The notes under the pieces were generated by a model. It saw nothing but the letters and a program-made list of their open reading frames with translations, was not told the origin of the DNA and ran no database searches. Positions 1 to 64,000 of a stretch of 64,000 bases of DNA are shown in pieces. The stretch's first letter is position 1; each line of letters opens with the position of its first letter. Origin of the DNA: Phenylobacterium sp. (lineage in GTDB: Bacteria > Pseudomonadota > Alphaproteobacteria > Caulobacterales > Caulobacteraceae); NCBI RefSeq assembly GCF_013822795.1, contig NZ_PNLB01000005.1:141432-205431 (forward strand). The letters are read 5' to 3'. The position numbers and the translations under genes are program-made.

Positions 1-999
1 CCGACGATCTACGAGCTGTGCGGGATCACCGCGCCGCGGGAGCTGAACGGCGTGCCACAGAAGCCGGTCGAGGGGATCAGCTTCGCCTTCACGTTCGACG
101 ACGCCAAGGCGGCCAGCCGGCGGCGGACCCAATACTTCGAACTGGCCTGCAACCGCGGGCTCTATCACGACGGCTGGATGGCCTCGTCGCCCTCGTTCAT
201 TCCCTGGGATCCGAACCGCGACGAGAACTGGGACCCCGACAAGGCGGTCTGGGAGCTCTACAAGGTCGACGAGGACTTTTCGCAGGCCAACGACCTGGCC
301 AAGGACAACCCGGTCAAGCTGCGCGAGCTGCAGGACCTCTGGTGGGCGGAGGCCTCGAAGTACAGCGTGCTGCCGATCGACTGGCGCGGCACCATCCGCT
401 TCAACGCCGAGGCGATGGGCCGGCCGAGCATGATCGGCGACCGCACGGCGGCGACCTATTACGAGGGCATGGTCGCGCTGCCGGACGCGGCCTGCCTGCC
501 GATGCTCAACAAGTCGTGGAAGATCACCGCCGAGGTCGAGCTGCCCGACGACGAGGCGCAAGGCATGATCATCACCCAGGGCGGATCGGAGGGCGGCTAC
601 GGGCTCTATCTGCGCGATGGCAAGCCGGTGTTCGTCTACAACTTCCTGGGCGTCGAGCGGCCGACCTTCGCCGCCGACAAGCCGCTGCCGAAGGGCAAGG
701 CGACCATCGTCGTCGACTTCGCCTATGACGGCGGCGGCATGGGCAAGGGCGGCACGATCACCGTCAGCGCCAACGGCGCCAAGGTCGCCGGCGGGCGGCT
801 GGAACGGACCGTGCCGATCCAGTTCTCGATCGGCGAGGGCCTGGACGTCGGCATGGACAACGGTTCGGCCGTCGATTTCACCTACAAGATGCCGTTCAAG
901 TTCACCGGCAAGATCAACAAGGTGACGGTCGATGTCGGGATCGGGGCCAAGGGCGAGGCCGCCAAGGCCAAGCTGGCGGCGGACATGAGCAAGCAGTAG
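1..999 (+). CDS. Arylsulfatase, C-terminal part (5' truncated by window edge)
   Basis: The reading frame is open from base 1 and ends at TAG 997-999, so about 332 C-terminal residues are visible and the start lies outside the window. The segment reads as the end of a type I sulfatase: the start is typical of the post-catalytic region (TIYELCG.TAP..LNGV..KP.EG.S), followed by a line about the sulfatase returning a package of work (WELYKVDEDFSQANDLA) common in arylsulfatases. The rest is a beta-rich C-terminal domain. The formylglycine Cys motif C-x-P-x-R would be upstream and cannot be checked. The expected role is hydrolysis of sulfate esters, probably periplasmic. The assignment rests on family resemblance only; the substrate is unknown. 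Confidence 0.8.
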   Translation, partial: PTIYELCGITAPRELNGVPQKPVEGISFAFTFDDAKAASRRRTQYFELACNRGLYHDGWMASSPSFIPWDPNRDENWDPDKAVWELYKVDEDFSQANDLAKDNPVKLRELQDLWWAEASKYSVLPIDWRGTIRFNAEAMGRPSMIGDRTAATYYEGMVALPDAACLPMLNKSWKITAEVELPDDEAQGMIITQGGSEGGYGLYLRDGKPVFVYNFLGVERPTFAADKPLPKGKATIVVDFAYDGGGMGKGGTITVSANGAKVAGGRLERTVPIQFSIGEGLDVGMDNGSAVDFTYKMPFKFTGKINKVTVDVGIGAKGEAAKAKLAADMSKQ

Positions 1000-1006
1000 C
1001 CGGGCG

Positions 1007-1036
1007 GCCGCGGCGGCCCTCTTGCGCCGCCGCGGC
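1007..1036 (+). terminator. Perfect hairpin after the sulfatase gene
   Basis: An 11-bp perfect stem (1007-1017 pairing with 1026-1036) encloses an 8-base loop and starts 7 bases after the sulfatase stop. No T-run follows, so it is a terminator or 3'-end stabiliser by position only. The next gene has its own Shine-Dalgarno (GGGAGG) 40 bases downstream. Confidence 0.45.
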
Positions 1037-1076
1037 GTCAACCGCTTAGCCTGACTTTCCGCTCTGGGAGGAAGCC

Positions 1077-1940
1077 ATGGCCTATCAGCACATCACCAGT
1101 GACTTGAAGGACGGTGTTCTCGAAGTCGTCCTCAACCGACCCGACAAGCTCAACGCCTATACCGCGATCATGGGCGAGGAACTCGCCGATGCGTTTCGCC
1201 GTGCCGACGCCGACGATGAGGTCCGCGTGGTGCTGGTGACCGGCGCTGGCCGCGCGTTCTGCGCCGGGGCCGACATCTCGGCGGGCGCCGACGCCTTCGA
1301 CACCACCTCGGCGGCCGGGTCGGCGTCATTCGGCGACGTCAGCAAGGGGCCGCGGCAGGGAAGCGGCGGCGGCTTCGTCGAGGCGATCTACGAATGCCGC
1401 AAGCCCTCGATCGCCGCGTTCAACGGCGCGGCGGTGGGGGTGGGACTGACCCTGACCCTGCCGATGGACATCCGCATCGCCGCCGAGGGCGCCCGGTTCG
1501 GCTTCGTGTTCGCGCGGCGCGGCCTGGTGCCGGAGGCGGGCAGCGCCTGGTTCCTGCCGCGGCTGGTGGGTCTGCCGCAGGCGCTGCGCTGGTGCCTGGA
1601 CGGGGCGCTGTTCCCGGCCAGCGAGGCGCTGGCCGGCGGGCTGGTCAGCGAGGTGGTTTCGGCCGAGGAGCTGTTGCCGCGGGCCCGGGCCATCGCCCGC
1701 TCGATCGCCGACAACACCGCGCCGGTGTCGGTGGCCCTGACCCGGCAGATGCTGTGGCGGCTGTCGCAGGCCGATTCCCCCGCCGAGGTGCTGAAGATCG
1801 ACGGGCGGATGGCCATGACCCTGGGGGCCGGCGGCGACGTCAAGGAAGGCGTGGCCGCATTCCTCGAGAAGCGGCCGCCGAACTTCCCGGGCAAGGTCTC
1901 GGCCGACATGCCGCGCGGCTATCCGTGGTGGGGCGAGTAG
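1077..1940 (+). CDS. Enoyl-CoA hydratase/isomerase family protein
   Basis: A 287-residue crotonase-fold protein. The N-terminus (LEVVLNRPDKLNAYT), the oxyanion-hole segment AFCAGADIS at about residues 61-69, and the second helix with GAAVGVGLTLTLPMDIRIA are all typical. PEAGSAWFLPRLVG carries the glutamate that acts as general acid/base in hydratases. The ATG is preceded by GGGAGG at a good distance. The likely role is hydration or isomerisation of an enoyl-CoA in fatty acid, terpenoid or aromatic side-chain breakdown; the exact substrate cannot be told. It lies 54 bases before a TetR gene and may belong to the same catabolic unit as the FAD monooxygenase downstream. Confidence 0.9.
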   Translation: MAYQHITSDLKDGVLEVVLNRPDKLNAYTAIMGEELADAFRRADADDEVRVVLVTGAGRAFCAGADISAGADAFDTTSAAGSASFGDVSKGPRQGSGGGFVEAIYECRKPSIAAFNGAAVGVGLTLTLPMDIRIAAEGARFGFVFARRGLVPEAGSAWFLPRLVGLPQALRWCLDGALFPASEALAGGLVSEVVSAEELLPRARAIARSIADNTAPVSVALTRQMLWRLSQADSPAEVLKIDGRMAMTLGAGGDVKEGVAAFLEKRPPNFPGKVSADMPRGYPWWGE

Positions 1941-1994
1941 GGCGCTCTCGACGGGGCGAGGGTCGCAGGCTAGGCCAGAGGCAGGAGGACTTCC

Positions 1995-2585
1995 TTGCCC
2001 AGCGACACCAGCCCCGCCACGCGCCGGCCCCGGCCCGGCGGCCGCACCGAGCGGCACACCCAGGCGATCTACGACGCGGTGCTGCGGCTGCTGGAGCAGT
2101 CGGGCTACGGCGCGCTGACCTTCAACGACGTGGCCGAGGCGGCCGGGGTCGCGCGTTCTACGCTCTACCGGCGCTGGCCGGGCCGGGCTGAACTGGTGCT
2201 GGACGCCATCGGGGTCTCGCTGACCGAACAGATCGTCGCGCCGGACACCGGATCGCTGCGCGAGGACATGCGCGGCACCCTGCGCCAGATCGGGGCCTAC
2301 ATCTCCACGCCGCTGGGCGTTGCGGCGCTGACCGCCAGCCTGGAGATCGGCACGGGGACCGGCGAGCGGCTGGAGCGCTGGCGCACGCGGCTGTCGGCGT
2401 TTGACGTGATGTTCGACCGGGCGATCGCGCGCGGTGAGATCGCCGAGGATCTGGACCGCGCGGCGGCCTTCGCGATCGCGGCGGGGGCGATCCACTTCCG
2501 GCTGATCTTCACGGGCGAGGCGATCGACGAGGCTTGGGTGGAGCGGGTGATCGCCCTGTGGTCGGGGCTGCTCACTCCAAGCTAA
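1995..2585 (+). CDS. TetR/AcrR family transcriptional regulator
   Basis: A 196-residue one-component repressor. The N-terminal HTH is clear (residues about 20-65: AIYDAVLRLLEQSGYGALTF, then VAEAAGVARSTLYRRWPGR). The rest is the variable ligand-binding helical domain with a C-terminal tail typical of the TetR_C family. The start is TTG at 1995, chosen because AGGAGG lies at 1983-1988. Its stop codon is the first base triplet of a 22-bp palindrome in front of the FAD monooxygenase gene, so this regulator probably controls that gene and itself. The ligand is unknown. Confidence 0.9.
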   Translation: MPSDTSPATRRPRPGGRTERHTQAIYDAVLRLLEQSGYGALTFNDVAEAAGVARSTLYRRWPGRAELVLDAIGVSLTEQIVAPDTGSLREDMRGTLRQIGAYISTPLGVAALTASLEIGTGTGERLERWRTRLSAFDVMFDRAIARGEIAEDLDRAAAFAIAAGAIHFRLIFTGEAIDEAWVERVIALWSGLLTPS

Positions 2586-2604
2586 CGCAACAAGTGTTGC
2601 ATTA
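2583..2604. promoter_or_regulatory. Candidate TetR operator (22-bp palindrome)
   Basis: The sequence TAA-c-GCAACA-AG-TGTTGC-a-TTA reads as two inverted 10-base halves around a 2-bp centre, with only the c/a pair failing to match. It overlaps the tetR stop and lies 55 bases upstream of the monooxygenase ATG, as expected for an operator of the adjacent TetR protein. No binding data are available. Confidence 0.6.
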
Positions 2605-2658
2605 GTGAAAATGCGGCGATAGCCTCGGGGCCAATTGGTCCTTGGGAGGGACGCCGCC

Positions 2659-4311
2659 ATGTCGAACGAACGCGTGATCATCCTGGGCGCGGGCCCGGTC
2701 GGGCTGGGCGCCGCGCTGGAGCTGGCGCGCTTCGGCGTGCGCAGCGTGGTGATCGAGAAGCACGCCGGCACGTCGTTCCATCCGAAGACCCGCAACTTCA
2801 ACACCCGCACCATGGAGATCGCCCGCGGCTGGGGCCGCGGCGTCTATGAGCGGCTGCGCAGCATCGACACGCCGGACGGCTGGAAGAGCCCGATCCGCTT
2901 CCTGGCCTCGGCGGTCGGCGAGGAGTTCGGCAAGATCGAGTCGAAGGGCTTCGAGGGGCCGGGACCGCAGGTCAGCCCGGCGCTGCCGGTGATGTCGTCG
3001 CAGGAGCTGATCGAGGAGATCATGCTGGACGCGGCGCGGGCCAGCGGCCTGGTCGAGGTGCGCTTCCGCACGGAGGCGACGCGGCTGGTGCGCGGAGGCG
3101 GCGAGGGCGACCAGGACGCCGCACTCGAAGTGCGCGACCTGGCGAGCGGCGCGGTCGAGGTGCTGAGCGGCCCGGCGCTGGTGGCCGCCGATGGGGCCGG
3201 CAGTCTGATCCGTGACGAATTGGGCCTGGCGCTGGAGGGCGTGCAGGCGCTGTCGCACCTGGTGAACTGCTACTTCCGGGCCGACATCGAGCCGCACCTG
3301 AACGGTCGCCACGGGGTGCTGCTGTTCGTTTCGAACGCGCAGGCGCGCGGCGTGCTGCAGCCGCTGGACGCGGCGGGCCGGTGGCTGTGCCAGATCAATG
3401 TCGAGGAAAAGGACTGGACGCCGGAGGTGTTCACCGCCGAGCGGGCGCGGGCCTGGGTGCAGGCGGCGGCCGGCGTCGCGGACCTGGACGTCGAGGTGCT
3501 GTCGATCGGGTTCTGGAAGCTGAACGCGACGGTGGTCGAGCGGCTGGTCCAGGGCCGGGTGGTGATGTGCGGCGACGCCGCGCACCAGTTCCCGCCGACC
3601 GGCGGGCTGGGGGTCAACACCGGTCTGCAGGGCATGCACAACGCCATGTGGAAGCTGGCCGCCTTCGTGAACGGCCAGGCCGGCTGGGGCCTGGTCGAGA
3701 CCTATGACGGCGAGCGGCGGTCGGTCGCTCAGCAGATCACCGGCCAGTCGCTGGAGAACTCCAAGAACGTCGGCCGCATCCAGGCTGCGGCGGTGTCGGG
3801 GGGCGAAAGCGGCCTGAGCGCTGAGGACGTGGTGACCACGTCGCGGCGCTACGGCAACCACCTGGGGGTCGAGTTCGGGGCGTTCTACCGCTCCCCGGCG
3901 GTGGTGTCGGACGGGGCGGAGCCGCCGCCGGTCGCCGATCCGTACTCGGATTATGTGCAGACCGCCGCGCCGGGCTGCCGCGCGCCGCACGTCTGGCTGG
4001 GGCAGGCGCAGGCGAAGCTGTCGACCCTGGACCTGCTGGGGCCGGGCTTCACCCTGCTGGCCGCGCCGCAGGGTGAAGCTTGGCGCGGGCAGGCGCTGGC
4101 GGCTGGTGACGCGCTGGGCGTGCAGGTCGACGCCTACCGGATCGGCGCGGCGGGGCTGGCCGACCTCGGCGGGTTCGCGCAGGCCTACGGGATCGGCGAG
4201 GCCGGCGCCGTGCTGGTCCGGCCCGACGGCCACGTGGCCTGGCGCGCGCAGAGCGCACCGGACGACGGCCAGACGTTGGCCGGCGTCCTGACGCAAATTC
4301 TGGCGCGCTAG
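2659..4311 (+). CDS. FAD-dependent aromatic-type monooxygenase
   Basis: A 550-residue flavoprotein of the UbiH/PheA/MhpA hydroxylase group. It shows the Rossmann dinucleotide motif GAGPVGLGAALELARFG at about residues 9-25, and the second FAD motif with GDAAHQFPPTGGLGVNTG at about residue 304, where the GD pair contacts FAD ribityl. A C-terminal thioredoxin-like domain (from about residue 430) is typical of the phenol-hydroxylase subgroup. The start is ATG 2659 because GGGAGGG ends 8 bases before it; an upstream TTG at 2635 has no such support. The expected reaction is NAD(P)H- and O2-dependent hydroxylation of an aromatic or polyketide-like substrate. Its 3' end overlaps the convergent citrate synthase gene by 4 bp. 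Confidence 0.9.
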   Translation: MSNERVIILGAGPVGLGAALELARFGVRSVVIEKHAGTSFHPKTRNFNTRTMEIARGWGRGVYERLRSIDTPDGWKSPIRFLASAVGEEFGKIESKGFEGPGPQVSPALPVMSSQELIEEIMLDAARASGLVEVRFRTEATRLVRGGGEGDQDAALEVRDLASGAVEVLSGPALVAADGAGSLIRDELGLALEGVQALSHLVNCYFRADIEPHLNGRHGVLLFVSNAQARGVLQPLDAAGRWLCQINVEEKDWTPEVFTAERARAWVQAAAGVADLDVEVLSIGFWKLNATVVERLVQGRVVMCGDAAHQFPPTGGLGVNTGLQGMHNAMWKLAAFVNGQAGWGLVETYDGERRSVAQQITGQSLENSKNVGRIQAAAVSGGESGLSAEDVVTTSRRYGNHLGVEFGAFYRSPAVVSDGAEPPPVADPYSDYVQTAAPGCRAPHVWLGQAQAKLSTLDLLGPGFTLLAAPQGEAWRGQALAAGDALGVQVDAYRIGAAGLADLGGFAQAYGIGEAGAVLVRPDGHVAWRAQSAPDDGQTLAGVLTQILAR

Positions 4312-5393
4312 GCCGCCTTCAGCGGGGCCGGGCCGACATAGACCGACTGTGGGCGGATCAGGCGGCCGCCGGCCACCTGTTCGCGGGCGTGGGCGATCCA
4401 GCCGGCGACGCGGCCCATGGCGAAGACGCAGGTGAAGGCGTTGGGCGGGAAGTCGAGGGCCTCGAGCAGCAGGGCGGTGTAGAACTCGACATTGGTGTCC
4501 AGCGGCCGGTTCGGCTTGTGCTCCTTGAGGATCGCCAGGGCCGCGGCCTCGACGGCTTCGGCGAAGGCGATGCGGCCGGGGCGGGCGTTGGAGCCGTCGT
4601 CGAGCCGGCGGACGGCGGCCTTCAGGGCGTCGGCTCGCGGATCGCGCACGCGGTAGACGCGGTGGCCAAAGCCCATCAACCGGTCGCCGCGGGCCAGGGC
4701 CTGTTCGATCCAGGCGCGGGCGTTCTGCGGCTCGCCGATCTCATCCAGCATCTCGATCACCGGACCGGGCGCGCCGCCGTGCAGCGGGCCCTTCAGGGCG
4801 CTGATCCCGCCGAGCACGGCCGAGGTCAGGCCGGCGCGGGTCGAGGCGATCACCCGGGCGGCGAAGGTCGAGGCGTTGAGGCCGTGGTCGCTGACCGTGA
4901 CCAGATAGGTGTCGAGGGCGTCGGACTGGGCCTTAGCCGGGACCTGGCCGGAGATCATCCGCAGGGCGTCGGCGGCGTGGCCGAGCGACGGATCGGGAGC
5001 GACTGGGGCCTGGCCCTGATGGGCGCGGACCACGGCGGCGGTGAACACGGCGGGCGCTGCGATCAGGCGCAGGGCGGTCGCCAGGTCGTCGCCGTCGGCC
5101 AGCCGCGCGGTCAGGGCGCGCATCGCCTCGACCGGGGTGAGGTCGAGCAGGCCCGGATCGAGGGCGGCGACCTCGGAAAACACCTCGGCGCGGGCCGCGC
5201 CCAAGGCCGGGGCGAGGTCGGCCGGCAGATCGTCGAAGAACCCGTCGAACAGGGTGCGGACCAGGTCCTCGAAGCGGGTGGCCCCGGCCAGTTCGTCGAG
5301 GGAGTGGCCGCGGATGATCAGCACGCCGCGCTGGCCGTCGACTTCCGACATCACGGTGTTGGCGGCGACGACGTCTTCAAGACCGTCGGACAT
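4308..5393 (-). CDS. Citrate synthase/methylcitrate synthase family protein
   Basis: A 361-residue citrate-synthase-fold enzyme, expected to condense oxaloacetate with acetyl- or propionyl-CoA. Active-site landmarks are visible: His170 (SDHGLNAS), His205 (GPLHGG), His244 (GFGHRVY) and the citrate-binding Arg in DPR at 251-253. The position of the catalytic Asp (NVD in most enzymes) is NVE here, so Glu303 replaces it. The start is ATG 5393 because GAGGAG precedes it by 8 bases; the frame is open further upstream without such support. It is transcribed divergently from an HTH-citrate synthase fusion with which it shares an AT-rich control region, and it is unlikely to be the main TCA gltA. The substrate is not certain. 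Confidence 0.87.
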   Translation of the reverse strand: MSDGLEDVVAANTVMSEVDGQRGVLIIRGHSLDELAGATRFEDLVRTLFDGFFDDLPADLAPALGAARAEVFSEVAALDPGLLDLTPVEAMRALTARLADGDDLATALRLIAAPAVFTAAVVRAHQGQAPVAPDPSLGHAADALRMISGQVPAKAQSDALDTYLVTVSDHGLNASTFAARVIASTRAGLTSAVLGGISALKGPLHGGAPGPVIEMLDEIGEPQNARAWIEQALARGDRLMGFGHRVYRVRDPRADALKAAVRRLDDGSNARPGRIAFAEAVEAAALAILKEHKPNRPLDTNVEFYTALLLEALDFPPNAFTCVFAMGRVAGWIAHAREQVAGGRLIRPQSVYVGPAPLKAA

Positions 5394-5418
5394 GGAAAGA
5401 ACTCCTCTTGCTTGCCGC

Positions 5419-5447
5419 GATATTTGCCCGCAAGCTGGAGTCGTCAA
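5419..5447 (-). promoter_or_regulatory. Promoter for the minus-strand citrate synthase gene
   Basis: On the minus strand, TTGACG (5447-5442) and AATATC (5424-5419) are separated by exactly 17 bp. Transcription would start near 5412 and give a short leader containing the GAGGAG ribosome-binding site. The -35 box overlaps the inverted-repeat operator. Confidence 0.55.
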
Positions 5448-5466
5448 TCTTGATCAATATAATCAA
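5443..5466. promoter_or_regulatory. Shared AT-rich operator between the two citrate synthase genes
   Basis: This AT-rich patch in a GC-rich region contains interleaved TTGA/TCAA half-sites: TCAA-tc-TTGA, then TTGAT-7 bp-ATCAA at 5450-5466. It overlaps the -35 box of the minus-strand gene and the -10 box of the plus-strand gene. The HTH domain of the plus-strand gene product is the obvious candidate ligand, by inference from position. Confidence 0.5.
5458..5463 (+). promoter_or_regulatory. -10 box TATAAT immediately before the HTH-citrate synthase start
   Basis: A perfect TATAAT ends 6 bases before the ATG at 5470. Transcription would begin at or next to the start codon, giving a leaderless mRNA. 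This agrees with the absence of any Shine-Dalgarno. No good -35 box is visible, which suggests activator dependence or regulation at this site. Confidence 0.45.
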
Positions 5467-5469
5467 CAT

Positions 5470-6645
5470 ATGAGCGCATCGTCCCCCGCCAGACCGCCCG
5501 AATGGATCGTCGCCGACGAGGCGCGCGCCCGGCTGGGGGTGCGGCCGCAGACGCTGTACGCCTATGTCAGCCGCGGGCGGGTGCAGGTGCGGCCCGACCC
5601 GCACGATCCGCGCCGCAGCCTCTATCGGGTCGCCGACATCGCCGCCCTGACCGACCGCAAGGGCCGCAGCCGCAAGGTCGCCGAGGTGGCGGCGGGCGCG
5701 ATCTCGTGGGGCGAGCCGGTGCTGACCTCGGCGATCACCACGATCTCCGGCGGGCGGCTGTTCTATCGCGGACGCGACGCCGCCGAGCTGGCGCAGACCG
5801 AGACGCTGGAGTCGGTGGCGCGGCTGCTGCGCGGCGGCCACGGCGCGGCGCTGAAGCGGACGGACCGGCCGCCGCCGCCGGCCGGCGAGGACATGCGCTC
5901 GCGCGCGTTCCTGGCGCTGGCGGCGCGGGCCGGCCAGGACCTGCCGGCCCGCGGGCGCAATCCGCTGGCGCTGGCGGTCGAGGCCGCGACCTTGCTCGAC
6001 GTGTTGACCGACGCCGTCGCCGGCCAGTTGGGCGGCGGGGCGATCGCCGGGCGGCTGGCGCTGGCCTGGGGCCAGGGACCGGGCGGGCCGGGCGCGGACC
6101 TGATCCGCCGCGCGCTGGTGCTGTTGGCCGATCACGAGCTGAACGCCTCGACCTTTGCCGCCCGGGTGGCGGCCTCGACCGGCGCCTCGCTGGCGGCCTG
6201 CGCGCTGGCCGGGATGGCGGCGCTGTCGGGACCGCGGCACGGCGGGGCGGCGGCGGCGGTGCAGAGCCTGGCGCGCGAGGCCGGCGAGATCGGCGCGCGG
6301 GCGGCGGTGAGCGCGCGGCTGGCCGAGGACCGGCACATCCCCGGCTTCGGGCACAATCTCTACCCCGACGGCGACCCGAGGGCCGCGGCGCTGCTGGAGC
6401 GGTTCGAGCCCGACCCCGAGATGGCCAAGCTGCAGGCGACGATCAGCGCGATGACCGGCCTGGCGCCCAACGTCGACTTCGCGCTGGTGGCGATGTCGCG
6501 GGCGCTGAAGCTGCCGACCGACGCGCCGTTCGCGCTGTTCGCCGTCGCCCGCTGCGCCGGCTGGATCGCCCATGCCATCGAACAAGGCCAGGGCGGCGGC
6601 GTTATCCGCCCGCGGGCCCGCTATGTCGGGGTGGAGGCGGGCTGA
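5470..6645 (+). CDS. Citrate synthase-like protein with N-terminal HTH (MerR-like) domain
   Basis: A 391-residue fusion. Residues about 11-62 form a MerR/excisionase-type helix-turn-helix (ADEARARLGVRPQTLYAYVS, then a wing with YRVADI). Residues about 75-391 form a citrate synthase domain. The catalytic set is complete: His222 (DHELNAS), His257 (GPRHGG), His295 (GFGHNLY), Arg304 (DPR), Asp336 (PNVDF) and the C-terminal IRPRARYVG arginines. The start is the ATG at 5470; the frame is open much further upstream but runs over the divergent gene and its promoter. The protein may be an enzyme, a metabolite-sensing regulator or both. The name is certain at fold level; the function is not established here. 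Confidence 0.85.
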   Translation: MSASSPARPPEWIVADEARARLGVRPQTLYAYVSRGRVQVRPDPHDPRRSLYRVADIAALTDRKGRSRKVAEVAAGAISWGEPVLTSAITTISGGRLFYRGRDAAELAQTETLESVARLLRGGHGAALKRTDRPPPPAGEDMRSRAFLALAARAGQDLPARGRNPLALAVEAATLLDVLTDAVAGQLGGGAIAGRLALAWGQGPGGPGADLIRRALVLLADHELNASTFAARVAASTGASLAACALAGMAALSGPRHGGAAAAVQSLAREAGEIGARAAVSARLAEDRHIPGFGHNLYPDGDPRAAALLERFEPDPEMAKLQATISAMTGLAPNVDFALVAMSRALKLPTDAPFALFAVARCAGWIAHAIEQGQGGGVIRPRARYVGVEAG

Positions 6646-6659
6646 GGCCGGAGAGCGTG

Positions 6660-7091
6660 ATGGAAGCTGGCGTGAGGCGATTGTTCGATCGGTACGAGCG
6701 CTTCTTCATGCGCGCCCTGGGCGGGGATCTCGACGAAAGCGAGGCCGCCGGCCTTTACGCCGCGGAGTTCATCGCCGCGACGCCCGCGGGCGTGATGAGC
6801 GGCAAGAACGACGACGCCTTCGTGGCGGCCATGGCCAAGGGCTACGAACGCTATCGGGCGATCGGGACCAAGGCGATGACGGTCCGGGCGGTGCGGGTGT
6901 CGCCGATCGACGAGGTGCATTGCGTGGCCCATGTCGCCTGGACGGCGACCTATGCCCGGGAGGGGAGGGAGGACGTCGCCATCGACTTCGAGGTCCACTA
7001 TCTGGTCCAGGCGCTGGACGGGGAGCCGAAGGTGTTCGGCTGGGTGTCGGGCGACGAAGAAGCGCTGCTGAAGCAGCATGGGGTGGGGTAG
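6660..7091 (+). CDS. NTF2/SnoaL-like small protein
   Basis: A 143-residue protein starting at ATG 6660, 14 bases after the HTH-citrate synthase stop, so probably co-transcribed. The pattern of an N-terminal helix (VRRLFDRYERFFMRAL), a central strand region and a C-terminal sheet with HYLVQALDGEPKVFGWVSGD fits the NTF2-like fold used by SnoaL and DUF4440 proteins. No catalytic residue set can be named. The link with the citrate synthase pair is positional only. Confidence 0.7.
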   Translation: MEAGVRRLFDRYERFFMRALGGDLDESEAAGLYAAEFIAATPAGVMSGKNDDAFVAAMAKGYERYRAIGTKAMTVRAVRVSPIDEVHCVAHVAWTATYAREGREDVAIDFEVHYLVQALDGEPKVFGWVSGDEEALLKQHGVG

Positions 7092-7175
7092 CTCCAGCGT
7101 CGGATTCAGGCCGCTGACCGATGGCGGGCCCGGCTTGCGGCTGGGACCTTCGCTCCAGGCTGAGGAGCGGTGGAG

Positions 7176-7988
7176 ATGGGCGCGACCCTGTTGGGCTGGC
7201 TGCTGCTGACGGCGGTGCTCGTGCTGGCGGCGGAGCTGGGCTACCGGCTGCACAGTCGATCGCTGAGCCGCGAGCGGGGCAAGGACGAGTCCGAGACGGG
7301 CGAGGCGGGCTCGGGCTCGGGCTATGTGCTGAGCGCGGCGCTGGGGCTGATGGGGCTGCTGATCGCCTTCGTGTTCAGCATGGCCAACGACCGCTATGTC
7401 GAGCGCCGCCAGCTGGTGCTCGCCGAGGCCAACGCCATCTCGACAGCGGTCCTGCGCTATCAGCTGATGCCCGAGCCGCATCGCAGCGAGCTGCTGCGGA
7501 CCATGGCGCAGTACGTGAAGGTGCGGCTGGCGTTCTACGACCTCGGGGCCGACATGGAGCGGGTCGACGAGGCCGAGGCGCGGGCGGAGGCGATGCAGGC
7601 CAAGATCTGGCGGGAGGTCAATGCGGCGGTCCGTACGCCGCAGGGCGCGCCGTACGCCATGGGCGTGATGATGCCGACCAACGACATGTTCAACCTGGAG
7701 ACTTCCCGGCGCGCGGCGTTGGAGGAGCGGGTGCCGCCCAGGGCGCTGCACGTGCTGGTCATCTTCGCGGTGGTGACTGCGGCGATCATGGGCCACGGGC
7801 TGGCGCACGGGCGACGACGACACCTGGTGTCGACCTGCGGCCTCTTCGTGCTGGTGGCGCTGGCGATCAGCCTGATCATCGATCTCGACAATCCGCGCGT
7901 CGGCAGCGTGCGGGTGCCGCAGACCCCGATGGAGAACGTCGCCCGGGATGTCGAGGCACTGGCGGCGGCGCCGTCCCCCTCACCCTAG
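7176..7988 (+). CDS. DUF4239/bestrophin-like membrane protein
   Basis: A 270-residue integral membrane protein. It has an N-terminal helix (residues about 4-20), a second one at about 53-68 (YVLSAALGLMGLLIAFVFSM) followed by the family pattern NDRYVERRQLVLAEANAIST, then a soluble segment and two C-terminal helices at about 190-235. The start is ATG 7176, preceded by GAGGAG at 8 bases; a GTG at 7170 is too close to that site. The last residues and the stop codon lie inside an interspersed palindromic repeat, so the C-terminus has probably been altered by repeat insertion. The function is unknown; an anion channel role is only a family-level idea. Confidence 0.75.
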   Translation: MGATLLGWLLLTAVLVLAAELGYRLHSRSLSRERGKDESETGEAGSGSGYVLSAALGLMGLLIAFVFSMANDRYVERRQLVLAEANAISTAVLRYQLMPEPHRSELLRTMAQYVKVRLAFYDLGADMERVDEAEARAEAMQAKIWREVNAAVRTPQGAPYAMGVMMPTNDMFNLETSRRAALEERVPPRALHVLVIFAVVTAAIMGHGLAHGRRRHLVSTCGLFVLVALAISLIIDLDNPRVGSVRVPQTPMENVARDVEALAAAPSPSP

Positions 7989-8190
7989 CCCTCTCCCCCA
8001 AGGGGGCGAGGGGACGAGATGTACGGTCCGCCCGGTTTGTTCCTCCCCTCCAGCGGTCCCGCTGACCTGTTCCCTCTCCCCTCGGGGAGAGGGTTAGGCG
8101 CTTGCACCGTCACGAACTCGATGCGAACGTATGGGGAACATGAATATCCCCTCGCCCCCTTGGGGGAGAGGGTTAGGGTGAGGGGGCGCC
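7972..8190. repeat. Three copies of a CCCTCTCCCC-type palindromic repeat
   Basis: Copies lie at about 7972-8016, 8071-8100 and 8148-8190. Each is an inverted repeat of the form CCCTCACCCTA-CCCTCTCCCC...GGGGAGAGGG-TAGGGTGAGGG or its half. The first contains the stop of the upstream membrane-protein gene and the last ends one base before the DUF559 start codon. The 203-bp gap between the two genes holds little besides these copies. Confidence 0.85.
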
Positions 8191-8191
8191 G

Positions 8192-8644
8192 ATGCCGCGC
8201 AACGCCTCGACGGCGAAAGCACGATCGCTACGTGCCACCCAAACCAATGCCGAGGGCTACCTCTGGGCGTCGTTGCGCAATCGCCAGCTCGGCGGTTGGA
8301 AGTGGCGGCGTCAGGTCGGCGTCGGCCCCTTCATCGTCGATTTTCTTTGCATTGAGGCCGGGCTGGTGATCGAGCTCGACGGCGGCGGCCATGCCGAGCG
8401 GCTTGAGCAGGACGCGCTGCGAACGGCCATGCTCGGAGCGCACGGCCTGCGCGTCATCCGCTTCTGGAACCACGGTGTATTCGAGAGCCGCGAAGGCGTC
8501 TGCGATGCGATCCTCGCCGCGTGCGGCGGGGAGCGCTCCCCTCACCCTACCCTCTCCCCAGAGGGGAGAGGGAAAAGACCGAGCCGCCTTCACGACACGT
8601 CCCTCTCCCGGCGGGGAGAGGGTAGGGTGAGGAGGCGGCGCTAA
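8192..8644 (+). CDS. DUF559 (Vsr-like endonuclease fold) protein
   Basis: A 150-residue protein. Residues about 20-112 match the DUF559 pattern: AEGYLWASLRNRQLGGWKWRRQ, then FIVDFLCIEAGLVIELDGG.H, and LGAHGLRVIRFWNHGVFES. This resembles the PD-(D/E)xK/very-short-patch-repair fold, with the FIVDF Asp and the VIELDG Glu/Asp as probable metal ligands. From about residue 115 the protein is translated repeat sequence (PHPTLSPEGRGK and LSRRGEGR), so the tail is probably not a functional domain. The ATG lies just after a repeat copy and the stop overlaps the gltB stop by 4 bp. The biological role of DUF559 is not established. Confidence 0.8.
   Translation: MPRNASTAKARSLRATQTNAEGYLWASLRNRQLGGWKWRRQVGVGPFIVDFLCIEAGLVIELDGGGHAERLEQDALRTAMLGAHGLRVIRFWNHGVFESREGVCDAILAACGGERSPHPTLSPEGRGKRPSRLHDTSLSRRGEGRVRRRR
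8536..8638. repeat. Two more copies of the CCCTCTCCCC palindrome inside the DUF559 3' end
   Basis: Copies at about 8536-8576 and 8600-8638 share the GGGGAGAGGG core with the upstream cluster. They encode the last 35 or so residues of the DUF559 protein and sit between it and the convergent gltB gene. Confidence 0.85.
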
Positions 8645-11600
8645 GCCCGGTGATGCACCGCCTCTTCCTCGGCCAGCGGCTTGTCGAGGCGGTGGACCAT
8701 TTCCTTGGGCACGACCTGCCAGAACTTGCCCAGATGGCGGTCCCAGTCGCGCAGGATCGTGTCGGCCAGGACCGAGCCGGTTTCGCGGGCGTGCTCCTCG
8801 ACCAGGGCCTTGAGCTCGGCTTCCCAATGACGCGTCCCGATCCGTTCGACCAGGACGCTGTCGCGGTTGAGCATGGTCAGGAAGCGGTCGTCGAGGTCGA
8901 GCACATAGGCCATGCCGCCGGTCATGCCGGCCGCGAAGTTGAAGCCGACCGGGCCCAGCACCACGGCGACGCCGCCGGTCATGTACTCCAGGCCGTTAGT
9001 CCCGCAGCCCTCGACGACGGTGACGGCGCCGGAGTTGCGGACCCCGAAGCGCTCGCCGGCCAGGCCGGCGGCGAACAGGCGGCCGCTGGTGGCGCCGTAG
9101 AGCACGGTGTTGCCGATGATGGCGTTGGTCTCGGCGGCCGTCAGCTGCGGCGCGGGGCGGATGACCAGGGTCGCGCCGGACAGGCCCTTGCCGACATAGT
9201 CGTTGGCCTCGCCGGTGAGTTCGACCCGCAGGCCCTGGACGGCGAAGGCGCCGAGGCTCTGGCCGGCCGAGCCCTTGAGCTGGACGGTCAGGTGGCCGGG
9301 CGGCAGGCCTTCCATGCCGAACTTGCGGACGATGTGCGAGGAGGTGCGCGAGCCGATCGCCCGGGCGGTGTTCCGCACGGTGTAGGTCAGCTGCATCTTC
9401 TCGCCGCGCTCGAGCAGCGGGGCGGCGTCGCGGACGATCTGGGCGTCGAGGGTGTCGGGCACCTCGTTGCGGCCGAGGGTCGTGCAGAACGGCGCGTGCG
9501 GGCCGGGGTCGGCGCGGACCAGCAGCGGGTTGAGGTCGAGGTCGTCGAGGTGTTCGCCGCCGCGGGAGACCTGCTGCAGCAGGTCCGTGCGGCCGACGAT
9601 CTCGTTGAGGCTGCGGAAGCCGAGGCCGGCCAGGATCTCGCGCACCTCCTCGGCGATGAAGGTGAAGAGATTGATGACCTTCTCCGGGCTGCCGGAGAAC
9701 TTGTCGCGCAGGGCCTGGTCCTGGGTGCAGACCCCCACCGGGCAGGTGTTGGAATGGCACTGGCGGACCATGATGCAGCCCATGGCGATCAGGCTGGCCG
9801 TGCCGATGCCGAACTCCTCGGCGCCGAGCATGGCGGCGATGACCACGTCGCGGCCGGTGCGCATGCCGCCGTCTGCCCGCAGCCGCACGGAGTGGCGCAG
9901 GTTGTTCAGGGTCAGGACCTGGTTGGCCTCGGACAGGCCCATCTCCCACGGACCACCGGCGTACTTGATCGAGGTCTGCGGCGAGGCGCCGGTGCCGCCG
10001 ACATTGCCGGAGATCAGGATGACGTCCGCTTTCGCCTTGGCGACGCCGGCGGCGATGGCGCCGATGCCGGTCATGGCCACCAGCTTCACGCAGACCCGGG
10101 CTTCCGGGTTGATCTGCTTGAGGTCGTAGATGAGCTGAGCCAGGTCCTCGATCGAATAGATGTCGTGGTGCGGCGGCGGGCTGATCAGCATCACGCCGGG
10201 CGTCGAGTGGCGCAGCTTGGCGATCAGCTCGGTGACCTTGAAGCCGGGCAGCTGGCCGCCTTCGCCGGGCTTGGCGCCCTGGCTGACCTTGATCTCGATC
10301 TCGCGGCACTCGTTGAGGTACTGGGCGGTGACGCCGAAGCGGCCCGAGGCGATCTGCTTGACCGCCGAGTTCGGGTTGTCGCCGTTGGGCAGCGGCTTGT
10401 AGCGGGCCGGGTCCTCGCCGCCTTCGCCGGACACCGACTTCGCGCCGATCCGGTTCATGGCGATGTTGAGCACGCCGTGGGCCTCGGGGCTGAGCGCGCC
10501 CATGCTCATGCCAGGCGTCAGGAAGCGCTTGCGGATCTCGTTGACGCTCTCGACCTCGTCGAGGCTGACCGCGCGCTCGGGCGAGCGTAGGTCGAGCAGG
10601 TCGCGCAGCTGGATGGTCGGCATCCGCCGCATGCCCTCCGAGAAGGTCTTGTAGGCGGCGTAGTTGCCGGTGTCGCAGGCGCGCTGCAGGGCGTGGATCA
10701 TCCGCGCTTCGAAGGCGTGGGCCTCGCCGGCGCGGCGGGCCTTGTAGAAGCCGCCGACCGGCAGGGTGATGGCCGCGGCGTCCCAGGCCTTGCGATGCAG
10801 TTCCAGGGCCTTGGCCTCGATGCCGGCCAGGCCGATGCCGGAGATGCGCGAGGGCATGCCGGGGAAGAACTCGGCGACCAGGGCGCGCGACAGGCCGAGC
10901 GCCTCGAAGTTGTAGCCGCCGCGATAGGACGAGATCACCGCGATGCCCATCTTGGCGATGATCTTCAGCAGCCCGCCCTCGATGGCGTGCTTGTAGTTGA
11001 GGCAGAGGTCGCGCAGCGACAGCTCGCCGGTCAGGCCGCGGTCGAGCCGGTCCTGGAAGCTTTCCTGGGCCAGGTAGGCGTTGACCGCCGTCGCCCCGAC
11101 CCCGACCAGCACCGCGAAATAGTGGGTGTCGAGGCACTCGGCCGAGCGGACGATGATCGAGACGTAGGAGCGCAGGCCCTTGGCGACCAGCGAGGAGTGC
11201 ACCCCGCCGGTGGCCAGGATCATCGGGAGGGCGACGCGGTCAGGGCCCGTGGCCTCGTCGGAGAGCACGATGGTGGCGCAGCCGCGCAGGGCAGCGTCCT
11301 CGGCCTCGGCGCGAATGCGGTCGAGGTTGGCGCGCAGGGCGTCGCCGTCGCGGCTCTCGGGGGCCGGCAGCGGCATGGTGCAGTCGATCACCGCGACGTT
11401 CTTCTCGCCGATGAACTGGGCGATGCGCTGGTACATGCCGGTGGTCAGCACCGGGCTCTCCAGCACGAAGACGTCGGTCTGGGCCTCGTCCTGGGCCAGG
11501 ATGTTGCCGAGGTTCTTGAAGCGGGTCTTCAGGCTCATCACCGAGGTCTCGCGCAGCGAGTCGATCGGCGGGTTGGTCACCTGGCTGAAGTTCTGGCGGA

Positions 11601-13296
11601 AGAAGTGCGACAGCGGCCGGTACTGGTCGCTGAGCACGGCGAGCGGCGCGTCGTCGCCCATCGAGCCGACGGCTTCCTTGGCGTCCTCGACCATCGGCGC
11701 GAGGATCAGTTCGAGGTCCTCGAGGCTCATGCCGGCGGCGACCTGGCGGCGGATCAGCTCCTCGCGCGAATAGGCCCGCGGCTCGGGGCCGGGGGCGATC
11801 TCGTTCTCGAGGTCGACCATGTTGCCGAGCCACTGGTCGTAGGGGTGGCGGACGGCGAGTTCGTCGATGATCTCGTCCTCGCCGTAGAGGCGGCCCTCGG
11901 CCAGGTCGACGGCGATCATCCGGCCGGCGGAGATGTGGGTCTTGCGGACGATCCGCGACTCTTCCACCCGGCACATGCCGGCCTCCGAACCCATGATCAG
12001 CAGGCCGTCGTCGGTATAGGCCACGCGCAGCGGGCGCAGGCCGTTGCGGTCCTTGCCGGCCACCACCCAGCGGCCGTCGCTGGCGCAGATCGCGGCCGGG
12101 CCGTCCCACGGCTCCATCACCGAGTTGCAGTAGGCGTAGAGCGCCTTATGGGCCGGCTTGATCTGTTCGTCCGAGCGGGCGTTCCAGGCCTCGGGCATCA
12201 GCAGGGCCTTGGCCATCGGCGCGTCGCGGCCGGCGCGGACCAGCACCTCGAAGGTGTTGTCGAGCGCCATGGAGTCCGAGCCGTGCGGGTCCTGGATGAC
12301 CGGCTTCACGTCGTCGCCCATCTCGCCGAAGGCGTCGGCCGCCATCCGGATCTCGTGCGACTTCATCCAGTTGACGTTGCCCTTCTTGGTGTTGATCTCG
12401 CCGTTGTGGGCGAGCATCCGGAACGGCTGGGCCAGGCGCCATTCGGGGAAGGTGTTGGTCGAGTAGCGCTGGTGGAAGATCGCCACCGCGGCGGCGAAGC
12501 GTTCGTCGCGCAGGTCGGGATAGAACTCGTCGATGTGCTGGGCGAGGAACATGCCCTTGTAGATCAGCTGCCGGGCCGAGAAAGAGCACAGGTAGAAGTG
12601 CTGGATGCCGGCGGCGGCGACCCGCTTTTCGATGCGCTTGCGGCACAGGAACAGGGCGCGCTCCAGCGCCTCGCCGGTCAGGCCGGCGGGCGGCGAGAGC
12701 ATGATCTGCTCGATCTCGGGGCGGGTGGCGTTGGCCTTCTCGCCGATCACCGAGGTGTCGACCGGCACCTGACGCCAGCCGTAGATGTAGAACCCGAAGC
12801 GCAGGGCCTCGGCCTCGACGATGGTCCGGGCCGCTTCCTGATTGCCAAGGTCATTGCGCGGCAGGAACACCTGGCCGACGGCGATGGGACCGGGGCGCAG
12901 GACGTGGCCGATGCGGGTCACCTGGTCGGCGAAGAAGTCCTGCGGCACGCTCAGCAACACGCCGGCGCCGTCGCCGGTCTTGCCGTCGGCGTCGACCGCG
13001 CCGCGGTGCCAGACGCTCTTCAGGGCGGTGATGGCCAACTCGACCACCTCGCGGCGCGGCTTGCCGTCGAGGGCGCAGACCAGCCCGACGCCGCAGGCGT
13101 CGCGCTCGTCGGCCGGGGCGTAGGCGTGGGCGGCGGTCAGGGCGGCGCGGTTGGCCGCATACCGATCCAGCTCACCGCTCACCCCGGCGAAAGCCGGGGC
13201 CCAAGCCGAGGTCTGGTTCAGCGTGGCGTGCGGGGCTTCGAGACCGCTTGGGTCCCGGCTTTCGCCAGGATGAGCGGGGAAGGGGTGGTCGCTCAT
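8641..13296 (-). CDS. gltB: Glutamate synthase (NADPH) large subunit
   Basis: A 1551-residue GOGAT alpha subunit that transfers the glutamine amide to 2-oxoglutarate. The class II amidotransferase nucleophile is the Cys of DACGVGLVC, at residue 68 from this start; it is normally exposed by removal of the propeptide. The FMN domain follows, and the 3Fe-4S ligands are seen in CIMVRQCHSNTCPVGVC at about residue 1172. The C-terminal GXGXG beta-helix domain comes last. The start is ATG 13296, preceded by GGAG at 8 bases; a GTG at 13305 overlapping the gltD stop is the alternative. The propeptide contains a translated repeat (HPGESRDP...WAPAFAG). It forms an operon with gltD upstream. Confidence 0.97.
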   Translation of the reverse strand: MSDHPFPAHPGESRDPSGLEAPHATLNQTSAWAPAFAGVSGELDRYAANRAALTAAHAYAPADERDACGVGLVCALDGKPRREVVELAITALKSVWHRGAVDADGKTGDGAGVLLSVPQDFFADQVTRIGHVLRPGPIAVGQVFLPRNDLGNQEAARTIVEAEALRFGFYIYGWRQVPVDTSVIGEKANATRPEIEQIMLSPPAGLTGEALERALFLCRKRIEKRVAAAGIQHFYLCSFSARQLIYKGMFLAQHIDEFYPDLRDERFAAAVAIFHQRYSTNTFPEWRLAQPFRMLAHNGEINTKKGNVNWMKSHEIRMAADAFGEMGDDVKPVIQDPHGSDSMALDNTFEVLVRAGRDAPMAKALLMPEAWNARSDEQIKPAHKALYAYCNSVMEPWDGPAAICASDGRWVVAGKDRNGLRPLRVAYTDDGLLIMGSEAGMCRVEESRIVRKTHISAGRMIAVDLAEGRLYGEDEIIDELAVRHPYDQWLGNMVDLENEIAPGPEPRAYSREELIRRQVAAGMSLEDLELILAPMVEDAKEAVGSMGDDAPLAVLSDQYRPLSHFFRQNFSQVTNPPIDSLRETSVMSLKTRFKNLGNILAQDEAQTDVFVLESPVLTTGMYQRIAQFIGEKNVAVIDCTMPLPAPESRDGDALRANLDRIRAEAEDAALRGCATIVLSDEATGPDRVALPMILATGGVHSSLVAKGLRSYVSIIVRSAECLDTHYFAVLVGVGATAVNAYLAQESFQDRLDRGLTGELSLRDLCLNYKHAIEGGLLKIIAKMGIAVISSYRGGYNFEALGLSRALVAEFFPGMPSRISGIGLAGIEAKALELHRKAWDAAAITLPVGGFYKARRAGEAHAFEARMIHALQRACDTGNYAAYKTFSEGMRRMPTIQLRDLLDLRSPERAVSLDEVESVNEIRKRFLTPGMSMGALSPEAHGVLNIAMNRIGAKSVSGEGGEDPARYKPLPNGDNPNSAVKQIASGRFGVTAQYLNECREIEIKVSQGAKPGEGGQLPGFKVTELIAKLRHSTPGVMLISPPPHHDIYSIEDLAQLIYDLKQINPEARVCVKLVAMTGIGAIAAGVAKAKADVILISGNVGGTGASPQTSIKYAGGPWEMGLSEANQVLTLNNLRHSVRLRADGGMRTGRDVVIAAMLGAEEFGIGTASLIAMGCIMVRQCHSNTCPVGVCTQDQALRDKFSGSPEKVINLFTFIAEEVREILAGLGFRSLNEIVGRTDLLQQVSRGGEHLDDLDLNPLLVRADPGPHAPFCTTLGRNEVPDTLDAQIVRDAAPLLERGEKMQLTYTVRNTARAIGSRTSSHIVRKFGMEGLPPGHLTVQLKGSAGQSLGAFAVQGLRVELTGEANDYVGKGLSGATLVIRPAPQLTAAETNAIIGNTVLYGATSGRLFAAGLAGERFGVRNSGAVTVVEGCGTNGLEYMTGGVAVVLGPVGFNFAAGMTGGMAYVLDLDDRFLTMLNRDSVLVERIGTRHWEAELKALVEEHARETGSVLADTILRDWDRHLGKFWQVVPKEMVHRLDKPLAEEEAVHHRA
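13175..13277. repeat. Palindromic repeat inserted in frame in the gltB 5' end
   Basis: Two inverted arms of about 31 bases (13175-13205 and 13247-13277) match with a few differences and carry the motif CCGGCGAAAGCCGGG/CCCGGCTTTCGCCAGG. The element is wholly inside gltB, between the start and the nucleophile Cys, and is translated as a peptide beginning HPGESRDP and ending WAPAFAGVSGE. Confidence 0.85.
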
Positions 13297-13301
13297 CTGA
13301 G

Positions 13302-14738
13302 TCACTCCGCGGCCAGCAGCGCGCGCTGCGAGAGGTATTGGTGGATGGCGTCGGCGGCGTCGCGGCCGTCGCGGATGGCCCAGACCACCAGCGAGGCGCC
13401 GCGGACGATGTCGCCAGCGGCGAAGACGCCGGGCAGGCTGGTCGCCTGGGTCTTGAAGTCGGCCTTCAGCGTTCCCCAGCGCGAGACCGCCAGGTCGGGG
13501 GCCGAGAACAGGTTCGGCAGGTCCTCGGGATCAAAGCCGAGCGCCTTGATCACCAGGCCGGCCGGCAGGTCGAAGTCGCCGCCCTCGACCTCTTCGGGGG
13601 CCTGGCGCCCGGTGGAGTCGGGCGGGCCGAGCCGCATGCGGGCGGCGCGCAGGCCGTCGGCGTGGCCGGCGTCGCCGAGCACGGCGCGCGGCGCGGCCAG
13701 CCATTCGAACACCACGCCTTCCTCCTCGGCGTGGGCGACCTCGCGGGCCGAGCCGGGCATGTTGGCGCGGTCGCGGCGATAGAGGCAGGTCACCGACTTC
13801 GCGCCCTGGCGCACCGCGGTGCGCACGCAGTCCATGGCGGTGTCGCCGCCGCCGACGACCACGACGTCGCGGCCGGCGGCGTTGAGCTCGCCGCTGTCGT
13901 AGGCCGGGACGCTGTCGCCGAGGCCGACGCGGTTGGAGGCGATCAGGTAGTCGAGCGCCGGGGCGACCCCGGCCGAGCCGGAGCCCGGGGCGATCAGCTC
14001 GCGGGCCGCATAGACACCGGTGGCGATGAGAATGGAGTCGTGGCGGGCGCGCAGCTCGTCCAGGCTGGCGTCGCGGCCGACCTCGAAGGCGAGCTGGAAG
14101 ACGACCCCGCCCTCGGCGAGGCGCTGGGTGCGGCGCTCGACGACCTCCTTTTCCAGCTTGAAGCCGGGGATGCCGTAGATCAGCAGGCCGCCGGCGCGGT
14201 CGTGGCGGTCATAGACCGTGACGTCATAGCCGGCTTCGCGCAGCCGCTCGGCGGCGGCGAGCCCCGCGGGGCCGGCGCCGATGATCCCGACCGACTGGCC
14301 GCGGGCGGGGCCGGCGCGCAAGGGTGCGACCCAGCCTTCCTCCCAGGCCTTATCGGTCAGGTAGCGTTCGACCGCCCCGATGGTGACGGTGCCGTGGCCC
14401 GACTGCTCGATGGTGCAGGAGCCTTCGCACAGGCGGTCCTGCGGGCAGATGCGGCCGCAGATCTCAGGCATCGAGTTGGTCGCCTGGCTGAGGGCGTAGG
14501 CTTCCTCCAGCCGGCCCTCGGCGGTCATCCGCAGCCAGTCGGGGATGTTGTTGTGCAGCGGGCAGTGGGTTTGACAGAACGGAATGCCGCATTGCGAGCA
14601 GCGGGAGGCCTGCTCGGCCGCCTTGGCGTCGATGAAGTCGGCGTAGATCTCGTGGAAATCGCCGGCGCGCGCCGCGGCTGCACGCTTGGCCGGCGTGGTC
14701 CGTTCGACGGTGGTGAACTTCAGCATGCGCTCGGCCAT
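13302..14738 (-). CDS. gltD: Glutamate synthase small subunit
   Basis: A 478-residue iron-sulfur flavoprotein that passes electrons from NADPH to GltB. The N-terminal cysteine clusters are complete (CSQCGIPFCQTHC at about residue 47 and CGRICPQDRLCEGSC at about 94). The FAD motif GIIGAGPAGLAAAERL begins at about 150, and the NADPH motif VVVVGGGDTAMDC at about 290. The ATG at 14738 is preceded by GTGGAGG. Its stop lies 6 bases upstream of the gltB ATG (overlapping the alternative gltB GTG), so translation of the two subunits is likely coupled. The promoter is in the AT-rich region before it. Confidence 0.97.
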   Translation of the reverse strand: MAERMLKFTTVERTTPAKRAAAARAGDFHEIYADFIDAKAAEQASRCSQCGIPFCQTHCPLHNNIPDWLRMTAEGRLEEAYALSQATNSMPEICGRICPQDRLCEGSCTIEQSGHGTVTIGAVERYLTDKAWEEGWVAPLRAGPARGQSVGIIGAGPAGLAAAERLREAGYDVTVYDRHDRAGGLLIYGIPGFKLEKEVVERRTQRLAEGGVVFQLAFEVGRDASLDELRARHDSILIATGVYAARELIAPGSGSAGVAPALDYLIASNRVGLGDSVPAYDSGELNAAGRDVVVVGGGDTAMDCVRTAVRQGAKSVTCLYRRDRANMPGSAREVAHAEEEGVVFEWLAAPRAVLGDAGHADGLRAARMRLGPPDSTGRQAPEEVEGGDFDLPAGLVIKALGFDPEDLPNLFSAPDLAVSRWGTLKADFKTQATSLPGVFAAGDIVRGASLVVWAIRDGRDAADAIHQYLSQRALLAAE

Positions 14739-14819
14739 GGCCGCAAAACCTCCACACCCGGATGTCAGGTTGGCTCGGTCTGTAGCGGCGAATGCGAGCC
14801 TGTGAAAGTTGATGGTAAA

Positions 14820-14825
14820 ATTATA
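14820..14825 (-). promoter_or_regulatory. Candidate -10 box for gltDB
   Basis: The 14739-14953 gap is the most AT-rich stretch around and separates the divergent gltD and uppP genes. On the minus strand it carries a perfect TATAAT at 14825-14820, about 80 bases before the gltD ATG. No convincing -35 box is seen at 16-18 bp, which leaves room for an activator. No clear uppP promoter was recognised. Confidence 0.4.
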
Positions 14826-14953
14826 AGACCAATTGAGTCGCTACATCGGCTCGCGCCTAACATTGAGTTCCGCGCGAGCTGATAAATAGTCCCAAAAATG
14901 GATGAACTGGAAATTTACCCTGTTCATCGCCCTTGATCGCTCAACCTCATTCC

Positions 14954-15772
14954 ATGGAGTCGCCAGTGTCGGACTGGATCGCAGCCGTCATCCTCGGCCT
15001 TGTCGAAGGCCTGACGGAGTTCATTCCAGTCTCGTCGACGGGGCACCTGCTGCTGACCAAGAAGCTGCTCGGCCTGCCCAGCGGCTTCTGGGACACCTTC
15101 AGCGTCATGATCCAGCTGGGCGCGATCCTGGCGGTGGTGGTGATTTACTTCCAGCGGCTGTGGGGGGTGTTCATCCGTCTGCCCAGCGATCCGAAGGCGC
15201 GGTGGTTCGCGGCCAGCGTGCTGATCTCGGTGCTGCCGTCGATGGTCGTGGCGTTCTTCGCGCACGACTTCATCAAGACCGTGCTGTTCGAGAGCATCGG
15301 CCTGATCTGCGTCATGCTGATCGTCGGCGGGGTGATCCTGCTGCTCGTCGACCGCTGGGCCCCGACGCCCAAGGAAGACGACGCGATGAACCTGACCTGG
15401 AAGCGAGCGCTGGGCGTCGGGCTCTGTCAGTGCCTGGCCATGGTGCCGGGCGTGTCGCGCTCAGGGGCGACGATCGTCGGCGGGGTGATGATCGGCATCG
15501 ATCGGCGCGCGGCGGCCGAGTTCTCGTTCTTCATGGCCATCCCGACCATGGTCGGGGCGTTCGTGCTGGATTTCTGGTCCAACAAGGACGTGCTGACCGG
15601 CGACAACCTGGGGCTCATCGCCATCGGCTTCGTGGTCAGCTTCCTCTCAGGCCTGGTCGTGGTGAAGACCATGCTCGACTTCATCAACCGCTTCGGGCTG
15701 GCGCCCTATGGCTGGTGGCGGATCGGCGCGGGCCTGGTCGGCCTGGGCGTGCTGTACTTCCACGGGGGCTGA
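14954..15772 (+). CDS. uppP: Undecaprenyl-diphosphate phosphatase
   Basis: A membrane enzyme of about 272 residues (BacA/UppP) that dephosphorylates undecaprenyl diphosphate to recycle the lipid carrier for peptidoglycan and LPS. The two family signatures are present: EGLTEFIPVSSTGHLLL at about residues 17-33 and PGVSRSGATI at about residue 165. Around eight hydrophobic helices are visible. The start is uncertain: ATG 14954 has no Shine-Dalgarno, while GTG 14966, which gives the usual N-terminus SDWIAAVILG, has GGAG 6 bases before it. The stop is followed by a type B palindromic repeat shared with the convergent neighbour. Confidence 0.95.
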   Translation: MESPVSDWIAAVILGLVEGLTEFIPVSSTGHLLLTKKLLGLPSGFWDTFSVMIQLGAILAVVVIYFQRLWGVFIRLPSDPKARWFAASVLISVLPSMVVAFFAHDFIKTVLFESIGLICVMLIVGGVILLLVDRWAPTPKEDDAMNLTWKRALGVGLCQCLAMVPGVSRSGATIVGGVMIGIDRRAAAEFSFFMAIPTMVGAFVLDFWSNKDVLTGDNLGLIAIGFVVSFLSGLVVVKTMLDFINRFGLAPYGWWRIGAGLVGLGVLYFHGG

Positions 15773-15793
15773 GTCCCCGCACCAGCGCTCCGC

Positions 15794-15930
15794 TGTCATC
15801 CCGGTTTGCGCAGCAAGACCGGGATCCATTGGCGCCGTGATGGGCGAATGGCGCGCGGCCGCGCGATAGCTTGCCAGATCAGGTGTTCATGGGTCCCGGT
15901 CTTCAGCCTGCGGCCGAAACCGGGATGACA
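15794..15930. repeat. Long palindromic repeat, family B, copy 1
   Basis: A 137-bp element bounded by TGTCATCCCGGTTT and its exact inverse complement AAACCGGGATGACA. Inner parts carry GACCGGGATCCAT and ATGGGTCCCGGTC. It fills the space between the convergent uppP and NDUFA9-like genes and could act as a bidirectional terminator. Confidence 0.9.
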
Positions 15931-15941
15931 CGCCTAGGCGA

Positions 15942-16910
15942 TCAGGCCGCCGGGACGACCTGGTCGGCAAACTGGCCGCCCTTGCGGAAGCGGTAGAGAT
16001 AGGTCGGGGCGACGGCTTCCAGCGTCATCGGCGAGGTGACGCCAAGATCGGCCAGGCCCGGCAGGGCGGGGTCGGCGACGTTGTCGGTCTTGAGGACCTC
16101 GACCTGGCCGGCGGTGATCGGCGGCGACAGCGGGGTGATCAGGCCGATCGGCGCGCTGAGCTTGGCCAGGAAGCTGGCGATCCCGAACGGCATTGGGATC
16201 AGGCCACGGCGACGGCCGGTCTCGGCGACCACCAGTTCGACGATCTGGCGCACGGTGAAGACGCCCGGGCCGCCCAGTTCGTAGGTGCGGCCGGCGCAGG
16301 CCGGATCGGTGACCGCGGTGGCCGCGGCGCGGGCCAGGTCGGCGACGTAGATCGGCTGCAACCGGGTCTCGGCCCCGATCAGCGGCAGGACCGGGCTGTA
16401 GACGGCCATCTGGCCGAAGGTGTTCAGCAGCTTGTCGCCCTGACCGAAGACCACCGAGGGCCGCAGGATGACGGCGTCGGGGAATTCGGCGCGGGTGACG
16501 GCCTCGCCCTCGCCCTTGGAGGCGACGTAGTCGGCGGCGCCGGCGGTGTGGGCGCCGATGCCGGAGATCAGCACCAGGCGCTCGACGCCGAGCTCGCGGG
16601 CGGCGCGGGCGACGTTGCGCGCGCCGTCGACATGGACCGCCGCCAGCTTCTGGCGGCCGGTGTCGTGGAAGATGCCGACGGCGTTGACGCAGGCCTGAGC
16701 GCCGTCCAGGGCGCGGCGCACCGAGGCCTCGTCGCGGATGTTAGCCTGGACGACCTCGACCTGGCCGACGTCGCCCATCAGGCGCATCGTGTGGGCCAGG
16801 TGCGGTTGGCGGACGGCCACGCGGATGCGCAGGCCCTGCTTGGCGAGGGCCCGAACGATCTGGGTTCCGATGAAGCCCGATCCGCCGAAGACCGTGACCA
16901 GATCCTGCAT
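15942..16910 (-). CDS. Complex I NDUFA9-like NAD(P)-binding protein
   Basis: A 322-residue atypical short-chain dehydrogenase with an N-terminal Rossmann motif (VTVFGGSGFIGTQIVRALAK, about residues 5-24) and the pattern VNAVGIFHDTGRQKLAAVH characteristic of the NDUFA9/YLP group. The C-terminal half has the conserved LQPIYVADLARA and YELGGPGVFT. Alphaproteobacterial homologues are often annotated as a complex I accessory subunit or NAD-dependent epimerase. A classical Tyr-x3-Lys pair is present as YVASKGEGE. The start is ATG 16910; the frame is open upstream into the tRNA, which cannot be coding. Confidence 0.88.
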   Translation of the reverse strand: MQDLVTVFGGSGFIGTQIVRALAKQGLRIRVAVRQPHLAHTMRLMGDVGQVEVVQANIRDEASVRRALDGAQACVNAVGIFHDTGRQKLAAVHVDGARNVARAARELGVERLVLISGIGAHTAGAADYVASKGEGEAVTRAEFPDAVILRPSVVFGQGDKLLNTFGQMAVYSPVLPLIGAETRLQPIYVADLARAAATAVTDPACAGRTYELGGPGVFTVRQIVELVVAETGRRRGLIPMPFGIASFLAKLSAPIGLITPLSPPITAGQVEVLKTDNVADPALPGLADLGVTSPMTLEAVAPTYLYRFRKGGQFADQVVPAA

Positions 16911-17012
16911 GCCGTGCGTCCGCGTATAAAAAACAAAGAGGGTTCCGAGCCGCCCGGATAGACGAACCGGCCCGGCCCTGCAACGAGACTTCGAATATTG
17001 CGACAGAGCGTG

Positions 17013-17041
17013 TTGACCGCGGCGGAGCGGCGCCCTAAAGA
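17013..17041 (+). promoter_or_regulatory. Candidate promoter of tRNA-Leu
   Basis: TTGACC at 17013-17018 and TAAAGA at 17036-17041 are 17 bp apart, and the tRNA begins 28 bases after the -10 box. The TTGAC/CTANA style resembles housekeeping promoters of Caulobacter. Confidence 0.5.
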
Positions 17042-17068
17042 GCGCCCTCCCCGATCCGAAGGGACCGG

Positions 17069-17152
<84 letters not shown>

Positions 17153-17155
<3 letters not shown>

Positions 17156-17171
17156 CTCTCATGCAGAGTGG
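17153..17171 (+). terminator. Hairpin at the 3' end of tRNA-Leu
   Basis: A 7-bp perfect stem CCACTCT/AGAGTGG with a 5-base loop begins inside the tRNA CCA end. There is no T-run, so it may be a processing or weak termination signal. Confidence 0.4.
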
Positions 17172-17316
17172 CGCTCGTTCAGCTCCCAGACATGATGGAT
17201 CCTGCAGGTTGCGTTGCGCGGCCGCGACAGGTGTACGTCCATGACGCGTCTGCGCCTGTGCGGCGGAGATCGCGCGCTATATAGGGTGGCGCGACGTGAA
17301 GTTTCGGAGACGGTTC

Positions 17317-17934
17317 TTGGCCAATCACCTGCATATCGGCGACCTTCCCGACGGCCTGTTCGCCGACGCCGAGGCCGTGGCGATCGATTCGGAGACCATG
17401 GGCCTGCAACTGGGCCGCGACCCGCTGTGCGTGGTGCAACTGTCCGACGGCAATGGCGACGCCCATCTGGTCCAGCTGGACCGCAAGACCTATGACGCCC
17501 CGAACCTGAAGCGGGTGCTGACCGACCCGAAGATCCTGAAGATCTTCCACTTCGGGCGCTTCGACATCGCCATGTTCCACCTGCATCTGGGGGTGGTCAC
17601 CGCGCCGGTCTACTGCACCAAGATCGCTTCGAAGCTGGCCCGCACCTACACCGACCGCCATGGCCTGAAGGACGTCAGCAAGGAGCTGCTGGGCGTCGAC
17701 ATGTCCAAGGCCCAACAAAGTTCGGACTGGGGCGCGGCCAAGCTCAGCGACGAGCAGATCGCCTACGCCGCCTCCGACGTGCTGCACCTGCACGCCCTGC
17801 GCGCCAAGCTCGACGCCATGCTGGTCCGCGAGGGCCGCGACGGGCTGGCTCGCGCCTGTTTCGACTTCCTCCCGCATCGCGCCCTGCTGGACGTGAGGGG
17901 CTGGGAAGAGGTCGACATCTTCGCGCACGCCTGA
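17317..17934 (+). CDS. rnd: Ribonuclease D, short form
   Basis: A 205-residue 3'-5' exonuclease of the DEDDy type with no HRDC domain, the short form common in alphaproteobacteria. ExoI is AIDSETMGL (about residues 23-31, Asp and Glu), ExoII contains HFGRFDIAMF (about 83-92) and ExoIII YAASDVLHL (about 149-157). The expected role is tRNA 3' maturation and RNA turnover; it lies right after a tRNA gene. The start is the TTG at 17317 because GGAGA is 7 bases upstream; an in-frame GTG at 17296 would add 7 residues. The lptC ATG follows 7 bases after its stop, so these genes are probably co-transcribed. Confidence 0.93.
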   Translation: MANHLHIGDLPDGLFADAEAVAIDSETMGLQLGRDPLCVVQLSDGNGDAHLVQLDRKTYDAPNLKRVLTDPKILKIFHFGRFDIAMFHLHLGVVTAPVYCTKIASKLARTYTDRHGLKDVSKELLGVDMSKAQQSSDWGAAKLSDEQIAYAASDVLHLHALRAKLDAMLVREGRDGLARACFDFLPHRALLDVRGWEEVDIFAHA

Positions 17935-17941
17935 GGCCGGA

Positions 17942-18559
17942 ATGACCCTGGCCGACGCCACAGTCCAACTGCCCGTTCGCCGCGACTTCGAGCGCTGGCG
18001 GCGGCGTTCACGGCTGATCCGGCGGCTGCGGGTCATCCTGCCGGCGCTGATCGTGGCGATCTTGGCGGGATTGCTCGGCTTCATCGCCCACACCACCTTC
18101 CTGGGCCGCGACGCCAAGCCGCGCGAGGCCGACGCCCCGATCGAGCTGGTCAATCCGCGATTCGTCGGCAAGGACGACAAGGGCCGGGCCTTCGTGCTGA
18201 CCGCGGCCACTGCGGTGCGCGACGAGAACGACTATCAGCGGGTGCTGCTGGATAAGCCGGCGCTGATCCTCGACGCCGAGGGGGTCAACCCGACCCGGGT
18301 GACCGCCAAGTCCGGCGTCTATAGCGAGGACCGGCGGGTGCTGAACCTGGACGGCGGGGTCAAGATGAGCGGCGGCGACGTGACGTTCGACACCGCCAGC
18401 TCGATCTTCAACACCGCCACCGGCGAACTCGAGGGCGAGGGGCTGATCTCCGGCGCCTCGTCGCTTGGCGAAATCACAGCGAAGTCCTATGGCGTGTACG
18501 ACAAGGGCGAGCGCCTGGTCTTCAAGGGCGGGGTGCGCGGACGCATCGATTCGAAGTAG
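17942..18559 (+). CDS. lptC: LPS export protein LptC
   Basis: A 205-residue bitopic inner-membrane protein. One transmembrane helix is at about residues 31-51 (LRVILPALIVAILAGLLGFI), followed by a periplasmic beta-jellyroll with the typical KTAKSGVYSEDRRVLNLDGG-like and VFKGGVRGRI repeats. It would bridge LptB2FG and LptA in LPS transport. The ATG at 17942 lies 7 bases after rnd. lptA and lptB follow on the same strand, forming the conserved export cluster. Confidence 0.9.
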   Translation: MTLADATVQLPVRRDFERWRRRSRLIRRLRVILPALIVAILAGLLGFIAHTTFLGRDAKPREADAPIELVNPRFVGKDDKGRAFVLTAATAVRDENDYQRVLLDKPALILDAEGVNPTRVTAKSGVYSEDRRVLNLDGGVKMSGGDVTFDTASSIFNTATGELEGEGLISGASSLGEITAKSYGVYDKGERLVFKGGVRGRIDSK

Positions 18560-18604
18560 AGCTTATGGACTTCACTACTCGAACTTTCGCACCGGGCTTC
18601 CCAA

Positions 18605-19177
18605 ATGGGCTTCATGAGCATGAGCGGGCTTGAAATGACGAAGCTGGCGGCCTTGACCGCTTTTGCCATTGCGCTGGGCGCCGGCCCGGCGGCCGCGCAG
18701 CTCAGCCAGAGTTCCGACGCGCCGGTGGACATCACCGCCGACGCGCTTGAGGTCGTGAACAACCAGTGCCTGTCGATCTGGAGCGGATCGGCCGAAGCGC
18801 TGCAGGACCGCACGCGGCTGCGCGCCGACGTGATCAAGACCTTCTCCAAGCAGCAGGCCGCGCGCCCGGGCGGCGCGAGCGGCGCGTGCGGCGCGCTCGA
18901 CCGCATGGAGGCGATCGGCAACGTCTACTACGTGACGCCGCAGCAGCGGGTGCGCGGCGACAACGCCAACTATGACGTCACCGCCGAACGCATCGTCATC
19001 ACCGGCGACGTGGTCGCCGTGTCCGGCCCGAACGTGATCCGCGGCGACCGGCTGGTGGTCAATGTGGCGACCGGCGACGCGCAGATGCAGTCGGGCGCCA
19101 AGGGCCCCGGCAAGGCGCGCCCGCGCGCGGTCATCTATCCGAACCAGCAGGCGGCGCAGCCCGCCGCCCGGCGCTAG
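18605..19177 (+). CDS. lptA: LPS export periplasmic protein LptA
   Basis: An OstA-family protein of about 190 residues. Several ATGs are possible (18605, 18614, 18620, 18635); the last would give a clean signal peptide starting MTKLAAL and ending GAGPAAA before QLSQ. The mature part starts with PVDITADALEVVNN and includes the repeating jellyroll strands (RVRGDNANYDVTAERIVITG). It would form the periplasmic bridge for LPS. The C-terminal tail is rich in Ala, Gln and Arg. lptB starts 8 bases after the stop. The start choice is the main uncertainty. Confidence 0.9.
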   Translation: MGFMSMSGLEMTKLAALTAFAIALGAGPAAAQLSQSSDAPVDITADALEVVNNQCLSIWSGSAEALQDRTRLRADVIKTFSKQQAARPGGASGACGALDRMEAIGNVYYVTPQQRVRGDNANYDVTAERIVITGDVVAVSGPNVIRGDRLVVNVATGDAQMQSGAKGPGKARPRAVIYPNQQAAQPAARR

Positions 19178-19185
19178 GAGTTCAC

Positions 19186-19947
19186 TTGGCCGAGGCCGAA
19201 CAGTCGTTGCCGGGCCTGGCCGGCGAGGGGCTTGTCGTCGACAACATCGGCAAGTCCTTCCGTAAGCGTGCGGTGGTGAAGGGCGTCTCGCTGCGCCTGG
19301 CGCGCGGCGAGGTCGCGGGCCTGCTCGGCCCCAACGGCGCGGGCAAGACCACCTGCTTTTACATGATCACCGGCCTCATCCCGGCCGACTACGGCTCGAT
19401 CTATCTGGACGGCGAGAACATCACCCGCCAGCCGATGTACCAGCGCGCCCGCATGGGCGTCGGCTATCTGCCGCAGGAAACCTCGATCTTCCGGGCCATG
19501 ACCGTGGAAGAGAACGTCATGGCCGTGGTCGAGCTGCGCGAGCGCAGCCAGACGCGCGCCAAGCAGACGGTGACCGAGTTGCTGCAGGAACTGCGAATCG
19601 AGCATCTGCGCACCTCGCCGGCGGTGTCGCTGTCGGGCGGCGAGCGCCGCCGCGTCGAGATCGCCCGCGCCCTGGCCAGCGAGCCGTCGTTCATGTTGCT
19701 CGACGAGCCGTTCGCCGGCATCGACCCGTTGGCCATCGCCGACATCCGCGAAGTGATCACCTATCTGAAGGGCCGCGGCATCGGCATCCTGATCACCGAC
19801 CACAATGTCCGCGAGACCCTGGACATCATCGACCGCGCCTCGATCATCCACGCCGGCGAGGTGCTGTTCGAAGGCACCCCCGACCAGATCGTCGACAACC
19901 CGGAAGTGCGCCGGGTCTATCTGGGCGAGCGCTTCGGCCAGGACTGA
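19186..19947 (+). CDS. lptB: LPS export ABC transporter ATPase LptB
   Basis: A 253-residue ATPase that powers LPS extraction with LptF and LptG. Walker A is GPNGAGKTT (about residues 48-56), the Q-loop is LPQETSIF, the signature LSGGERRRVEIARAL, Walker B FMLLDEPFAGID, and the H-loop His is in ITDHNVRETL. The start is TTG 19186 with TAGGAG just upstream. In many alphaproteobacteria rpoN follows lptB directly; here a 3.8-kb block intervenes. Confidence 0.96.
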   Translation: MAEAEQSLPGLAGEGLVVDNIGKSFRKRAVVKGVSLRLARGEVAGLLGPNGAGKTTCFYMITGLIPADYGSIYLDGENITRQPMYQRARMGVGYLPQETSIFRAMTVEENVMAVVELRERSQTRAKQTVTELLQELRIEHLRTSPAVSLSGGERRRVEIARALASEPSFMLLDEPFAGIDPLAIADIREVITYLKGRGIGILITDHNVRETLDIIDRASIIHAGEVLFEGTPDQIVDNPEVRRVYLGERFGQD

Positions 19948-20038
19948 TTGCGGGCAAGATCGTCCGCGTCTGGACATTCGCCGCGCAAGTTCCTTCTATG
20001 GCGCCGCCGCGATAGGGCGGTCGGGGATCTTCGTGTTC

Positions 20039-22081
20039 ATGCGTTCCGCCAGCTTGATTCTTGCGGCCTGCGCCGCCCTTTCGGCGACGCCCGCGTTCGC
20101 CCAGGTCGCCGAGGCGCCGTCGCGGGTGTTCGCGCCGCGCGACCTGTTCGGCCTCGAATACGCGTCCGATCCGCAGTTCCGCCCCGACGGTGGGGCCATC
20201 GCCTATGTGCGCGTCGCCAACGACATCATGACCGACCGCGCCCGGCGGTCGATCTGGCTGGTCGATCCCAAGACCGGCGCCCAGACCCCGTTGATCGCCG
20301 ACGAGCGGTCCAATAGCCGGCCGCGCTGGTCGCCGGACGGTCAGCGCCTGGCCTATGTGGTCTCAGGCCCGTCCGGGCCGCAGGTCCACGTCCGCTGGAT
20401 GGCCAGCGGGCGTTCGGCCCAGGTCGCCACCCTGGAGCAGGCGCCCAGCGACCTGACCTGGTCGCCGGACGGCAAGTCGCTGGCGATCCTGATGCTGACC
20501 GCGGGCGAGCCGGCCAAGCTGGGCGCGCCGTTGGCCAAGCCCGAGGGCGCGACCTGGGCCCCGCCGCTGAAGGTCGAGGACCGGATGACCTGGCGCGCCG
20601 ACGGCGACGGCGAACTGAAGCCCGGTTTCTCGCAGGTGTTCGTGGTCTCGGCCGACGGCGGCGCCCCGCGCCAGCTGACTTTCGGCAAGTTCGACGCCGC
20701 TGGGCCGCTGGCCTGGAGCAGCGACAGCCGCAAGGTGCTGTTCTCCACCAACCGCAACAAGGACTGGGAGCGCGATTCCGCCGAGAGCGAGATCTTTGCC
20801 GTCTCGGCGCTCGACGGAACTCTGACCCAGCTGACCCATCGGGTCGGCCCCGATCGCGCGCCGGAGGTGTCGCCGGACGGACGCCAGATCGCCTATCTCG
20901 GCTATGACGACGCCGCGCGGCGCAGCTACGAGAACGTCCAGCTCTATGTGATGGGCGCTGACGGCCAGGGCTCGCGCTCGCTGACCGCAGGCCTGGACCG
21001 CAGCATCGACGCGGCGCAGTGGTCGCACGACGGGCGCAGCCTGGTGGTCTCGTACGACGATCACGGCGTCAAGAAGCTGGCCAAGGTCGGGCTGGACGGC
21101 AAGATCCAGCCGCTGGCCGAGGGCCTGGCGGGACCGGCGCTCGACCGACCCTATACCGGCGGGGACTTCTCGGTGGCCCGCGACGGGGCGGTGGCCTTCA
21201 CGCAGGGCTCGGCCGAGCGGCCGGCGGACATCGCGGTGGCGGGCAAGGGCCAGGCGCGGCGGCTGACGGCGCTGAACGCCGACCTGTTCGCCGGCAAGAC
21301 CTTGGGCAAGGTCGAGAAGCTGGCGGTGACCTCGTCCTATGACGGCAAGCCGATCGACGCCTGGATCGTCACCCCGCCCAACTTCGATCCGGCGAAGAAA
21401 TATCCGCTGGTGCTGGAGATCCATGGCGGGCCGTTCTCGGCCTATGGCCCCTATTTCTCGACCGACAACCAGCTCTATGCGGCGGCCGGGTACGTGGTGG
21501 TCTACTCGAACCCGCGCGGTTCGACCTCGTACGGGGCCGCCTTCGCCAACGAGATCGACAAGACCTATCCCGCCCACGACTACGACGACCTGATCAGCGT
21601 GGTGGACGCCGGGATCGCCAAGGGCTTCGTCGATCCGGCCCGGCTCTATGTCACCGGCGGTTCGGGCGGCGGGCTGCTGACCGCCTGGATCGTCGGCAAG
21701 ACCGACCGATTCAAGGCCGCCGCGGCCCAGAAGCCGGTGATCAACTGGACCAGCCAGGTGCTGACCGTCGACGGGGCCAACTTCATGGCCGACTACTGGT
21801 TCGGCAAGATGCCGTGGGAGGATCCGCAGGGCTATTGGGCGCGCTCGCCGCTGTCGCTGGTCGGCAACGTGAAGACCCCGACCCTGGTGCTGGTCGGCGA
21901 CCGCGACCTGCGCACCCCGGTCGGCGAGTCCGAGCAGTACTACCAGGCCCTGCGCCTGCGCGGGGTGCCGACGGCGTTCGTGCGGGTGCCCGAGGCCTCG
22001 CACGGCGGGCTGGCGGTGCGCCCCTCGCAGTCGGCGGCGCGGGTGCAGGCGATCCTCGCCTGGTTCGAGCGCTACAAGTAG
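20039..22081 (+). CDS. S9 family prolyl-oligopeptidase-type peptidase (secreted)
   Basis: A 680-residue serine peptidase. A signal peptide (about residues 1-22, ending PAFAQ) points to export. Residues about 40-410 form a WD/TolB-like beta-propeller with SPDG repeats, and about 430-680 form the alpha/beta hydrolase domain. The triad is Ser542 (GGSGGG), Asp623 (VGDRDLRTP) and His655 (EASHGG). It resembles dipeptidyl- or acylaminoacyl-peptidases. The ATG at 20039 is preferred because it gives the signal peptide; the frame runs open upstream over lptB. It ends 1 base before the convergent WYL regulator. Confidence 0.93.
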   Translation: MRSASLILAACAALSATPAFAQVAEAPSRVFAPRDLFGLEYASDPQFRPDGGAIAYVRVANDIMTDRARRSIWLVDPKTGAQTPLIADERSNSRPRWSPDGQRLAYVVSGPSGPQVHVRWMASGRSAQVATLEQAPSDLTWSPDGKSLAILMLTAGEPAKLGAPLAKPEGATWAPPLKVEDRMTWRADGDGELKPGFSQVFVVSADGGAPRQLTFGKFDAAGPLAWSSDSRKVLFSTNRNKDWERDSAESEIFAVSALDGTLTQLTHRVGPDRAPEVSPDGRQIAYLGYDDAARRSYENVQLYVMGADGQGSRSLTAGLDRSIDAAQWSHDGRSLVVSYDDHGVKKLAKVGLDGKIQPLAEGLAGPALDRPYTGGDFSVARDGAVAFTQGSAERPADIAVAGKGQARRLTALNADLFAGKTLGKVEKLAVTSSYDGKPIDAWIVTPPNFDPAKKYPLVLEIHGGPFSAYGPYFSTDNQLYAAAGYVVVYSNPRGSTSYGAAFANEIDKTYPAHDYDDLISVVDAGIAKGFVDPARLYVTGGSGGGLLTAWIVGKTDRFKAAAAQKPVINWTSQVLTVDGANFMADYWFGKMPWEDPQGYWARSPLSLVGNVKTPTLVLVGDRDLRTPVGESEQYYQALRLRGVPTAFVRVPEASHGGLAVRPSQSAARVQAILAWFERYK

Positions 22082-22843
22082 CTAGGTCGTCGGCGCGGCC
22101 TGCTGGTCGCGCCGGGCCTCGTACTCCTCGTGGTGGCGGCGACGTTCTTCCTCCAGCGCCTTGCGCCAGCGGGCGCGCAGCAGCGAGGGGCGGTCGGGGT
22201 AGCGGTCTTCGAGGAACTCGGCGGCGACCACGCGGTCGGTGCGGAAGTTGCGGAAGTCGGTGCGCAGTTCGCACCAACCGACCAGCATCCGCACCGTCTC
22301 ATGATAGCCGACGGTGACCGGCCAAACGGTGCGGCGGCTCTCGCGGTCCTGTTCGTCGCGGTAGTGCAGGGTGATCTTGCGGCCGGCGCGGATGGCGGCG
22401 CGCACCTGGGCCATATCGAGCTGGTCGGGCGGGGCGGTGCGCCAGCCGGGCACGGCGCGACCGGCGGGTTCCAGCACGTAGGGGCGCAGGCGTTCGGGCA
22501 CCGAGGCGCTGATCTTGGCGATCAGGTCCTGGGCGGCGCGGGCCAGCGAGGGGTCGCCGCGGCTGGCCACCCATTGGGCCCCGAGCACCGCGGCCTCGAT
22601 CTCGTCGGGGGTGAGCATCAGCGGCGGCAGATCGAAGCCCTGATCGAGCACGTAGCCCATGCCGGCCTCGCCGCGGATCGGCACCCGCTGGCCCATCAGG
22701 GTGGCGATGTCGCGATAGACCGTGCGCTTGGAGGTTTCGAGTTCCTCGGCGATGGCGTCGGCCGTGATCGGCGCGCGCGCCCGGCGCATGATCTGGATGA
22801 TCTGAAACAGGCGATCGGCGCGACGCATGGAGATCCGCTTCAT
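22082..22843 (-). CDS. YafY-type HTH/WYL domain transcriptional regulator
   Basis: A 253-residue regulator. The N-terminus is an HTH_11 domain (RADRLFQIIQIMRRARAPIT, then AIAEELETSKRTVYRDIATL, residues about 8-48). The C-terminal WYL domain is at about 135-230, with ITLHYRD, TVWPVTVGYH, MLVGWCELRTDFRNFRTDRV. Start ATG 22843, or ATG 22828 five residues later. It is divergent from a GST-like gene, and a 22-bp inverted repeat lies between them, so it probably regulates itself and that gene. WYL domains usually sense small ligands or nucleic acid; the ligand here is unknown. Confidence 0.9.
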   Translation of the reverse strand: MKRISMRRADRLFQIIQIMRRARAPITADAIAEELETSKRTVYRDIATLMGQRVPIRGEAGMGYVLDQGFDLPPLMLTPDEIEAAVLGAQWVASRGDPSLARAAQDLIAKISASVPERLRPYVLEPAGRAVPGWRTAPPDQLDMAQVRAAIRAGRKITLHYRDEQDRESRRTVWPVTVGYHETVRMLVGWCELRTDFRNFRTDRVVAAEFLEDRYPDRPSLLRARWRKALEEERRRHHEEYEARRDQQAAPTT

Positions 22844-22866
22844 GGGGCTGGAGCATCGGCCTGCGA

Positions 22867-22888
22867 TGCTGACAGCATGGTGGCAGCA
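22867..22888. promoter_or_regulatory. Candidate operator of the WYL regulator
   Basis: TGCTGACA-6 bp-TGGCAGCA forms an inverted repeat with 8-base arms and one mismatch. It is 24 bases upstream of the regulator ATG and 43 bases upstream of the GST-like ATG, in the only space between the two divergent genes. Confidence 0.55.
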
Positions 22889-22930
22889 GCCGGGTTCTAA
22901 GCCAACGGAGTTCTTTCAGGGAGAGACTCC

Positions 22931-23674
22931 ATGATCACGCTTTACGGAGCCGGCGCGAACTTCGGGCTGCCCGAAGTCAGCCCCTATGTGACCAAGACCG
23001 AGGTCCATCTGCGCATGGCGGGCCTGGCCTACGCCAAGCAAGCCGCGCCGCCGCAGATGTCGCCCAAGGGCCAGTTGCCGTGGATGGACGATGACGGCGA
23101 GCTGATCGCCGACAGCCACTTCATCCGCCTGCACCTGGAGCGGAAGTACGGCGTCGACTTCGACGAGGGCCTGAGCGTGGCCGAGCGGGCGCAGGCCTGG
23201 GCCATCGAGCGGATGGTCGAAAATCACCTGGGCTGGACGTTGGTCAACGTCCGCTGGCTGATCCCGGAGAACTACGCGAAGGGCCCGGCGCAGTTCTTCA
23301 GCGCCCTGCCGCCGGCGATGCAGGACGACATGCGCCGCGACATCCAGGGCCGCATCGGCGAGAGCCTGCGCGCCGTCGGCATCGGCCGCCATACGGATGA
23401 TGAGATCCTGGGCCTGGGCGTGCGTTCGCTGGCGGCGCTGTCGGCGCTGCTGGGCGACAAGCCGTTCCTGATGGGCGCGCGGCCGACCGGCGTCGACGCC
23501 GTCGCCTTCGGCGTGCTGGCCGGGCTGATGATTCCGTTCTTCGAGGCGCCGATCCGCGAGCGGGCGATGAGCTTTGACAACCTGGCCGGTTATGTCGATC
23601 GGATGATGGCCGGGGTCTATCCGGAGTTCGCCTGGACGCCGCTCAACCAGCGGTCGGAATTCATGGCCGCGTAA
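22931..23674 (+). CDS. Glutathione S-transferase-like (metaxin/FAX type) protein
   Basis: A 247-residue protein with a thioredoxin-like N-terminal domain (LRMAGLAYAKQAAPPQMSPK, GQLPWMDDDGELIADSHFI) and an all-alpha C-terminal domain with MGARPTGVDAVAFGVLAG. This layout matches the failed-axon-connections/metaxin branch of GSTs rather than classical detoxifying enzymes. The ATG is preceded by GGGAGAG. Control by the divergent WYL regulator is likely from the shared operator region. The substrate is not known. Confidence 0.85.
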   Translation: MITLYGAGANFGLPEVSPYVTKTEVHLRMAGLAYAKQAAPPQMSPKGQLPWMDDDGELIADSHFIRLHLERKYGVDFDEGLSVAERAQAWAIERMVENHLGWTLVNVRWLIPENYAKGPAQFFSALPPAMQDDMRRDIQGRIGESLRAVGIGRHTDDEILGLGVRSLAALSALLGDKPFLMGARPTGVDAVAFGVLAGLMIPFFEAPIRERAMSFDNLAGYVDRMMAGVYPEFAWTPLNQRSEFMAA

Positions 23675-23756
23675 ACGAAGCTGCGCCGTGCGGTTAACAC
23701 TTCGGTTGGGATGAGCGCGCTAACCTCGCCAGCAAGAAACAGGCCAGGAGGCGGAT

Positions 23757-25250
23757 TTGGCGCTCGGCGCGCGTTTGGAGCTGAGGCAAGGGCAGGGGCT
23801 GGTCATCACGCCCCAGCTGCAGCAGGCGATCAAGCTGCTGCAGCTCTCGAACCTTGAGCTCGAAGCCTTCGTCGAGGGCGAGCTGGAGCGCAACCCGCTG
23901 CTGCAGCGCGACGAGCGCGAATCAGAGCCCGACCGCGAGGAGCAGCCGCGCAGCGAGGCCGACGATCACTCGGCCGACCAGATCAGCGACCACGCCGCTG
24001 CGGCCGACATGGACACCTCGCACGACCAGGCCTCGCCCGGCGAGCACGCCACCGGCGACGCGCAGGAAGCCCAGCACGCGGGCGGCGCGGTCGACTGGTC
24101 GAAGGCCGGCAAGGGCGGCGGCTTCGAGGACACCGACGACTTCGAAGGCCGGCTGACCCGCGAAAAGACGCTGAGCGAACACCTGCACGACCAGCTGGCG
24201 GTGGCCGGACTGACGCCGACGCAGAACGCCATCGCCGCCATCCTGATCGACGGGGTCGACGAGGGCGGCTACCTGCGCGTCGACCTGATCGAAACCGCCG
24301 AGCGGCTGGGCTGCGAACTGGCCGCGGTCGAGGGCGTGCTGACCACCCTGCAGGGTTTCGAGCCGACCGGCGTCTTCGCCCGCGACGTGCGCGAGTGCCT
24401 GATGCTGCAGCTCAAGGAACGCGACCGCTGCGATCCGGCGATGGTGGCGCTGCTCGACAATCTGGAATTGCTCGCCCGCCGTGACATGGCCGCCTTGCGC
24501 AAGGTCTGCGGCGTCGACGACGAGGACATGCGCGACATGGTCGCCGAGCTGCGCGGCCTGACCCCGCGGCCCGGCGCGGCGTTCGGCGGTGAGCCGAGCC
24601 AGCCGGTGGCGCCGGACGTATTCGTGCGCGAAGGCCTGGGCGGCCTGTGGCACGTGGAGCTGAACACCGACACCCTGCCGCGGCTGCTGATCGACCAGCG
24701 CTATCACGCCCGCGTCGCCGGCGGCGCGCGGACCGACCAGGAAAAGGTCTTCGTTTCCGACTGCATGGCCAGCGCCAACTGGCTGGTGAAGAGCCTGGAC
24801 CAGCGGGCCAAGACCATCCTGAAGGTGGCTAGCGAAATCGTGCGCCAGCAGGACGGCTTCCTGGCCTTCGGGGTCGAGCACCTGCGGCCGCTGAACCTGA
24901 AGACCGTGGCCGACGCCATCGGCATGCACGAATCCACTGTCAGCCGGGTGACCTCGAACAAGTACATCGCCACGCCGCGCGGCATGTTCGAGCTGAAGTT
25001 CTTCTTCACCTCCTCGATCGCCTCGACCTCGGGCGGGGAAGCGCACTCGGCCGAGAGCGTGCGCCACAAGATCAAGCAGCTGATCGACACCGAGCGCGGC
25101 GAGCGCGACGTGCATTCGGACGACCGGATCGTCGAGATCCTCAAGGAGACCGGCGTCGACATCGCTCGCCGGACCGTCGCCAAGTACCGCGAGGCGATGC
25201 GCATTCCTTCGTCGGTCGAGCGCCGGCGGGTGCTGAAGGAAGCGGTCTAG
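23757..25250 (+). CDS. rpoN: RNA polymerase sigma-54 factor
   Basis: A 497-residue sigma-54. Region I is the glutamine- and leucine-rich segment (ITPQLQQAIKLLQLSNLELE, residues about 18-37), region II is the acidic stretch at about 60-125, and region III holds the core-binding and HTH parts. The RpoN box is ARRTVAKYRE at about residue 470. The start is TTG 23757, preceded by AGGAGG. It would direct nitrogen, flagellar and developmental genes. It stands alone: lptB is 3.8 kb upstream and hpf 7 kb downstream. A family B repeat follows the stop and may end transcription. Confidence 0.97.
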   Translation: MALGARLELRQGQGLVITPQLQQAIKLLQLSNLELEAFVEGELERNPLLQRDERESEPDREEQPRSEADDHSADQISDHAAAADMDTSHDQASPGEHATGDAQEAQHAGGAVDWSKAGKGGGFEDTDDFEGRLTREKTLSEHLHDQLAVAGLTPTQNAIAAILIDGVDEGGYLRVDLIETAERLGCELAAVEGVLTTLQGFEPTGVFARDVRECLMLQLKERDRCDPAMVALLDNLELLARRDMAALRKVCGVDDEDMRDMVAELRGLTPRPGAAFGGEPSQPVAPDVFVREGLGGLWHVELNTDTLPRLLIDQRYHARVAGGARTDQEKVFVSDCMASANWLVKSLDQRAKTILKVASEIVRQQDGFLAFGVEHLRPLNLKTVADAIGMHESTVSRVTSNKYIATPRGMFELKFFFTSSIASTSGGEAHSAESVRHKIKQLIDTERGERDVHSDDRIVEILKETGVDIARRTVAKYREAMRIPSSVERRRVLKEAV

Positions 25251-25261
25251 CCGGCCGCCGC

Positions 25262-25394
25262 TGTCATCCCGGTTTCGGCGCAGCCGAAGACCGGGACCCA
25301 TGAACACCAGATCTCGCACGCCTCAGCGCCGCGCCCTCCTTCCGCCCATACGGCGTCAATGGGTCCCGGTCTTGCTGCGCAAACCGGGATGACA
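25262..25394. repeat. Long palindromic repeat, family B, copy 2
   Basis: A 133-bp element with the same perfect 14-base ends as the copy at 15794-15930 and related inner arms. The central part between the arms differs. It fills the gap between the convergent rpoN and tetR genes. Confidence 0.9.
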
Positions 25395-25397
25395 CCT

Positions 25398-25994
25398 CTA
25401 GTTCGCCGGCAGCGCCCCGAGATAGGCTTCCAGCAGGCGGACCAGCTCGTCCTCGAGCGCAGCGGGATCAAGCGCCAGGTCAGGCTCGGCCGCGGCCGCG
25501 CGCAGCAGGCTGATCGGCGCGTGGGTGAGCACGAAGGCGCGCTCCGGCGTCAGCTCCATCGCGAACTGAGCCTTGCCCTCGATGGCGGCCAGGAACGCCT
25601 GGTGATGCTGGGCCAGCCCGCCGTCGCCGCCGCGCCGCCGATACATCGCGTCAAGCAGGGCGGCGCGGCCGCGCGGGGCGTCGTCGAAGCTGCGGGTCAG
25701 GGCCTGGACGATGGCGCGCACGGCGTTCGTGCCCGGCGGGCTGATCACCAGGTCGGCGATGTCGTCGCGCACGGCGCTGGCGCGCTGTTCGGCGAGGGCG
25801 GCGAGTATGTCGTCCTTATCGCGGAAGTACTGGTAGACGGTGCCGATGCTGACCCCGGCGCGGGCGGCGATGTGGTTGGTGGTCAGCCGCTCGGCCCCCT
25901 CGGCTTCGAGAAGTTGAAGGGTGGCGTCCAGGATCACCTTGATCGTCGACTCGGCGCGCGCCTGGCGCGGCGTTCTGCGTTTTCTTTCAGGCAT
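25398..25994 (-). CDS. TetR/AcrR family regulator
   Basis: A 198-residue repressor with an N-terminal HTH at about residues 15-60 (STIKVILDATLQLLEAEGAE, then IAARAGVSIGTVYQYFRDKD). The rest is a ligand-binding domain resembling TetR_C members. The ATG is at 25994. It is divergent from the MpaB-type oxygenase gene, with a 19-bp palindrome in the 111-bp gap, so it likely represses that gene. It is convergent with rpoN across a family B repeat. Confidence 0.9.
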   Translation of the reverse strand: MPERKRRTPRQARAESTIKVILDATLQLLEAEGAERLTTNHIAARAGVSIGTVYQYFRDKDDILAALAEQRASAVRDDIADLVISPPGTNAVRAIVQALTRSFDDAPRGRAALLDAMYRRRGGDGGLAQHHQAFLAAIEGKAQFAMELTPERAFVLTHAPISLLRAAAAEPDLALDPAALEDELVRLLEAYLGALPAN

Positions 25995-26044
25995 TTGCCG
26001 GCACCGTGAAGCGGCGGCGCAGGGCCGCGTGAACGCGAGTAGGA

Positions 26045-26063
26045 ATGTGAGGAATGCTTACAT
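26045..26063. promoter_or_regulatory. Candidate operator between tetR and the MpaB-type oxygenase gene
   Basis: ATGTGAG-5 bp-CTTACAT is an inverted repeat with one mismatch in seven. It lies about 45 bases before the oxygenase ATG and 50 before the tetR ATG. The assignment to the adjacent TetR is by position. Confidence 0.5.
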
Positions 26064-26105
26064 AACGTTCGTGGCAGTCCAAGACCTCAACGCCTGGAGA
26101 CGTCC

Positions 26106-27431
26106 ATGAGCCCCGCCGTCGAGCGCGCCCGCCAGCGGATCGCCGCCCAGAAGGCCCTGCTGCCGCAGATGTATGCGAGCGTGGATTTCGACCGCCAGCC
26201 GGAGCGGTTCACCGACGATCCGGCCTTCGCAGGGGTGCGCGACCGCGCGCCGCTGGGGCTGCAGGTCACCGACGAGGAGATCGAGCTGGTCCGCGCCTAC
26301 ACCATGCTGGGCGACGTGGTGGCCGACGCCTATGCGGCGCTGATCCCCAAGCACGGATTTCGCGGACTGATCGCCATGCTGGTCCAGGCCTGCGACCACG
26401 GGGTGGAGGCGGTGGAGAACGCCCCGCCGGAGCTGGCGGCGTTCATCGCGGCGATGGAGGCGACGCCTGACTGGGTGGACATGGCGCTGGTCGACGAGGG
26501 CGCGCGGCTGGACCGCAACGCCACCGCCAACCTGGCGCCGTTCGCGATCCGTGGGGCGTTCATCGCCACCTTCCTCAACAAGTACTCGGCCCTGCCGATG
26601 GCCCTGACCGGGACGCTCAGCAACGACACCGCCGCGCGGCGGGTCAACGAGACCGCGACCTTCTTTGCGACCACGGTGCTGCCCGGCGCGCTGGAGCGCC
26701 ACGGCGAGGGGTTCAAGGCCGCGGCCATGGTGCGGCTGATGCACTCGATGGTGCGGTTCAACGCCTTGCGCTCGGGCCGCTGGGACAGCGCCGTCTACGG
26801 CGTGCCGATCCCGCAGGTCGACCAGATGCCGGCCGGGCTGATCCCGATCTTCCTGATGGCCTTCAAGCTGATGGGCCAGGGGCGGCGGACGTTCACCGCG
26901 GCCGAGCGCGCGCAGGTCGAGCTGGCCCGCTATCGCTGTTTCCTGTTGGGGCTGCCCGAAGAGCTGCTGGCGACCACGCCTGAGGGGATCGTGCGGATCA
27001 TGACCGCACGCGGCAGCACGCTGCGCCAAGGGTTCGACGACGAGACCTGCGGCGAGCTGATCCGCGCGACGCTGTCGGCCTATCTGCCGGCCAGCCGCTC
27101 GCCGGCGGCGCGGCTGCACAACGTGATCGAGAAGAGCTTCGCCAAGGCGTTCTTCCTGCGCCAGTTCCTGAAGGGCGACCGGGCGGCGGCGGACCGCATG
27201 GGCGTGCCGGTCAGCGGGCTGGACCGGGCGGTGTTCGCGCTGGTGGCGGTGGCGGTCGGGCTGCGGATGGCGGCCTATCGCTGGGCGGCGCGGATCCCGG
27301 GCCTGCGCGGGGCGGCCGATGCGGCGCTGGTGCGCAAGATCCGCGCGCTGCTGCGCCGCTATGGCCATGCGGAGTTCACGTCCAACGCCGAGGCCTATCG
27401 CCCCGCCCAAGGCGTGCGCGCGGCGGCCTGA
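26106..27431 (+). CDS. MpaB/DUF2236 family oxygenase-like protein
   Basis: A 441-residue, mainly helical protein matching the DUF2236 family (fungal MpaB and rubber oxygenase Lcp). The family's heme-region pattern is seen around residues 200-215 (AAMVRLMHSMVRFNALR) and the IPQVDQM segment follows. A hydrophobic C-terminal helix is present at about 375-400 (AVFALVAVAVGLRMAAYRW). Lcp is a heme-b enzyme that cleaves polyisoprene; the substrate here is unknown. The ATG has GGAGA just upstream. Control by the divergent TetR is likely. Confidence 0.83.
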   Translation: MSPAVERARQRIAAQKALLPQMYASVDFDRQPERFTDDPAFAGVRDRAPLGLQVTDEEIELVRAYTMLGDVVADAYAALIPKHGFRGLIAMLVQACDHGVEAVENAPPELAAFIAAMEATPDWVDMALVDEGARLDRNATANLAPFAIRGAFIATFLNKYSALPMALTGTLSNDTAARRVNETATFFATTVLPGALERHGEGFKAAAMVRLMHSMVRFNALRSGRWDSAVYGVPIPQVDQMPAGLIPIFLMAFKLMGQGRRTFTAAERAQVELARYRCFLLGLPEELLATTPEGIVRIMTARGSTLRQGFDDETCGELIRATLSAYLPASRSPAARLHNVIEKSFAKAFFLRQFLKGDRAAADRMGVPVSGLDRAVFALVAVAVGLRMAAYRWAARIPGLRGAADAALVRKIRALLRRYGHAEFTSNAEAYRPAQGVRAAA

Positions 27432-27515
27432 TTTCGGCAAGAACGCGCCCAGCTCTGCAGGCTTTGCGAGAAATTCTGTCTTGAGCCTCGTGGGCGTCCG
27501 GCTAGGGATGCCCGC

Positions 27516-28487
27516 GTGATCAGCTTTCAATCCGTCGGCAAGACCTTCGCGCGCGCGACCGCGCCTGCGCTCCATGACGTCACCTTGCAGGTCCAGGCTG
27601 GCGAGGTGTTCGGCGTCATCGGCCAGTCAGGCGCCGGCAAGTCGACCCTGATCCGGCTGATCAACGGACTGGAGCGGCCGAGCGCGGGCAAGGTGCTCAC
27701 CGACGGCGAGGACGTCGGGGCGTTGGACGCCGCGGGCCTGCGCGCTCTGCGCCGCCGGGTCGGGATGATCTTCCAACACTTCAACCTGCTGTCGTCGAAG
27801 ACTGTCGCCCAGAACGTCGCCTATCCGCTGAAGGTGGCGGGCGTGGCGAAGGCGCAGATCGGCCCGAAGGTCGAGCAGCTGCTGGAACGGGTCGGCCTGG
27901 GCGATCAGGCGCACAAGTACCCGGCCCAGCTGTCGGGCGGCCAGAAGCAGCGGGTCGGCATCGCCCGGGCCCTGGCCAATGGCCCCAAGATCCTGCTCTG
28001 CGACGAGGCGACCAGCGCGCTCGATCCGCAGACCACCGAGCAGATCCTCGACCTGCTCAGCGAACTGAACCGCGAGCTGGGCCTGACCATCGTGCTGATC
28101 ACTCACGAGATGGAGGTGATCCGCCGAGTCTGCCATCGCGTCGCCGTGCTCGACGCCGGATCGGTGGTGGAGAGCGGCGACGTGGCGGAGGTGTTCCTGC
28201 ATCCGCAGCATGCCGTGACCCGGGCGCTGGTGGCCGACGCGGCCGGCCTGGGCGCGGCGGCGACGCCCGGCGCGCTGCGGCTGACCTTTCGTGGGCAGGC
28301 GACCTATGAGCCGATCCTGGGCCGCATCGCCCGCGACACCGGGGTCGACTACTCGATCCTGGCCGGCCGCATCGACCGGATCCGCGACGAGCCCTATGGC
28401 CAGCTGCTGGTCAGCCTAGTCGGCGGCGACGTGGTCGCGGCGCGCGAGCGGCTGAGCGCCGCCGGCGTTCGGGTCGAGGAGGCGTAA
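27516..28487 (+). CDS. metN: Methionine ABC transporter ATP-binding protein
   Basis: A 323-residue ATPase of the MetNIQ importer. Walker A is GQSGAGKST (about residues 37-45), signature [15 protein letters not shown], Walker [13 protein letters not shown]. The last 80 or so residues form the NIL/ACT-like domain that in E. coli MetN binds methionine and inhibits transport, here beginning near [13 protein letters not shown]. The start is GTG 27516. No SAM-binding riboswitch was recognised in the 84-base upstream gap. metI starts 3 bases after its stop, so the operon is tight. Confidence 0.95.
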
Positions 28488-28490
28488 GTC

Positions 28491-29147
28491 ATGTTCGCCA
28501 ACATCAACTGGGCCGACATCGGCCAGGCCAGCCTCGACACCCTGGTCATGCTGGCCGGGTCGCTGGGCTTCTCGGTGCTGCTGGGCCTGCCGCTGGGCGT
28601 GATCCTGTTCCTGACTGGCAAGGGCAAGCTGCTGGAGAATGGGCCGGCCCACGCGGCGCTGTCGTTCGGCGTCAACGTGCTGCGCTCGGTGCCGTTCGTG
28701 ATCCTGCTGATCGTGATGATTCCGCTGACCATGCTGCTGGTCGGCACCTCGCTGGGCGTGGCCGGAGCCATCCCGCCGCTGGTGGTGGGGGCGGCGCCGT
28801 TCTATGCGCGGCTGGTCGAGACCGCGCTGCGCGAGGTCGACAAGGGCGTGATCGAGGCGGCCCAGGCGATGGGCGCCAGCCCGCGCCAGATCGTGTTCGG
28901 GGCGCTGCTGCCCGAGGCGCTGCCCGGCATCGTGGCCGGCGCGACGGTGACGGCGATCGCGTTGGTCTCCTACACGGCCATGGCCGGCGTGGTCGGGGCC
29001 GGCGGCCTGGGCGACCTGGCGATCCGTTTCGGCTACCAGCGGTTCCAGACCGACGTCATGGTCGTGACGGTGCTGCTGCTGCTGGCCCTGGTTCAGGGGC
29101 TGCAATGGGCGGGCGACCGCCTGGTCATCAAGCTCAGCCGCCGCTGA
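28491..29147 (+). CDS. metI: Methionine ABC transporter permease
   Basis: A 218-residue permease with about five transmembrane helices. The coupling-loop motif that docks on MetN is seen in EAAQAMGASPRQIVFGALLP (about residues 123-142). The first helix starts near residue 15 (TLVMLAGSLGFSVLLGLPLG). It lies between metN and metQ with gaps of 3 and 17 bases. Confidence 0.95.
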   Translation: MFANINWADIGQASLDTLVMLAGSLGFSVLLGLPLGVILFLTGKGKLLENGPAHAALSFGVNVLRSVPFVILLIVMIPLTMLLVGTSLGVAGAIPPLVVGAAPFYARLVETALREVDKGVIEAAQAMGASPRQIVFGALLPEALPGIVAGATVTAIALVSYTAMAGVVGAGGLGDLAIRFGYQRFQTDVMVVTVLLLLALVQGLQWAGDRLVIKLSRR

Positions 29148-29164
29148 GCGGCGAAAGGAAGTCC

Positions 29165-29968
29165 ATGCTGAACAAGCGCACCCTGATCCTGGCCGCCGCC
29201 GTCCTGGCGCTGGCCGCCTGCGGCCAGAAGCCGGCCGCCACGGCCGCCGCCGACACCCTGGTCATCGCCGCCACCCCGGTGCCGCACGCCGAGATCCTGG
29301 AGGTCGTGCGCCCCATCTTGGCCAAGGAGGGCGTGAAGCTGGATGTGAAGGTGTTCAACGACTACGTGCAGCCGAACCTGCAGGTGGCGCAGAAGCAGCT
29401 GGACGTGAACTACTTCCAGACCGCGCCCTATCTCGACGAGTTCAACAAGGCCCGCGGCACCAACCTGGTGAAGGTGGTCGGCGTGCATATCGAGCCGATC
29501 GGGGCCTATTCGAAGAAGTTCAAGAGCCTGGCCGAGCTGCCGCAGGGCGCCAGCGTGGCGATCCCCAACGAGCCGAGCAACGGCGGGCGGGCGCTGCTGC
29601 TGCTGCAGAAGGGCGGGCTGATCACCCTGAAGGACCCGGCCAACCCGCTGTCGACGCTGAACGACATCGTCGCCAACCCCAAGGGCCTGAAGTTCAAGGA
29701 GCTGGAGGCCGCGACTCTGCCGCGGGTGCTGGGCGAACTGGACCTGGCGGTGATCAACACCAACTACGTGCTCGACGCGGGTCTGAACCCGGCCAAGGAC
29801 GCGCTGATCCTGGAGGACGGGAACAGCCCCTATGTGAACCTGCTGGTCGCCCGGCCCGACAACAAGGACGACCCGAGGGTGCAGAAGCTGGCCAAGGCGC
29901 TGACCAGCCCCGAGGTGAAGGCGTTCATCGCCCAAAAGTACGCCGGCGCGGTGCAGCCGGCGTTCTGA
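29165..29968 (+). CDS. metQ: Methionine-binding lipoprotein
   Basis: A 267-residue substrate-binding lipoprotein. The lipobox is LALAAC with Cys19 as the lipidated residue. The mature part has the NLPA family patterns VKVFNDYVQPNLQV, LDVNYFQTAPYLDEF and AIINTNYVLDAGL-like (AVINTNYVLDAGLNP). The start is ATG 29165; the frame is open upstream but overlaps metI. It completes the metNIQ operon. Its 3' side holds a run of palindromic repeats before the convergent asd gene. Confidence 0.95.
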   Translation: MLNKRTLILAAAVLALAACGQKPAATAAADTLVIAATPVPHAEILEVVRPILAKEGVKLDVKVFNDYVQPNLQVAQKQLDVNYFQTAPYLDEFNKARGTNLVKVVGVHIEPIGAYSKKFKSLAELPQGASVAIPNEPSNGGRALLLLQKGGLITLKDPANPLSTLNDIVANPKGLKFKELEAATLPRVLGELDLAVINTNYVLDAGLNPAKDALILEDGNSPYVNLLVARPDNKDDPRVQKLAKALTSPEVKAFIAQKYAGAVQPAF

Positions 29969-30000
29969 CGACCAACCTGGGGGCCGCACCTAGAAGTTCC

Positions 30001-30283
30001 TCGCCCCGCTTGAGGGGAGAGGTTAGGTGAGGGGGTGGCGGCGCGGAGCGGCGCATTGCGGCGGCGGCCGTAGACCCCCTCACCCCAACCCTCTCCCCCA
30101 AGGGGCGAGGGAGCGGTCTGTGGCGCGGCGGGCGGAGGGCTTCCTGGCGTGCGCGCCGCCTGGGCGTGGCAGGTCCAGAGCTGAAAGGTCCCTCGACCCT
30201 CTCCCCCAAGGGGGCGGGGGAGCGGTCTGGGCGGGCGGGCCGTCAGAGCGCTTCGCCCGCCACCTCCCCAATGGGGAGGCTCC
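30001..30283. repeat. Cluster of family A palindromes between metQ and asd
   Basis: Four copies or half copies occur at about 30001-30037, 30074-30112, 30189-30231 and 30262-30283, all with the CCCTCTCCCC/GGGGAGAGG core. The first two face each other as a larger inverted pair. This 316-bp gap between convergent genes contains no supported gene. A terminator role is plausible. Confidence 0.85.
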
Positions 30284-30284
30284 G

Positions 30285-31328
30285 TTACCGCGCCACGACC
30301 TCCGCGATCTGGACGGCGTTGAGGGCCGCGCCCTTCAGCAGCTGATCGCCGACCACGAACAGGCTGAGCGTGCGGCCGGTGGGGTCGGAGAGGTCGGCGC
30401 GGATGCGGCCGACCAGGACGTCGTCGGCGCCCGAAGCCTCGTTCGGCATCGGGAAGTGGTTGCGCAGCGCGTCGTTGACCAGCTTCACGCCCGGCGCGGC
30501 GGCCAGCCACTCTTCGGCCTGGGCGGGGGTGACCGGGTTCTCGAACTCGACGGTCAGCGACATCGAGTGGGCGCGCAGCACCGGCACCCGCACACAGGTG
30601 AAGGACAGGCGCAGGTCCGGCGTGGACATGATCTTGCGGATCTCCTCCATCGCCTTCAGCTCTTCGCCGTTGTAGCCGGTCTCGGCGTCGACGCCGGCGT
30701 TATGGCTGAACAGGTTGAAGGCGTAGGGGTGCGGCAGCACCTTGGGCTCGAAGGCTTCGCCGGCCAGGTAGGCGGCGGTGGACTGTTCGAGTTCGGCCAT
30801 GGCCGCGGCGCCGGCGCCCGAGGCCGACTGGTAGGTCGCGCCGATCACCCGCTGGATGGGGTTGTTGGCGTGCAGCGGCGCCAGCGCCATCACCGCGATC
30901 GCAGCGACGCAGTTGGGATTGGCGATGATCCGCGGCTGCTCGCCCAGCAGGCCGCCGTTCACTTCGGGAACCACCAGCGGGATCTCGGCTTGCATGCGGA
31001 AGGCCGAGGAGTTGTCGACCACGACGCAGCCCTTGGCCGCGGCGATCGGCGCGAACTCGCGGCTGATCGAGGCGCCGGCCGAGAACAGGGCGATGTCGAC
31101 GCCGGTGAAGGAGTCGGCGGTCAACGCCTCGACGGCCACCTGGCGGCCCTGGAAGGTGTAGGTGCGGCCGGCCGAGCGCGGCGAGGCCAGCAGCTTCAGC
31201 GCGCGGACCGGGAAATTGCGGCGCTCGAGACACTCCATCAGTTCGACGCCGACGGCGCCGGTGGCCCCGACGATGGCGACGTTGAACAGGCGTTGGCCGG
31301 CGGAGCGGGCGACTTCGGTGGAAAGCAT
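30285..31328 (-). CDS. asd: Aspartate-semialdehyde dehydrogenase
   Basis: A 347-residue enzyme that reduces aspartyl phosphate to aspartate semialdehyde, the branch point to lysine/diaminopimelate, threonine and methionine. The NADPH motif is VAIVGATGAVGVEL (about residues 17-30) and the catalytic Cys is in ANPNCVA (about residue 139). The His-containing segment LRAHSMSLTVEF is at about 246. The start is ATG 31328 with GGAGA about 9 bases upstream; the frame is open for another 900 bases upstream, but that overlaps exoD and looks like a GC-rich shadow. The leader contains a strong hairpin at 31406-31458. Confidence 0.96.
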   Translation of the reverse strand: MLSTEVARSAGQRLFNVAIVGATGAVGVELMECLERRNFPVRALKLLASPRSAGRTYTFQGRQVAVEALTADSFTGVDIALFSAGASISREFAPIAAAKGCVVVDNSSAFRMQAEIPLVVPEVNGGLLGEQPRIIANPNCVAAIAVMALAPLHANNPIQRVIGATYQSASGAGAAAMAELEQSTAAYLAGEAFEPKVLPHPYAFNLFSHNAGVDAETGYNGEELKAMEEIRKIMSTPDLRLSFTCVRVPVLRAHSMSLTVEFENPVTPAQAEEWLAAAPGVKLVNDALRNHFPMPNEASGADDVLVGRIRADLSDPTGRTLSLFVVGDQLLKGAALNAVQIAEVVAR

Positions 31329-31405
31329 GACTCTATCGTCTCCGGTGGGTGAGTTCCGGTAGGCCGAGGTCTTTCGCTTTTCGAGAATGCGACCCCAGCC
31401 TGCCG

Positions 31406-31458
31406 GCGGGGTCCTTGGGGTCTTACGCGGCGAGCACGCGCGAACCCCCAAGCCCCGC
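31406..31458 (-). promoter_or_regulatory. Strong hairpin upstream of asd
   Basis: GCGGGG-(2-base bulge)-CTTGGGG at 31406-31420 pairs with CCCCAAG-CCCCGC at 31446-31458, around a 25-base loop that can form a small inner stem (ACGCG/CGCG type). It is 78 bases before the asd start, in a 294-bp gap with no other supported gene. It could belong to the asd leader or to a terminator; it matches no riboswitch recognised here. Confidence 0.4.
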
Positions 31459-31622
31459 GGGCATGGTGGTTTTAATCGCGCTTTTAATGGTCGAACGACG
31501 CATGGCGCTCCGATATGGCAAAGACAGCCTGCTTGTAAATGGTGAAATGTAGGCCAAATCCAAAACGAGGCTCGGGCGTTGTGGTCGCGCCAGGAAGTCT
31601 GAAGGGGCCGCTGCGGCGAGGC

Positions 31623-32237
31623 ATGGACGACGAACCGGACCACACTTCCATCTCCGCCATCGTTCGTGAGTTCACCGAGCGCGAGAGCGTCAGCATCGGC
31701 GAGATCGTCGATCGCTTCGGGACGCGGGCGTTCGGCGCGCTGCTGTTCATCTTCGCGCTGCCAAACCTTCTGCCGCTGCCGCCGGGCTCCTCGACGATCC
31801 TCGGCGCGCCGCTGCTGCTGCTGGCGCCGCAGGTGGCGTTGGGCGTCGATGCGCCCTGGCTGCCGCGCTCGGTCGACGGGCGCCGGATCAGCGGGGCCGA
31901 TCTCAACAAGGTGTTCGGGCCGCTGCTGCCCTGGGTCGAGCGGTTCGAGAAGGTCTCCCGCCCGCGGATCGGGTTGCTGTTCAGCGTCTGGGGGCAGCGG
32001 CTGATCGGGACGATCTGCACGCTGCTGGCCTTCGTGCTGATCCTTCCGATCCCGCTGGGCAACCTGCTGCCGGGCCTGACCATCGGCGTGTTCGGGTTCT
32101 CGCTGTTCCAGCGGGATGGCTTTTTTGCGGTCGCCGGCTATGTGCTGGCGGGGTTCAGCGCCTTTCTTTTGTACGTCGCGGCCGACGCGGTGGTCGCCGG
32201 TGTTCGCCTTCTCGTGAACTGGCTCGGGGGTGCTTGA
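31623..32237 (+). CDS. ExoD family exopolysaccharide-related membrane protein
   Basis: A 204-residue membrane protein of the ExoD family, named after a Rhizobium gene that affects exopolysaccharide. Family patterns seen are SIGEIVDRFGTRAFGALLFI, then FALPNLLPLPPGSSTILGAP and a central hydrophobic pair at about 130-165. Three to four transmembrane helices are visible. The start is ATG 31623, after GCGAGG; an upstream ATG at 31539 would add 28 residues. The mechanism is unknown. Its stop overlaps a possible hpf promoter. Confidence 0.85.
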   Translation: MDDEPDHTSISAIVREFTERESVSIGEIVDRFGTRAFGALLFIFALPNLLPLPPGSSTILGAPLLLLAPQVALGVDAPWLPRSVDGRRISGADLNKVFGPLLPWVERFEKVSRPRIGLLFSVWGQRLIGTICTLLAFVLILPIPLGNLLPGLTIGVFGFSLFQRDGFFAVAGYVLAGFSAFLLYVAADAVVAGVRLLVNWLGGA

Positions 32238-32264
32238 CACCCAAGCCGCACGGGCGCGTTGTTA
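32234..32264 (+). promoter_or_regulatory. Possible hpf promoter
   Basis: TTGACA at 32234-32239 overlaps the exoD stop. A weak -10-like TTGTTA is at 32259-32264, 19 bp further. Transcription would start at about the hpf ATG (32269), giving a leaderless message. The -10 match is poor, so this is tentative. Confidence 0.3.
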
Positions 32265-32268
32265 GCTC

Positions 32269-32907
32269 ATGCAAGTCTTAGTCTCTGGCAAGCATGTCGC
32301 CGTTGGGGAGGCCCTGCGCGAGCGGGTCACCGACGAAATCACCGGTTCCATCGGGAAGTACTTCGAACGTGGCGGAGACGCCGACGTCGTAGTCAGCCGT
32401 GAGGGCCATTCCTTCCGAGTCGACTGCGCGGTGAAGCTGGCCTCAGGCCAGGCGTTGCAGTCCCATGGTCTGGGGAGCGACGCGCACGGTGCGTTCGATG
32501 CCGCGCTCGCCAAGATCGAGACTCGCATCCGTCGCTACAAGCGAAGGCTGAAGAGTCATTCGGCCGCGGCCAACGCCAAGCAGGCGGAAACCGCGTCCTA
32601 CTTCGTCATCCGCGCGCCGGAGGGCGAGGAGGACGTCGACTGGGACGACGGCGAAACGTCGCAGTCCGCGCACGCGCCGCCTTCGGCGATGGTGATTGCA
32701 GAAACCGAAAAGCCCGTCCGCGAGATGACCGTTTCTATGGCGGTCATGGAGTTGGACTTGACGGAATCTCAAACAATCGTGTTTAGGAACGCCGCTCACG
32801 GAGGCTTGTCCGTGGTGTACCGCCGGCCGGATGGGAATATCGGCTGGATCGATCCCGAACGTACGAAGTCGCTCGATGGGAACGGCGTAAACGGAGCCAG
32901 CGTCTAG
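32269..32907 (+). CDS. hpf: Ribosome hibernation promoting factor, long form
   Basis: A 212-residue long-form HPF. The N-terminal S30AE domain (residues about 1-105: QVLVSGKHVAVGEALRERVT, ALAKIETRIRRYKRRL) binds in the 30S decoding site. A linker at about 105-150 leads to the C-terminal dimerisation domain (MAVMELDLTESQTIVFRNA, VVYRRPDGNIGWIDP), which allows 100S formation. The start is fixed by the conserved N-terminus, yet no Shine-Dalgarno is present. ptsN follows 70 bases later, the usual rpoN-cluster order. Confidence 0.96.
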   Translation: MQVLVSGKHVAVGEALRERVTDEITGSIGKYFERGGDADVVVSREGHSFRVDCAVKLASGQALQSHGLGSDAHGAFDAALAKIETRIRRYKRRLKSHSAAANAKQAETASYFVIRAPEGEEDVDWDDGETSQSAHAPPSAMVIAETEKPVREMTVSMAVMELDLTESQTIVFRNAAHGGLSVVYRRPDGNIGWIDPERTKSLDGNGVNGASV

Positions 32908-32977
32908 GCGCTGGAATCCCGCCGTCCCGGAGCCGGACGTCGGTCGGGCTTTGTTCGAGTTTGGGCGTCACGAGATT

Positions 32978-33442
32978 ATGCAAATAGGCGACATCCTGGA
33001 CCGCGCGGCGATCGCGGCGCGTGCGAGCGCGCCGAGCAAGCGTCAGGCCCTGGCCGTGGTGGCGGAGATCGCCGCCCGGCAATTCGGGCTGGACGCCGGC
33101 AGCGTGCTGGACGCGCTGATCGAGCGCGAGAACGCCGGTTCGACCGGCGTCGGCCACGGCGTGGCCGTACCGCATGCGCGGCTCGAGGGGCTGACCCAGA
33201 TGCGCGGCCTGTTCGTGCGCCTGGACCAGCCAGTCGAGTTCGAGTCGGTGGACGAGCAGCCGGTCGACCTGATCTTCGCGCTGTTCGCCCCGCCGAACGC
33301 CAGTTCGGAACACCTGCGGGCCTTGGCCCGGGTGTCGCGGATGTTGCGTCAGGGCGACCTGCGCGAGCACCTGCGCCAGGCCAGGACGCCCGACGCTATT
33401 CACGCGCTGTTGGTTCAGGAACGGCCGTCTGCAGCGGCCTGA
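32978..33442 (+). CDS. ptsN: PTS IIA-like nitrogen regulatory protein
   Basis: A 154-residue EIIA-Ntr. The phosphorylated His is His66 in GVAVPHARL. N-terminal MQIGDILDRAAI and the C-terminal helical AR(V)SRMLRQGDLREHLRQA fit the family. It is expected to link nitrogen/carbon signals (with PtsP and NPr) to potassium and stringent-response targets. The start is ATG 32978; no strong Shine-Dalgarno is seen. It follows hpf as in other rpoN clusters. Confidence 0.95.
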   Translation: MQIGDILDRAAIAARASAPSKRQALAVVAEIAARQFGLDAGSVLDALIERENAGSTGVGHGVAVPHARLEGLTQMRGLFVRLDQPVEFESVDEQPVDLIFALFAPPNASSEHLRALARVSRMLRQGDLREHLRQARTPDAIHALLVQERPSAAA

Positions 33443-33449
33443 TGGGGCG

Positions 33450-33477
33450 GCTGGCCGGGGCCTCGGGCCCGACCAGC
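33450..33477. terminator. Bidirectional hairpin between ptsN and the DUF1150 gene
   Basis: GCTGGCCGGG (33450-33459) pairs with CCCGACCAGC (33468-33477) with one mismatch, around an 8-base loop. It is the main feature between two convergent genes. Confidence 0.5.
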
Positions 33478-33492
33478 GCATGTTGCTATCGC

Positions 33493-33750
33493 TTAGTGCA
33501 CCGAGACCGGCGCCAGTTCGTGGGCCAGCGCCGCGGCGACGGCCGAGTCCTTGTCAGTCAGCACCGCTAGGCGTTCGCCGTCGGCGCGGTGGACCGCATA
33601 CAAAATCTGATCGGGATCGAGCTGAAACCCCTGGATCTGTGCAGCGGGCGTGCTCGCCATGATCTCGGCGGCCTTGATCGGACGGACATAGACCAGGTCC
33701 GGGGCCCCGAGGGCGGCGAAAGCTTCAGTCGTAAGATTGGGCGTCATCAT
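33493..33750 (-). CDS. DUF1150 family protein
   Basis: An 85-residue protein with the DUF1150 layout: an N-terminal AFAALGAPDLVYVRPI segment and C-terminal QILYAVHRADGERLAVLTDK. DUF1150 genes regularly follow Hsp20 genes in alphaproteobacteria, as here (42 bases downstream of the Hsp20 stop). Probably part of the heat-shock operon. The molecular role is unknown. Confidence 0.87.
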   Translation of the reverse strand: MMTPNLTTEAFAALGAPDLVYVRPIKAAEIMASTPAAQIQGFQLDPDQILYAVHRADGERLAVLTDKDSAVAAALAHELAPVSVH

Positions 33751-33792
33751 TGACCACCTCCGTAAAACTCAACGCTTCGAACGGCCGCCGGT

Positions 33793-34209
33793 TCAGCCGG
33801 CCGTCTTGATCGGGATCCGCTGAACCAGGCGCTCCGGCTCTGGGCGGATCAGGTCGATGTGCAGCAGGCCATGGGCCAGGACCGCCCCGTCGACCTTCAT
33901 GCCGTCGGCCAGGACGAAGGTGCGGATGAAGCCGCGCGCCGCGATGCCGCGGTGCAGATAGGCCTCCTCCGAGCCGCCCTCGCGCTTGCCGGCGACGACG
34001 AGTTGGCGATCGTCCTCGACCGTCACTTGCAGCTGGTCGGGGGTAAAGCCGGCGACAGCCAGGGTGATCCGCAGGGCGCCGTCGCCGCGGTCTTCCACGT
34101 TGTACGGCGGATAGCTTTCGGCGGCGGCCTTGGCCGCGCGCTCGATCAGGCTGCGGGTATGATCGAAACCCAGCAGAAAGGGGCTGTCGAAGACAAGCGA
34201 CCGGTTCAT
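33793..34209 (-). CDS. Small heat-shock protein, Hsp20/IbpA type
   Basis: A 138-residue holdase chaperone. The alpha-crystallin domain covers about residues 32-122: PPYNVEDRGDGALRITLAVA, then the QLVVAGKRE strand and FIRTFVLADGMKV. The C-terminal anchor I-x-I is IPIKT. It is expected to bind unfolding proteins as large oligomers. Gene order with DUF1150 is conserved. The leader can form an imperfect hairpin over the ribosome-binding site, and a sigma-32-like promoter lies upstream, so heat control is likely at both levels. Confidence 0.95.
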   Translation of the reverse strand: MNRSLVFDSPFLLGFDHTRSLIERAAKAAAESYPPYNVEDRGDGALRITLAVAGFTPDQLQVTVEDDRQLVVAGKREGGSEEAYLHRGIAARGFIRTFVLADGMKVDGAVLAHGLLHIDLIRPEPERLVQRIPIKTAG

Positions 34210-34242
34210 TCCAGAGTCCTCAGTTTAAGCGACTCCCCGGAA
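34209..34242 (-). promoter_or_regulatory. Candidate RNA thermometer in the Hsp20 leader
   Basis: Read on the minus strand, TTCC-GGG-GAGTC (34242-34231) can pair with GACTC-T-GGAA (34218-34209), leaving an internal loop and a 12-base terminal loop. The pairing takes in part of the Shine-Dalgarno GAGGA and the A of the start codon. Imperfect stems of this kind are typical of heat-sensing leaders; it is not a recognisable ROSE or fourU sequence. Confidence 0.45.
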
Positions 34243-34282
34243 CCTCCGCCCAAAGCTCGGCACGGCGATCCGGTTGGATTTC

Positions 34283-34310
34283 ATGTGGCGATTAGGCCAC
34301 GCGATTTCAA
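34283..34310 (-). promoter_or_regulatory. Candidate sigma-32-type promoter of the Hsp20 gene
   Basis: On the minus strand TTGAAA (34310-34305) and CCACAT (34288-34283) are 16 bp apart, close to the heat-shock pattern TTGAAA/CCCCAT-like. Transcription would start near 34275, leaving a leader of about 65 bases. Confidence 0.4.
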
Positions 34311-34385
34311 CGGTGCAGCCGGTCGGGCGGGCTTGTGAAGCGGCGCCGCGCGAAACTACGCTAACCGGGGCGGAAGGGGTGATCG

Positions 34386-34979
34386 ATGGGCAAGGCGTTC
34401 GGCTGGAGCATCGTTGTGGTGTTCGCCCTATTCGGCGCCGGTGTGCTGTGGCTTTCGATGCCGATCTTCTTCTTCCCGCTGCTGGCCCCGGCGGTGTCCG
34501 ACGTTCTGCAGCGTCCCGCTGTGGTCCCAATGAAGGGCGCGCGCGCCGACTACCACTGGAAGGGAAGCGGCTTGAGCTGGGCCTGGTGCGAGGATGTCGG
34601 CGGCGGCTCGGTGCACTGGGACGCCTACGGCGGGCAGGTGAAAGCGTCCTTGGCCCTTGAGCCGATGTGCGATCGCTTCGACGGCTCGAGAAACAACAAC
34701 CGTTGGGACGCCAGCTACTCGACCGCAGCGTGGGAAGGGGTCCTCTTCCACTCGCCGGGGCAGCAGCGCGAGGAGGCCTGCCAGACCGTCGTTTCGGCCG
34801 ACAAGGTCGACGCGTACGTGCAACTGGCACGGACCGCGCGGGGGCGGACGGCCAATCGTGAACGGGCGGCGGTATTGTCGGAGTTCGAACGCCGGCTGCT
34901 GGCGATAGACCTGCGTGCGCTGGAAGCGGCGCCGAATGACCTCGACGCTTGCCGTGCAGGCGAGGGTGGGGCGAGCTAG
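34386..34979 (+). CDS. Hypothetical membrane-anchored protein
   Basis: A 197-residue protein I do not recognise. An N-terminal transmembrane helix or signal anchor covers residues about 7-36 (WSIVVVFALFGAGVLWLSMP). The rest is soluble, with several Trp and four Cys, two in the central part (WAWCEDVGG, EPMCDRF) and two later (EACQTVV, LDACRAG), so disulfides in the periplasm are possible. The ATG at 34386 has GGAAGGG upstream. It stands alone between the divergent Hsp20 gene and the GFA gene. Composition is like that of its neighbours. Confidence 0.6.
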   Translation: MGKAFGWSIVVVFALFGAGVLWLSMPIFFFPLLAPAVSDVLQRPAVVPMKGARADYHWKGSGLSWAWCEDVGGGSVHWDAYGGQVKASLALEPMCDRFDGSRNNNRWDASYSTAAWEGVLFHSPGQQREEACQTVVSADKVDAYVQLARTARGRTANRERAAVLSEFERRLLAIDLRALEAAPNDLDACRAGEGGAS

Positions 34980-35056
34980 CGCTGACTCGCTGCTGACAGG
35001 TTTCGGCCCTCGGCGCGTTAGCCGTGGCAGGTCCTATTGTCCACGGAGCGAGTCCT

Positions 35057-35458
35057 ATGCCCCTCACCGCCACCTGCCATTGCGGCGCCACCAAGATCGA
35101 GGCGCCGGTCCCGACCAGCGCCACCGAATGCAACTGCACCTACTGCGCCCGCACCGGCGCGGTGTGGGCCTACTACAAGCCTGGCGAGCTGCAGATGCTC
35201 TCGCAGGACGGCGAGCGGACCTACTCGGCCAGCGACGCCGGCAACGACCATCACTTCTGCGGTCGTTGCGGGATGCAGACCTGGGGCGACTCGCCTGACT
35301 GGGGCTCGGTCTACAATGTCGACGGAACGCCGAAGCCGGGGTTTGAGGCGGGCGCGTTCCCGAGCGCGCGTATCCACGCCCTGAACCTGCGGCTGGTCGA
35401 TGATCTCGATTGGTCGGCGATCGCCGTGGAGAAGGTGGACGGCCGCAACAACTGGTGA
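35057..35458 (+). CDS. GFA (glutathione-dependent formaldehyde-activating) family protein
   Basis: A 133-residue zinc-binding protein with the GFA/CENP-V fold. The cysteine sets are CHCG at the N-terminus (Cys8, Cys10), CNCTYC at about residues 29-34, and CGRCG at about 65-69. Gfa itself speeds formation of S-hydroxymethylglutathione, but most family members have unknown substrates. The start is ATG 35057 with CGGAG upstream. A terminator hairpin follows. Confidence 0.87.
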   Translation: MPLTATCHCGATKIEAPVPTSATECNCTYCARTGAVWAYYKPGELQMLSQDGERTYSASDAGNDHHFCGRCGMQTWGDSPDWGSVYNVDGTPKPGFEAGAFPSARIHALNLRLVDDLDWSAIAVEKVDGRNNW

Positions 35459-35493
35459 GGCGGGCGCGCCGAGCCGGAGCCTAGATAAGGCGA

Positions 35494-35519
35494 AGGCCCG
35501 CAGGGTGTCCTGCGGGCCT
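35494..35519. terminator. Hairpin terminator between the GFA gene and tRNA-Ala
   Basis: An 11-bp perfect stem, AGGCCCGCAGG pairing with CCTGCGGGCCT, with a GTGT loop. It ends 3 bases from the tRNA 3' end and, on the minus strand, is followed by a moderately T-rich stretch. It can serve both converging genes. Confidence 0.65.
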
Positions 35520-35522
35520 CCA

Positions 35523-35598
35523 TGGTGGAGCTAAGCGGAGTCGAACCGCTGACCTCTTGAATGCCATTCAAGCGCTCTACCAGCTGAGCTATAGCCCC
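35523..35598 (-). tRNA. tRNA-Ala (anticodon GGC)
   Basis: A 76-base tRNA with encoded CCA. The acceptor stem GGGGCTA pairs with TAGCTCC (one G-T pair), the D-arm contains AGCTGGTAGAGC, the anticodon loop ATGGCAT reads GGC, and the T-loop contains GGTTCGACTCC. Confidence 0.97.
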
Positions 35599-35643
35599 GA
35601 GGTCTCGGGTCTCTTCAGTGGTCGCCCCCCGAAGAGGCGCGGA

Positions 35644-35671
35644 ACCTAGTCTGAGAGTTTCGTGCGATCAA
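35644..35671 (-). promoter_or_regulatory. Candidate promoter of tRNA-Ala
   Basis: On the minus strand TTGATC (35671-35666) and CTAGGT (35649-35644) are 16 bp apart, about 45 bases before the tRNA. The CTAGG element resembles Caulobacter -10 boxes. Confidence 0.4.
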
Positions 35672-35716
35672 CCCACCCTGAAAGAAAAATTTGAGCGGGT
35701 TGTCGCACCCCTGATT

Positions 35717-36184
35717 TTACCGGTCGTCGTCGTCCCCTTCGCCCGGCAGACCCTCGATTTCGGTGTCGTCGAAATCGTCCTCGTCCTCGTCTTCCAGGAA
35801 CGGGACGTCGTCGCTTTCCTCGTCCTCGAGGTCGTCCTCGGTGAACTCGGAGAGTTGGTCTTCCGGCGTGGCGTCGGGCGCCTCGTCGTCGTCGTCAGAG
35901 ACCAGCGGCGGCTCATTGGCGACTTCGTCGAGTTCGGGGGTGGCCGCCTCGTCTTCGTCTTCTTCGTCCTCGTCCTTGGCCTTGCCGCGGACTTGATCTT
36001 CGGCCTCGTCGTGTTCGTGGTCGACGGGCGAGGTGCGGGCGCGAACCCGGCGGTTACGGACGGCTTCGTCCGGGTCGAACTCCGTGCCGCACTTGGGGCA
36101 GACGGCGGGCCGGCGGGTCAGGTCGTAGAATTTTGCCTGACAGTTGGGGCAAATTTGCTTTGCGCCCAGTTCTGGATTGGCCAA
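35717..36184 (-). CDS. FYDLN-acid (TIGR02300) family protein
   Basis: A 155-residue protein. The N-terminus has a rubredoxin-like zinc ribbon (CPNCQAKFYDLTRRP, then CPKCGTEFDPDE) with the FYDL signature. The remaining two thirds is a highly acidic Glu/Asp-rich tail that is probably disordered. The start is TTG 36184, with AGAGG 9 bases upstream, giving the usual MANPELGAKQ N-terminus; the frame is open a little further upstream. The function is unknown. It is divergent from aroA. Confidence 0.9.
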   Translation of the reverse strand: MANPELGAKQICPNCQAKFYDLTRRPAVCPKCGTEFDPDEAVRNRRVRARTSPVDHEHDEAEDQVRGKAKDEDEEDEDEAATPELDEVANEPPLVSDDDDEAPDATPEDQLSEFTEDDLEDEESDDVPFLEDEDEDDFDDTEIEGLPGEGDDDDR

Positions 36185-36306
36185 GGGGCGTAGCCTCTTA
36201 GAGAGGTTGGAATTGAAGCGGGCTCCCTTGCCATGGGCGGGGAGCGCTGTCAAAAGCAAACCCCTTTTCGAAAAACAGCAAGGCCTTAAGGAGGCTTGGC
36301 AATCCT

Positions 36307-37629
36307 ATGACGTCAGCAGGACTGACCGCGAAACGCGGCGGCCCGCTGCGGGGCCGCGTGCGCGCCCCAGGCGACAAATCGATCTCCCACCGTTCACTTA
36401 TCCTCGGCGCGCTGGCGCGGGGAACGACCGAGATCGAAGGGCTTCTCGAAGGGGATGACGTGCTGCGGACGGCCGCGGCGATGCGCAGTTTCGGCGCCAA
36501 GGTCGAGCGGCTCGGCGAAGGCCGCTGGCGCGTCGAGGGCGCGGGCGGGTTTTCCGAACCCTCGGACGTGATCGACTGCGGCAACGCCGGCACCGGCGTG
36601 CGCCTGATCATGGGCGCGATGGCGGGCTTCCCCTTCGCAGCGACCTTCACGGGCGACGAATCCCTGCGCGGCCGGCCGATGCGCCGCGTGCTGGGGCCGC
36701 TGAGCCAGATGGGCGCGACCTTCATGGGCCGCTCGAACGGCCGCCTGCCGCTGACCCTGCAGGGCGGGGAGCTGAAACACCTGTCCTACCGGCTGCCCGA
36801 GCCCTCGGCGCAGGTGAAGTCGGCGGTGCTGCTGGCCGGATTGCATGCGCAGGGCGGCGCCCAGGTGATCGAGCCCGAGGCGACCCGCGACCACACCGAG
36901 CGGATGCTGCGCGCCTTTGGGGCCGTGGTCGAGGTGCAGGACAAGCCTGACGGCCGCTGGATCACCCTGCCGGGCGGCCAGACGCTGACCGGGACCAAGG
37001 TGCGGGTGCCGGGCGATCCGTCGTCGGCGGCGTTCCCGCTGGTGGCCGCGCTGGTGACGCCGGGCTCGGAGGTGACGGTCGAGGGCGTGCTGCTGAACGA
37101 GCTGCGCACCGGCCTCTTCACCACCCTGCAGGAGATGGGCGGCGACCTGGTCATTTCGAACGTGCGCGAGGAGAGCGGCGAACCGGTCGGCGACATCACC
37201 GCCCGCCATTCGATGCTGAAGGGCGTCTCGGTGCCGCCGGAACGGGCGCCGTCGATGATCGACGAGTATCCGATCCTAGCGGTGGCCGCCGCCTTCGCCG
37301 ACGGCTCCACCGCCATGCGCGGCATCGGCGAGATGCGGGTCAAGGAAAGCGACCGCATCGCCCTGATGGCGGCGGGCCTGGCGGCTTGCGGCGTCGGGGT
37401 CGAGGAGGAGCCCGAGGGGCTGATCGTGGTCGGCGCGGCGCGCGGCAATCATGCGGTCGCCGGCGGCGCCGAGGTGACCACCAAGGGCGACCACCGGATC
37501 GCCATGTCGCACCTGGTCATGGGCCTGGCCGCCGACGCGCCGATCGCGGTGGACGAGCCGGGCATGATCGCCACCAGCTTCCCGGGCTTCGTCGAGCTGA
37601 TGCGCGGCATGGGCGCGGAGATCTCGTGA
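36307..37629 (+). CDS. aroA: 3-phosphoshikimate 1-carboxyvinyltransferase (EPSP synthase), class II type
   Basis: A 440-residue enzyme of the shikimate pathway that joins PEP to shikimate-3-phosphate. Signatures are GDKSISHRS (residues about 22-30), [12 protein letters not shown] (about 165), RDHTE (about 196) and RVKESDRI (about 345). The RDHTE and SAQVK motifs define the class II (CP4-like) group. At the site that confers glyphosate tolerance in CP4 (Ala100), this protein has Gly95 in GNAGTG. The ATG follows AAGGAGG at 12 bases. Its stop overlaps the cmk GTG. Confidence 0.96.
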
Positions 37630-38276
37630 AGGCCCCGTTCGTCATCGCGGTCGACGGGCCGGCGGCCTCGGGCAAAGGCACGATCGCCAGCCGCTTGGCC
37701 GCGGCCTACGACATGCCGATGCTGGATTCCGGCCTGCTCTACCGGGCGGTCGGGGTGCTGTTGACGCGGCATGGCGGCGACCTGGACGACGTCGAGGCCG
37801 CGACGCAGGTGGCGCGTGAGCTGACCGCCGAAATGCTGACCGATCCGGCTTTCCGCACGCGGGAGGCCGGCGAGGCGGCGAGCCGGGTGGCGGTCCACAC
37901 GCCGGTTCGCGAGGCCCTGCGCGAGATGCAGCAGACGTTCGCCCACCGCCCCGGCGGCGCGGTGATCGACGGGCGCGACATCGGTACGGTGATCGCCCCG
38001 CAGGCCCCGGCCAAGCTCTATGTCACGGCCGGCCCCGAAGTCCGCGCCGAGCGGCGCTTCAAGCAGCTCGTGGCCCAGGGCGAAGCGGTCGCCTACGAGG
38101 ACATCCTCGCCGACATTCTCAAGCGCGACGCCCGCGACGGCGGCCGCGCCGACAGCCCGATGCGGCCGGCCGACGACTCCGTCTTGCTGGATACCAGCGA
38201 AATGACTATAGAGCAGGCCACCGATGCGGCCCGCCGTATCGTCGAGGCGGCGCGCGCGCGCTGGGAGCTTTCCTAG
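37626..38276 (+). CDS. cmk: Cytidylate kinase
   Basis: A 216-residue kinase for CMP and dCMP. The P-loop is GPAASGKGT (about residues 11-19), the CMP-binding DSGLLYRAV is at about 34, and DGRDIGTV at about 118. The start is GTG 37626, overlapping the aroA stop as GTGA, so translation is coupled. rpsA follows, giving the widely conserved aroA-cmk-rpsA order. Confidence 0.96.
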
Positions 38277-38467
38277 AGGGAGCAACCGGCCCGCAAATCC
38301 AACCGCGCCTTTCCCTCGCACGGCTGCGGGCAAATCACCGGCGCGGGGTCTCCCGCGTCATCGGTCGCAACCCTCAACCTGACGCCGGGACTCCGTCCGA
38401 ACTCCGTTCGGCTGGGGTCATGCCCTTTCCGAAGGGAACCGACGTCATTCAAGACGAAAGAACATCA
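38277..38467 (+). promoter_or_regulatory. rpsA leader region
   Basis: This 191-base gap precedes rpsA. It holds small stem-loops, for example CCCTT-TCCG-AAGGG at about 38421-38434 and CCGAACTCCGTTCGG at about 38397-38411. The rpsA ATG has no clear Shine-Dalgarno, as often seen for S1, which is autoregulated in E. coli. No named RNA motif was recognised. Confidence 0.35.
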
Positions 38468-40177
38468 ATGGCTGACGATCTTAGCCTGAACCCCTCGCGT
38501 GACGATTTCGCCGCGCTGCTCGACGCCTCGATGGGCGGCCGTGACTTCATGGAAGGCACCGTCGTCAAGGGCGCCGTGGTCGGCATCGAAAAGGACTTCG
38601 CGATCATCGACGTCGGTCTGAAGACCGAAGGCCGCGTGTCCGTGAAGGAATTCGGCGTCGACGAAAGCGGCAAGGCGACCCTGAAGGTCGGCGACACCGT
38701 CGAAGTCTTCCTGGAACGCGTCGAAAACGCCATGGGCGAAGCGGTCATCAGCCGCGACAAGGCCCGCCGCGAAGAAGCCTGGACCCGTCTGGAAGGCGTC
38801 TACGAGAAGAACGAGCCGGTCATGGGCACCATCGTGGGCCGCGTGAAGGGCGGCTTCACCGTGGACCTGGGCGGCGCCTCGGCCTTCCTGCCGGGTTCGC
38901 AAGTCGACATCCGCCCGGTGCGCGACGTCGGCCCGCTCATGGGCAAGGAACAACCCTTCGCCATCCTCAAGATGGACCGTCCGCGCGGCAACATCGTCGT
39001 CTCGCGTCGCGCCATCCTGGAAGAAGCCCGCGCCGAACAGCGCACGGAGCTGGTCAGCCAGCTGCAAGAGGGCGAAGTCCGCGAAGGCGTGGTCAAGAAC
39101 ATCACCGACTACGGTGCGTTCGTGGACCTGGGCGGCATCGACGGCCTGCTGCACGTCACCGACATGAGCTGGAAGCGCGTCAACCACCCGAGCCAAGTGC
39201 TCGCGGTCGGCGACACGGTTAAGGTCCAGATCGTCAAGATCAACCCGGACACCCAGCGCATCAGCCTCGGCATGAAGCAACTGCAGTCCGATCCGTGGGA
39301 CGGCGTGGAAGCCAAGTACCCGGTGGGCGCGAAGTTCACCGGCCGGATCACCAACATCACCGACTACGGCGCCTTCGTGGAGCTGGAGCCGGGCGTCGAA
39401 GGTCTGGTCCACGTTTCGGAAATGTCCTGGACCAAGAAGAACGTCCATCCGGGCAAGATCGTCTCGACCTCGCAAGAAGTCGACGTGGTCGTGCTGGACG
39501 TCGATCCGTCCAAGCGCCGCGTGTCGCTGGGCCTGAAGCAGGCCATGGCCAATCCGTGGGACGCCTTCGTGGCCGCCCATCCGATCGGCTCGACCGTCGA
39601 AGGCGAAGTCAAGAACGCGACCGAATTCGGTCTGTTCATCGGCCTCGACAACGACATCGACGGCATGGTGCACCTGTCGGATCTCGACTGGACCGTGTCG
39701 GGTGAAGAAGCGATCGCCAAGTACAACAAGGGCGACGTGGTCAAGGCGCGCGTTCTCGACGTCGACGTCGAGAAGGAACGCATCTCGCTGGGCATCAAGC
39801 AACTGGCCGGCGATCCGATGGAAGGCGACACCTACCGTCGCGGCCAGACCGTCACCGTGACCGTCACCGAGATCACCACCGGTGGTATCGAAGTGAAGTT
39901 CGGCGACGACGAAGCCCCGATGACGGCGTTCATCCGCAAGTCGGACCTGTCGCGGGACCGCACCGACCAACGTCCGGAGCGCTTCGCCGTGGGTGACCGC
40001 GTCGACGCTCAAGTGACCCAAATCGACAAGGCCGCTCGCCGCGTGTCGCTGTCGATCAAGGCGCTGGAAATGGCCGACGAGAAGGAAGCCATCGAGCAGT
40101 TCGGGTCCTCGGACTCGGGCGCTTCGCTGGGCGACATCCTCGGCGCGGCCCTTCGCGAGAAGGCCGGCAAGGAATAA
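38468..40177 (+). CDS. rpsA: 30S ribosomal protein S1
   Basis: A 569-residue S1 protein with six consecutive OB-fold S1 domains; repeats are easily seen (VKNITDYGAFVDLGGIDGLL, ITNITDYGAFVELEPGVEGL and later copies). It brings mRNA to the 30S subunit. The start is ATG 38468, giving MADDLSLNPSRDDF; the frame is open a little upstream. Codon use differs from neighbouring genes, with more GAA and GGT, as expected for a very highly expressed gene. Two tandem terminators follow the stop. Confidence 0.97.
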   Translation: MADDLSLNPSRDDFAALLDASMGGRDFMEGTVVKGAVVGIEKDFAIIDVGLKTEGRVSVKEFGVDESGKATLKVGDTVEVFLERVENAMGEAVISRDKARREEAWTRLEGVYEKNEPVMGTIVGRVKGGFTVDLGGASAFLPGSQVDIRPVRDVGPLMGKEQPFAILKMDRPRGNIVVSRRAILEEARAEQRTELVSQLQEGEVREGVVKNITDYGAFVDLGGIDGLLHVTDMSWKRVNHPSQVLAVGDTVKVQIVKINPDTQRISLGMKQLQSDPWDGVEAKYPVGAKFTGRITNITDYGAFVELEPGVEGLVHVSEMSWTKKNVHPGKIVSTSQEVDVVVLDVDPSKRRVSLGLKQAMANPWDAFVAAHPIGSTVEGEVKNATEFGLFIGLDNDIDGMVHLSDLDWTVSGEEAIAKYNKGDVVKARVLDVDVEKERISLGIKQLAGDPMEGDTYRRGQTVTVTVTEITTGGIEVKFGDDEAPMTAFIRKSDLSRDRTDQRPERFAVGDRVDAQVTQIDKAARRVSLSIKALEMADEKEAIEQFGSSDSGASLGDILGAALREKAGKE

Positions 40178-40208
40178 GCCTCATAGCCGCATAGCGGTTT
40201 GAAGCTGA

Positions 40209-40245
40209 CGGCGGATCGGGAAACCGGTCCGCCGTTTTCTTTTCT
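40209..40245 (+). terminator. Rho-independent terminator 1 after rpsA
   Basis: The stem CGGCGGA...TCCGCCG encloses CGG-GAAA-CCG and is followed by TTTTCTTTTCT. This is a canonical intrinsic terminator, 32 bases after the rpsA stop. Confidence 0.9.
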
Positions 40246-40251
40246 GGGCCA

Positions 40252-40287
40252 GGCGGAGCGGGCGACCGGTCCGCCGTTTTCTTTTCT
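40252..40287 (+). terminator. Rho-independent terminator 2 (tandem copy)
   Basis: A second copy of the same 40-base unit with a 42-bp period. The stem ends GGCGGA/TCCGCC and the TTTTCTTTTCTGGGC tail are identical to copy 1; the differences are in the loop. Confidence 0.85.
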
Positions 40288-40350
40288 GGGCATGCCGGTA
40301 TCGTGCGCCGCCGAGGGCCTGTCCGGCTCGTATCGCCTGGAGGTCCGTGC

Positions 40351-42312
40351 TTGTCGTTTCGTCCCGCCTTGGCGGCGCTTGTCGCCATGCCGCTCGCCGC
40401 CGTCTCGACCGCACCCATGGCCGCCGACCGGCCAAGCTTTAGTCCGCCGTCCGCCTGGGTGGCGGTGGCGGATATCCCGCCGGCCCCGCCGGAGGATGGC
40501 GCGGCCGCGGTGCAGGTGGTGCTGGACGACAACCAGACGCGGCTCTCGCCGGACGGCGACGCCTACTACAATCGGCGCGTCTATCGCGTGGCGCGGCCCG
40601 AGGGGCTGACCGGCTTCCAGTCGCGCAACGTCACCTGGGATCCGTCGGTCGAGCAGGTGGCCTGGCACACCCTGCGCATTGTTCGCGACGGCAAGACCAT
40701 CGACTTGCTGAAAGGGGGCAAGGACCTGCTGGTCCTGCGCCGCGAGACCAATCTGGAGCGGGCGATGCTGGACGGACGGCTGACCGCCAGCCGCCAGATC
40801 GAGGGCCTGCAGGTCGGCGACCTGGTCGACATGGCCTGGACCATCACCCGCCGCGATCCGATCGTCGAGGGCCACTCCTACGACTATGAACGCATGCAGT
40901 TCCCCGGCGCGGCCGGCCGCTACCGCGTGCGGGTCTCCTGGCCGCAGGACAAGACGGTGCGCTGGCAGGGCACGGAGGGCTTCGGCGCGCCGACGCTCGT
41001 CAGCAAGAACGGCTGGACGCTGTTGGAGCGCGACCAGGCCCTGGCCACCGCGCCCAAGCCGCCGTTGGGCGCGCCGCTGCGCTTCCAGCGGCTAGGCGAC
41101 CTCGAAGTGTCCAGCTACGGCGCCTGGGGCGACGTCTCGCGCATCATGCATCCGCATTTCGTCAAGGCCGGGGCGCTGGGCCCGGGCTCCGACGTGAAGG
41201 TGCAGGCGGCGGTCATCGCCGCGGCGCATCGAGAGCCGAAGGAACGCGCCTTCGCGGCCCTGCAGCTGGTCGAGGACCAGACCCGCTACCTGTTCCTGGG
41301 CATGGGCGAGGGCGGCTACGTGCCGGCCGCGGCGGACGAGACCTGGCAGCGGCGCTTCGGTGACTGCAAGGGCAAGACCGTGCTGTTGCTGGCGCTGCTG
41401 AACGAGCTGGGGATCGAGGCCGAGCCGGCGCTGGTGTCGCTCGGCGGCGGCGACGGGCTGGACGAGCGCCTGCCCTCGCTCTCGGCGTTCAACCATGTGC
41501 TGGTGCGGGCCAGCATCGGCGGCAAGACCTATTGGCTGGACGGAACCCGCACCGGCGACCGCGGCGGGCTCGACGACCTGCCGGCGCCCGGATGGCGCTG
41601 GGCGCTGCCGCTGCGGGCGGCCGGGGCCGAACTGGAACGCGTGGCCGAGGCCCCGCCGAGCCAGCCGCAGATCGTCGCCGCCATCCGCCTCGACGCCTCC
41701 AAGGGCCTCTCGGAGGCGGCGCCGGCCCGGGTCGAGCTGCGCATGCAGGGCGATGCGGCGGCCGGCTTCCGGCAGATCGCCGCGCGGGCGCCCAAGGCGG
41801 ACCTGGAGCGCACCTTCCGCCAGGCCTTCTCGTCGAGCTACAGCTGGATCGAACTGGACAGCGTCAGCTGGGACAGCCGGCCGGGCGACAACAGCTTCTC
41901 GTTGGTCATGACCGGCAAGGCCGAGGTCGACTGGCGCGAGAACCCCGACCTCGGCGTGCGCGAGTTCAAGCTGCCGGGCGGCGGCGGGGCCGTCGCCGTC
42001 TATCCGCGGCGTGAGCCGGGCCCCAACCGCGATGCGCCCTATGCGGTGGCCTTTCCGACCTTCCGTGAGTCGGTGACCGAGGTGGTGCTGCCCGGCGGCG
42101 GGCGCGGCTTCACGATCCGCGGCCCCAACGGCGACCAGACGATCGGCGGTTACGAGGTGCGCCAGTCCTCGATCATCAAGGGAGAAGTGGCGCGGTTCTC
42201 GACCCAGGTGCGCGCGGTTGCGCCCGAGATTCCGGCGGCCGATATCGAGACGGCGAATCGCGGCCTGCGCTCGCTTGCGGCCCAGGAATACTTCGTGCGG
42301 GCGCCCAAATGA
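40351..42312 (+). CDS. DUF3857/transglutaminase-like secreted protein
   Basis: A 653-residue exported protein. A signal peptide ends near residue 27 (STAPMAA). Residues about 45-220 form the DUF3857 beta-sandwich domain. A transglutaminase-like core follows, with a probable Cys-His-Asp triad: Cys in FGDCKGKTVLLLALLNELGI (about 338), His in FNHVLV (about 381), Asp in YWLDGTR (about 397). The C-terminal third is a beta-rich domain. The start is TTG 40351 with GGAGG 7 bases upstream. The substrate is unknown; related proteins accompany polysaccharide or cell-envelope functions. Confidence 0.85.
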   Translation: MSFRPALAALVAMPLAAVSTAPMAADRPSFSPPSAWVAVADIPPAPPEDGAAAVQVVLDDNQTRLSPDGDAYYNRRVYRVARPEGLTGFQSRNVTWDPSVEQVAWHTLRIVRDGKTIDLLKGGKDLLVLRRETNLERAMLDGRLTASRQIEGLQVGDLVDMAWTITRRDPIVEGHSYDYERMQFPGAAGRYRVRVSWPQDKTVRWQGTEGFGAPTLVSKNGWTLLERDQALATAPKPPLGAPLRFQRLGDLEVSSYGAWGDVSRIMHPHFVKAGALGPGSDVKVQAAVIAAAHREPKERAFAALQLVEDQTRYLFLGMGEGGYVPAAADETWQRRFGDCKGKTVLLLALLNELGIEAEPALVSLGGGDGLDERLPSLSAFNHVLVRASIGGKTYWLDGTRTGDRGGLDDLPAPGWRWALPLRAAGAELERVAEAPPSQPQIVAAIRLDASKGLSEAAPARVELRMQGDAAAGFRQIAARAPKADLERTFRQAFSSSYSWIELDSVSWDSRPGDNSFSLVMTGKAEVDWRENPDLGVREFKLPGGGGAVAVYPRREPGPNRDAPYAVAFPTFRESVTEVVLPGGGRGFTIRGPNGDQTIGGYEVRQSSIIKGEVARFSTQVRAVAPEIPAADIETANRGLRSLAAQEYFVRAPK

Positions 42313-42537
42313 CGTCGCGTTCACTTACCTGACGTCACCTGACGGTTGAAAAACCGGCGAACGGGGCTGGTGCAGGGGGCGTCAACCTTCTTTGCGCCTT
42401 GAACATCCAATCGGACTCGACCATGGTCCCGCTCGCTTCCAGCGATTTCTCGGAAGGCGCGCCGATCTGGCGAAGTTGTTGCTCTAGTTGAACGCCTATG
42501 AGCCGTCTCCCCACGGCTCGGGGACCCGGAAATAGGC

Positions 42538-42819
42538 ATGATCAAGTCGGAACTTATCGCCCGCTTGTCGGAGGAGAACCCGCACCTGACCCAACGCGAC
42601 GTCGAGCGCGTGGTCGGGGTGATCCTGGAGCGGATGATCCAAGCCCTGGAAACTGAAGGCCGCGTCGAGCTGCGCGGTTTCGGGGCCCTTTCGGTCCGTT
42701 CGCGCGACGCGCGCGCCGGCCGCAACCCGCGCACCGGCGAGTCCGTGGACGTGCGCGCCAAGCACGTGCCGTTCTTCAAGAGCGGCAAGGAACTGCGCGA
42801 ACGGCTCAACGCCGACTAG
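42538..42819 (+). CDS. ihfB: Integration host factor beta subunit
   Basis: A 93-residue DNA-bending protein. The beta-arm shows [12 protein letters not shown] with the intercalating Pro, and the N-terminus [20 protein letters not shown] is typical. It pairs with IhfA and assists sigma-54 promoters, replication and recombination. The upstream 225-base gap contains a small CGGTT/AACCG hairpin after the DUF3857 gene but no promoter I would defend. A terminator follows. Confidence 0.96.
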
Positions 42820-42852
42820 TCGCCCCATAGAGGTTTGCGGTTGACCTAAAGG

Positions 42853-42882
42853 AAGGGCTCAGTCGATCCTGAGCCTTCTTTT
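42853..42882 (+). terminator. Rho-independent terminator after ihfB
   Basis: GGCTCAG-6 bases-CTGAGCC with flanking AA/TT pairs, followed by TTCTTTTC. It lies between ihfB and mscL. Confidence 0.85.
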
Positions 42883-42901
42883 CGACGGTCAACGGTGATC
42901 C

Positions 42902-43306
42902 ATGGGCATTTTCTCTGAATTCCGCGAGTTCATCGCGCGCGGCAATGTCATCGACCTTGCGGTCGGCGTGATCATCGGCGCTTCGTTCAACAAGATCGTC
43001 GACAGCCTGGTCACCCAGGTGGTGATGCCCCCGATCGGCTTGATGCTCGGCGGGCTCGACTTCTCCAAGCTGCAGTTGGTGCTCAAGCCGGACGATCCGG
43101 CGACCGCGGCCAGCGAACTGGTCGCCATCCAGTACGGCGCCTTCATCAACACCCTGATCCAGTTCCTGATCGTCGCCTGGGTGATCTTCCTGCTGGTCAA
43201 GGGCGTGAACACGCTGCGCCGCAAGCAGGAGGACGCCCCCGCCGCGCCGACCGCGAGCGAGGCGCTGCTGACCGAAATCCGCGACCTTCTGAAGACCAAA
43301 TCCTGA
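42902..43306 (+). CDS. mscL: Large-conductance mechanosensitive channel
   Basis: A 134-residue channel with two transmembrane helices. TM1 carries the conserved GNVIDLAVGVIIGASFNKIV (residues about 14-33) and TM2 is at about 78-100 (TLIQFLIVAWVIFLLVKGVN). It opens under membrane tension to release solutes on osmotic downshock. The short cytoplasmic C-terminal helix is present (LLTEIRDLLK). The start is ATG 42902. Confidence 0.96.
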   Translation: MGIFSEFREFIARGNVIDLAVGVIIGASFNKIVDSLVTQVVMPPIGLMLGGLDFSKLQLVLKPDDPATAASELVAIQYGAFINTLIQFLIVAWVIFLLVKGVNTLRRKQEDAPAAPTASEALLTEIRDLLKTKS

Positions 43307-43347
43307 TCCGGCTTGGCTTGGCGCGCCAGCGGGGATAACTGCGGCCC

Positions 43348-43992
43348 ATGACCGTGCGCGCCAAGATCTGCGGACTTTCGACGCCCGAGACCGTGCGCGC
43401 GGCCATTGACGGCGGCGCCAGCCACATCGGCCTCAACTTCTTTCCCAAGAGCCCGCGCTATGTCGAACTCGAGCCGGCGGCGATGCTGGCCCCGCCGGCG
43501 CGGGCGCGCGGAGTGAAGATCGTGGCGGTCACGGTCGATCCGGACGACGCGTTCCTGGACCGGTTGATGGCCACGCTGAAGCCCGATCTCGTCCAACTGC
43601 ACGGCAAGGAGACGCCGGCGCGCGCGCGCCAAGTCGCCGAGCGCACCGGCGTGGGCGTCATCAAGGCGCTGTCGGTGTCGGACGCGTCCGATGTCGCGGC
43701 GGCGGGCGCCTTCGAGCCGGTGGTCGAGCACCTGATGTTCGACGCCAAGCCGCCGAAGGACTCCGAACTGCCGGGCGGGACCGGCGCGCGGTTCGACTGG
43801 ACGATCATGGCCGGGCGGCGCTTTCAGCGGCCCTGGCTGTTGGCCGGCGGCCTCGATCCGTGGAACGTCGCCGAGGCGGTCAAGCTGTCGGGCGCGCCCA
43901 TCGTGGACGTTTCTTCTGGCGTGGAACGCGGTCCCGGACTAAAGGACCCGGCCTTGATCAAGGCGTTTCTCGACGCCGTCCTTCGCGCTTGA
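43348..43992 (+). CDS. trpF: Phosphoribosylanthranilate isomerase
   Basis: A 214-residue TIM-barrel enzyme of tryptophan synthesis. The catalytic Cys is in AKICGLST (residue about 8) and the general acid Asp is at about 141 (GARFDWTIM). The phosphate-binding loops [11 protein letters not shown] and [12 protein letters not shown] are present. The start is ATG 43348; it leads a trpF-trpB-trpA-accD-folC run on the plus strand with small gaps. Confidence 0.96.
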
Positions 43993-44006
43993 AGTTGCAG
44001 ATTCCT

Positions 44007-45227
<1,221 letters not shown>

Positions 45228-45235
45228 CCGTCTCG

Positions 45236-45370
45236 ATGGATCGGCTGAAGTTCGCCCTGCAAGTCGTCGCCGCCGTGGCGCTGCTGCTGGGCGCAGCCTG
45301 GGCGACCGGCGTCGTCAAGGTGAACGTCGAACGCGACCCGACCCCCACGGTGCACAGGGCGTCCCAATGA
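45236..45370 (+). CDS. Small single-span membrane protein between trpB and trpA
   Basis: A 44-residue ORF starting at ATG 45236, 8 bases after trpB, and ending in a 4-bp ATGA overlap with trpA. One transmembrane helix is clear (about residues 7-26: ALQVVAAVALLLGAAWATGV), followed by a short polar tail. The exact fit between neighbours suggests it is translated. No Shine-Dalgarno stands out. The function is unknown; it could also be a leader for trpA translation coupling. Confidence 0.55.
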   Translation: MDRLKFALQVVAAVALLLGAAWATGVVKVNVERDPTPTVHRASQ

Positions 45371-46200
45371 CCAAATCCCGTATCGAGGCCCGCTTCGCCC
45401 AGTTGAAGGCGGAGAACCGGGCGGCGTTCGTGGCCTATGTGATGGCCGGCGATCCCGACTACGCGACCGGCCTGGAGATCCTGCAGGGCCTGCCCGCGGC
45501 CGGCGCCGACCTGATCGAGGTCGGCTTCCCGTTCTCCGATCCGATGGCCGAGGGCCCGCCGATCCAGCGCGCCGCCCAGCGGGCGCTGGCGAACGGCCAG
45601 ACGCTGAAGAAGACCCTGGCGATGGTCGCCGAGTTCCGGAAGGCCGACCAGACCACCCCGATCATCATGATGGGCTACGCCAATCCGCTGGTGCACCACG
45701 GCTATGACGCCTTCGCGCGCGACGCGGCCGCGGCCGGGGTCGACGGCGTGATCTGCGTCGACATCCCGCCGGAAGAGGCCGATCCGCTGGCCGACGCCCT
45801 GGACGCGAGCGAGCTGTCGCTGATCCGCCTGGCGACGCCGACCAGCGACGACAAGCGGCTGCCGGTGGTGATCCGTCGGACCTCGGGCTTCGTCTACTAT
45901 GTGTCGGTCGCCGGGGTGACCGGCGTGAAGGAAGCCGACGCCGCCGCGGTGGCGCCGAACGTCGAGCGCATCCGCGCCGCGTCCGGCCTGCCGGTGGCGG
46001 TGGGCTTTGGAATCAAGACGCCCGAACGGGCCGCCGAGATCGCCCGGGTGGCGGACGCGGCGGTGGTCGGTTCGGCGCTCGTCGAAGAGGTCGCAACAGG
46101 CTTGGCAATGAACGAATCTGTGACCGCCAGGGTTCTTTCCAAAGTGGAATCCTTGGCTAAGGCTGTGCGCTCCGCGCGAGTCGAAAGCCTCACGGTGTAG
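45367..46200 (+). CDS. trpA: Tryptophan synthase alpha chain
   Basis: A 277-residue TIM-barrel enzyme that releases indole from indole-glycerol phosphate. The catalytic Glu is Glu51 (LIEVGFPFSDP). The residue matching Asp60 of the E. coli enzyme is Glu62 (PMAEGPP). The phosphate-binding end (VGFGIKTPE, VVGSALVE) is intact. The ATG overlaps the stop of the small ORF, and accD follows 6 bases after its stop. Confidence 0.96.
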   Translation: MTKSRIEARFAQLKAENRAAFVAYVMAGDPDYATGLEILQGLPAAGADLIEVGFPFSDPMAEGPPIQRAAQRALANGQTLKKTLAMVAEFRKADQTTPIIMMGYANPLVHHGYDAFARDAAAAGVDGVICVDIPPEEADPLADALDASELSLIRLATPTSDDKRLPVVIRRTSGFVYYVSVAGVTGVKEADAAAVAPNVERIRAASGLPVAVGFGIKTPERAAEIARVADAAVVGSALVEEVATGLAMNESVTARVLSKVESLAKAVRSARVESLTV

Positions 46201-46206
46201 AACCCC

Positions 46207-47136
46207 ATGGCGATGGCTGAACAGCGAAACGACAAACCGGGCAAAAGCCCCCAGGCCCCGCGCGAACGCCGCGGCTGGCTCTCTCGGATTGCGCCCGGCG
46301 TGCGCAACCTCGTCGCCAAGCGCGAGACCCCGGAGAACCTCTGGGTCAAGTGCCCCGACACCGGCGAGATGATCTACCGCTCGGACCTGGAAGCGGCCCT
46401 TTGGGTCACTCCGTCCGGCCACCACATGCGGATCGGCGCCGAGCAGCGCCTGCGCTACACCTTCGACGACGGCCACTATGAGAAGCTGGAAGCGCCCAAG
46501 GGCGTGGTCGACGACCCGCTGAAGTTCCCCGACACCAAGCCCTACATGGACAAGCTGAAGGCGGCCCGGAAGGCGAGCGGCGCGCAGGACGCGATGAGCT
46601 CCGGCTACGGGACCATCGAGGGCGTGCCCTGCGTCGTCTCGGTGCAGGACTTCAGCTTCATGGGCGGCTCGCTCAGCGTCGGCGTCGGCGAGGCCTTCAT
46701 CAAGGCCGCGCAGGAAGCCGTGAAGCGCGGCGTGCCCTATGTGATCTTCACCGCCGCCGGCGGCGCGCGCATGCAGGAGGGCACGCTGGCCCTGATGCAG
46801 ATGGCCCGCACCACCCTGGCGCTCAACGAGGTCAAGGCCGCAGGCCTGCCCTACATCGTGGTGCTGACCGACCCGACCACGGGCGGGGTGTCGGCCTCGT
46901 ACGCGATGCTCGGCGACATCCATCTGGCCGAGCCGAACGCCATGGTCGCCTTCGCCGGCCGCCGGGTGATCGAGCAGACCATCCGCGAGACGCTGCCGCC
47001 GGGTTTCCAGCGCGCCGAGTTCCTGGTCGAACGCGGCCAGATCGACCGCGTGGTGACCCGCGCCGAGATGCGCCCGGTGCTGGGCTCGCTCCTCAAGACC
47101 CTGATGATGGGACGCGACCGTTCGAAAGCCGCCTAG
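46207..47136 (+). CDS. accD: Acetyl-CoA carboxylase carboxyltransferase beta subunit
   Basis: A 309-residue subunit that, with AccA, transfers CO2 from biotin to acetyl-CoA. The crotonase-like core is well conserved (FMGGSLSVGVGEAFIKAAQE, FTAAGGARMQEG, DPTTGGVSASYAMLGD). The N-terminal zinc ribbon is degenerate: only Cys49 (WVKCPDTGE) remains, and the other three ligand positions read Thr, Thr and Gly. The start is ATG 46207 or 46213. It follows trpA directly and precedes folC, a common neighbourhood. Confidence 0.96.
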   Translation: MAMAEQRNDKPGKSPQAPRERRGWLSRIAPGVRNLVAKRETPENLWVKCPDTGEMIYRSDLEAALWVTPSGHHMRIGAEQRLRYTFDDGHYEKLEAPKGVVDDPLKFPDTKPYMDKLKAARKASGAQDAMSSGYGTIEGVPCVVSVQDFSFMGGSLSVGVGEAFIKAAQEAVKRGVPYVIFTAAGGARMQEGTLALMQMARTTLALNEVKAAGLPYIVVLTDPTTGGVSASYAMLGDIHLAEPNAMVAFAGRRVIEQTIRETLPPGFQRAEFLVERGQIDRVVTRAEMRPVLGSLLKTLMMGRDRSKAA

Positions 47137-47149
47137 GCCTTGTCATTGC

Positions 47150-47268
47150 GCCCCCTCTGGGGGAGCTGTCAGCGAAGCTGACTGAGGGGGACTTTGACTC
47201 CGAGCGTTGCGGCGGCTGCGGCCCCCTCCACCACTTCGTGGTCCCCCTCCCCTAAAAGGGGAGGAATT
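47150..47268. repeat. Family C palindromes between accD and folC
   Basis: One copy is at about 47150-47200 (CCCCCTCTGGGGGAGCTGTCAG, then GCTGACTGAGGGGGACTTT). The second, at about 47219-47268, contains CACCACTTCGTGGT and ends AAAAGGGGAGGAATT. The same sequences recur, inverted, at 56176-56304. The end of the second copy contains the folC ribosome-binding site. Confidence 0.85.
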
Positions 47269-47272
47269 AGAC

Positions 47273-48592
47273 ATGTATGATCCCATCCGTGCGTCGGACG
47301 AGGCGATCCTGCGGCTGCGGGCGCATCACCCCTCGCTCATCGACCTGACGACCGGCCGCGTCGAGCGCCTGCTGGAGGCGCTGGGCCATCCCGAACGGAA
47401 ACTGCCGCCGGTGATCCATGTGGCCGGCACCAACGGCAAGGGCTCGACGGTGTCGTACCTGCGGGCGATCGCCGAGGCCGCCGGCCTGAAGGTCCACGTC
47501 ATCACCTCGCCGCACCTGGTGCGCTTCGCCGAGCGGATCCGGGTGGCCGGCGAACTGATCAGCGACGCGCGGATGAGCGAGCTGATCGACAAGCTCGAGG
47601 CGGCCAACGCCGGCGAGCCGATCAGCTTCTTCGAGATCACCACGGTGCTGGCGCTACAGGCCTTCGCCGAGACGCCGGCCGATCTCTGCATCGTCGAGGT
47701 GGGCCTGGGCGGGCGGTTCGACGCCACCAACATCTTCGATGCGCCTGCCGTCAGCGTCATCACCCCAGTCGACTACGACCACCTGGAGATGCTGGGGCCC
47801 GAGCTCTCCAAGATCGCCTGGGAGAAGGCCGGCATTATCAAGCAAGGCCGCCCCGTCGTGGTCGCCCGGCAGATGGAGGAAGGCGAAGCCGTCATCCTGG
47901 AGGAGGCGGAAAAGCTCGATGCGCCGCTGACCCTGATGGGCCGCGACTTCGACGCCTGGGAAGAGCGTGGGCGGCTGCTGGTGCAGATGGAAGACCAGCT
48001 CTACGACCTGCCGCCGCCCAGCCTGTTCGGCGGCTATCAGTTCGCCAACGCCGGGCTGGCGGTGGCCGCGGCCCTGGCGCTGGGCGACCCGCGCATCGAC
48101 GAGTCGGCCCTGGCCAAGGGCGTCTCCAGCGCTGTCTGGCCGGCGCGCTTCCAGCGCCTGACCGAGGGGCCGATGGCGCGGCTGGCGGCGACACGCGGCT
48201 CTGACCTGTGGCTGGACGGCGGGCACAATCCGCATGCCGGCCGGGCCTTGGCCGAGGCGGCCGGGCGGCTGGTGGCGCGCGATCCGCGGCCGCTCGTGCT
48301 GGTCGCCGCGATGTTCGCCCGCAAGGACGCCCTGGGCTTCTTCCAGCCGTTCGCGGACCTCAAGCCGACGGTGTTCGCCACCACCTTCGATTCACCGAAT
48401 GCGGCCCCGGCCGACGAACTGGCCGCCGCCGCCGCCCAGGCCGGTTTGGCCGTGGACGAGGTCGCCGACGTCACGGAGGGCGTGCGCCGCGCCCTGGCCA
48501 TGCCGGGACCGGCGCCGCACATCCTGATCTGCGGCGGGCTGCACTTCGCCGGCGAGGTGCTGGCCATGAGCCCAGAGACCTGGCCGACATGA
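47273..48592 (+). CDS. folC: Folylpolyglutamate synthase/dihydrofolate synthase
   Basis: A 439-residue Mur-ligase-fold enzyme that makes dihydrofolate and adds glutamates to folates. The P-loop is GTNGKGST (about residues 49-56), the omega-loop follows (TSPHLVRFAERIR), and EVGLGGRFDATN is at about 142. The start is ATG 47273 with GGGGAGG 9 bases upstream; that site is part of a repeat. The stop overlaps the next gene as ATGA. Confidence 0.96.
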   Translation: MYDPIRASDEAILRLRAHHPSLIDLTTGRVERLLEALGHPERKLPPVIHVAGTNGKGSTVSYLRAIAEAAGLKVHVITSPHLVRFAERIRVAGELISDARMSELIDKLEAANAGEPISFFEITTVLALQAFAETPADLCIVEVGLGGRFDATNIFDAPAVSVITPVDYDHLEMLGPELSKIAWEKAGIIKQGRPVVVARQMEEGEAVILEEAEKLDAPLTLMGRDFDAWEERGRLLVQMEDQLYDLPPPSLFGGYQFANAGLAVAAALALGDPRIDESALAKGVSSAVWPARFQRLTEGPMARLAATRGSDLWLDGGHNPHAGRALAEAAGRLVARDPRPLVLVAAMFARKDALGFFQPFADLKPTVFATTFDSPNAAPADELAAAAAQAGLAVDEVADVTEGVRRALAMPGPAPHILICGGLHFAGEVLAMSPETWPT

Positions 48593-49272
48593 TCCCCTGG
48601 GTTCACCTGGGAACGGCGGTCGTGCCCGGCGACGGCGGTGAACTGCGGCTCATGCAGCGCGGGACCGAGTTCTCGATCATGTCGGGGCCCATCGAGCTGA
48701 TGAGCAGCCGGCTCAGCGGTTCGGAGAAGGCGCTGGCGACCCTGGCCTGCGAGGCTCTCAAAGATCGCCCCAGGCCGCATTTCCTCATCGGCGGCTTCGG
48801 CATGGGCTTCACCCTGCGCGCGGCCCTGGAGAACCTTGGCCCATCGGCGCAGGTCACGGTCGGCGAGTTGGTGCCCGAGATCATCGCCTGGGCGCGCGGG
48901 CCGATGGCGCATCTGTCCGGCGAGTGCCTGCAGGACCCGCGGCTGACGATCGTCGAAGGCGATGTCGGCGATCTTATCCGGTCGGGCCGCGAGACCTACG
49001 ACGCCATCCTGCTGGACGTCGACAATGGGCCCGAGGGCCTGAGCCGGGCGGAGAACGACAGGCTCTACAACGACAGCGGCCTGGCGGCGGCGCGGCGCGC
49101 CCTGCGGCCGGGCGGAATCCTGGCCGTCTGGTCGTCGGCCCGCGACGAGCGCTTCACCAAGCGGCTGCGCAAGGCCGGCTACGATGTGGAGGAGGTCGGG
49201 GTGCGCGCCACAGGCGGCAAGCGCGGCGCGCGGCACGTCATCTGGATGGCGACCGCGCCCGCGAAAGGCTGA
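48589..49272 (+). CDS. Spermidine synthase-like (SAM-fold) protein
   Basis: A 227-residue Rossmann-fold protein related to SpeE. Motif I is FLIGGFGMGFTLRAAL (about residues 64-79), the acidic loop TVGELVPEI follows, and DAILLDVDNGPEG sits where SpeE has its catalytic Asp. A substrate-binding Tyr/Asp set typical of polyamine enzymes is not clear, so it may not make spermidine. It is translationally coupled to folC. It ends at a strong hairpin. Confidence 0.8.
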   Translation: MIPWVHLGTAVVPGDGGELRLMQRGTEFSIMSGPIELMSSRLSGSEKALATLACEALKDRPRPHFLIGGFGMGFTLRAALENLGPSAQVTVGELVPEIIAWARGPMAHLSGECLQDPRLTIVEGDVGDLIRSGRETYDAILLDVDNGPEGLSRAENDRLYNDSGLAAARRALRPGGILAVWSSARDERFTKRLRKAGYDVEEVGVRATGGKRGARHVIWMATAPAKG

Positions 49273-49295
49273 CGCAGCCGGGAGGCCCGGCTGCG
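49273..49295. terminator. Bidirectional hairpin between the SpeE-like gene and trxA
   Basis: A perfect 10-bp GC-rich stem, CGCAGCCGGG/CCCGGCTGCG, with a 3-base loop, starting on the base after the plus-strand stop and 11 bases from the trxA stop. Confidence 0.6.
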
Positions 49296-49305
49296 CCGTA
49301 GAAGC

Positions 49306-49629
49306 TTAGATACCGGCTTCGTTAAGCCACTCGACGATCTTTTGCTTGGGCATGGCGCCGACCTTCATCGAGGCCATCTGACCACCCTTGAACAGCATCA
49401 TCGTCGGGATGCCGCGCACGCCGTAGCGCGACGGGGTCGTCGGGCTGTCTTCGATGTTCAGCTTGGCCACGGTGACCTGCTCGCCGAGTTCGGCGGCGAT
49501 CTGCTCCAGGGCCGGAGCGATTTGCTTACAGGGGCCGCACCACTCGGCCCAAAAGTCCACCAGCACAGGCTTTGACGCCTGCAGGACGTCCTTGTCGAAG
49601 GATTCGTCGGTGACCGTCACGGTGCTCAT
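49306..49629 (-). CDS. trxA: Thioredoxin
   Basis: A 107-residue thioredoxin with the redox site WCGPCK (Cys31, Cys34), the cis-proline in RGIPTMMLF and the usual VDFWAEW start of the motif strand. It reduces protein disulfides in the cytoplasm. The ATG is at 49629. addA lies upstream on the same strand, so trxA may be at the end of that operon or have its own promoter in the 81-base gap. Confidence 0.97.
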   Translation of the reverse strand: MSTVTVTDESFDKDVLQASKPVLVDFWAEWCGPCKQIAPALEQIAAELGEQVTVAKLNIEDSPTTPSRYGVRGIPTMMLFKGGQMASMKVGAMPKQKIVEWLNEAGI

Positions 49630-49710
49630 GAAAAGCTCCTTATAGCCCAGCCTGAAAAACGCGTGGCTGCGGCTCTCGATCCGCCGATGTAGGCGGGCAT
49701 GGCCCTGGTA

Positions 49711-52700
49711 TCAACCTTCACGATGGAGGTCGGCAAGGGTCTGACGCCACAGGTTTTCTGGAACCGCCATCAGCTTCGGGCCATCGGTCCAGACCAGGGC
49801 CGCCTCGATGCGCCGGCCCTCAAAGATATCCTCCAGCACCGCGGCGTAGATCGCCATCTGCCGCAGGTAGGCGCGGTCGGCGTCCTCGATGCGGTCGGGC
49901 GAGGGGCGGTTGGTCTTGAAATCCGCCACCAGGACACGGTCTTGCAGCACCACCAGCCGGTCGATGCGGCCGGAAATCGCCAGGCCCGGCGGCAAGCCGC
50001 GAGCGGTCCCGGCGACTGAGACTTCCGCCCGGCTGCCGGGCCCGAAGACTTCGGAAAAGCGGGAGTCGGTGAGCACGCCCATGGCCGCGGCGATCATCTC
50101 GGCGCGCTGTTCGGGGGTCAGATCACGTTCGCGCGAGAGGATGCGGGCGGCGGCGGCTTCGCGCTCCGCGGGCGGCAGATCGGGCAGGATCTGCAGCAGC
50201 CGGTGAATCAGGTCGCCGCGCCGGAAGCGGCCCAGGCCTTCTGTGCGGATCAGCGGCGAGGTGGCGGGCGTGGCAACGTCCTCGCCGAGCTGCGAGGGCG
50301 AGGCGTAGCGGGCGAAGGCCTCGGCGGGCGGCGCGATCTGGGCCCAGGCGGGCAGGGGCGCCGTGGCTTCAGCGCGAACCAGAGCCGCGCCCAGGGGGAC
50401 GGGATCGGGGCCGAAGCGCACGAACTCGCGGCCGCCGCCGCGGATGTTCCGCTTCTCACCGCCGACGTCGGCGTGGTCGAAGGCGGCGACCGCCGCGCCC
50501 CACCAGCCCTTGATGTTCTCTTCCTTGGCGGTGGCCGAGACCCGGCCGCACAGCACGAGGCGATCGCGTGCGCGGGTCAGGGCGACGTAGAGCAGGCGCG
50601 CGGCCTCTTCCTCATCCTTGCGGGCACGCCACTCGCGGGCCTCCAGCGAGGCGGCGCAGTCGGTCCCCTTCGAGGTGCTCCAGAGGAAGCCGCCCTCCTG
50701 GGTCCGCATCAACGGCGAGCCGCGGGCGGTGCGGCCCAGCGTGGTCTCCGGCAGGAAGACGATCGGCGCCTCCAGGCCCTTGGCGCCGTGGGCGGTCATG
50801 ACCCGCACCTCGTCGCGGCCGGCCTCCATCTCGCGCTTGACCGTGATGTCGAGGCTGGCGAGCGCGGCGGCCAGACTTTCGAGGTCCTCGACGCCGCGGC
50901 CCTCGGCGGCCAGCACCTGGGCGAGGAACTCGTCGAGGGCGTCCTCGGCCTCGGCGCCCAGCCGCTCCATCAGCCGCCGACGCATCGAGACGCCGCGCTC
51001 GTCGCGCAGGGCCAGCAGGTGCGAATAGAACTCGAAGGGCCGCGCGGCGCGGTTGGCGACCAGCCATTCGACGAGGTCCGCAGCGGCGGCCCATTGCGGC
51101 TTCTCTTCGCGGCGGCGGCGCAGCAGGGCGGCGAGGTTCTCGCGGCCGCGGCCGTGGGCCAGGGCGTAGAGGTTGTCGTCGGAGAGGTCGCAGAACGGGC
51201 TGCGCAGCAGCGCCGCCAGGGTCAGTTCGTCGGCCGGATATTGCGCGAAGCGGGCCAGGGCCAGCAGGTCGTCGAAGACGATGTGTTCGCTGAGCGCCAG
51301 CCGGTCGGCGCCGGCGACCGGGATCTTGCGGTGCTTGAGGGCGCGTAGGATCTCCTCGAACAGCGCCTTACGGCGGCGGACAAGGATCAGCACGTCGCCG
51401 GCGGTGGCCGGGCGCGGCTGGCGGGTGTCCTTGTCCAGCACGGCGTCGCCGCGTTCGATCAGGGCGCCGATCTCGGCGGCGATCTTCTCGGCCAGGCGCT
51501 TGTTGGCGCTGGCCTGGCCTTCCTCGTCGAGCGGCGCGTCCCAGGCGTCACGGACGTCGCCCTTCTCCTCGCGCTCCAAGGGCCAGAGGTCGACGCAGCC
51601 GGCGTCGGAGCGCACCGCCTGGTGGACGATGGCCTCGGCCTCGACGCGGGGCAGGATGGCGGCGGCGAGCTCGGGCGGGGAAAACGCGGCGTCCACGAAG
51701 CGCAGCACCTGGGGTGTCGAGCGCCAGGAGGTCAGCAGGTCGACGCGCTCGAACCGGAAGCCGGCGCCGGTGGCGCGCTCGCGGTGGAATTCGAACTCCT
51801 GGATCAGCAGCTCGGGTCGCGCGCCCTGGAACGAGTAGATCGACTGCTTCTCGTCGCCGACGACGAACATATTGCGCTCGAGCATCCGCTCGGTCGGCTG
51901 GCCGGAGCCGGAGAAGAACTCCTCGGTCAGGGCGCGGACGATCTCCCACTGCTCGGGGGCGGTGTCCTGGGCTTCGTCAACGAGGATATGATCAACCCCG
52001 CCGTCGAGCTTGTAGAGCACCCAGGCGGCCATCGGGCGCGAGGCGACAAGATCGCGTGTTTTTTCAATGAGATCGGTGAAGTCCAGCGCGCCTGAGGCGG
52101 TCTTCTCGATGGCGTAGGCGGCGAGGTAGGCACTGGCGAGGATCAGCGCGCCGTGGGTGTCGTGGGCGACGCGGGCGGCGCGGCGGCGCTCGCGGGCGAT
52201 CTCCAGGCGGTCCTGTTCGGCCAGCAGGAAGAACCGCAGGTCCTCGCGGGCCTTGAGGCCGGAGGTCTTGGCGACCCAGGCGACGGGCGTGCTCTCGCCC
52301 TTCTCGGTGAAAAGGGCGGCCAGAGCCTCGTCGAGGCCGGCGCCGTCGGCCAGCGCGGCGGCCAGCTTGGCGGAGTTGGTGATGTCGGCCTTGCCGCCCT
52401 GGGCCAGCACCTCGACGCAATCGCGCCAGGCCGAGCGGTTCATTTCGGCCAGGGCCTGCGCTTCGATCGCCTCGGGCTCGGTCGGGGCGTCGAACTCGCA
52501 GACCTGCCAGACATGCTCGATCACGCCTTCCAGGCCGCCGTGGCGGTCGAAATAGGCGCCGAGCGCGCCGCGCTGGCTCTCGAAGGTCGCGAACATGCCC
52601 TGGAAGCTCTGGAAGTCGAGCGCCACCGAGAAGCGGGCGTAGGCCTGGGCGACGACGCCCTCGCCGCGGAGGGCGTGGCGGGCGACGGCCTTGCGCGCGG

Positions 52701-53181
52701 CGTCGGCGACCGCAGCGCTGGCGCTGTCGTCCATGACCCGGAAGCCGGGCGAAACGCCGGCCTCCAGCGGGAAGCGCCGCAGCAGCTTTTCGCAGAAGGC
52801 GTGGATGGTCTGGATCTTCAGCCCGCCAGGCGTCTCCAGGGCGCTGGCGAACAGGGCGCGGGCCTTGGACAGGCTGCGGGCGTCGTAGCTGTCGACGCCG
52901 CGGCCCTCGAGCTTGGCTAGCTCGGTCCGCAGGCTGGCGTCGTCATAGACCGACCAGCCGCCCAGCAGGTGGTAGAGCCGGCGCTGCATCTCGGCGGCGG
53001 CGGCCTTGGTGTAGGTGACGCAGAGGATGGTCTCGGGCTTGGCCCCGGCCAGCAGCAGGCGCGCGACCCGGTCGATCAGGGTCTTGGTCTTGCCCGAGCC
53101 GGCGTTGGCGGTGACGAAGGCCGAGATGGCCGGGTCGGCGGCCAGGCGCTGCGGGTCGACGGCGGGCGGGATCGCGTTCAT
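49711..53181 (-). CDS. addA: Double-strand break repair helicase-nuclease AddA
   Basis: A 1156-residue UvrD-like helicase with a C-terminal nuclease. Walker A is TANAGSGKTK (about residues 23-32), the helicase motif II is VDEAQDT in the segment around 400, and the nuclease motif is VADFKTNRPS at about 1084. With AddB it processes DNA ends for RecA. The start is ATG 53181 with AGGAGG at a good distance, overlapping the addB stop; a GTG further upstream is less likely. Confidence 0.96.
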   Translation of the reverse strand: MNAIPPAVDPQRLAADPAISAFVTANAGSGKTKTLIDRVARLLLAGAKPETILCVTYTKAAAAEMQRRLYHLLGGWSVYDDASLRTELAKLEGRGVDSYDARSLSKARALFASALETPGGLKIQTIHAFCEKLLRRFPLEAGVSPGFRVMDDSASAAVADAARKAVARHALRGEGVVAQAYARFSVALDFQSFQGMFATFESQRGALGAYFDRHGGLEGVIEHVWQVCEFDAPTEPEAIEAQALAEMNRSAWRDCVEVLAQGGKADITNSAKLAAALADGAGLDEALAALFTEKGESTPVAWVAKTSGLKAREDLRFFLLAEQDRLEIARERRRAARVAHDTHGALILASAYLAAYAIEKTASGALDFTDLIEKTRDLVASRPMAAWVLYKLDGGVDHILVDEAQDTAPEQWEIVRALTEEFFSGSGQPTERMLERNMFVVGDEKQSIYSFQGARPELLIQEFEFHRERATGAGFRFERVDLLTSWRSTPQVLRFVDAAFSPPELAAAILPRVEAEAIVHQAVRSDAGCVDLWPLEREEKGDVRDAWDAPLDEEGQASANKRLAEKIAAEIGALIERGDAVLDKDTRQPRPATAGDVLILVRRRKALFEEILRALKHRKIPVAGADRLALSEHIVFDDLLALARFAQYPADELTLAALLRSPFCDLSDDNLYALAHGRGRENLAALLRRRREEKPQWAAAADLVEWLVANRAARPFEFYSHLLALRDERGVSMRRRLMERLGAEAEDALDEFLAQVLAAEGRGVEDLESLAAALASLDITVKREMEAGRDEVRVMTAHGAKGLEAPIVFLPETTLGRTARGSPLMRTQEGGFLWSTSKGTDCAASLEAREWRARKDEEEAARLLYVALTRARDRLVLCGRVSATAKEENIKGWWGAAVAAFDHADVGGEKRNIRGGGREFVRFGPDPVPLGAALVRAEATAPLPAWAQIAPPAEAFARYASPSQLGEDVATPATSPLIRTEGLGRFRRGDLIHRLLQILPDLPPAEREAAAARILSRERDLTPEQRAEMIAAAMGVLTDSRFSEVFGPGSRAEVSVAGTARGLPPGLAISGRIDRLVVLQDRVLVADFKTNRPSPDRIEDADRAYLRQMAIYAAVLEDIFEGRRIEAALVWTDGPKLMAVPENLWRQTLADLHREG

Positions 53182-56165
53182 TCGCCGTCCTCCTCGCCGC
53201 TGGTCGACCACTCGAAGACGCGGGCCAGGTGGTCGTAGTCGCTCATGTGCAGCTTCACGAACTGCGGGGCGACGCGCGAGGCGTAGGGGCGGCCGTGGTC
53301 GAACTGGCTGATCAGCTTGACCAGGCCCTCATAGGCGTTGGCGGCGGCCAGAGCGCTGTCGTCGCCCGGCAGGGCGCGGACTTCCTCGCGCCCGGCCGGC
53401 TTGCGGCCGGTGATCTCCAGATAGGTCAGTTCCCCCGGCTCGGGATGGCCGAGGGTCGGGAAGCCGCCGGATTGGAGGATCGCCGCCGTCAGGGTGAGCT
53501 GCGGCGAGAAGCCGGTCTCCACCACCTTCTTCGACGGCGCCTTGCCGGTCTTGTAGTCGAGGATGTGGCCGTACCCCTGCGGGTCGATCTCGATGCGGTC
53601 GGCGCGGGCGTTGACGGTGAACGGGCCGGCGGGGGCCTCGATGGTCAGCTCGCCCTTCAGCTCGACGTGGATGCTGCGGCCGTCGGCGCGGCGGCGGCGC
53701 TCCAGGTCGGCGACCCAGGCGGCGGCTTCCTTGGCCAGGGCGGTCTCGCGGGCCAGAGCCTCGTGCGGCATGCCGGCGGCTTCCAGCTCGGCGACATAGA
53801 AGCCTTCGAAGATCGCGGCGGCGTCGGGCGGCAACTGGTCAGGGTGATCCTCGGCCAGCCGTTCGAAGGCCTTGTGGATCGCGGTGCCGCGGGCGCGCGC
53901 CTCGACCGCCTCATCGGGCCGTTCCAGCGGGAACAGTTTGAGGATGTCGCGCGCCCAGACCGCGTAGGGATCGCGGGTGAGGGCCTCGATGCGGGTGACC
54001 GCCATTACGCGCGGCCGGTCGGCGATCGGCGGGTTGGGCGACGGACGCCTGGCGGGCTTGTAGTCCTGGGCGGCGTCGAGGGCGCGGGCCCAGTCGATGA
54101 CGTCGGGACGGCCGGGCAGCAGCACGCCGGCGCCGCGGGCCAGGGTCTCCAGCCGCCAGAGCCAGCGCGACTTCACGGCCGGCGCGCCCTCTCGGCGTTC
54201 GGAGTGCAGCAGGATGACCTCAGGCGCGCAGGCTGCCTGGGCGAAATCGTGGGCGGCCAGGCCGACGCGGCGCTCAGGCGGCGGCAGACCCAGCCGCTCG
54301 CGCATCGGCCGCGACAGGAACGGGTCGAGCGGGGCGCCCTGCGGCCAGACGCCTTCCTCCAGCCCGGCGACCACCAGGCGGTCGGCGCGGGTGAGGCGGG
54401 CCTCGATGGCGCCGAGGATGCGCAGGCGCGGATGGGTCGAGCCGCCGGTGCGCACGCTCTCGCCGGCCATTAGCCGGGCGAACAGGTCGGCGAAGCCGCG
54501 CGGGGTGACGTGCGGCAGGCCTTCGGATTCGTCGATCAGCCCGGCCAGCAGCCGGCCCAGCGCTTCGCCGCCATGGCCGGCCCAGAGGTCGCCGTGATCG
54601 CCGAGCGGATCGACGGCCAGGGCTTCGAGGGTCTGCGTCAGGCGCCGGGCGGCGTCGGCCGGTGACTGGGCGGGATCTTCGATCTCCAGGCGCGAAAGCG
54701 CGGCCTGCAGCGTGCGGGACAGCGACAGGGCGATCTCGGACTTGCTGAGCCTGGCTTCCAGCGCAGGCCAGGCCGTGCAGCGTGGGCCGCGCAGACCCTC
54801 GCGCTCCAGCGCTGTGCGGGCCTCGATCAGATGTTCGGGGTCGAGGCCCAGCCGCACCAGCGGATGCTTGAGGATGGCGAGCAGCGTCACCGGGTCGAGC
54901 GGATCGATGGCGGCCTTGGCGACCAGGCCGGCCAGCACCCCGCCGGCGCAGCCAGATAGCGACAGGCCGGCCGAGGAGTCGGCGGCGACGCCCCAACGGG
55001 CCAGCTTGGCGGCGACGCGGCGGGCCAGGGCCTGATCGGGCGCGACCAGGGCGGCGGTGCGGCCGGGGGTTTCCAGCGCCTCGCGCAGCAGCAGGGCGGC
55101 GGCGGTCGCCGCCTCCTCCTCGGCGCGGGCAGTGACGACGGAGAGGCCGGACAGCCCCTCGGCGATGGCGTCGACGCCGTCGGCCTCGCCCTCCTCGCGC
55201 AGCTTTTCGATCACCGACAGCCAGTCGGCGGTGCGCTCGGCCGGGCGCAGGGCCTCGTTGATCACCCGGCGGCGCCAGCGGCCGCGCGAGTCGAGGGTGA
55301 AGGAGGCGGGCCACTCCATGACGTCGCGGCGCTCGATGCCGGCGCGATGCAGCAGGCGGCGCATGGCGCCCTGCGGATGCTGTTCGCCGACCTCGATCCA
55401 GGCGCTCTCGGCCAGGCTGTCGTCGAGGCCGGGCAGGACCACAGCCCCCTGCGGCGCGGCGGCGACCACGGCCAGCAGGTCGGCGGTGGCCGGCGCTGTG
55501 CCGGTCGAGCCGGCGGCGATGAGCACACCCTGGGGCGGGCGATCGGTCCAGGCCTGGGCCAGCTTGCGCAGCAGCGCCACGCGGCGCTGGGAGACGTCGA
55601 CCAGGCCAAGTTCGGCCAGGCGCGCGGGCCAGGCGACCTGGGCCATCTCCAGGAACTCGCGGCTGATGCGCCAGTGCTCGGCGAGATCCGCGCCGACCAG
55701 TTCGGCTAGGCCGTCGCCGCTGACCTCCTCGATCTGCAGGCTGTCGAGGAAGGAGCCGAGGGCGTCGGCCAACTCCAGCGCTGCCGAGGCGTCGAGCTCG
55801 CGGCCGAGCTGCTTCTCGTGCGTCTTGACCAGGCGGGTCAGCTCGAAGCGGCGGCGCAGCGAGCCGATGGCGGCCGGCAGTTCGACGGCGAGGTCGCCGG
55901 GCTCGAACGGCGGTTCGCCCTCGTCGAGGTCGCCGAGCGGGCGGATCTGCGGCGGCAGCACGGCCTTGCCGCCGGCCGCGGCGATGAAGGCGTCGGCCAG
56001 GGCTCGCGCGCCGCGCCGCGTTGGAGTGAGGATGATCGCCTGGGACAGCGCGTCCGGGCCGAGCGGCGTCAGGGCGTCATAGAGGCCCGCCGCCAGGTCC
56101 TGCACGAACGGCCGGTGGGCGGGGATGTTGAACCAGCGCGGGCCGGGATGGGCGAAGAGGTTCAT
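53178..56165 (-). CDS. addB: Double-strand break repair protein AddB
   Basis: A 995-residue partner of AddA. The N-terminal helicase-like part lacks a usable Walker A (AIILTPTRRGARALADAF at about residues 43-60), as in other alphaproteobacterial AddB proteins. The C-terminal nuclease has GHILDYKTGKAP (Asp and Lys of the RecB-type site, about residue 868). It is a two-nuclease end-resection enzyme with AddA. The start is ATG 56165. A family C repeat fills the gap to murU upstream. Confidence 0.95.
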   Translation of the reverse strand: MNLFAHPGPRWFNIPAHRPFVQDLAAGLYDALTPLGPDALSQAIILTPTRRGARALADAFIAAAGGKAVLPPQIRPLGDLDEGEPPFEPGDLAVELPAAIGSLRRRFELTRLVKTHEKQLGRELDASAALELADALGSFLDSLQIEEVSGDGLAELVGADLAEHWRISREFLEMAQVAWPARLAELGLVDVSQRRVALLRKLAQAWTDRPPQGVLIAAGSTGTAPATADLLAVVAAAPQGAVVLPGLDDSLAESAWIEVGEQHPQGAMRRLLHRAGIERRDVMEWPASFTLDSRGRWRRRVINEALRPAERTADWLSVIEKLREEGEADGVDAIAEGLSGLSVVTARAEEEAATAAALLLREALETPGRTAALVAPDQALARRVAAKLARWGVAADSSAGLSLSGCAGGVLAGLVAKAAIDPLDPVTLLAILKHPLVRLGLDPEHLIEARTALEREGLRGPRCTAWPALEARLSKSEIALSLSRTLQAALSRLEIEDPAQSPADAARRLTQTLEALAVDPLGDHGDLWAGHGGEALGRLLAGLIDESEGLPHVTPRGFADLFARLMAGESVRTGGSTHPRLRILGAIEARLTRADRLVVAGLEEGVWPQGAPLDPFLSRPMRERLGLPPPERRVGLAAHDFAQAACAPEVILLHSERREGAPAVKSRWLWRLETLARGAGVLLPGRPDVIDWARALDAAQDYKPARRPSPNPPIADRPRVMAVTRIEALTRDPYAVWARDILKLFPLERPDEAVEARARGTAIHKAFERLAEDHPDQLPPDAAAIFEGFYVAELEAAGMPHEALARETALAKEAAAWVADLERRRRADGRSIHVELKGELTIEAPAGPFTVNARADRIEIDPQGYGHILDYKTGKAPSKKVVETGFSPQLTLTAAILQSGGFPTLGHPEPGELTYLEITGRKPAGREEVRALPGDDSALAAANAYEGLVKLISQFDHGRPYASRVAPQFVKLHMSDYDHLARVFEWSTSGEEDGE

Positions 56166-56175
56166 GGGGTGTTAG

Positions 56176-56304
56176 ATCCTCCCCTCTTGGGGGAGGTGGA
56201 TCGATGCGCAGCAGCGAGACGGAGGGGGACTGCTCTCAACTCGTGTGAGTCAAAGTCCCCCTCAGTCAGCCAAGTGGCTGACAGCTCCCCCAGTGGGGGA
56301 GCAT
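56176..56304. repeat. Family C palindromes between murU and addB
   Basis: Copies at about 56176-56230 and 56250-56304. The second, AAAGTCCCCCTCAGTCAGCC then GGCTGACAGCTCCCCCAG, is the inverse of the 47150-47200 copy, with a TGGCTGACAGC stem. It occupies almost the whole 154-bp gap. Confidence 0.85.
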
Positions 56305-56319
56305 CTGGGCGGACGCGCC

Positions 56320-57030
56320 TCACCGCAGCTTCGCCTCGGTCGCCTCCCGGGCGGCGGGGTCTCCGACGTGCATCCAGAAGCCGTCCATCACCGCGCCGTA
56401 GAGGCGGCCCTGTTCGGAGAGCCGCCACCAGACCGGCACGATCGAAAAGGCGCCGTCCGGCTCGCCGTCGAGAATCTGCGGCTTGAGGATCTGGAAGCCG
56501 ACATTGGCGTAGGGGGTCGGCGGCTCGGGCTGGGCCGAGTGGGTGAGGCGGCCGGCCTCGTCCATGAAGAAGCCCTGCGGCCCCTCGAAGCCGATGCCGT
56601 GGCCGCGGCGGACCAGCAGTAGGCAGAGGTCCATGGCCTCCGGATTCCAGGTCGCCTTGAGGGTTTCGAGGGCCGGCGTCTCGCCCTCGATCCACAGCGA
56701 GTCGATGTTGGCGATCAGAATCGGATCGTCGCCGAGCAGAGCGCGCGCATGCTTGATGCCGCCGCCGGAGTCGAGCAGGGCGGCGCGCTCATCGGAGATG
56801 ACGATGCGGATGTCGGTCCGAGTCGCCAGATGAGCTTCCATCTGGTCGGCGAAGTGATGGACGTTGACCACGGCGGTCTCGATGCCGGCGGCGACCAGCC
56901 GGTCGAGAACGTGATCGATCAGCGCCTTGCCGGCGACGGTCACCAGCGCCTTGGGGCGGTCGTCGGTCAGCGGTCGCATCCGGGTGCCAAGCCCGGCGGC
57001 CAGGACCATGGCGGTCTTGATTTGGCTCAT
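56320..57030 (-). CDS. murU: N-acetylmuramate-1-phosphate uridylyltransferase
   Basis: A 236-residue nucleotidyltransferase. The N-terminal signature is VLAAGLGTRMRPLTDDRPKA (about residues 9-28), and the metal Asp pair is in IANIDSLW (about 110). Because amgK lies directly upstream with a 4-bp overlap, it is most likely MurU of the cell-wall recycling route (MurNAc-1-P to UDP-MurNAc), which bypasses fosfomycin-sensitive MurA. A general mannose-1-phosphate guanylyltransferase annotation is the alternative. The start is ATG 57030. Confidence 0.9.
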   Translation of the reverse strand: MSQIKTAMVLAAGLGTRMRPLTDDRPKALVTVAGKALIDHVLDRLVAAGIETAVVNVHHFADQMEAHLATRTDIRIVISDERAALLDSGGGIKHARALLGDDPILIANIDSLWIEGETPALETLKATWNPEAMDLCLLLVRRGHGIGFEGPQGFFMDEAGRLTHSAQPEPPTPYANVGFQILKPQILDGEPDGAFSIVPVWWRLSEQGRLYGAVMDGFWMHVGDPAAREATEAKLR

Positions 57031-58124
57031 CGGCGGGCCTGCGCGGGGACGTGGCGGTCGAACCAGGCCTGGAGGCCGGCCATCGACGGGTCGGTCAGGT
57101 TGCGTTCCAGGTAGCGCCAGGTGCGGGGCATGAAGGCCTCGTACTGGCGGCGGCCGAGCAGCGCCTGGCGGGCGAAGACCCGGCCGAGGATGCGCGCGGC
57201 GTTGGAGGCGGCGAGCGCGCGGTAGGCGTGGATGAAGGCCTCGCGGTCCAGGCCAGGGCGGGCGGCCAGGAAACGGTCGAGCATGGCGCTCTCCAGCTCC
57301 GGCGAGACGTCGCGGCGGGCGTCCTGCAACAGGTGGGTCAGGTCCCAGGCCGGGTGGGCGCGCAGGGCGTCCTGGAAGTCGAGCAGGCCGACGCGGGCCG
57401 CGCCCGCGCGATCGGGCAGCCAGAGCAGGTTTTGGGCGTGGAAGTCGCGATGGGTGAAGACGCTCGCGCCCGCTTCGCCGCGCGCGAAGATCGGCGCCCA
57501 GAGGGCGTCCCACTCGGCCACGGCGTCGGCGGAGAATTCCGGCAGGCCCGAGAACTTCGGCCACCATTCGAGGAAGGTGTCGGTCCCGACCTTCAGCGCC
57601 AGGGCGTCGTAGGTCAGCAGCGGCCAGGCGGCGCCGTCGGCGGTCAGCACGTCGGGCGGTGCGGTTTCCTGCAGCTGGACCTGGACGTCGACGGCGGCCT
57701 CGTAGAGCGGGGCCTCGGCCTCGCCGTCGGCGATCAGGGTGGCGAACAGGCCATCGCCCAGGTCTTCCAGCACGGCCAGGCCGGCGTCGATGTCGTGGGC
57801 GAGGATCTGCGGCGCCGAGAGACCGTGGTCGCGCAGCCAGGCGGCGGTGGTGACGAAGGCGGCGACCGAGCCGGCGGCCAGGCGCGCGGCGGCGTTGTAG
57901 CCCATAGCCAGGCGCTCAGCCTCGGTGGCGCCGGGCGGGCAGACCGCGCTCTCGGCGGCCGGCGGTTGGTCCATGAAGATCACGGTTGAGCCGTCGGCCC
58001 GGTGCAGGCGCTCATAGGCGCGCGTCGAGGCGTCGCCGGCCAGCAGCTCACGGCGGGCGTCAGCCAGACCCGCAGCCTTCAGGAACTCGGCCTTGCGGCC
58101 GTCACGATCGGAATTCAAGCCCAC
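57027..58124 (-). CDS. amgK: N-acetylmuramate/N-acetylglucosamine anomeric kinase
   Basis: A 365-residue phosphotransferase of the APH fold. The catalytic loop is THRDFHAQNLLWL (Asp at about 227) and the metal Asp is in LLDFQDAL (about 250). The N-terminal GDASTRAYERL is the nucleotide loop of AmgK. It makes MurNAc-1-P for MurU. The start may be GTG 58124 or TTG 58118; the latter has AAGGA 7 bases upstream. It overlaps tsaE by about 20 bases. Confidence 0.9.
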   Translation of the reverse strand: MGLNSDRDGRKAEFLKAAGLADARRELLAGDASTRAYERLHRADGSTVIFMDQPPAAESAVCPPGATEAERLAMGYNAAARLAAGSVAAFVTTAAWLRDHGLSAPQILAHDIDAGLAVLEDLGDGLFATLIADGEAEAPLYEAAVDVQVQLQETAPPDVLTADGAAWPLLTYDALALKVGTDTFLEWWPKFSGLPEFSADAVAEWDALWAPIFARGEAGASVFTHRDFHAQNLLWLPDRAGAARVGLLDFQDALRAHPAWDLTHLLQDARRDVSPELESAMLDRFLAARPGLDREAFIHAYRALAASNAARILGRVFARQALLGRRQYEAFMPRTWRYLERNLTDPSMAGLQAWFDRHVPAQARR

Positions 58125-58584
58125 GTCCTTCCCAGGCGCCCGCCGGCGTCAGCCGGGCGCGCCGCGCCTCCCCGCCTTCTGGCGACTCATCGACGACGAT
58201 CTCTACATCAAGTCGGTCGGGGGGAAGATGGCCCTCCAGGCGCTCGGGCCATTCGATCACCGCCGCGCCGTCCTCAAGCGCTTCGTCCAGACCGATCTCA
58301 TAGGCCTCGTCGGCCGAGGTGAGGCGGTAGAGATCGAAGTGCGCGACCTTCAGCCGCGCGCCTTCGTAGAACTGAACGATGGTGAAGGTCGGGCTGGGGA
58401 CGTCCTCGGTCGGCGTCGTCAGGGCGCGGACCAGGGCGCGGGCCAGGGTCGACTTTCCGGCTCCCAGCGGCCCGGTCAGGCAGATGGCTTCGCCCGGCTT
58501 GAGTTCGGCGGCGATGGCCGCGCCCAGCCGCCCGGTGGCGGCCTCGTCATCGAGTCGGAAGTCGCCTTCGGCCGGGGTGATCAT
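58102..58584 (-). CDS. tsaE: tRNA threonylcarbamoyladenosine biosynthesis protein TsaE
   Basis: A 160-residue ATPase that works with TsaB and TsaD in t6A37 formation. The P-loop is GPLGAGKSTLARALVRAL (about residues 39-56), followed by PTEDVPSPTFTIVQFYEG and HFDLYRL. The start is ATG 58584, overlapping the upstream acyltransferase stop as ATGA. The longer open frame further upstream is an antisense-like shadow of the acyltransferase. Confidence 0.96.
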   Translation of the reverse strand: MITPAEGDFRLDDEAATGRLGAAIAAELKPGEAICLTGPLGAGKSTLARALVRALTTPTEDVPSPTFTIVQFYEGARLKVAHFDLYRLTSADEAYEIGLDEALEDGAAVIEWPERLEGHLPPDRLDVEIVVDESPEGGEARRARLTPAGAWEGRGLEFRS

Positions 58585-59456
58585 GCGAACGGCCTTTCGG
58601 GGTGCTGCGGCAGGGTGCGGACATAGGCCTTCAGCGCCTCGGTCGCGGCGACGGCGTCGGCGTCGAGCGCGTCGGGCGCCACCGGTGGTCCGAGGAGCAG
58701 CGAGAACTCGCGGCCGCGCTTGTTCAGCAGCTCGTGAAACAGGGTGATGTCGCGCAGTTCGTTCGAGAAGCGGTTGAAGAAGTGGAACAGCGTCGAGGAT
58801 GGCCCGTCGAGGTGCATGGGGATCACCGGCGCCTGGTACTTGCGGGCCAGCGAGATGGCGCTGGGCATCCATTCGGGGTCGCTGAGCACGCCGCCGGGGC
58901 CGCGGCGGGCCAGACGCCCGGCCGGGAAGATCATCAGGGCGCGTTCGGCCTCCATCGCCTCGCGGGTCAGCTGCAGGGTCAAGCGGGTGCGCTCGCGGGT
59001 GCGCTTTTCCTCGACCCATTCGACCGGGATCAGCACCTCGTCGAAGTGCGGCGCGACGCGGTGGGCGTCGGAGTTGGCGTAGAAGCAGATGTCGGGGCGC
59101 AGGCCCTTCAGCGCATCGAACACCGCGATGCCGTCGGCGATGCCGGTCGGGTGGTTGCAGATGAAGATCGCCCGGCCGGCGGCGGGGACGTGCTCCAGGC
59201 CGCGGACCTGAACCTTCACGCTGAGCAGGTCGGAGACGTAGTCGAGGGCGGCGCGGCCGGGCATCGGCGCGATGGCGTCGGCCATGGCGCGGGCCTTTCG
59301 ATAGTCGAGGATCCGGTAGAGCGCCGGCCGGATCAGCGGCCACAGCGCGCCGCCCGACAGCCGCGGCGCCCGCTCGGCGATCAGCGTGTCGACGATGTGG
59401 TCGTGGTAGGCGCTGCGCGCGGGCAGGGCGGACGCGGTGGGCGAAAGGCTCGTCAT
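58581..59456 (-). CDS. Lysophospholipid acyltransferase-like protein
   Basis: A 291-residue PlsC-type acyltransferase. The motif I variant is NHPTGIAD (about residues 96-103), with His and Asp as the catalytic pair, and the second glycerophosphate motif is ALMIFPAGRLARRGPGG (about 168). It resembles the hemolysin-like branch that acylates lysophospholipids or ornithine lipids. The start is ATG 59456; a longer in-frame start exists but lacks support. It leads the minus-strand operon with tsaE, amgK, murU and addBA. Confidence 0.85.
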   Translation of the reverse strand: MTSLSPTASALPARSAYHDHIVDTLIAERAPRLSGGALWPLIRPALYRILDYRKARAMADAIAPMPGRAALDYVSDLLSVKVQVRGLEHVPAAGRAIFICNHPTGIADGIAVFDALKGLRPDICFYANSDAHRVAPHFDEVLIPVEWVEEKRTRERTRLTLQLTREAMEAERALMIFPAGRLARRGPGGVLSDPEWMPSAISLARKYQAPVIPMHLDGPSSTLFHFFNRFSNELRDITLFHELLNKRGREFSLLLGPPVAPDALDADAVAATEALKAYVRTLPQHPERPFA

Positions 59457-59573
59457 CGGACGCGCAGAATGCGACGGCCCGCCGCACCGGAGCAAGCGGG
59501 GGGCAAAAAACACTGCCCTGCTCACGTTGGGTGAAGTCTACCCAGGCCCCTTTGGAGGGCATACAACGCCGGT

Positions 59574-61085
59574 ATGCGTGACATCCAACACTTCGTTTCT
59601 GGTGCAGCTCAGCCTGGCGTCTCTGGCCGGTTCGGCGATGTTTTCGACCCCAACACCGGCGAGGTGCAGGCAAAAGTCGCCCTGGCGACCGCCGCTGAGG
59701 TCGACGCCGCGGTGCAGGCGGCGCTGGCGGCGCAGCCGGCCTGGGCGGCGACCAACCCGCAGCGCCGCGCACGGGTGATGTTCGAGTTCAAGCGCCTGGT
59801 CGAGGCGCACATGGACGAGCTGGCCGGCCTGCTATCGTCCGAGCACGGCAAGGTCATCGCCGATAGCAAGGGCGACATCCAGCGCGGGCTGGAGGTGATT
59901 GAGTTCGCCTGCGGCATCCCGCATGTGCTGAAGGGCGAATACACCGAGGGTGCAGGCCCTGGCATCGACGTCTATTCGATGCGCCAGCCGCTGGGCGTGG
60001 CGGCGGGCATCACCCCGTTCAACTTCCCCGGCATGATCCCGATGTGGATGTTCGGCATCGCCATCGCGGTGGGCAACACCTTCATCCTGAAGCCGTCGGA
60101 AAAGGACCCGAGCGTGCCGGTGCGGCTGGCGCAGCTGTTCATGGAGGCCGGCGCTAACCTCGGCATGGACCTGAAGGGCGTGCTGAACGTGGTGCACGGC
60201 GACAAGGTCGCGGTCGACGCGATCCTGACCCATCCGGACATCGCCGCGGTCAGCTTTGTCGGCTCGTCCGACATCGCCCATTACGTCTACTCGACCGGCA
60301 CCGCGCACGGGAAGCGCGTGCAGGCGATGGGCGGGGCCAAGAACCACGGCATCGTCATGCCGGACGCCGACCTCGACCAGACGGTCAAGGACCTGGTCGG
60401 CGCGGCCTATGGCTCGGCCGGCGAGCGCTGCATGGCGTTGCCGGTGGTGGTGCCGGTCGGCGCCAAGACCGCCGATGCGATCCGCGAGCGCGTGGTGGCC
60501 GAGCTGGAGACCCTGAAGGTCGGCGTCTCGACCGACGCCGCGGCCCAGTACGGCCCTGTGGTCAGCGCCGCGCATCGCAACAAGATCGCCGACTACATCC
60601 AGATCGGGGTCGACGAGGGCGCCGAGCTGGTGGTCGACGGCCGCGGCTTCGCGCTGCAAGGCTTCGAGAAGGGCTTCTTCATCGGCCCGAGCCTGTTCGA
60701 CCAGGTCAAGCCGGGCATGAAGACCTACCAGGAGGAGATCTTCGGCCCGGTGCTGCAGATCGTCCGCGCCGAGAGCTTCGAGGAGGCGCTCGCCCTGCCC
60801 AGCCAGCACCAGTACGGCAACGGGGTGGCGATCTTCACCCGCAACGGCCGCGCCGCGCGCGAGTTCGCCGCCCGGGTCAATGTGGGGATGGTCGGGATCA
60901 ACGTGCCGATCCCGGTGCCGGTCGCCTACCACACCTTCGGCGGCTGGAAGCGCAGCGCCTTCGGCGACGTGAACCAGCACGGCGTCGAGGGCGTGAAGTT
61001 CTACACCAAGATCAAGACCATCACCGCGCGCTGGCCCGAGGGCATGACCGAGGACAGCGCCTTCGTCATTCCCACCATGCGGTGA
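59574..61085 (+). CDS. mmsA: Methylmalonate-semialdehyde dehydrogenase (CoA-acylating)
   Basis: A 503-residue ALDH-fold enzyme that converts methylmalonate semialdehyde to propionyl-CoA in valine and inositol breakdown. The catalytic Cys is in GERCMAL (about residue 285), and NAD contacts are around FILKPSEKDPS and FVGSSDIA. The Glu found at the general-base position in most ALDHs is absent (VQAMGGAKNHGIV), as in other MmsA enzymes. GGAGGG is 14 bases before the ATG. Confidence 0.93.
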   Translation: MRDIQHFVSGAAQPGVSGRFGDVFDPNTGEVQAKVALATAAEVDAAVQAALAAQPAWAATNPQRRARVMFEFKRLVEAHMDELAGLLSSEHGKVIADSKGDIQRGLEVIEFACGIPHVLKGEYTEGAGPGIDVYSMRQPLGVAAGITPFNFPGMIPMWMFGIAIAVGNTFILKPSEKDPSVPVRLAQLFMEAGANLGMDLKGVLNVVHGDKVAVDAILTHPDIAAVSFVGSSDIAHYVYSTGTAHGKRVQAMGGAKNHGIVMPDADLDQTVKDLVGAAYGSAGERCMALPVVVPVGAKTADAIRERVVAELETLKVGVSTDAAAQYGPVVSAAHRNKIADYIQIGVDEGAELVVDGRGFALQGFEKGFFIGPSLFDQVKPGMKTYQEEIFGPVLQIVRAESFEEALALPSQHQYGNGVAIFTRNGRAAREFAARVNVGMVGINVPIPVPVAYHTFGGWKRSAFGDVNQHGVEGVKFYTKIKTITARWPEGMTEDSAFVIPTMR

Positions 61086-61122
61086 TGGAACTACTCTGCC
61101 GCGAGTTTGCGGTGGAGGTTCG

Positions 61123-61764
61123 ATGAAGCGGTTCCAGCTGTGGGCGATCGTCGTCCTGGTCCTCGCCCTGGCGGGGGCCGGCGGCTTTGCGTGGTGGAAC
61201 TACGACCTACGCTGGCGGCCCCATACGATCACCAAGCATCAGGACGAAATCGCCAGGCTGCTCGAGACCTCGGGCTGGGTGTCGCCGGGCAAGACCGGGC
61301 CCAAGCTCTACATGGTCTCGTTCCGCACCTGCCCCGACTGCGTGCGCTTCAAGGCCGAGGAGTTCCCGCTGCTGCAGGCGGCCGGCGTCGACACCCGGGT
61401 GATCGAGATCGCGCGGCGCGACGTCAACGGCGTGGCCAAGTCGACCCCGGCCGAGCGGGCGACGGTGGCCGAGCTGTGGCTCACCCGCTCCTGGCCGCTG
61501 ATGGAGCGCTGGGAGGACACCCCGGCGCAGGCCTGGACCGCAGAGGGCATCCCTCCGGCCGACGGCGACATGGCCCGGACCGCGGTGGTCGAGGCCGGCC
61601 GCAAGCTTGTCGACGACCTGCGGCCGCTGCTGAAGGCCAACGGCGTCAAGTTCGCCTATCCGACCCTGGTCTGGTGGACCAAGGACGGCAAGATGCGGGC
61701 CTGCGCCTGCGAGAAGCGCGAGACCTACCGGTTCGTGCGCAAGGAACTGGGCCTGGCCAGCTAG
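61123..61764 (+). CDS. Membrane-anchored thioredoxin-like protein
   Basis: A 213-residue protein with an N-terminal anchor (residues about 5-26) and a thioredoxin-like domain. The redox-type motif is RTCPDC (Cys70, Cys73), following the strand KLYMVSF, and a second pair, CAC, is near residue 196. It is expected to act in the periplasm. GGAGG is 4 bases before the ATG. It is convergent with a small acidic protein gene, overlapping 4 bp. The partner and role are unknown. Confidence 0.7.
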   Translation: MKRFQLWAIVVLVLALAGAGGFAWWNYDLRWRPHTITKHQDEIARLLETSGWVSPGKTGPKLYMVSFRTCPDCVRFKAEEFPLLQAAGVDTRVIEIARRDVNGVAKSTPAERATVAELWLTRSWPLMERWEDTPAQAWTAEGIPPADGDMARTAVVEAGRKLVDDLRPLLKANGVKFAYPTLVWWTKDGKMRACACEKRETYRFVRKELGLAS

Positions 61765-61988
61765 CTGGCGTAGGGCCGTCCGCTGACGATCTGCTTGCTG
61801 CGCGCCCGGGTCTTCATGCCGTGTTCGCGGTCGGCGGGATGGCCGTCGGCGCGCCGGCCAAAGCTCTGGCGGCTGGCCTCGTCCTCCAGGTCATCGGCGT
61901 CACTGAGTTCAAGCGTGAGTTCGAGCTCGGGATCGGTCTCGTCGTCGATGACGGGGTCGGGCGTGGCGTCGCGGGTCTTTCCGGCCAT
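61761..61988 (-). CDS. Small acidic hypothetical protein
   Basis: A 75-residue, mostly polar protein. The first half is acid-rich (DDETDPELELTLELSDADDL); the second half is basic (REHGMKTRARSKQ). It is probably disordered. The ATG at 61988 has an excellent GAGGAG at 6 bases, which supports real translation. No homologous family comes to mind. It lies between the thioredoxin-like gene and zapE. Confidence 0.6.
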   Translation of the reverse strand: MAGKTRDATPDPVIDDETDPELELTLELSDADDLEDEASRQSFGRRADGHPADREHGMKTRARSKQIVSGRPYAS

Positions 61989-62083
61989 GGCAAGCTCCTC
62001 ATCTAGGTCCGACTAGGTCAACCGCTAAGGACGCGCGCCGTTCCGTGCTTGAGGCGCGCGCGTTGAGGGTCTAGGCGGATGCC

Positions 62084-63202
62084 ATGCCCTCGCAGTTGCA
62101 AGCCGCCTACGACGCCCGCCTGGCGCAGGGCGATATCCGTCCCGACGCGGCCCAGGCCGCCGCCCTGGCGGCGCTGGTGCGGCTGGAGGGCGACCTGGCG
62201 CGGGCCGAGCCCAGCGGCTTCGCCTCGTTCTTCAAGAAGGCCGAGAGCCAGAAGGGCGTCTACCTGATCGGCCCGGTCGGGCGCGGCAAGTCCATGCTGA
62301 TGGACCTGTTCTTCGCCAGCGCTCCGGTCGAGAAGAAGCGGCGCATCCACTTCCACGTCTTCATGGGCGAGATCCACCGGCTGATCGACGCCTGGCGCAA
62401 GGGCGACCCGGCCGCTCGCAAGGCGAAGTTCGGCCAGCACAAGGGCGATGATCCGATCCCGCCGGTGGCCGACGTGGTCGCCGGCCAGGCGCGGCTGCTG
62501 TGCTTCGACGAGTTCCAGGTCACCGACATCGCCGACGCCATGATCCTGGGCCGGCTGTTCGAGGCGCTGTTCGCGCGGGGGGTAACCCTGGTCGCGACCT
62601 CCAACCGGCTGCCCGACCAGCTCTACAAGGACGGCATCAACCGCCAGCTGTTCCTGCCGTTCATCGAGCTCTTGAAGAGCAAGGTCGAGGTGGTCAGCGT
62701 CGCCGGACCGCATGACTATCGGCTCGATCGCCTGCGGGCGGCGGGCACCTGGTTCAGCCCGAACGACCCCGACAACGCCCGCAGCTTCGACGCCTTGTGG
62801 AAGGACATGCTGGGCGGCGAGGCGGAGGTGGGCGAAACGCTGGAGGTGCTGGGCCGCAAGGTGCACCTGCCGCACGCCCAGGGGGGCATGGTGCGCGCGA
62901 CCTTCGCCAGCCTATGCTCGGTGGCGCTGGGGCCGAACGACTACATCGCCATCGCCGAGCGCTTCCACACCTTGTTCCTCGAGGACGTGCCGGAGCTGAC
63001 GCCGAACCGGCGCGAAGAGGCGCGGCGGTTCGTGATCCTGATCGACGCGCTCTACGAGGCGCATGCCAAGCTGATCGTGTTGGCGCAGGCCGAGCCGACC
63101 AAGCTCTACCCGGAAGGCGACGGCGCGTTCGAGTTCGAGCGCACCGCCTCGCGCCTGCAGGAGATGCGCTCGGCCGACTGGCTGGCCGAGGACGCCGGCT
63201 AG
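62084..63202 (+). CDS. zapE: Cell division ATPase ZapE (AFG1 family)
   Basis: A 372-residue ATPase. Walker A is GPVGRGKSMLMDLFF (about residues 64-78), Walker B LLCFDEFQVTD (about 142-152), and the sensor-like region VATSNRLPDQLYK follows at about 170. In E. coli ZapE associates with FtsZ at constriction; the mitochondrial homologue is a quality-control factor. Start ATG 62084, giving MPSQLQAAYDARL. It overlaps the convergent LysR gene stop by 3 bases. Confidence 0.93.
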   Translation: MPSQLQAAYDARLAQGDIRPDAAQAAALAALVRLEGDLARAEPSGFASFFKKAESQKGVYLIGPVGRGKSMLMDLFFASAPVEKKRRIHFHVFMGEIHRLIDAWRKGDPAARKAKFGQHKGDDPIPPVADVVAGQARLLCFDEFQVTDIADAMILGRLFEALFARGVTLVATSNRLPDQLYKDGINRQLFLPFIELLKSKVEVVSVAGPHDYRLDRLRAAGTWFSPNDPDNARSFDALWKDMLGGEAEVGETLEVLGRKVHLPHAQGGMVRATFASLCSVALGPNDYIAIAERFHTLFLEDVPELTPNRREEARRFVILIDALYEAHAKLIVLAQAEPTKLYPEGDGAFEFERTASRLQEMRSADWLAEDAG

Positions 63203-64000
63203 GCGCCCCGCAGGCTCTCCACCAAGTCCCGCGCGTAGGGGGCCAGGCCCTCCAGGCTGCGCACGCAGATGGTCAGTTCGCGCTGGGCCCAGTCGTCGGT
63301 CAGGTCGACGATGCCGAGCGACATGGTGCGGGCGGCGCGGCGGGCGGTGGTCTCGGGCACGATGCCGACCCCGACCCCGCATTCGACCAGCCGGCAGACC
63401 GCGTCGAAGCTGCGCAGCTGGACGCGCAGCCGCAGGGGCCGGCCCTCGCGCACGGCCTTGGCCGACAGGAACCGCTGCAGCGAGGAGGCGCGGTCGAGGC
63501 CGACCAGATCGCAGCCGAGCACGTCGGCGAAGGTCATCGCCTGGCGCTGGGCCAGCGGGTGGATGGCGCTGGTCACCACCACGAAGCGGTCCGAGCGGAA
63601 CGGGAAGGTCTCCAGGCTGCCCATGTCGACCGTGCCGGCGACGATGCCGATGTCGCCGACGCCCTCGGCCACCAACCCGACGATCTCGTCGGAGAGCCGT
63701 TCCTCCAGATTGATGCTGACGTGCGGGTGGTCGGCCAGGAAGCGGCTGAGCGCCTCGGGAATGAACTCGGTCAGGGCGTTGGTGTTGGCCAGCAGCCGCA
63801 CCTCTCCGGACAGGCCGCCGGCATAGGCCCCGAGGTCTTCGCGCAGGCGTGCGGTCTGCGCGAGGATCGTGCGGGCGTGCTTGATCAGGGTGCGGCCGGC
63901 GGGCGTGGGCGTGACGCCCTGTCGCGACCGCTCCAGCAAAGGCGCGCCCAGCGCGTCCTCCATGTTGCGGATGCGGGTGGAGGCGGCGGCCAGCGCCAGG
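63199..64000 (-). CDS. LysR family transcriptional regulator (truncated at window edge)
   Basis: The frame is open to the window end, so the N-terminus is missing; about 267 residues are visible. It begins inside the HTH (AASTRIRNMEDALGAPLLER), and the effector domain follows from about residue 100 (SGEVRLLANTNALTEFIPEA, then VGDIGIVAGTVDMGSLETFP). The usual control target would lie divergently outside the window. The ligand is unknown. Confidence 0.9.
   Translation of the reverse strand, partial: LALAAASTRIRNMEDALGAPLLERSRQGVTPTPAGRTLIKHARTILAQTARLREDLGAYAGGLSGEVRLLANTNALTEFIPEALSRFLADHPHVSINLEERLSDEIVGLVAEGVGDIGIVAGTVDMGSLETFPFRSDRFVVVTSAIHPLAQRQAMTFADVLGCDLVGLDRASSLQRFLSAKAVREGRPLRLRVQLRSFDAVCRLVECGVGVGIVPETTARRAARTMSLGIVDLTDDWAQRELTICVRSLEGLAPYARDLVESLRGA

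Follow-up and report, generated by a model that had tools for sequence, protein, structure and literature searches.

A helix-turn-helix–citrate synthase fusion that probably regulates its own gene and the divergent one, with a conserved 23-bp predicted operator

Why should a citrate synthase carry a DNA-binding domain and face a second citrate synthase across a short intergenic region? This question is raised by a locus at 4308-6645 of the window, by which we mean the whole 64,000-nucleotide stretch of Phenylobacterium DNA that was analysed. A sequence-only reading had placed there a helix-turn-helix–citrate synthase fusion (HTH-CS) opposite a plain citrate synthase, and had offered two interpretations: a regulator that senses a metabolite with an enzyme fold, or a catalytic enzyme that controls its own partner. 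The range and the arrangement proved correct, since the fusion ORF runs from an ATG at 5470 to a stop ending at 6645, the partner runs from 5393 to 4308 on the minus strand, and 76 bp (5394-5469) separate the two starts (Table 1). We think it probable that the fusion is a one-component transcription factor that acts locally, on its own gene and on the divergent one, and uses the citrate synthase fold as sensor. The protein appears to be a gene regulator because one fixed 23-base site precedes its gene in many bacteria, whatever the neighbour.

Table 1. Features of the divergent locus, in window coordinates
Feature	Position	Strand	Basis
Plain citrate synthase, divergent partner, CitB-like, 361 aa	4308..5393	-	NF009005, PDB sequence match
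TTGACG, possible -35 of partner citrate synthase, overlapping operator edge	5442..5447	-	sequence (inference)
Predicted operator TCAATCTTGATCAATATAATCAA, 23 bp; half-sites TCAAT 5444-5448, TTGAT 5450-5454, ATCAA 5462-5466	5444..5466	+	genome scans
TATAAT, possible -10 of HTH-CS gene, inside operator	5458..5463	+	sequence
HTH-citrate synthase gene, proposed regulator, 391 aa	5470..6645	+	ORF, Pfam, AlphaFold2 (mean pLDDT 92.4)
MerR/Xis/BldC-like winged helix-turn-helix, residues 12-65	5503..5664	+	AlphaFold2, HTH_17 matches, structure matches, conserved residues
Citrate synthase fold, residues 71-391, proposed sensor domain	5680..6642	+	VIA, Foldseek

The joining of an HTH to a citrate synthase domain was borne out by Pfam and AlphaFold2. 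As a single sequence, the window protein matches Pfam HTH_17 at residues 16-60 under the gathering score (E=0.0064). In an alignment of 78 N-terminal regions, taken from relatives and from the window protein itself, 77 match HTH_17 (best 5.6e-12) and 56 match MerR_1, counting E up to 0.01. The AlphaFold2 model, made with an alignment (A1) of 88 of 105 diverse rows plus the window protein from which most catalytically degenerate members were left out, contains a winged helix with pLDDT block means of 93-97 across residues 11-60; the recognition helix comprises residues 26-34. VIA matched this domain with middling Z to Xis (4j2n, 7.6), to DNA-bound SoxR (2zhg, 6.9), GlnR (4r4e, 6.9) and BldC (6ama, 6.8), and to DNA-bound CarH (Z 6-7). 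Foldseek with the HTH model returned no match at E 0.001 or better, and a PDB sequence-profile search with the HTH alone gave three weak matches only (BldC 0.41, 7zbs 0.43, SoxR 0.62). The profile and model matches thus liken the domain to the MerR family, BldC and phage Xis. It differs from them in that the sensor is a citrate synthase and the model lacks a MerR-type dimerising coiled-coil helix after the HTH, where helices at 54-65 and 70-80 come next and the citrate synthase fold begins at about residue 71.

Poor conservation of the HTH among homologues had been set beforehand as a possible refutation of a regulatory role. The reverse was seen: across 186 homologues (189 minus three truncated proteins), ten residues (L22, T28, L29, Y30, A31, Y32, S34, R35, R48 and Y52) are each at least 97% conserved, and Y30, R35 and Y52 are kept in all 186. 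The fusion has an HTH_17/MerR winged helix with a conserved recognition helix.

What might such a domain bind? Close to the fusion's own gene lies a specific predicted operator, found by phylogenetic footprint only, with the pattern TCAATnTTGATn7ATCAA; this 23-bp site 5′ of HTH-CS is what is new here. The start codon lies 6 nt downstream of the TATAAT, so that the HTH-CS mRNA is predicted to be leaderless or nearly so. At the threshold used, scanning for promoters gave no sigma-70-type pair and recovered neither the TATAAT nor the TTGACG element. We infer binding, its sign and its ligand as follows. A dimeric (or larger) citrate synthase domain would set the N-terminal winged helices on the TTGAT/ATCAA half-sites at 5444-5466. 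Since the operator overlaps both the start region of the fusion gene and the putative -35 of its partner, the bound fusion most likely represses both genes. It would be a dicarboxylate or tricarboxylate, such as oxaloacetate, citrate or a related acid, and not acetyl-CoA turnover, that alters domain closure and DNA binding. The sensor pocket retains the residues with which citrate synthases hold oxaloacetate or citrate and has lost conserved basic residues.

The citrate synthase fold is complete across the whole domain, as judged by VIA and by PF00285 (Citrate_synt, E=3.3e-60). VIA aligned 319 residues with M. tuberculosis CitA (8gi7; Z 32.8, 2.9 A), and Foldseek matched 8s9d (E=3.2e-15). All five catalytic residues named from the sequence are present: H222, H257, H295, R304 and D336 align with E. 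coli GltA H230, H265, H306, R315 and D363 (Met1 counted). R361 and R380 complete the catalytic and oxaloacetate-binding set; we take the roles of the catalytic His/His/Asp and the oxaloacetate-binding His/Arg residues to be those assigned from citrate synthase structures. The conserved basic residues at GltA positions 300, 307, 310, 312, 320 and 350-356, which we assume to lie on the CoA side, are largely missing from HTH-CS. At the 300-320 positions, K or R occurs in 1-17% of 75 HTH-CS but in 95-99% of 143 plain sequences; most of the latter are partner orthologues, and GltA itself carries Y at 312. All 75 HTH-CS have a gap at position 353, and 74 of them have one at 356. The basic residues lost from the sensor pocket probably serve CoA. 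None of the curated NCBIfam citrate/methylcitrate synthase cut-offs is passed by the fusion (best TIGR01800, 158 bits against 421.3).

Could the fusion nevertheless be a bifunctional trigger enzyme? It would then be a working citrate or acyl-CoA/2-oxoacid synthase and, by binding the operator as well, would signal how much substrate is present, in the manner of PutA and proline. The complete fold is compatible with this, as are the 159 of 186 members that keep all seven active-site residues (H222, H257, H295, D336, R304, R361 and R382); R380 is present in 178. Among 75 operator-bearing members, a set made non-redundant at 80%, H222, H257, R304 and D336 occur in all 75 and H295 in 73. In the alignment Salmonella PrpC, an active enzyme, likewise lacks a basic residue at two of the positions where HTH-CS have lost theirs. 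The loss of basic residues from HTH-CS nonetheless speaks against catalysis. Across the 186 members, H257 is kept in 164, H295 in 166 and D336 in 167, and 26 (one of them, L096, a frame-broken sequence) lack at least one of the three, yet Y30, R35 and Y52 are invariant. HTH residues are thus retained even where catalytic residues are lost.

A further argument comes from Caulobacter crescentus. According to excerpts of one study, CitB (CCNA_03757; 30% identical to E. coli GltA) replaced the E. coli citrate synthase (gltA), whereas CitC (CCNA_03758; 33%) did not; the authors describe CitC as a putative citrate synthase that is inactive in that host (PMC7083601). The main text of that paper contains no match for ‘helix-turn-helix’, and its excerpts hold no mention of an operator or of regulation by CitC. 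CitB and CitC are probably the same gene pair as the window's, and their neighbouring locus tags fit. In eight pairs from family genus g22 (taken as Caulobacter), the HTH-CS is 31-34% and the partner 27-30% identical to GltA; by these percent identities in genomes taken to be Caulobacter, rather than by locus tag, the orthologue of the fusion is very probably CitC. If so, its failure to restore citrate synthase in the gltA strain counts against an active enzyme (PMC7083601). A trigger enzyme is in our view unlikely, and the earlier idea of a catalytic enzyme controlling its own partner is weakened by the basic-residue loss and by CitC, although the catalytic residues do persist in operator-bearing members. 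Comparative genomics strongly supports the regulator half of that reading: the operator tracks the gene and the HTH is conserved.

This tracking is evident from whole-genome scans with two close patterns, TCAANNTTGATCAANNNNATCAA for the family and TCAATNTTGATN7ATCAA for the phylum and class. The family scan gave 51 sites in 51 of 119 genomes, every one just upstream of HTH-CS on the same strand, and none with the reversed pattern. In the phylum, 40 of 51 sites (49 of 398 genomes; reversed control 3) were at HTH-CS and 11 elsewhere; in the class, 19 of 25 (24 of 289 genomes; reversed control 0) were at HTH-CS and six elsewhere. The union of the three scans places 103 of 118 exact sites just upstream of HTH-CS. 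Of the other 15, one stands before an HTH-CS that is truncated where its contig ends, a second is in a promoter region with an HTH-CS of the same cluster 2.9 kb away, and a third is upstream of the DUF2332 gene of the window's own genome; the remaining 12 come from genomes in which no HTH-CS turned up, and 11 of these 12 fall within ORFs of at least 100 codons.

The exact site is absent at 66 of 169 HTH-CS places. In 189 deduplicated loci, mismatches numbered zero in 143, one in nine, two in three and at least three in 33, mostly unlinked members from the window's own family; one locus has no upstream sequence. A chance origin of the motif was rejected: when upstream regions were shuffled by single bases, 20 times per locus for the 189 loci, a match with 0-2 mismatches never arose. 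A second paralogue (L089, L208) and one own-family branch are without the full site, and several members without it retain TCAATCTTGAT, two of the three half-sites. Excluded rows were the own-genome copies L001-L004, the motif loci L144, L145, L187 and L188, the fragment L104 and near-identical loci.

The element might instead belong to another regulator or act as a core promoter, with the fusion's HTH serving another purpose, and the element's overlap with the -10-like TATAAT fits such an idea. We regard this as improbable. The element stays with HTH-CS while the divergent neighbour varies among at least six kinds. It occurs without mismatch in all six named plasmid records examined, beside DUF2332 (two), citrate synthase, a CoA transferase, a GudP transporter and a 2-hydroxyacid dehydrogenase, and PrpB adjoins it in three loci. 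Moreover, a scan of 60 genomes of the genus gave 60 sites, spread over 49 of these genomes: 48 are at HTH-CS, 12 at DUF2332 and none elsewhere (control 0), and there is no site at all in the six genomes without HTH-CS. The DUF2332 sites lie 52-62 bp from the first matched residue. Where DUF2332 and HTH-CS are both present (24 genus genomes), the exact DUF2332 site is found in 12 and absent from 12, versus none of the four genomes that have DUF2332 without HTH-CS. DUF2332 is a second predicted target class within the genome.

The partner passes NCBIfam NF009005 (459 bits, cut-off 332), and the PDB sequence it matches best is that of the B. subtilis enzyme (2c6x, E=1.1e-69). At another place the genome encodes a third citrate synthase, which is 66% identical to E. 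coli GltA. Linkage of HTH-CS to a plain citrate synthase, which the sequence-only reading had proposed to survey, is common and not universal: it was found at 28 of 48 loci examined in the phylum (54 found, six places having no locus) and at 21 of 30 in the class (31 found, one having none). Among those scored as unlinked, L119 has a contig that starts at the gene, and L142 has a facing citrate synthase about 200 bp away that shares 32% identity with the partner in the window. This frequent linkage, and the match of both proteins to the citrate synthase family, could suggest that fusion and partner form one hetero-oligomeric citrate synthase with the HTH a leftover, which is very improbable given the 20 of 48 (phylum) and nine of 30 (class) examined loci without a linked partner at the threshold used, the ranking of HTH residues among the protein's most conserved, the separation of HTH-CS from sampled plain enzymes in a tree and the function of CitB alone in E. 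coli (excerpts of PMC7083601).

That tree, made by a quick method from the citrate synthase domains of 40 HTH-CS and 23 plain proteins (GltA, the window genome's own CitA and a presumed PrpC among the latter; long-branched L182 left out), puts the two kinds on either side of one branch with SH-aLRT 100. This lends no support to an origin of the fusion from the partner by recent gain of an HTH. In a first tree L080, L186, L200 and L213, labelled plain, fell inside the HTH-CS group; they were judged mislabelled and dropped as plain rows from the second.

A 2012 comparative-genomics study of malonate and propionate regulators reportedly predicted new factors, and may name the HTH-CS family. MocR/GabR regulators combine a winged helix with an enzyme-derived effector domain and are often divergent from their target. 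They have an aminotransferase fold and a GntR-type helix, whereas HTH-CS has a citrate synthase fold and a MerR/Xis-type helix. Streptomyces coelicolor SCO5832 presumably also carries an HTH. Together with SCO5831 (citA3/citA4) it makes up two putative citrate synthase genes on one common intergenic region, as in the window but in another phylum, and MtrA binds this region in EMSA (excerpts of PMC12323332). PutA likewise has an N-terminal DNA-binding domain on a metabolic enzyme and autogenous control, but with an RHH fold and another enzyme, and it is both proven enzyme and repressor (excerpts of PMC5293562). Among the matches listed from the open-licence literature, the excerpts, including those of PMC7083601, PMC12323332, PMC9739823, PMC11475020 and PMC12542777, describe no such regulator.

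More broadly, and with somewhat less confidence, we lean towards HTH-citrate synthases being widespread, ancient transcription factors of Pseudomonadota, possibly beyond, in which the fold has turned carboxylate sensor, keeping its oxaloacetate site and giving up its CoA site. Through one nearly invariant operator they would control themselves, a divergent gene of acid or acyl-CoA metabolism and, in trans, DUF2332. The divergent gene would often encode the kind of enzyme that they look like themselves: citrate synthase, or the methylcitrate operon prpB-prpC. If this is true, CitC's failure to replace citrate synthase is explained, bacteria related to Caulobacter, a group with a known tie between citrate synthase and cell-cycle control, have a genetic read-out of oxaloacetate/citrate status, propionate (prp) loci gain an alternative regulator and DUF2332 its first functional link. 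HTH-CS genes labelled as citrate synthases would be transcription factors, and annotations and metabolic models that count them as the enzyme would be wrong. In the six named records the HTH-CS genes are labelled ‘citrate synthase family protein’ or ‘citrate synthase’.

The open reading frames confirm that the fusion (HTH-CS, a winged helix joined to citrate synthase) and a second citrate synthase, its partner, are divergent and 76 bp apart, as the sequence-only reading had described. The domain assignment made there was likewise borne out. Pfam matches the fusion to Citrate_synt (E=3.3e-60) and, from the single sequence, weakly to HTH_17, with a score short of the gathering threshold (E=0.0064). 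An AlphaFold2 model built from an alignment of 89 sequences (mean pLDDT 92.4, pTM 0.83) has a winged helix at residues 12-65 and a citrate synthase fold at residues 71-391 that matches M. tuberculosis CitA (VIA Z 32.8). Modelled by itself, the HTH (pLDDT 85.2) gave no Foldseek match at E 0.001 or better and middling VIA matches (Z 6-8) to Xis, SoxR, GlnR, BldC and CarH, which agree with a profile search of the N-terminal regions of relatives (HTH_17 in 77/78, MerR_1 in 56/78). The best named relatives are from Phenylobacterium. The fusion exceeds no NCBIfam citrate synthase cut-off; the partner, a plain citrate synthase, exceeds that of NF009005. With a gene 66% identical to E. coli GltA besides this pair, the genome (4.4 Mb, 46 contigs) has three citrate synthase genes in all.

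Features of the divergent pair and of the distal candidate target
Feature	Position	Strand	Remark
Fusion ORF	5470-6645	+	391 aa, ORF call
Partner ORF	5393-4308	-	361 aa, ORF call
Candidate operator	5444-5466	+	ends 3 bp before fusion ATG at 5470
TTGACG, presumed -35 of partner	5447-5442	-	adjoins operator
TATAAT, putative promoter element	5458-5463	+	within operator
DUF2332 gene with site	G000:C22:11737-12834 = L145:420-1523		own genome, outside window

The intergenic regions of related loci have in common an otherwise isolated block, GTCAATCTTGATCAATATAATCAA. At some loci TCAAGATTGA replaces its reverse complement TCAATCTTGA, as expected if the half-site is symmetric. The operator logo, drawn from 59 sites non-redundant at 70% protein identity, reads R-TCAAT-M-TTGAT-n6-R-ATCAA-Y-R-T; its 14 fixed columns are biased, since the sites were chosen from 152 with at most one mismatch. 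Columns unused in that choice still carry information (1.1 bits for R, 1.2 for M and 1.4 for the final T), and the 30 columns to the left average 0.18 bits. A promoter scan found no sigma-70-type promoter at its threshold.

The motif was searched genome-wide without reference to the gene, and the hits were then compared with HTH-CS places from a protein search. In the family survey, TCAANNTTGATCAANNNNATCAA gave 51 sites in 51 of 119 genomes, every one upstream of HTH-CS on the same strand. TCAATNTTGATN7ATCAA gave 51 sites in 49 of 398 phylum genomes (40 at HTH-CS) and 25 in 24 of 289 class genomes (19 at HTH-CS); reversed patterns gave none in the family or class and three in the phylum. Over the union of these surveys, 103 of 118 sites lie at HTH-CS, and 66 of 169 HTH-CS places are without an exact site. 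Among the 15 off-gene sites, one (G265) is upstream of an HTH-CS fragment cut off by the end of a contig; another (G696) separates a 2-hydroxyacid dehydrogenase gene from an SDR-MFS pair and is 2.9 kb away from an HTH-CS without a site of its own; and 12 come from genomes in which HTH-CS was not detected, 11 of the 12 being within ORFs of 100 codons or more.

The last of the 15 is the only other exact site in the genome of the window (C22:12812-12834 = L145:1501-1523), 32 bp upstream of the start of its single DUF2332 gene (PF10094, E=5.1e-100), which may belong to the HTH-CS regulon. Such sites form a distal target class. The 60 sites in 60 genomes of the genus divide into 48 at HTH-CS and 12 at DUF2332 in opposite orientation, with none elsewhere, none in the six genomes lacking HTH-CS (full or fragment) and none for the reversed control. 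DUF2332 occurs in 28 of these genomes; it carries the site in 12 of the 24 that also have HTH-CS and in none of the four that do not. In Roseomonas mucosa, Pseudoroseomonas cervicalis and at two further loci (L094, L121), the gene divergent from HTH-CS is DUF2332 itself.

Linkage of the pair, for which the sequence-only reading had proposed a survey, proved common but not general: a plain citrate synthase faces HTH-CS in 28 of 48 examined phylum loci (54 found) and 21 of 30 class loci (31 found). Other divergent neighbours, at loci with the site at 0 or 1 mismatch, are DUF2332, CoA-transferase family III (L112, L115, L134, L165, L166, Azospirillum sp. B510; weaker matches at L169, L170), a methyltransferase (L133, L177), a 2-hydroxyacid dehydrogenase (L163, L164, Comamonadaceae OTU4NAUVB1), a GudP transporter (Paraburkholderia) and PrpB methylisocitrate lyase (L173, L175, L176), past which lies another citrate synthase, presumed to be PrpC. 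In named plasmid records the site was present without mismatch in 6/6 inspected, out of 14 among 40 listed matches that extend into the HTH. A site that persists while the divergent gene varies fits a local regulator. At the three prpB loci, HTH-CS sits where one would look for a prp regulator. In two named plasmid records (L211, L213), genes for a tripartite tricarboxylate transporter are close to HTH-CS, a hint at a carboxylate ligand.

Conservation of the HTH, on which the sequence-only reading had staked its regulatory proposal, was found: L22, T28, L29, Y30, A31, Y32, S34, R35, R48 and Y52 are each at least 97% conserved in 186 homologues. Of the same 186, 174 keep H222, 164 H257, 166 H295, 167 D336 and all 186 R304; 27 lack at least one of seven active-site residues. 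HTH-CS thus includes a pseudo-enzyme branch that keeps its HTH residues. The operator is present within one mismatch in 147, and a linked partner in 127, of 159 active-site-intact members; each is present in 3 of the 26 that lack H257, H295 or D336 (one of the 26, L096, is a frame-broken sequence). Because these members are mutually related and Caulobacteraceae are over-represented, the counts do not stand for independent events. Unlinked relatives from the family of the window's genome (L189-L202) belong to an HTH-CS branch that has lost catalytic His/Asp, and several retain only TCAATCTTGAT, two of three half-sites. Some Phenylobacterium genomes encode a second paralogue, 61-69% identical (L089:2989-4158, L208:1533-2693); this paralogue keeps the catalytic residues, carries N where G otherwise follows the recognition helix, and shows no operator in the 300 bp before its gene.

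The 75 operator-bearing members (non-redundant at 80%) keep the oxaloacetate and catalytic positions. At GltA positions 300, 307, 310, 312 and 320, however, K/R occurs in only 1-17% of them, as against 95-99% of 143 plain sequences, mostly partner orthologues, and operator-bearing HTH-CS have gaps at 353 and 356. We take these positions to face CoA in citrate synthase structures. Salmonella PrpC likewise lacks two of those basic residues in the alignment.

Together, we infer that the fusion binds the operator, probably as a repressor, and that it would sense a carboxylate. In the citrate synthase family the dimer closes on oxaloacetate, and such closure would offer a direct way to shift two HTHs on the TTGAT-n7-ATCAA inverted repeat.

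No HTH-citrate synthase regulator is described among the open-licence literature matches listed. According to excerpts of Berge et al. (2020; PMC7083601), Caulobacter citB complements E. coli gltA and citC does not, and CitC and CitB are 33% and 30% identical to GltA. In eight pairs from a genus taken as Caulobacter the values are 31.5-33.9% for HTH-CS and 27.5-29.8% for the partner; judged by these matching identities, Caulobacter HTH-CS is very probably CitC. Excerpts of two other papers report that MtrA binds between two Streptomyces citrate synthase genes with a common intergenic region (PMC12323332) and that the CCNA_03757 promoter was a negative control for IscR (PMC11475020).

Elsewhere in the window, translation read by eye places ORFs resembling the large and small subunits of glutamate synthase (gltB, gltD) at 8641-14738 on the minus strand, near the citrate synthase pair. 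A short DUF559-like ORF (8010-8830, by eye) lies between copies of a CCCTCTCCCCTT-type repeat that may be a dispersed one.
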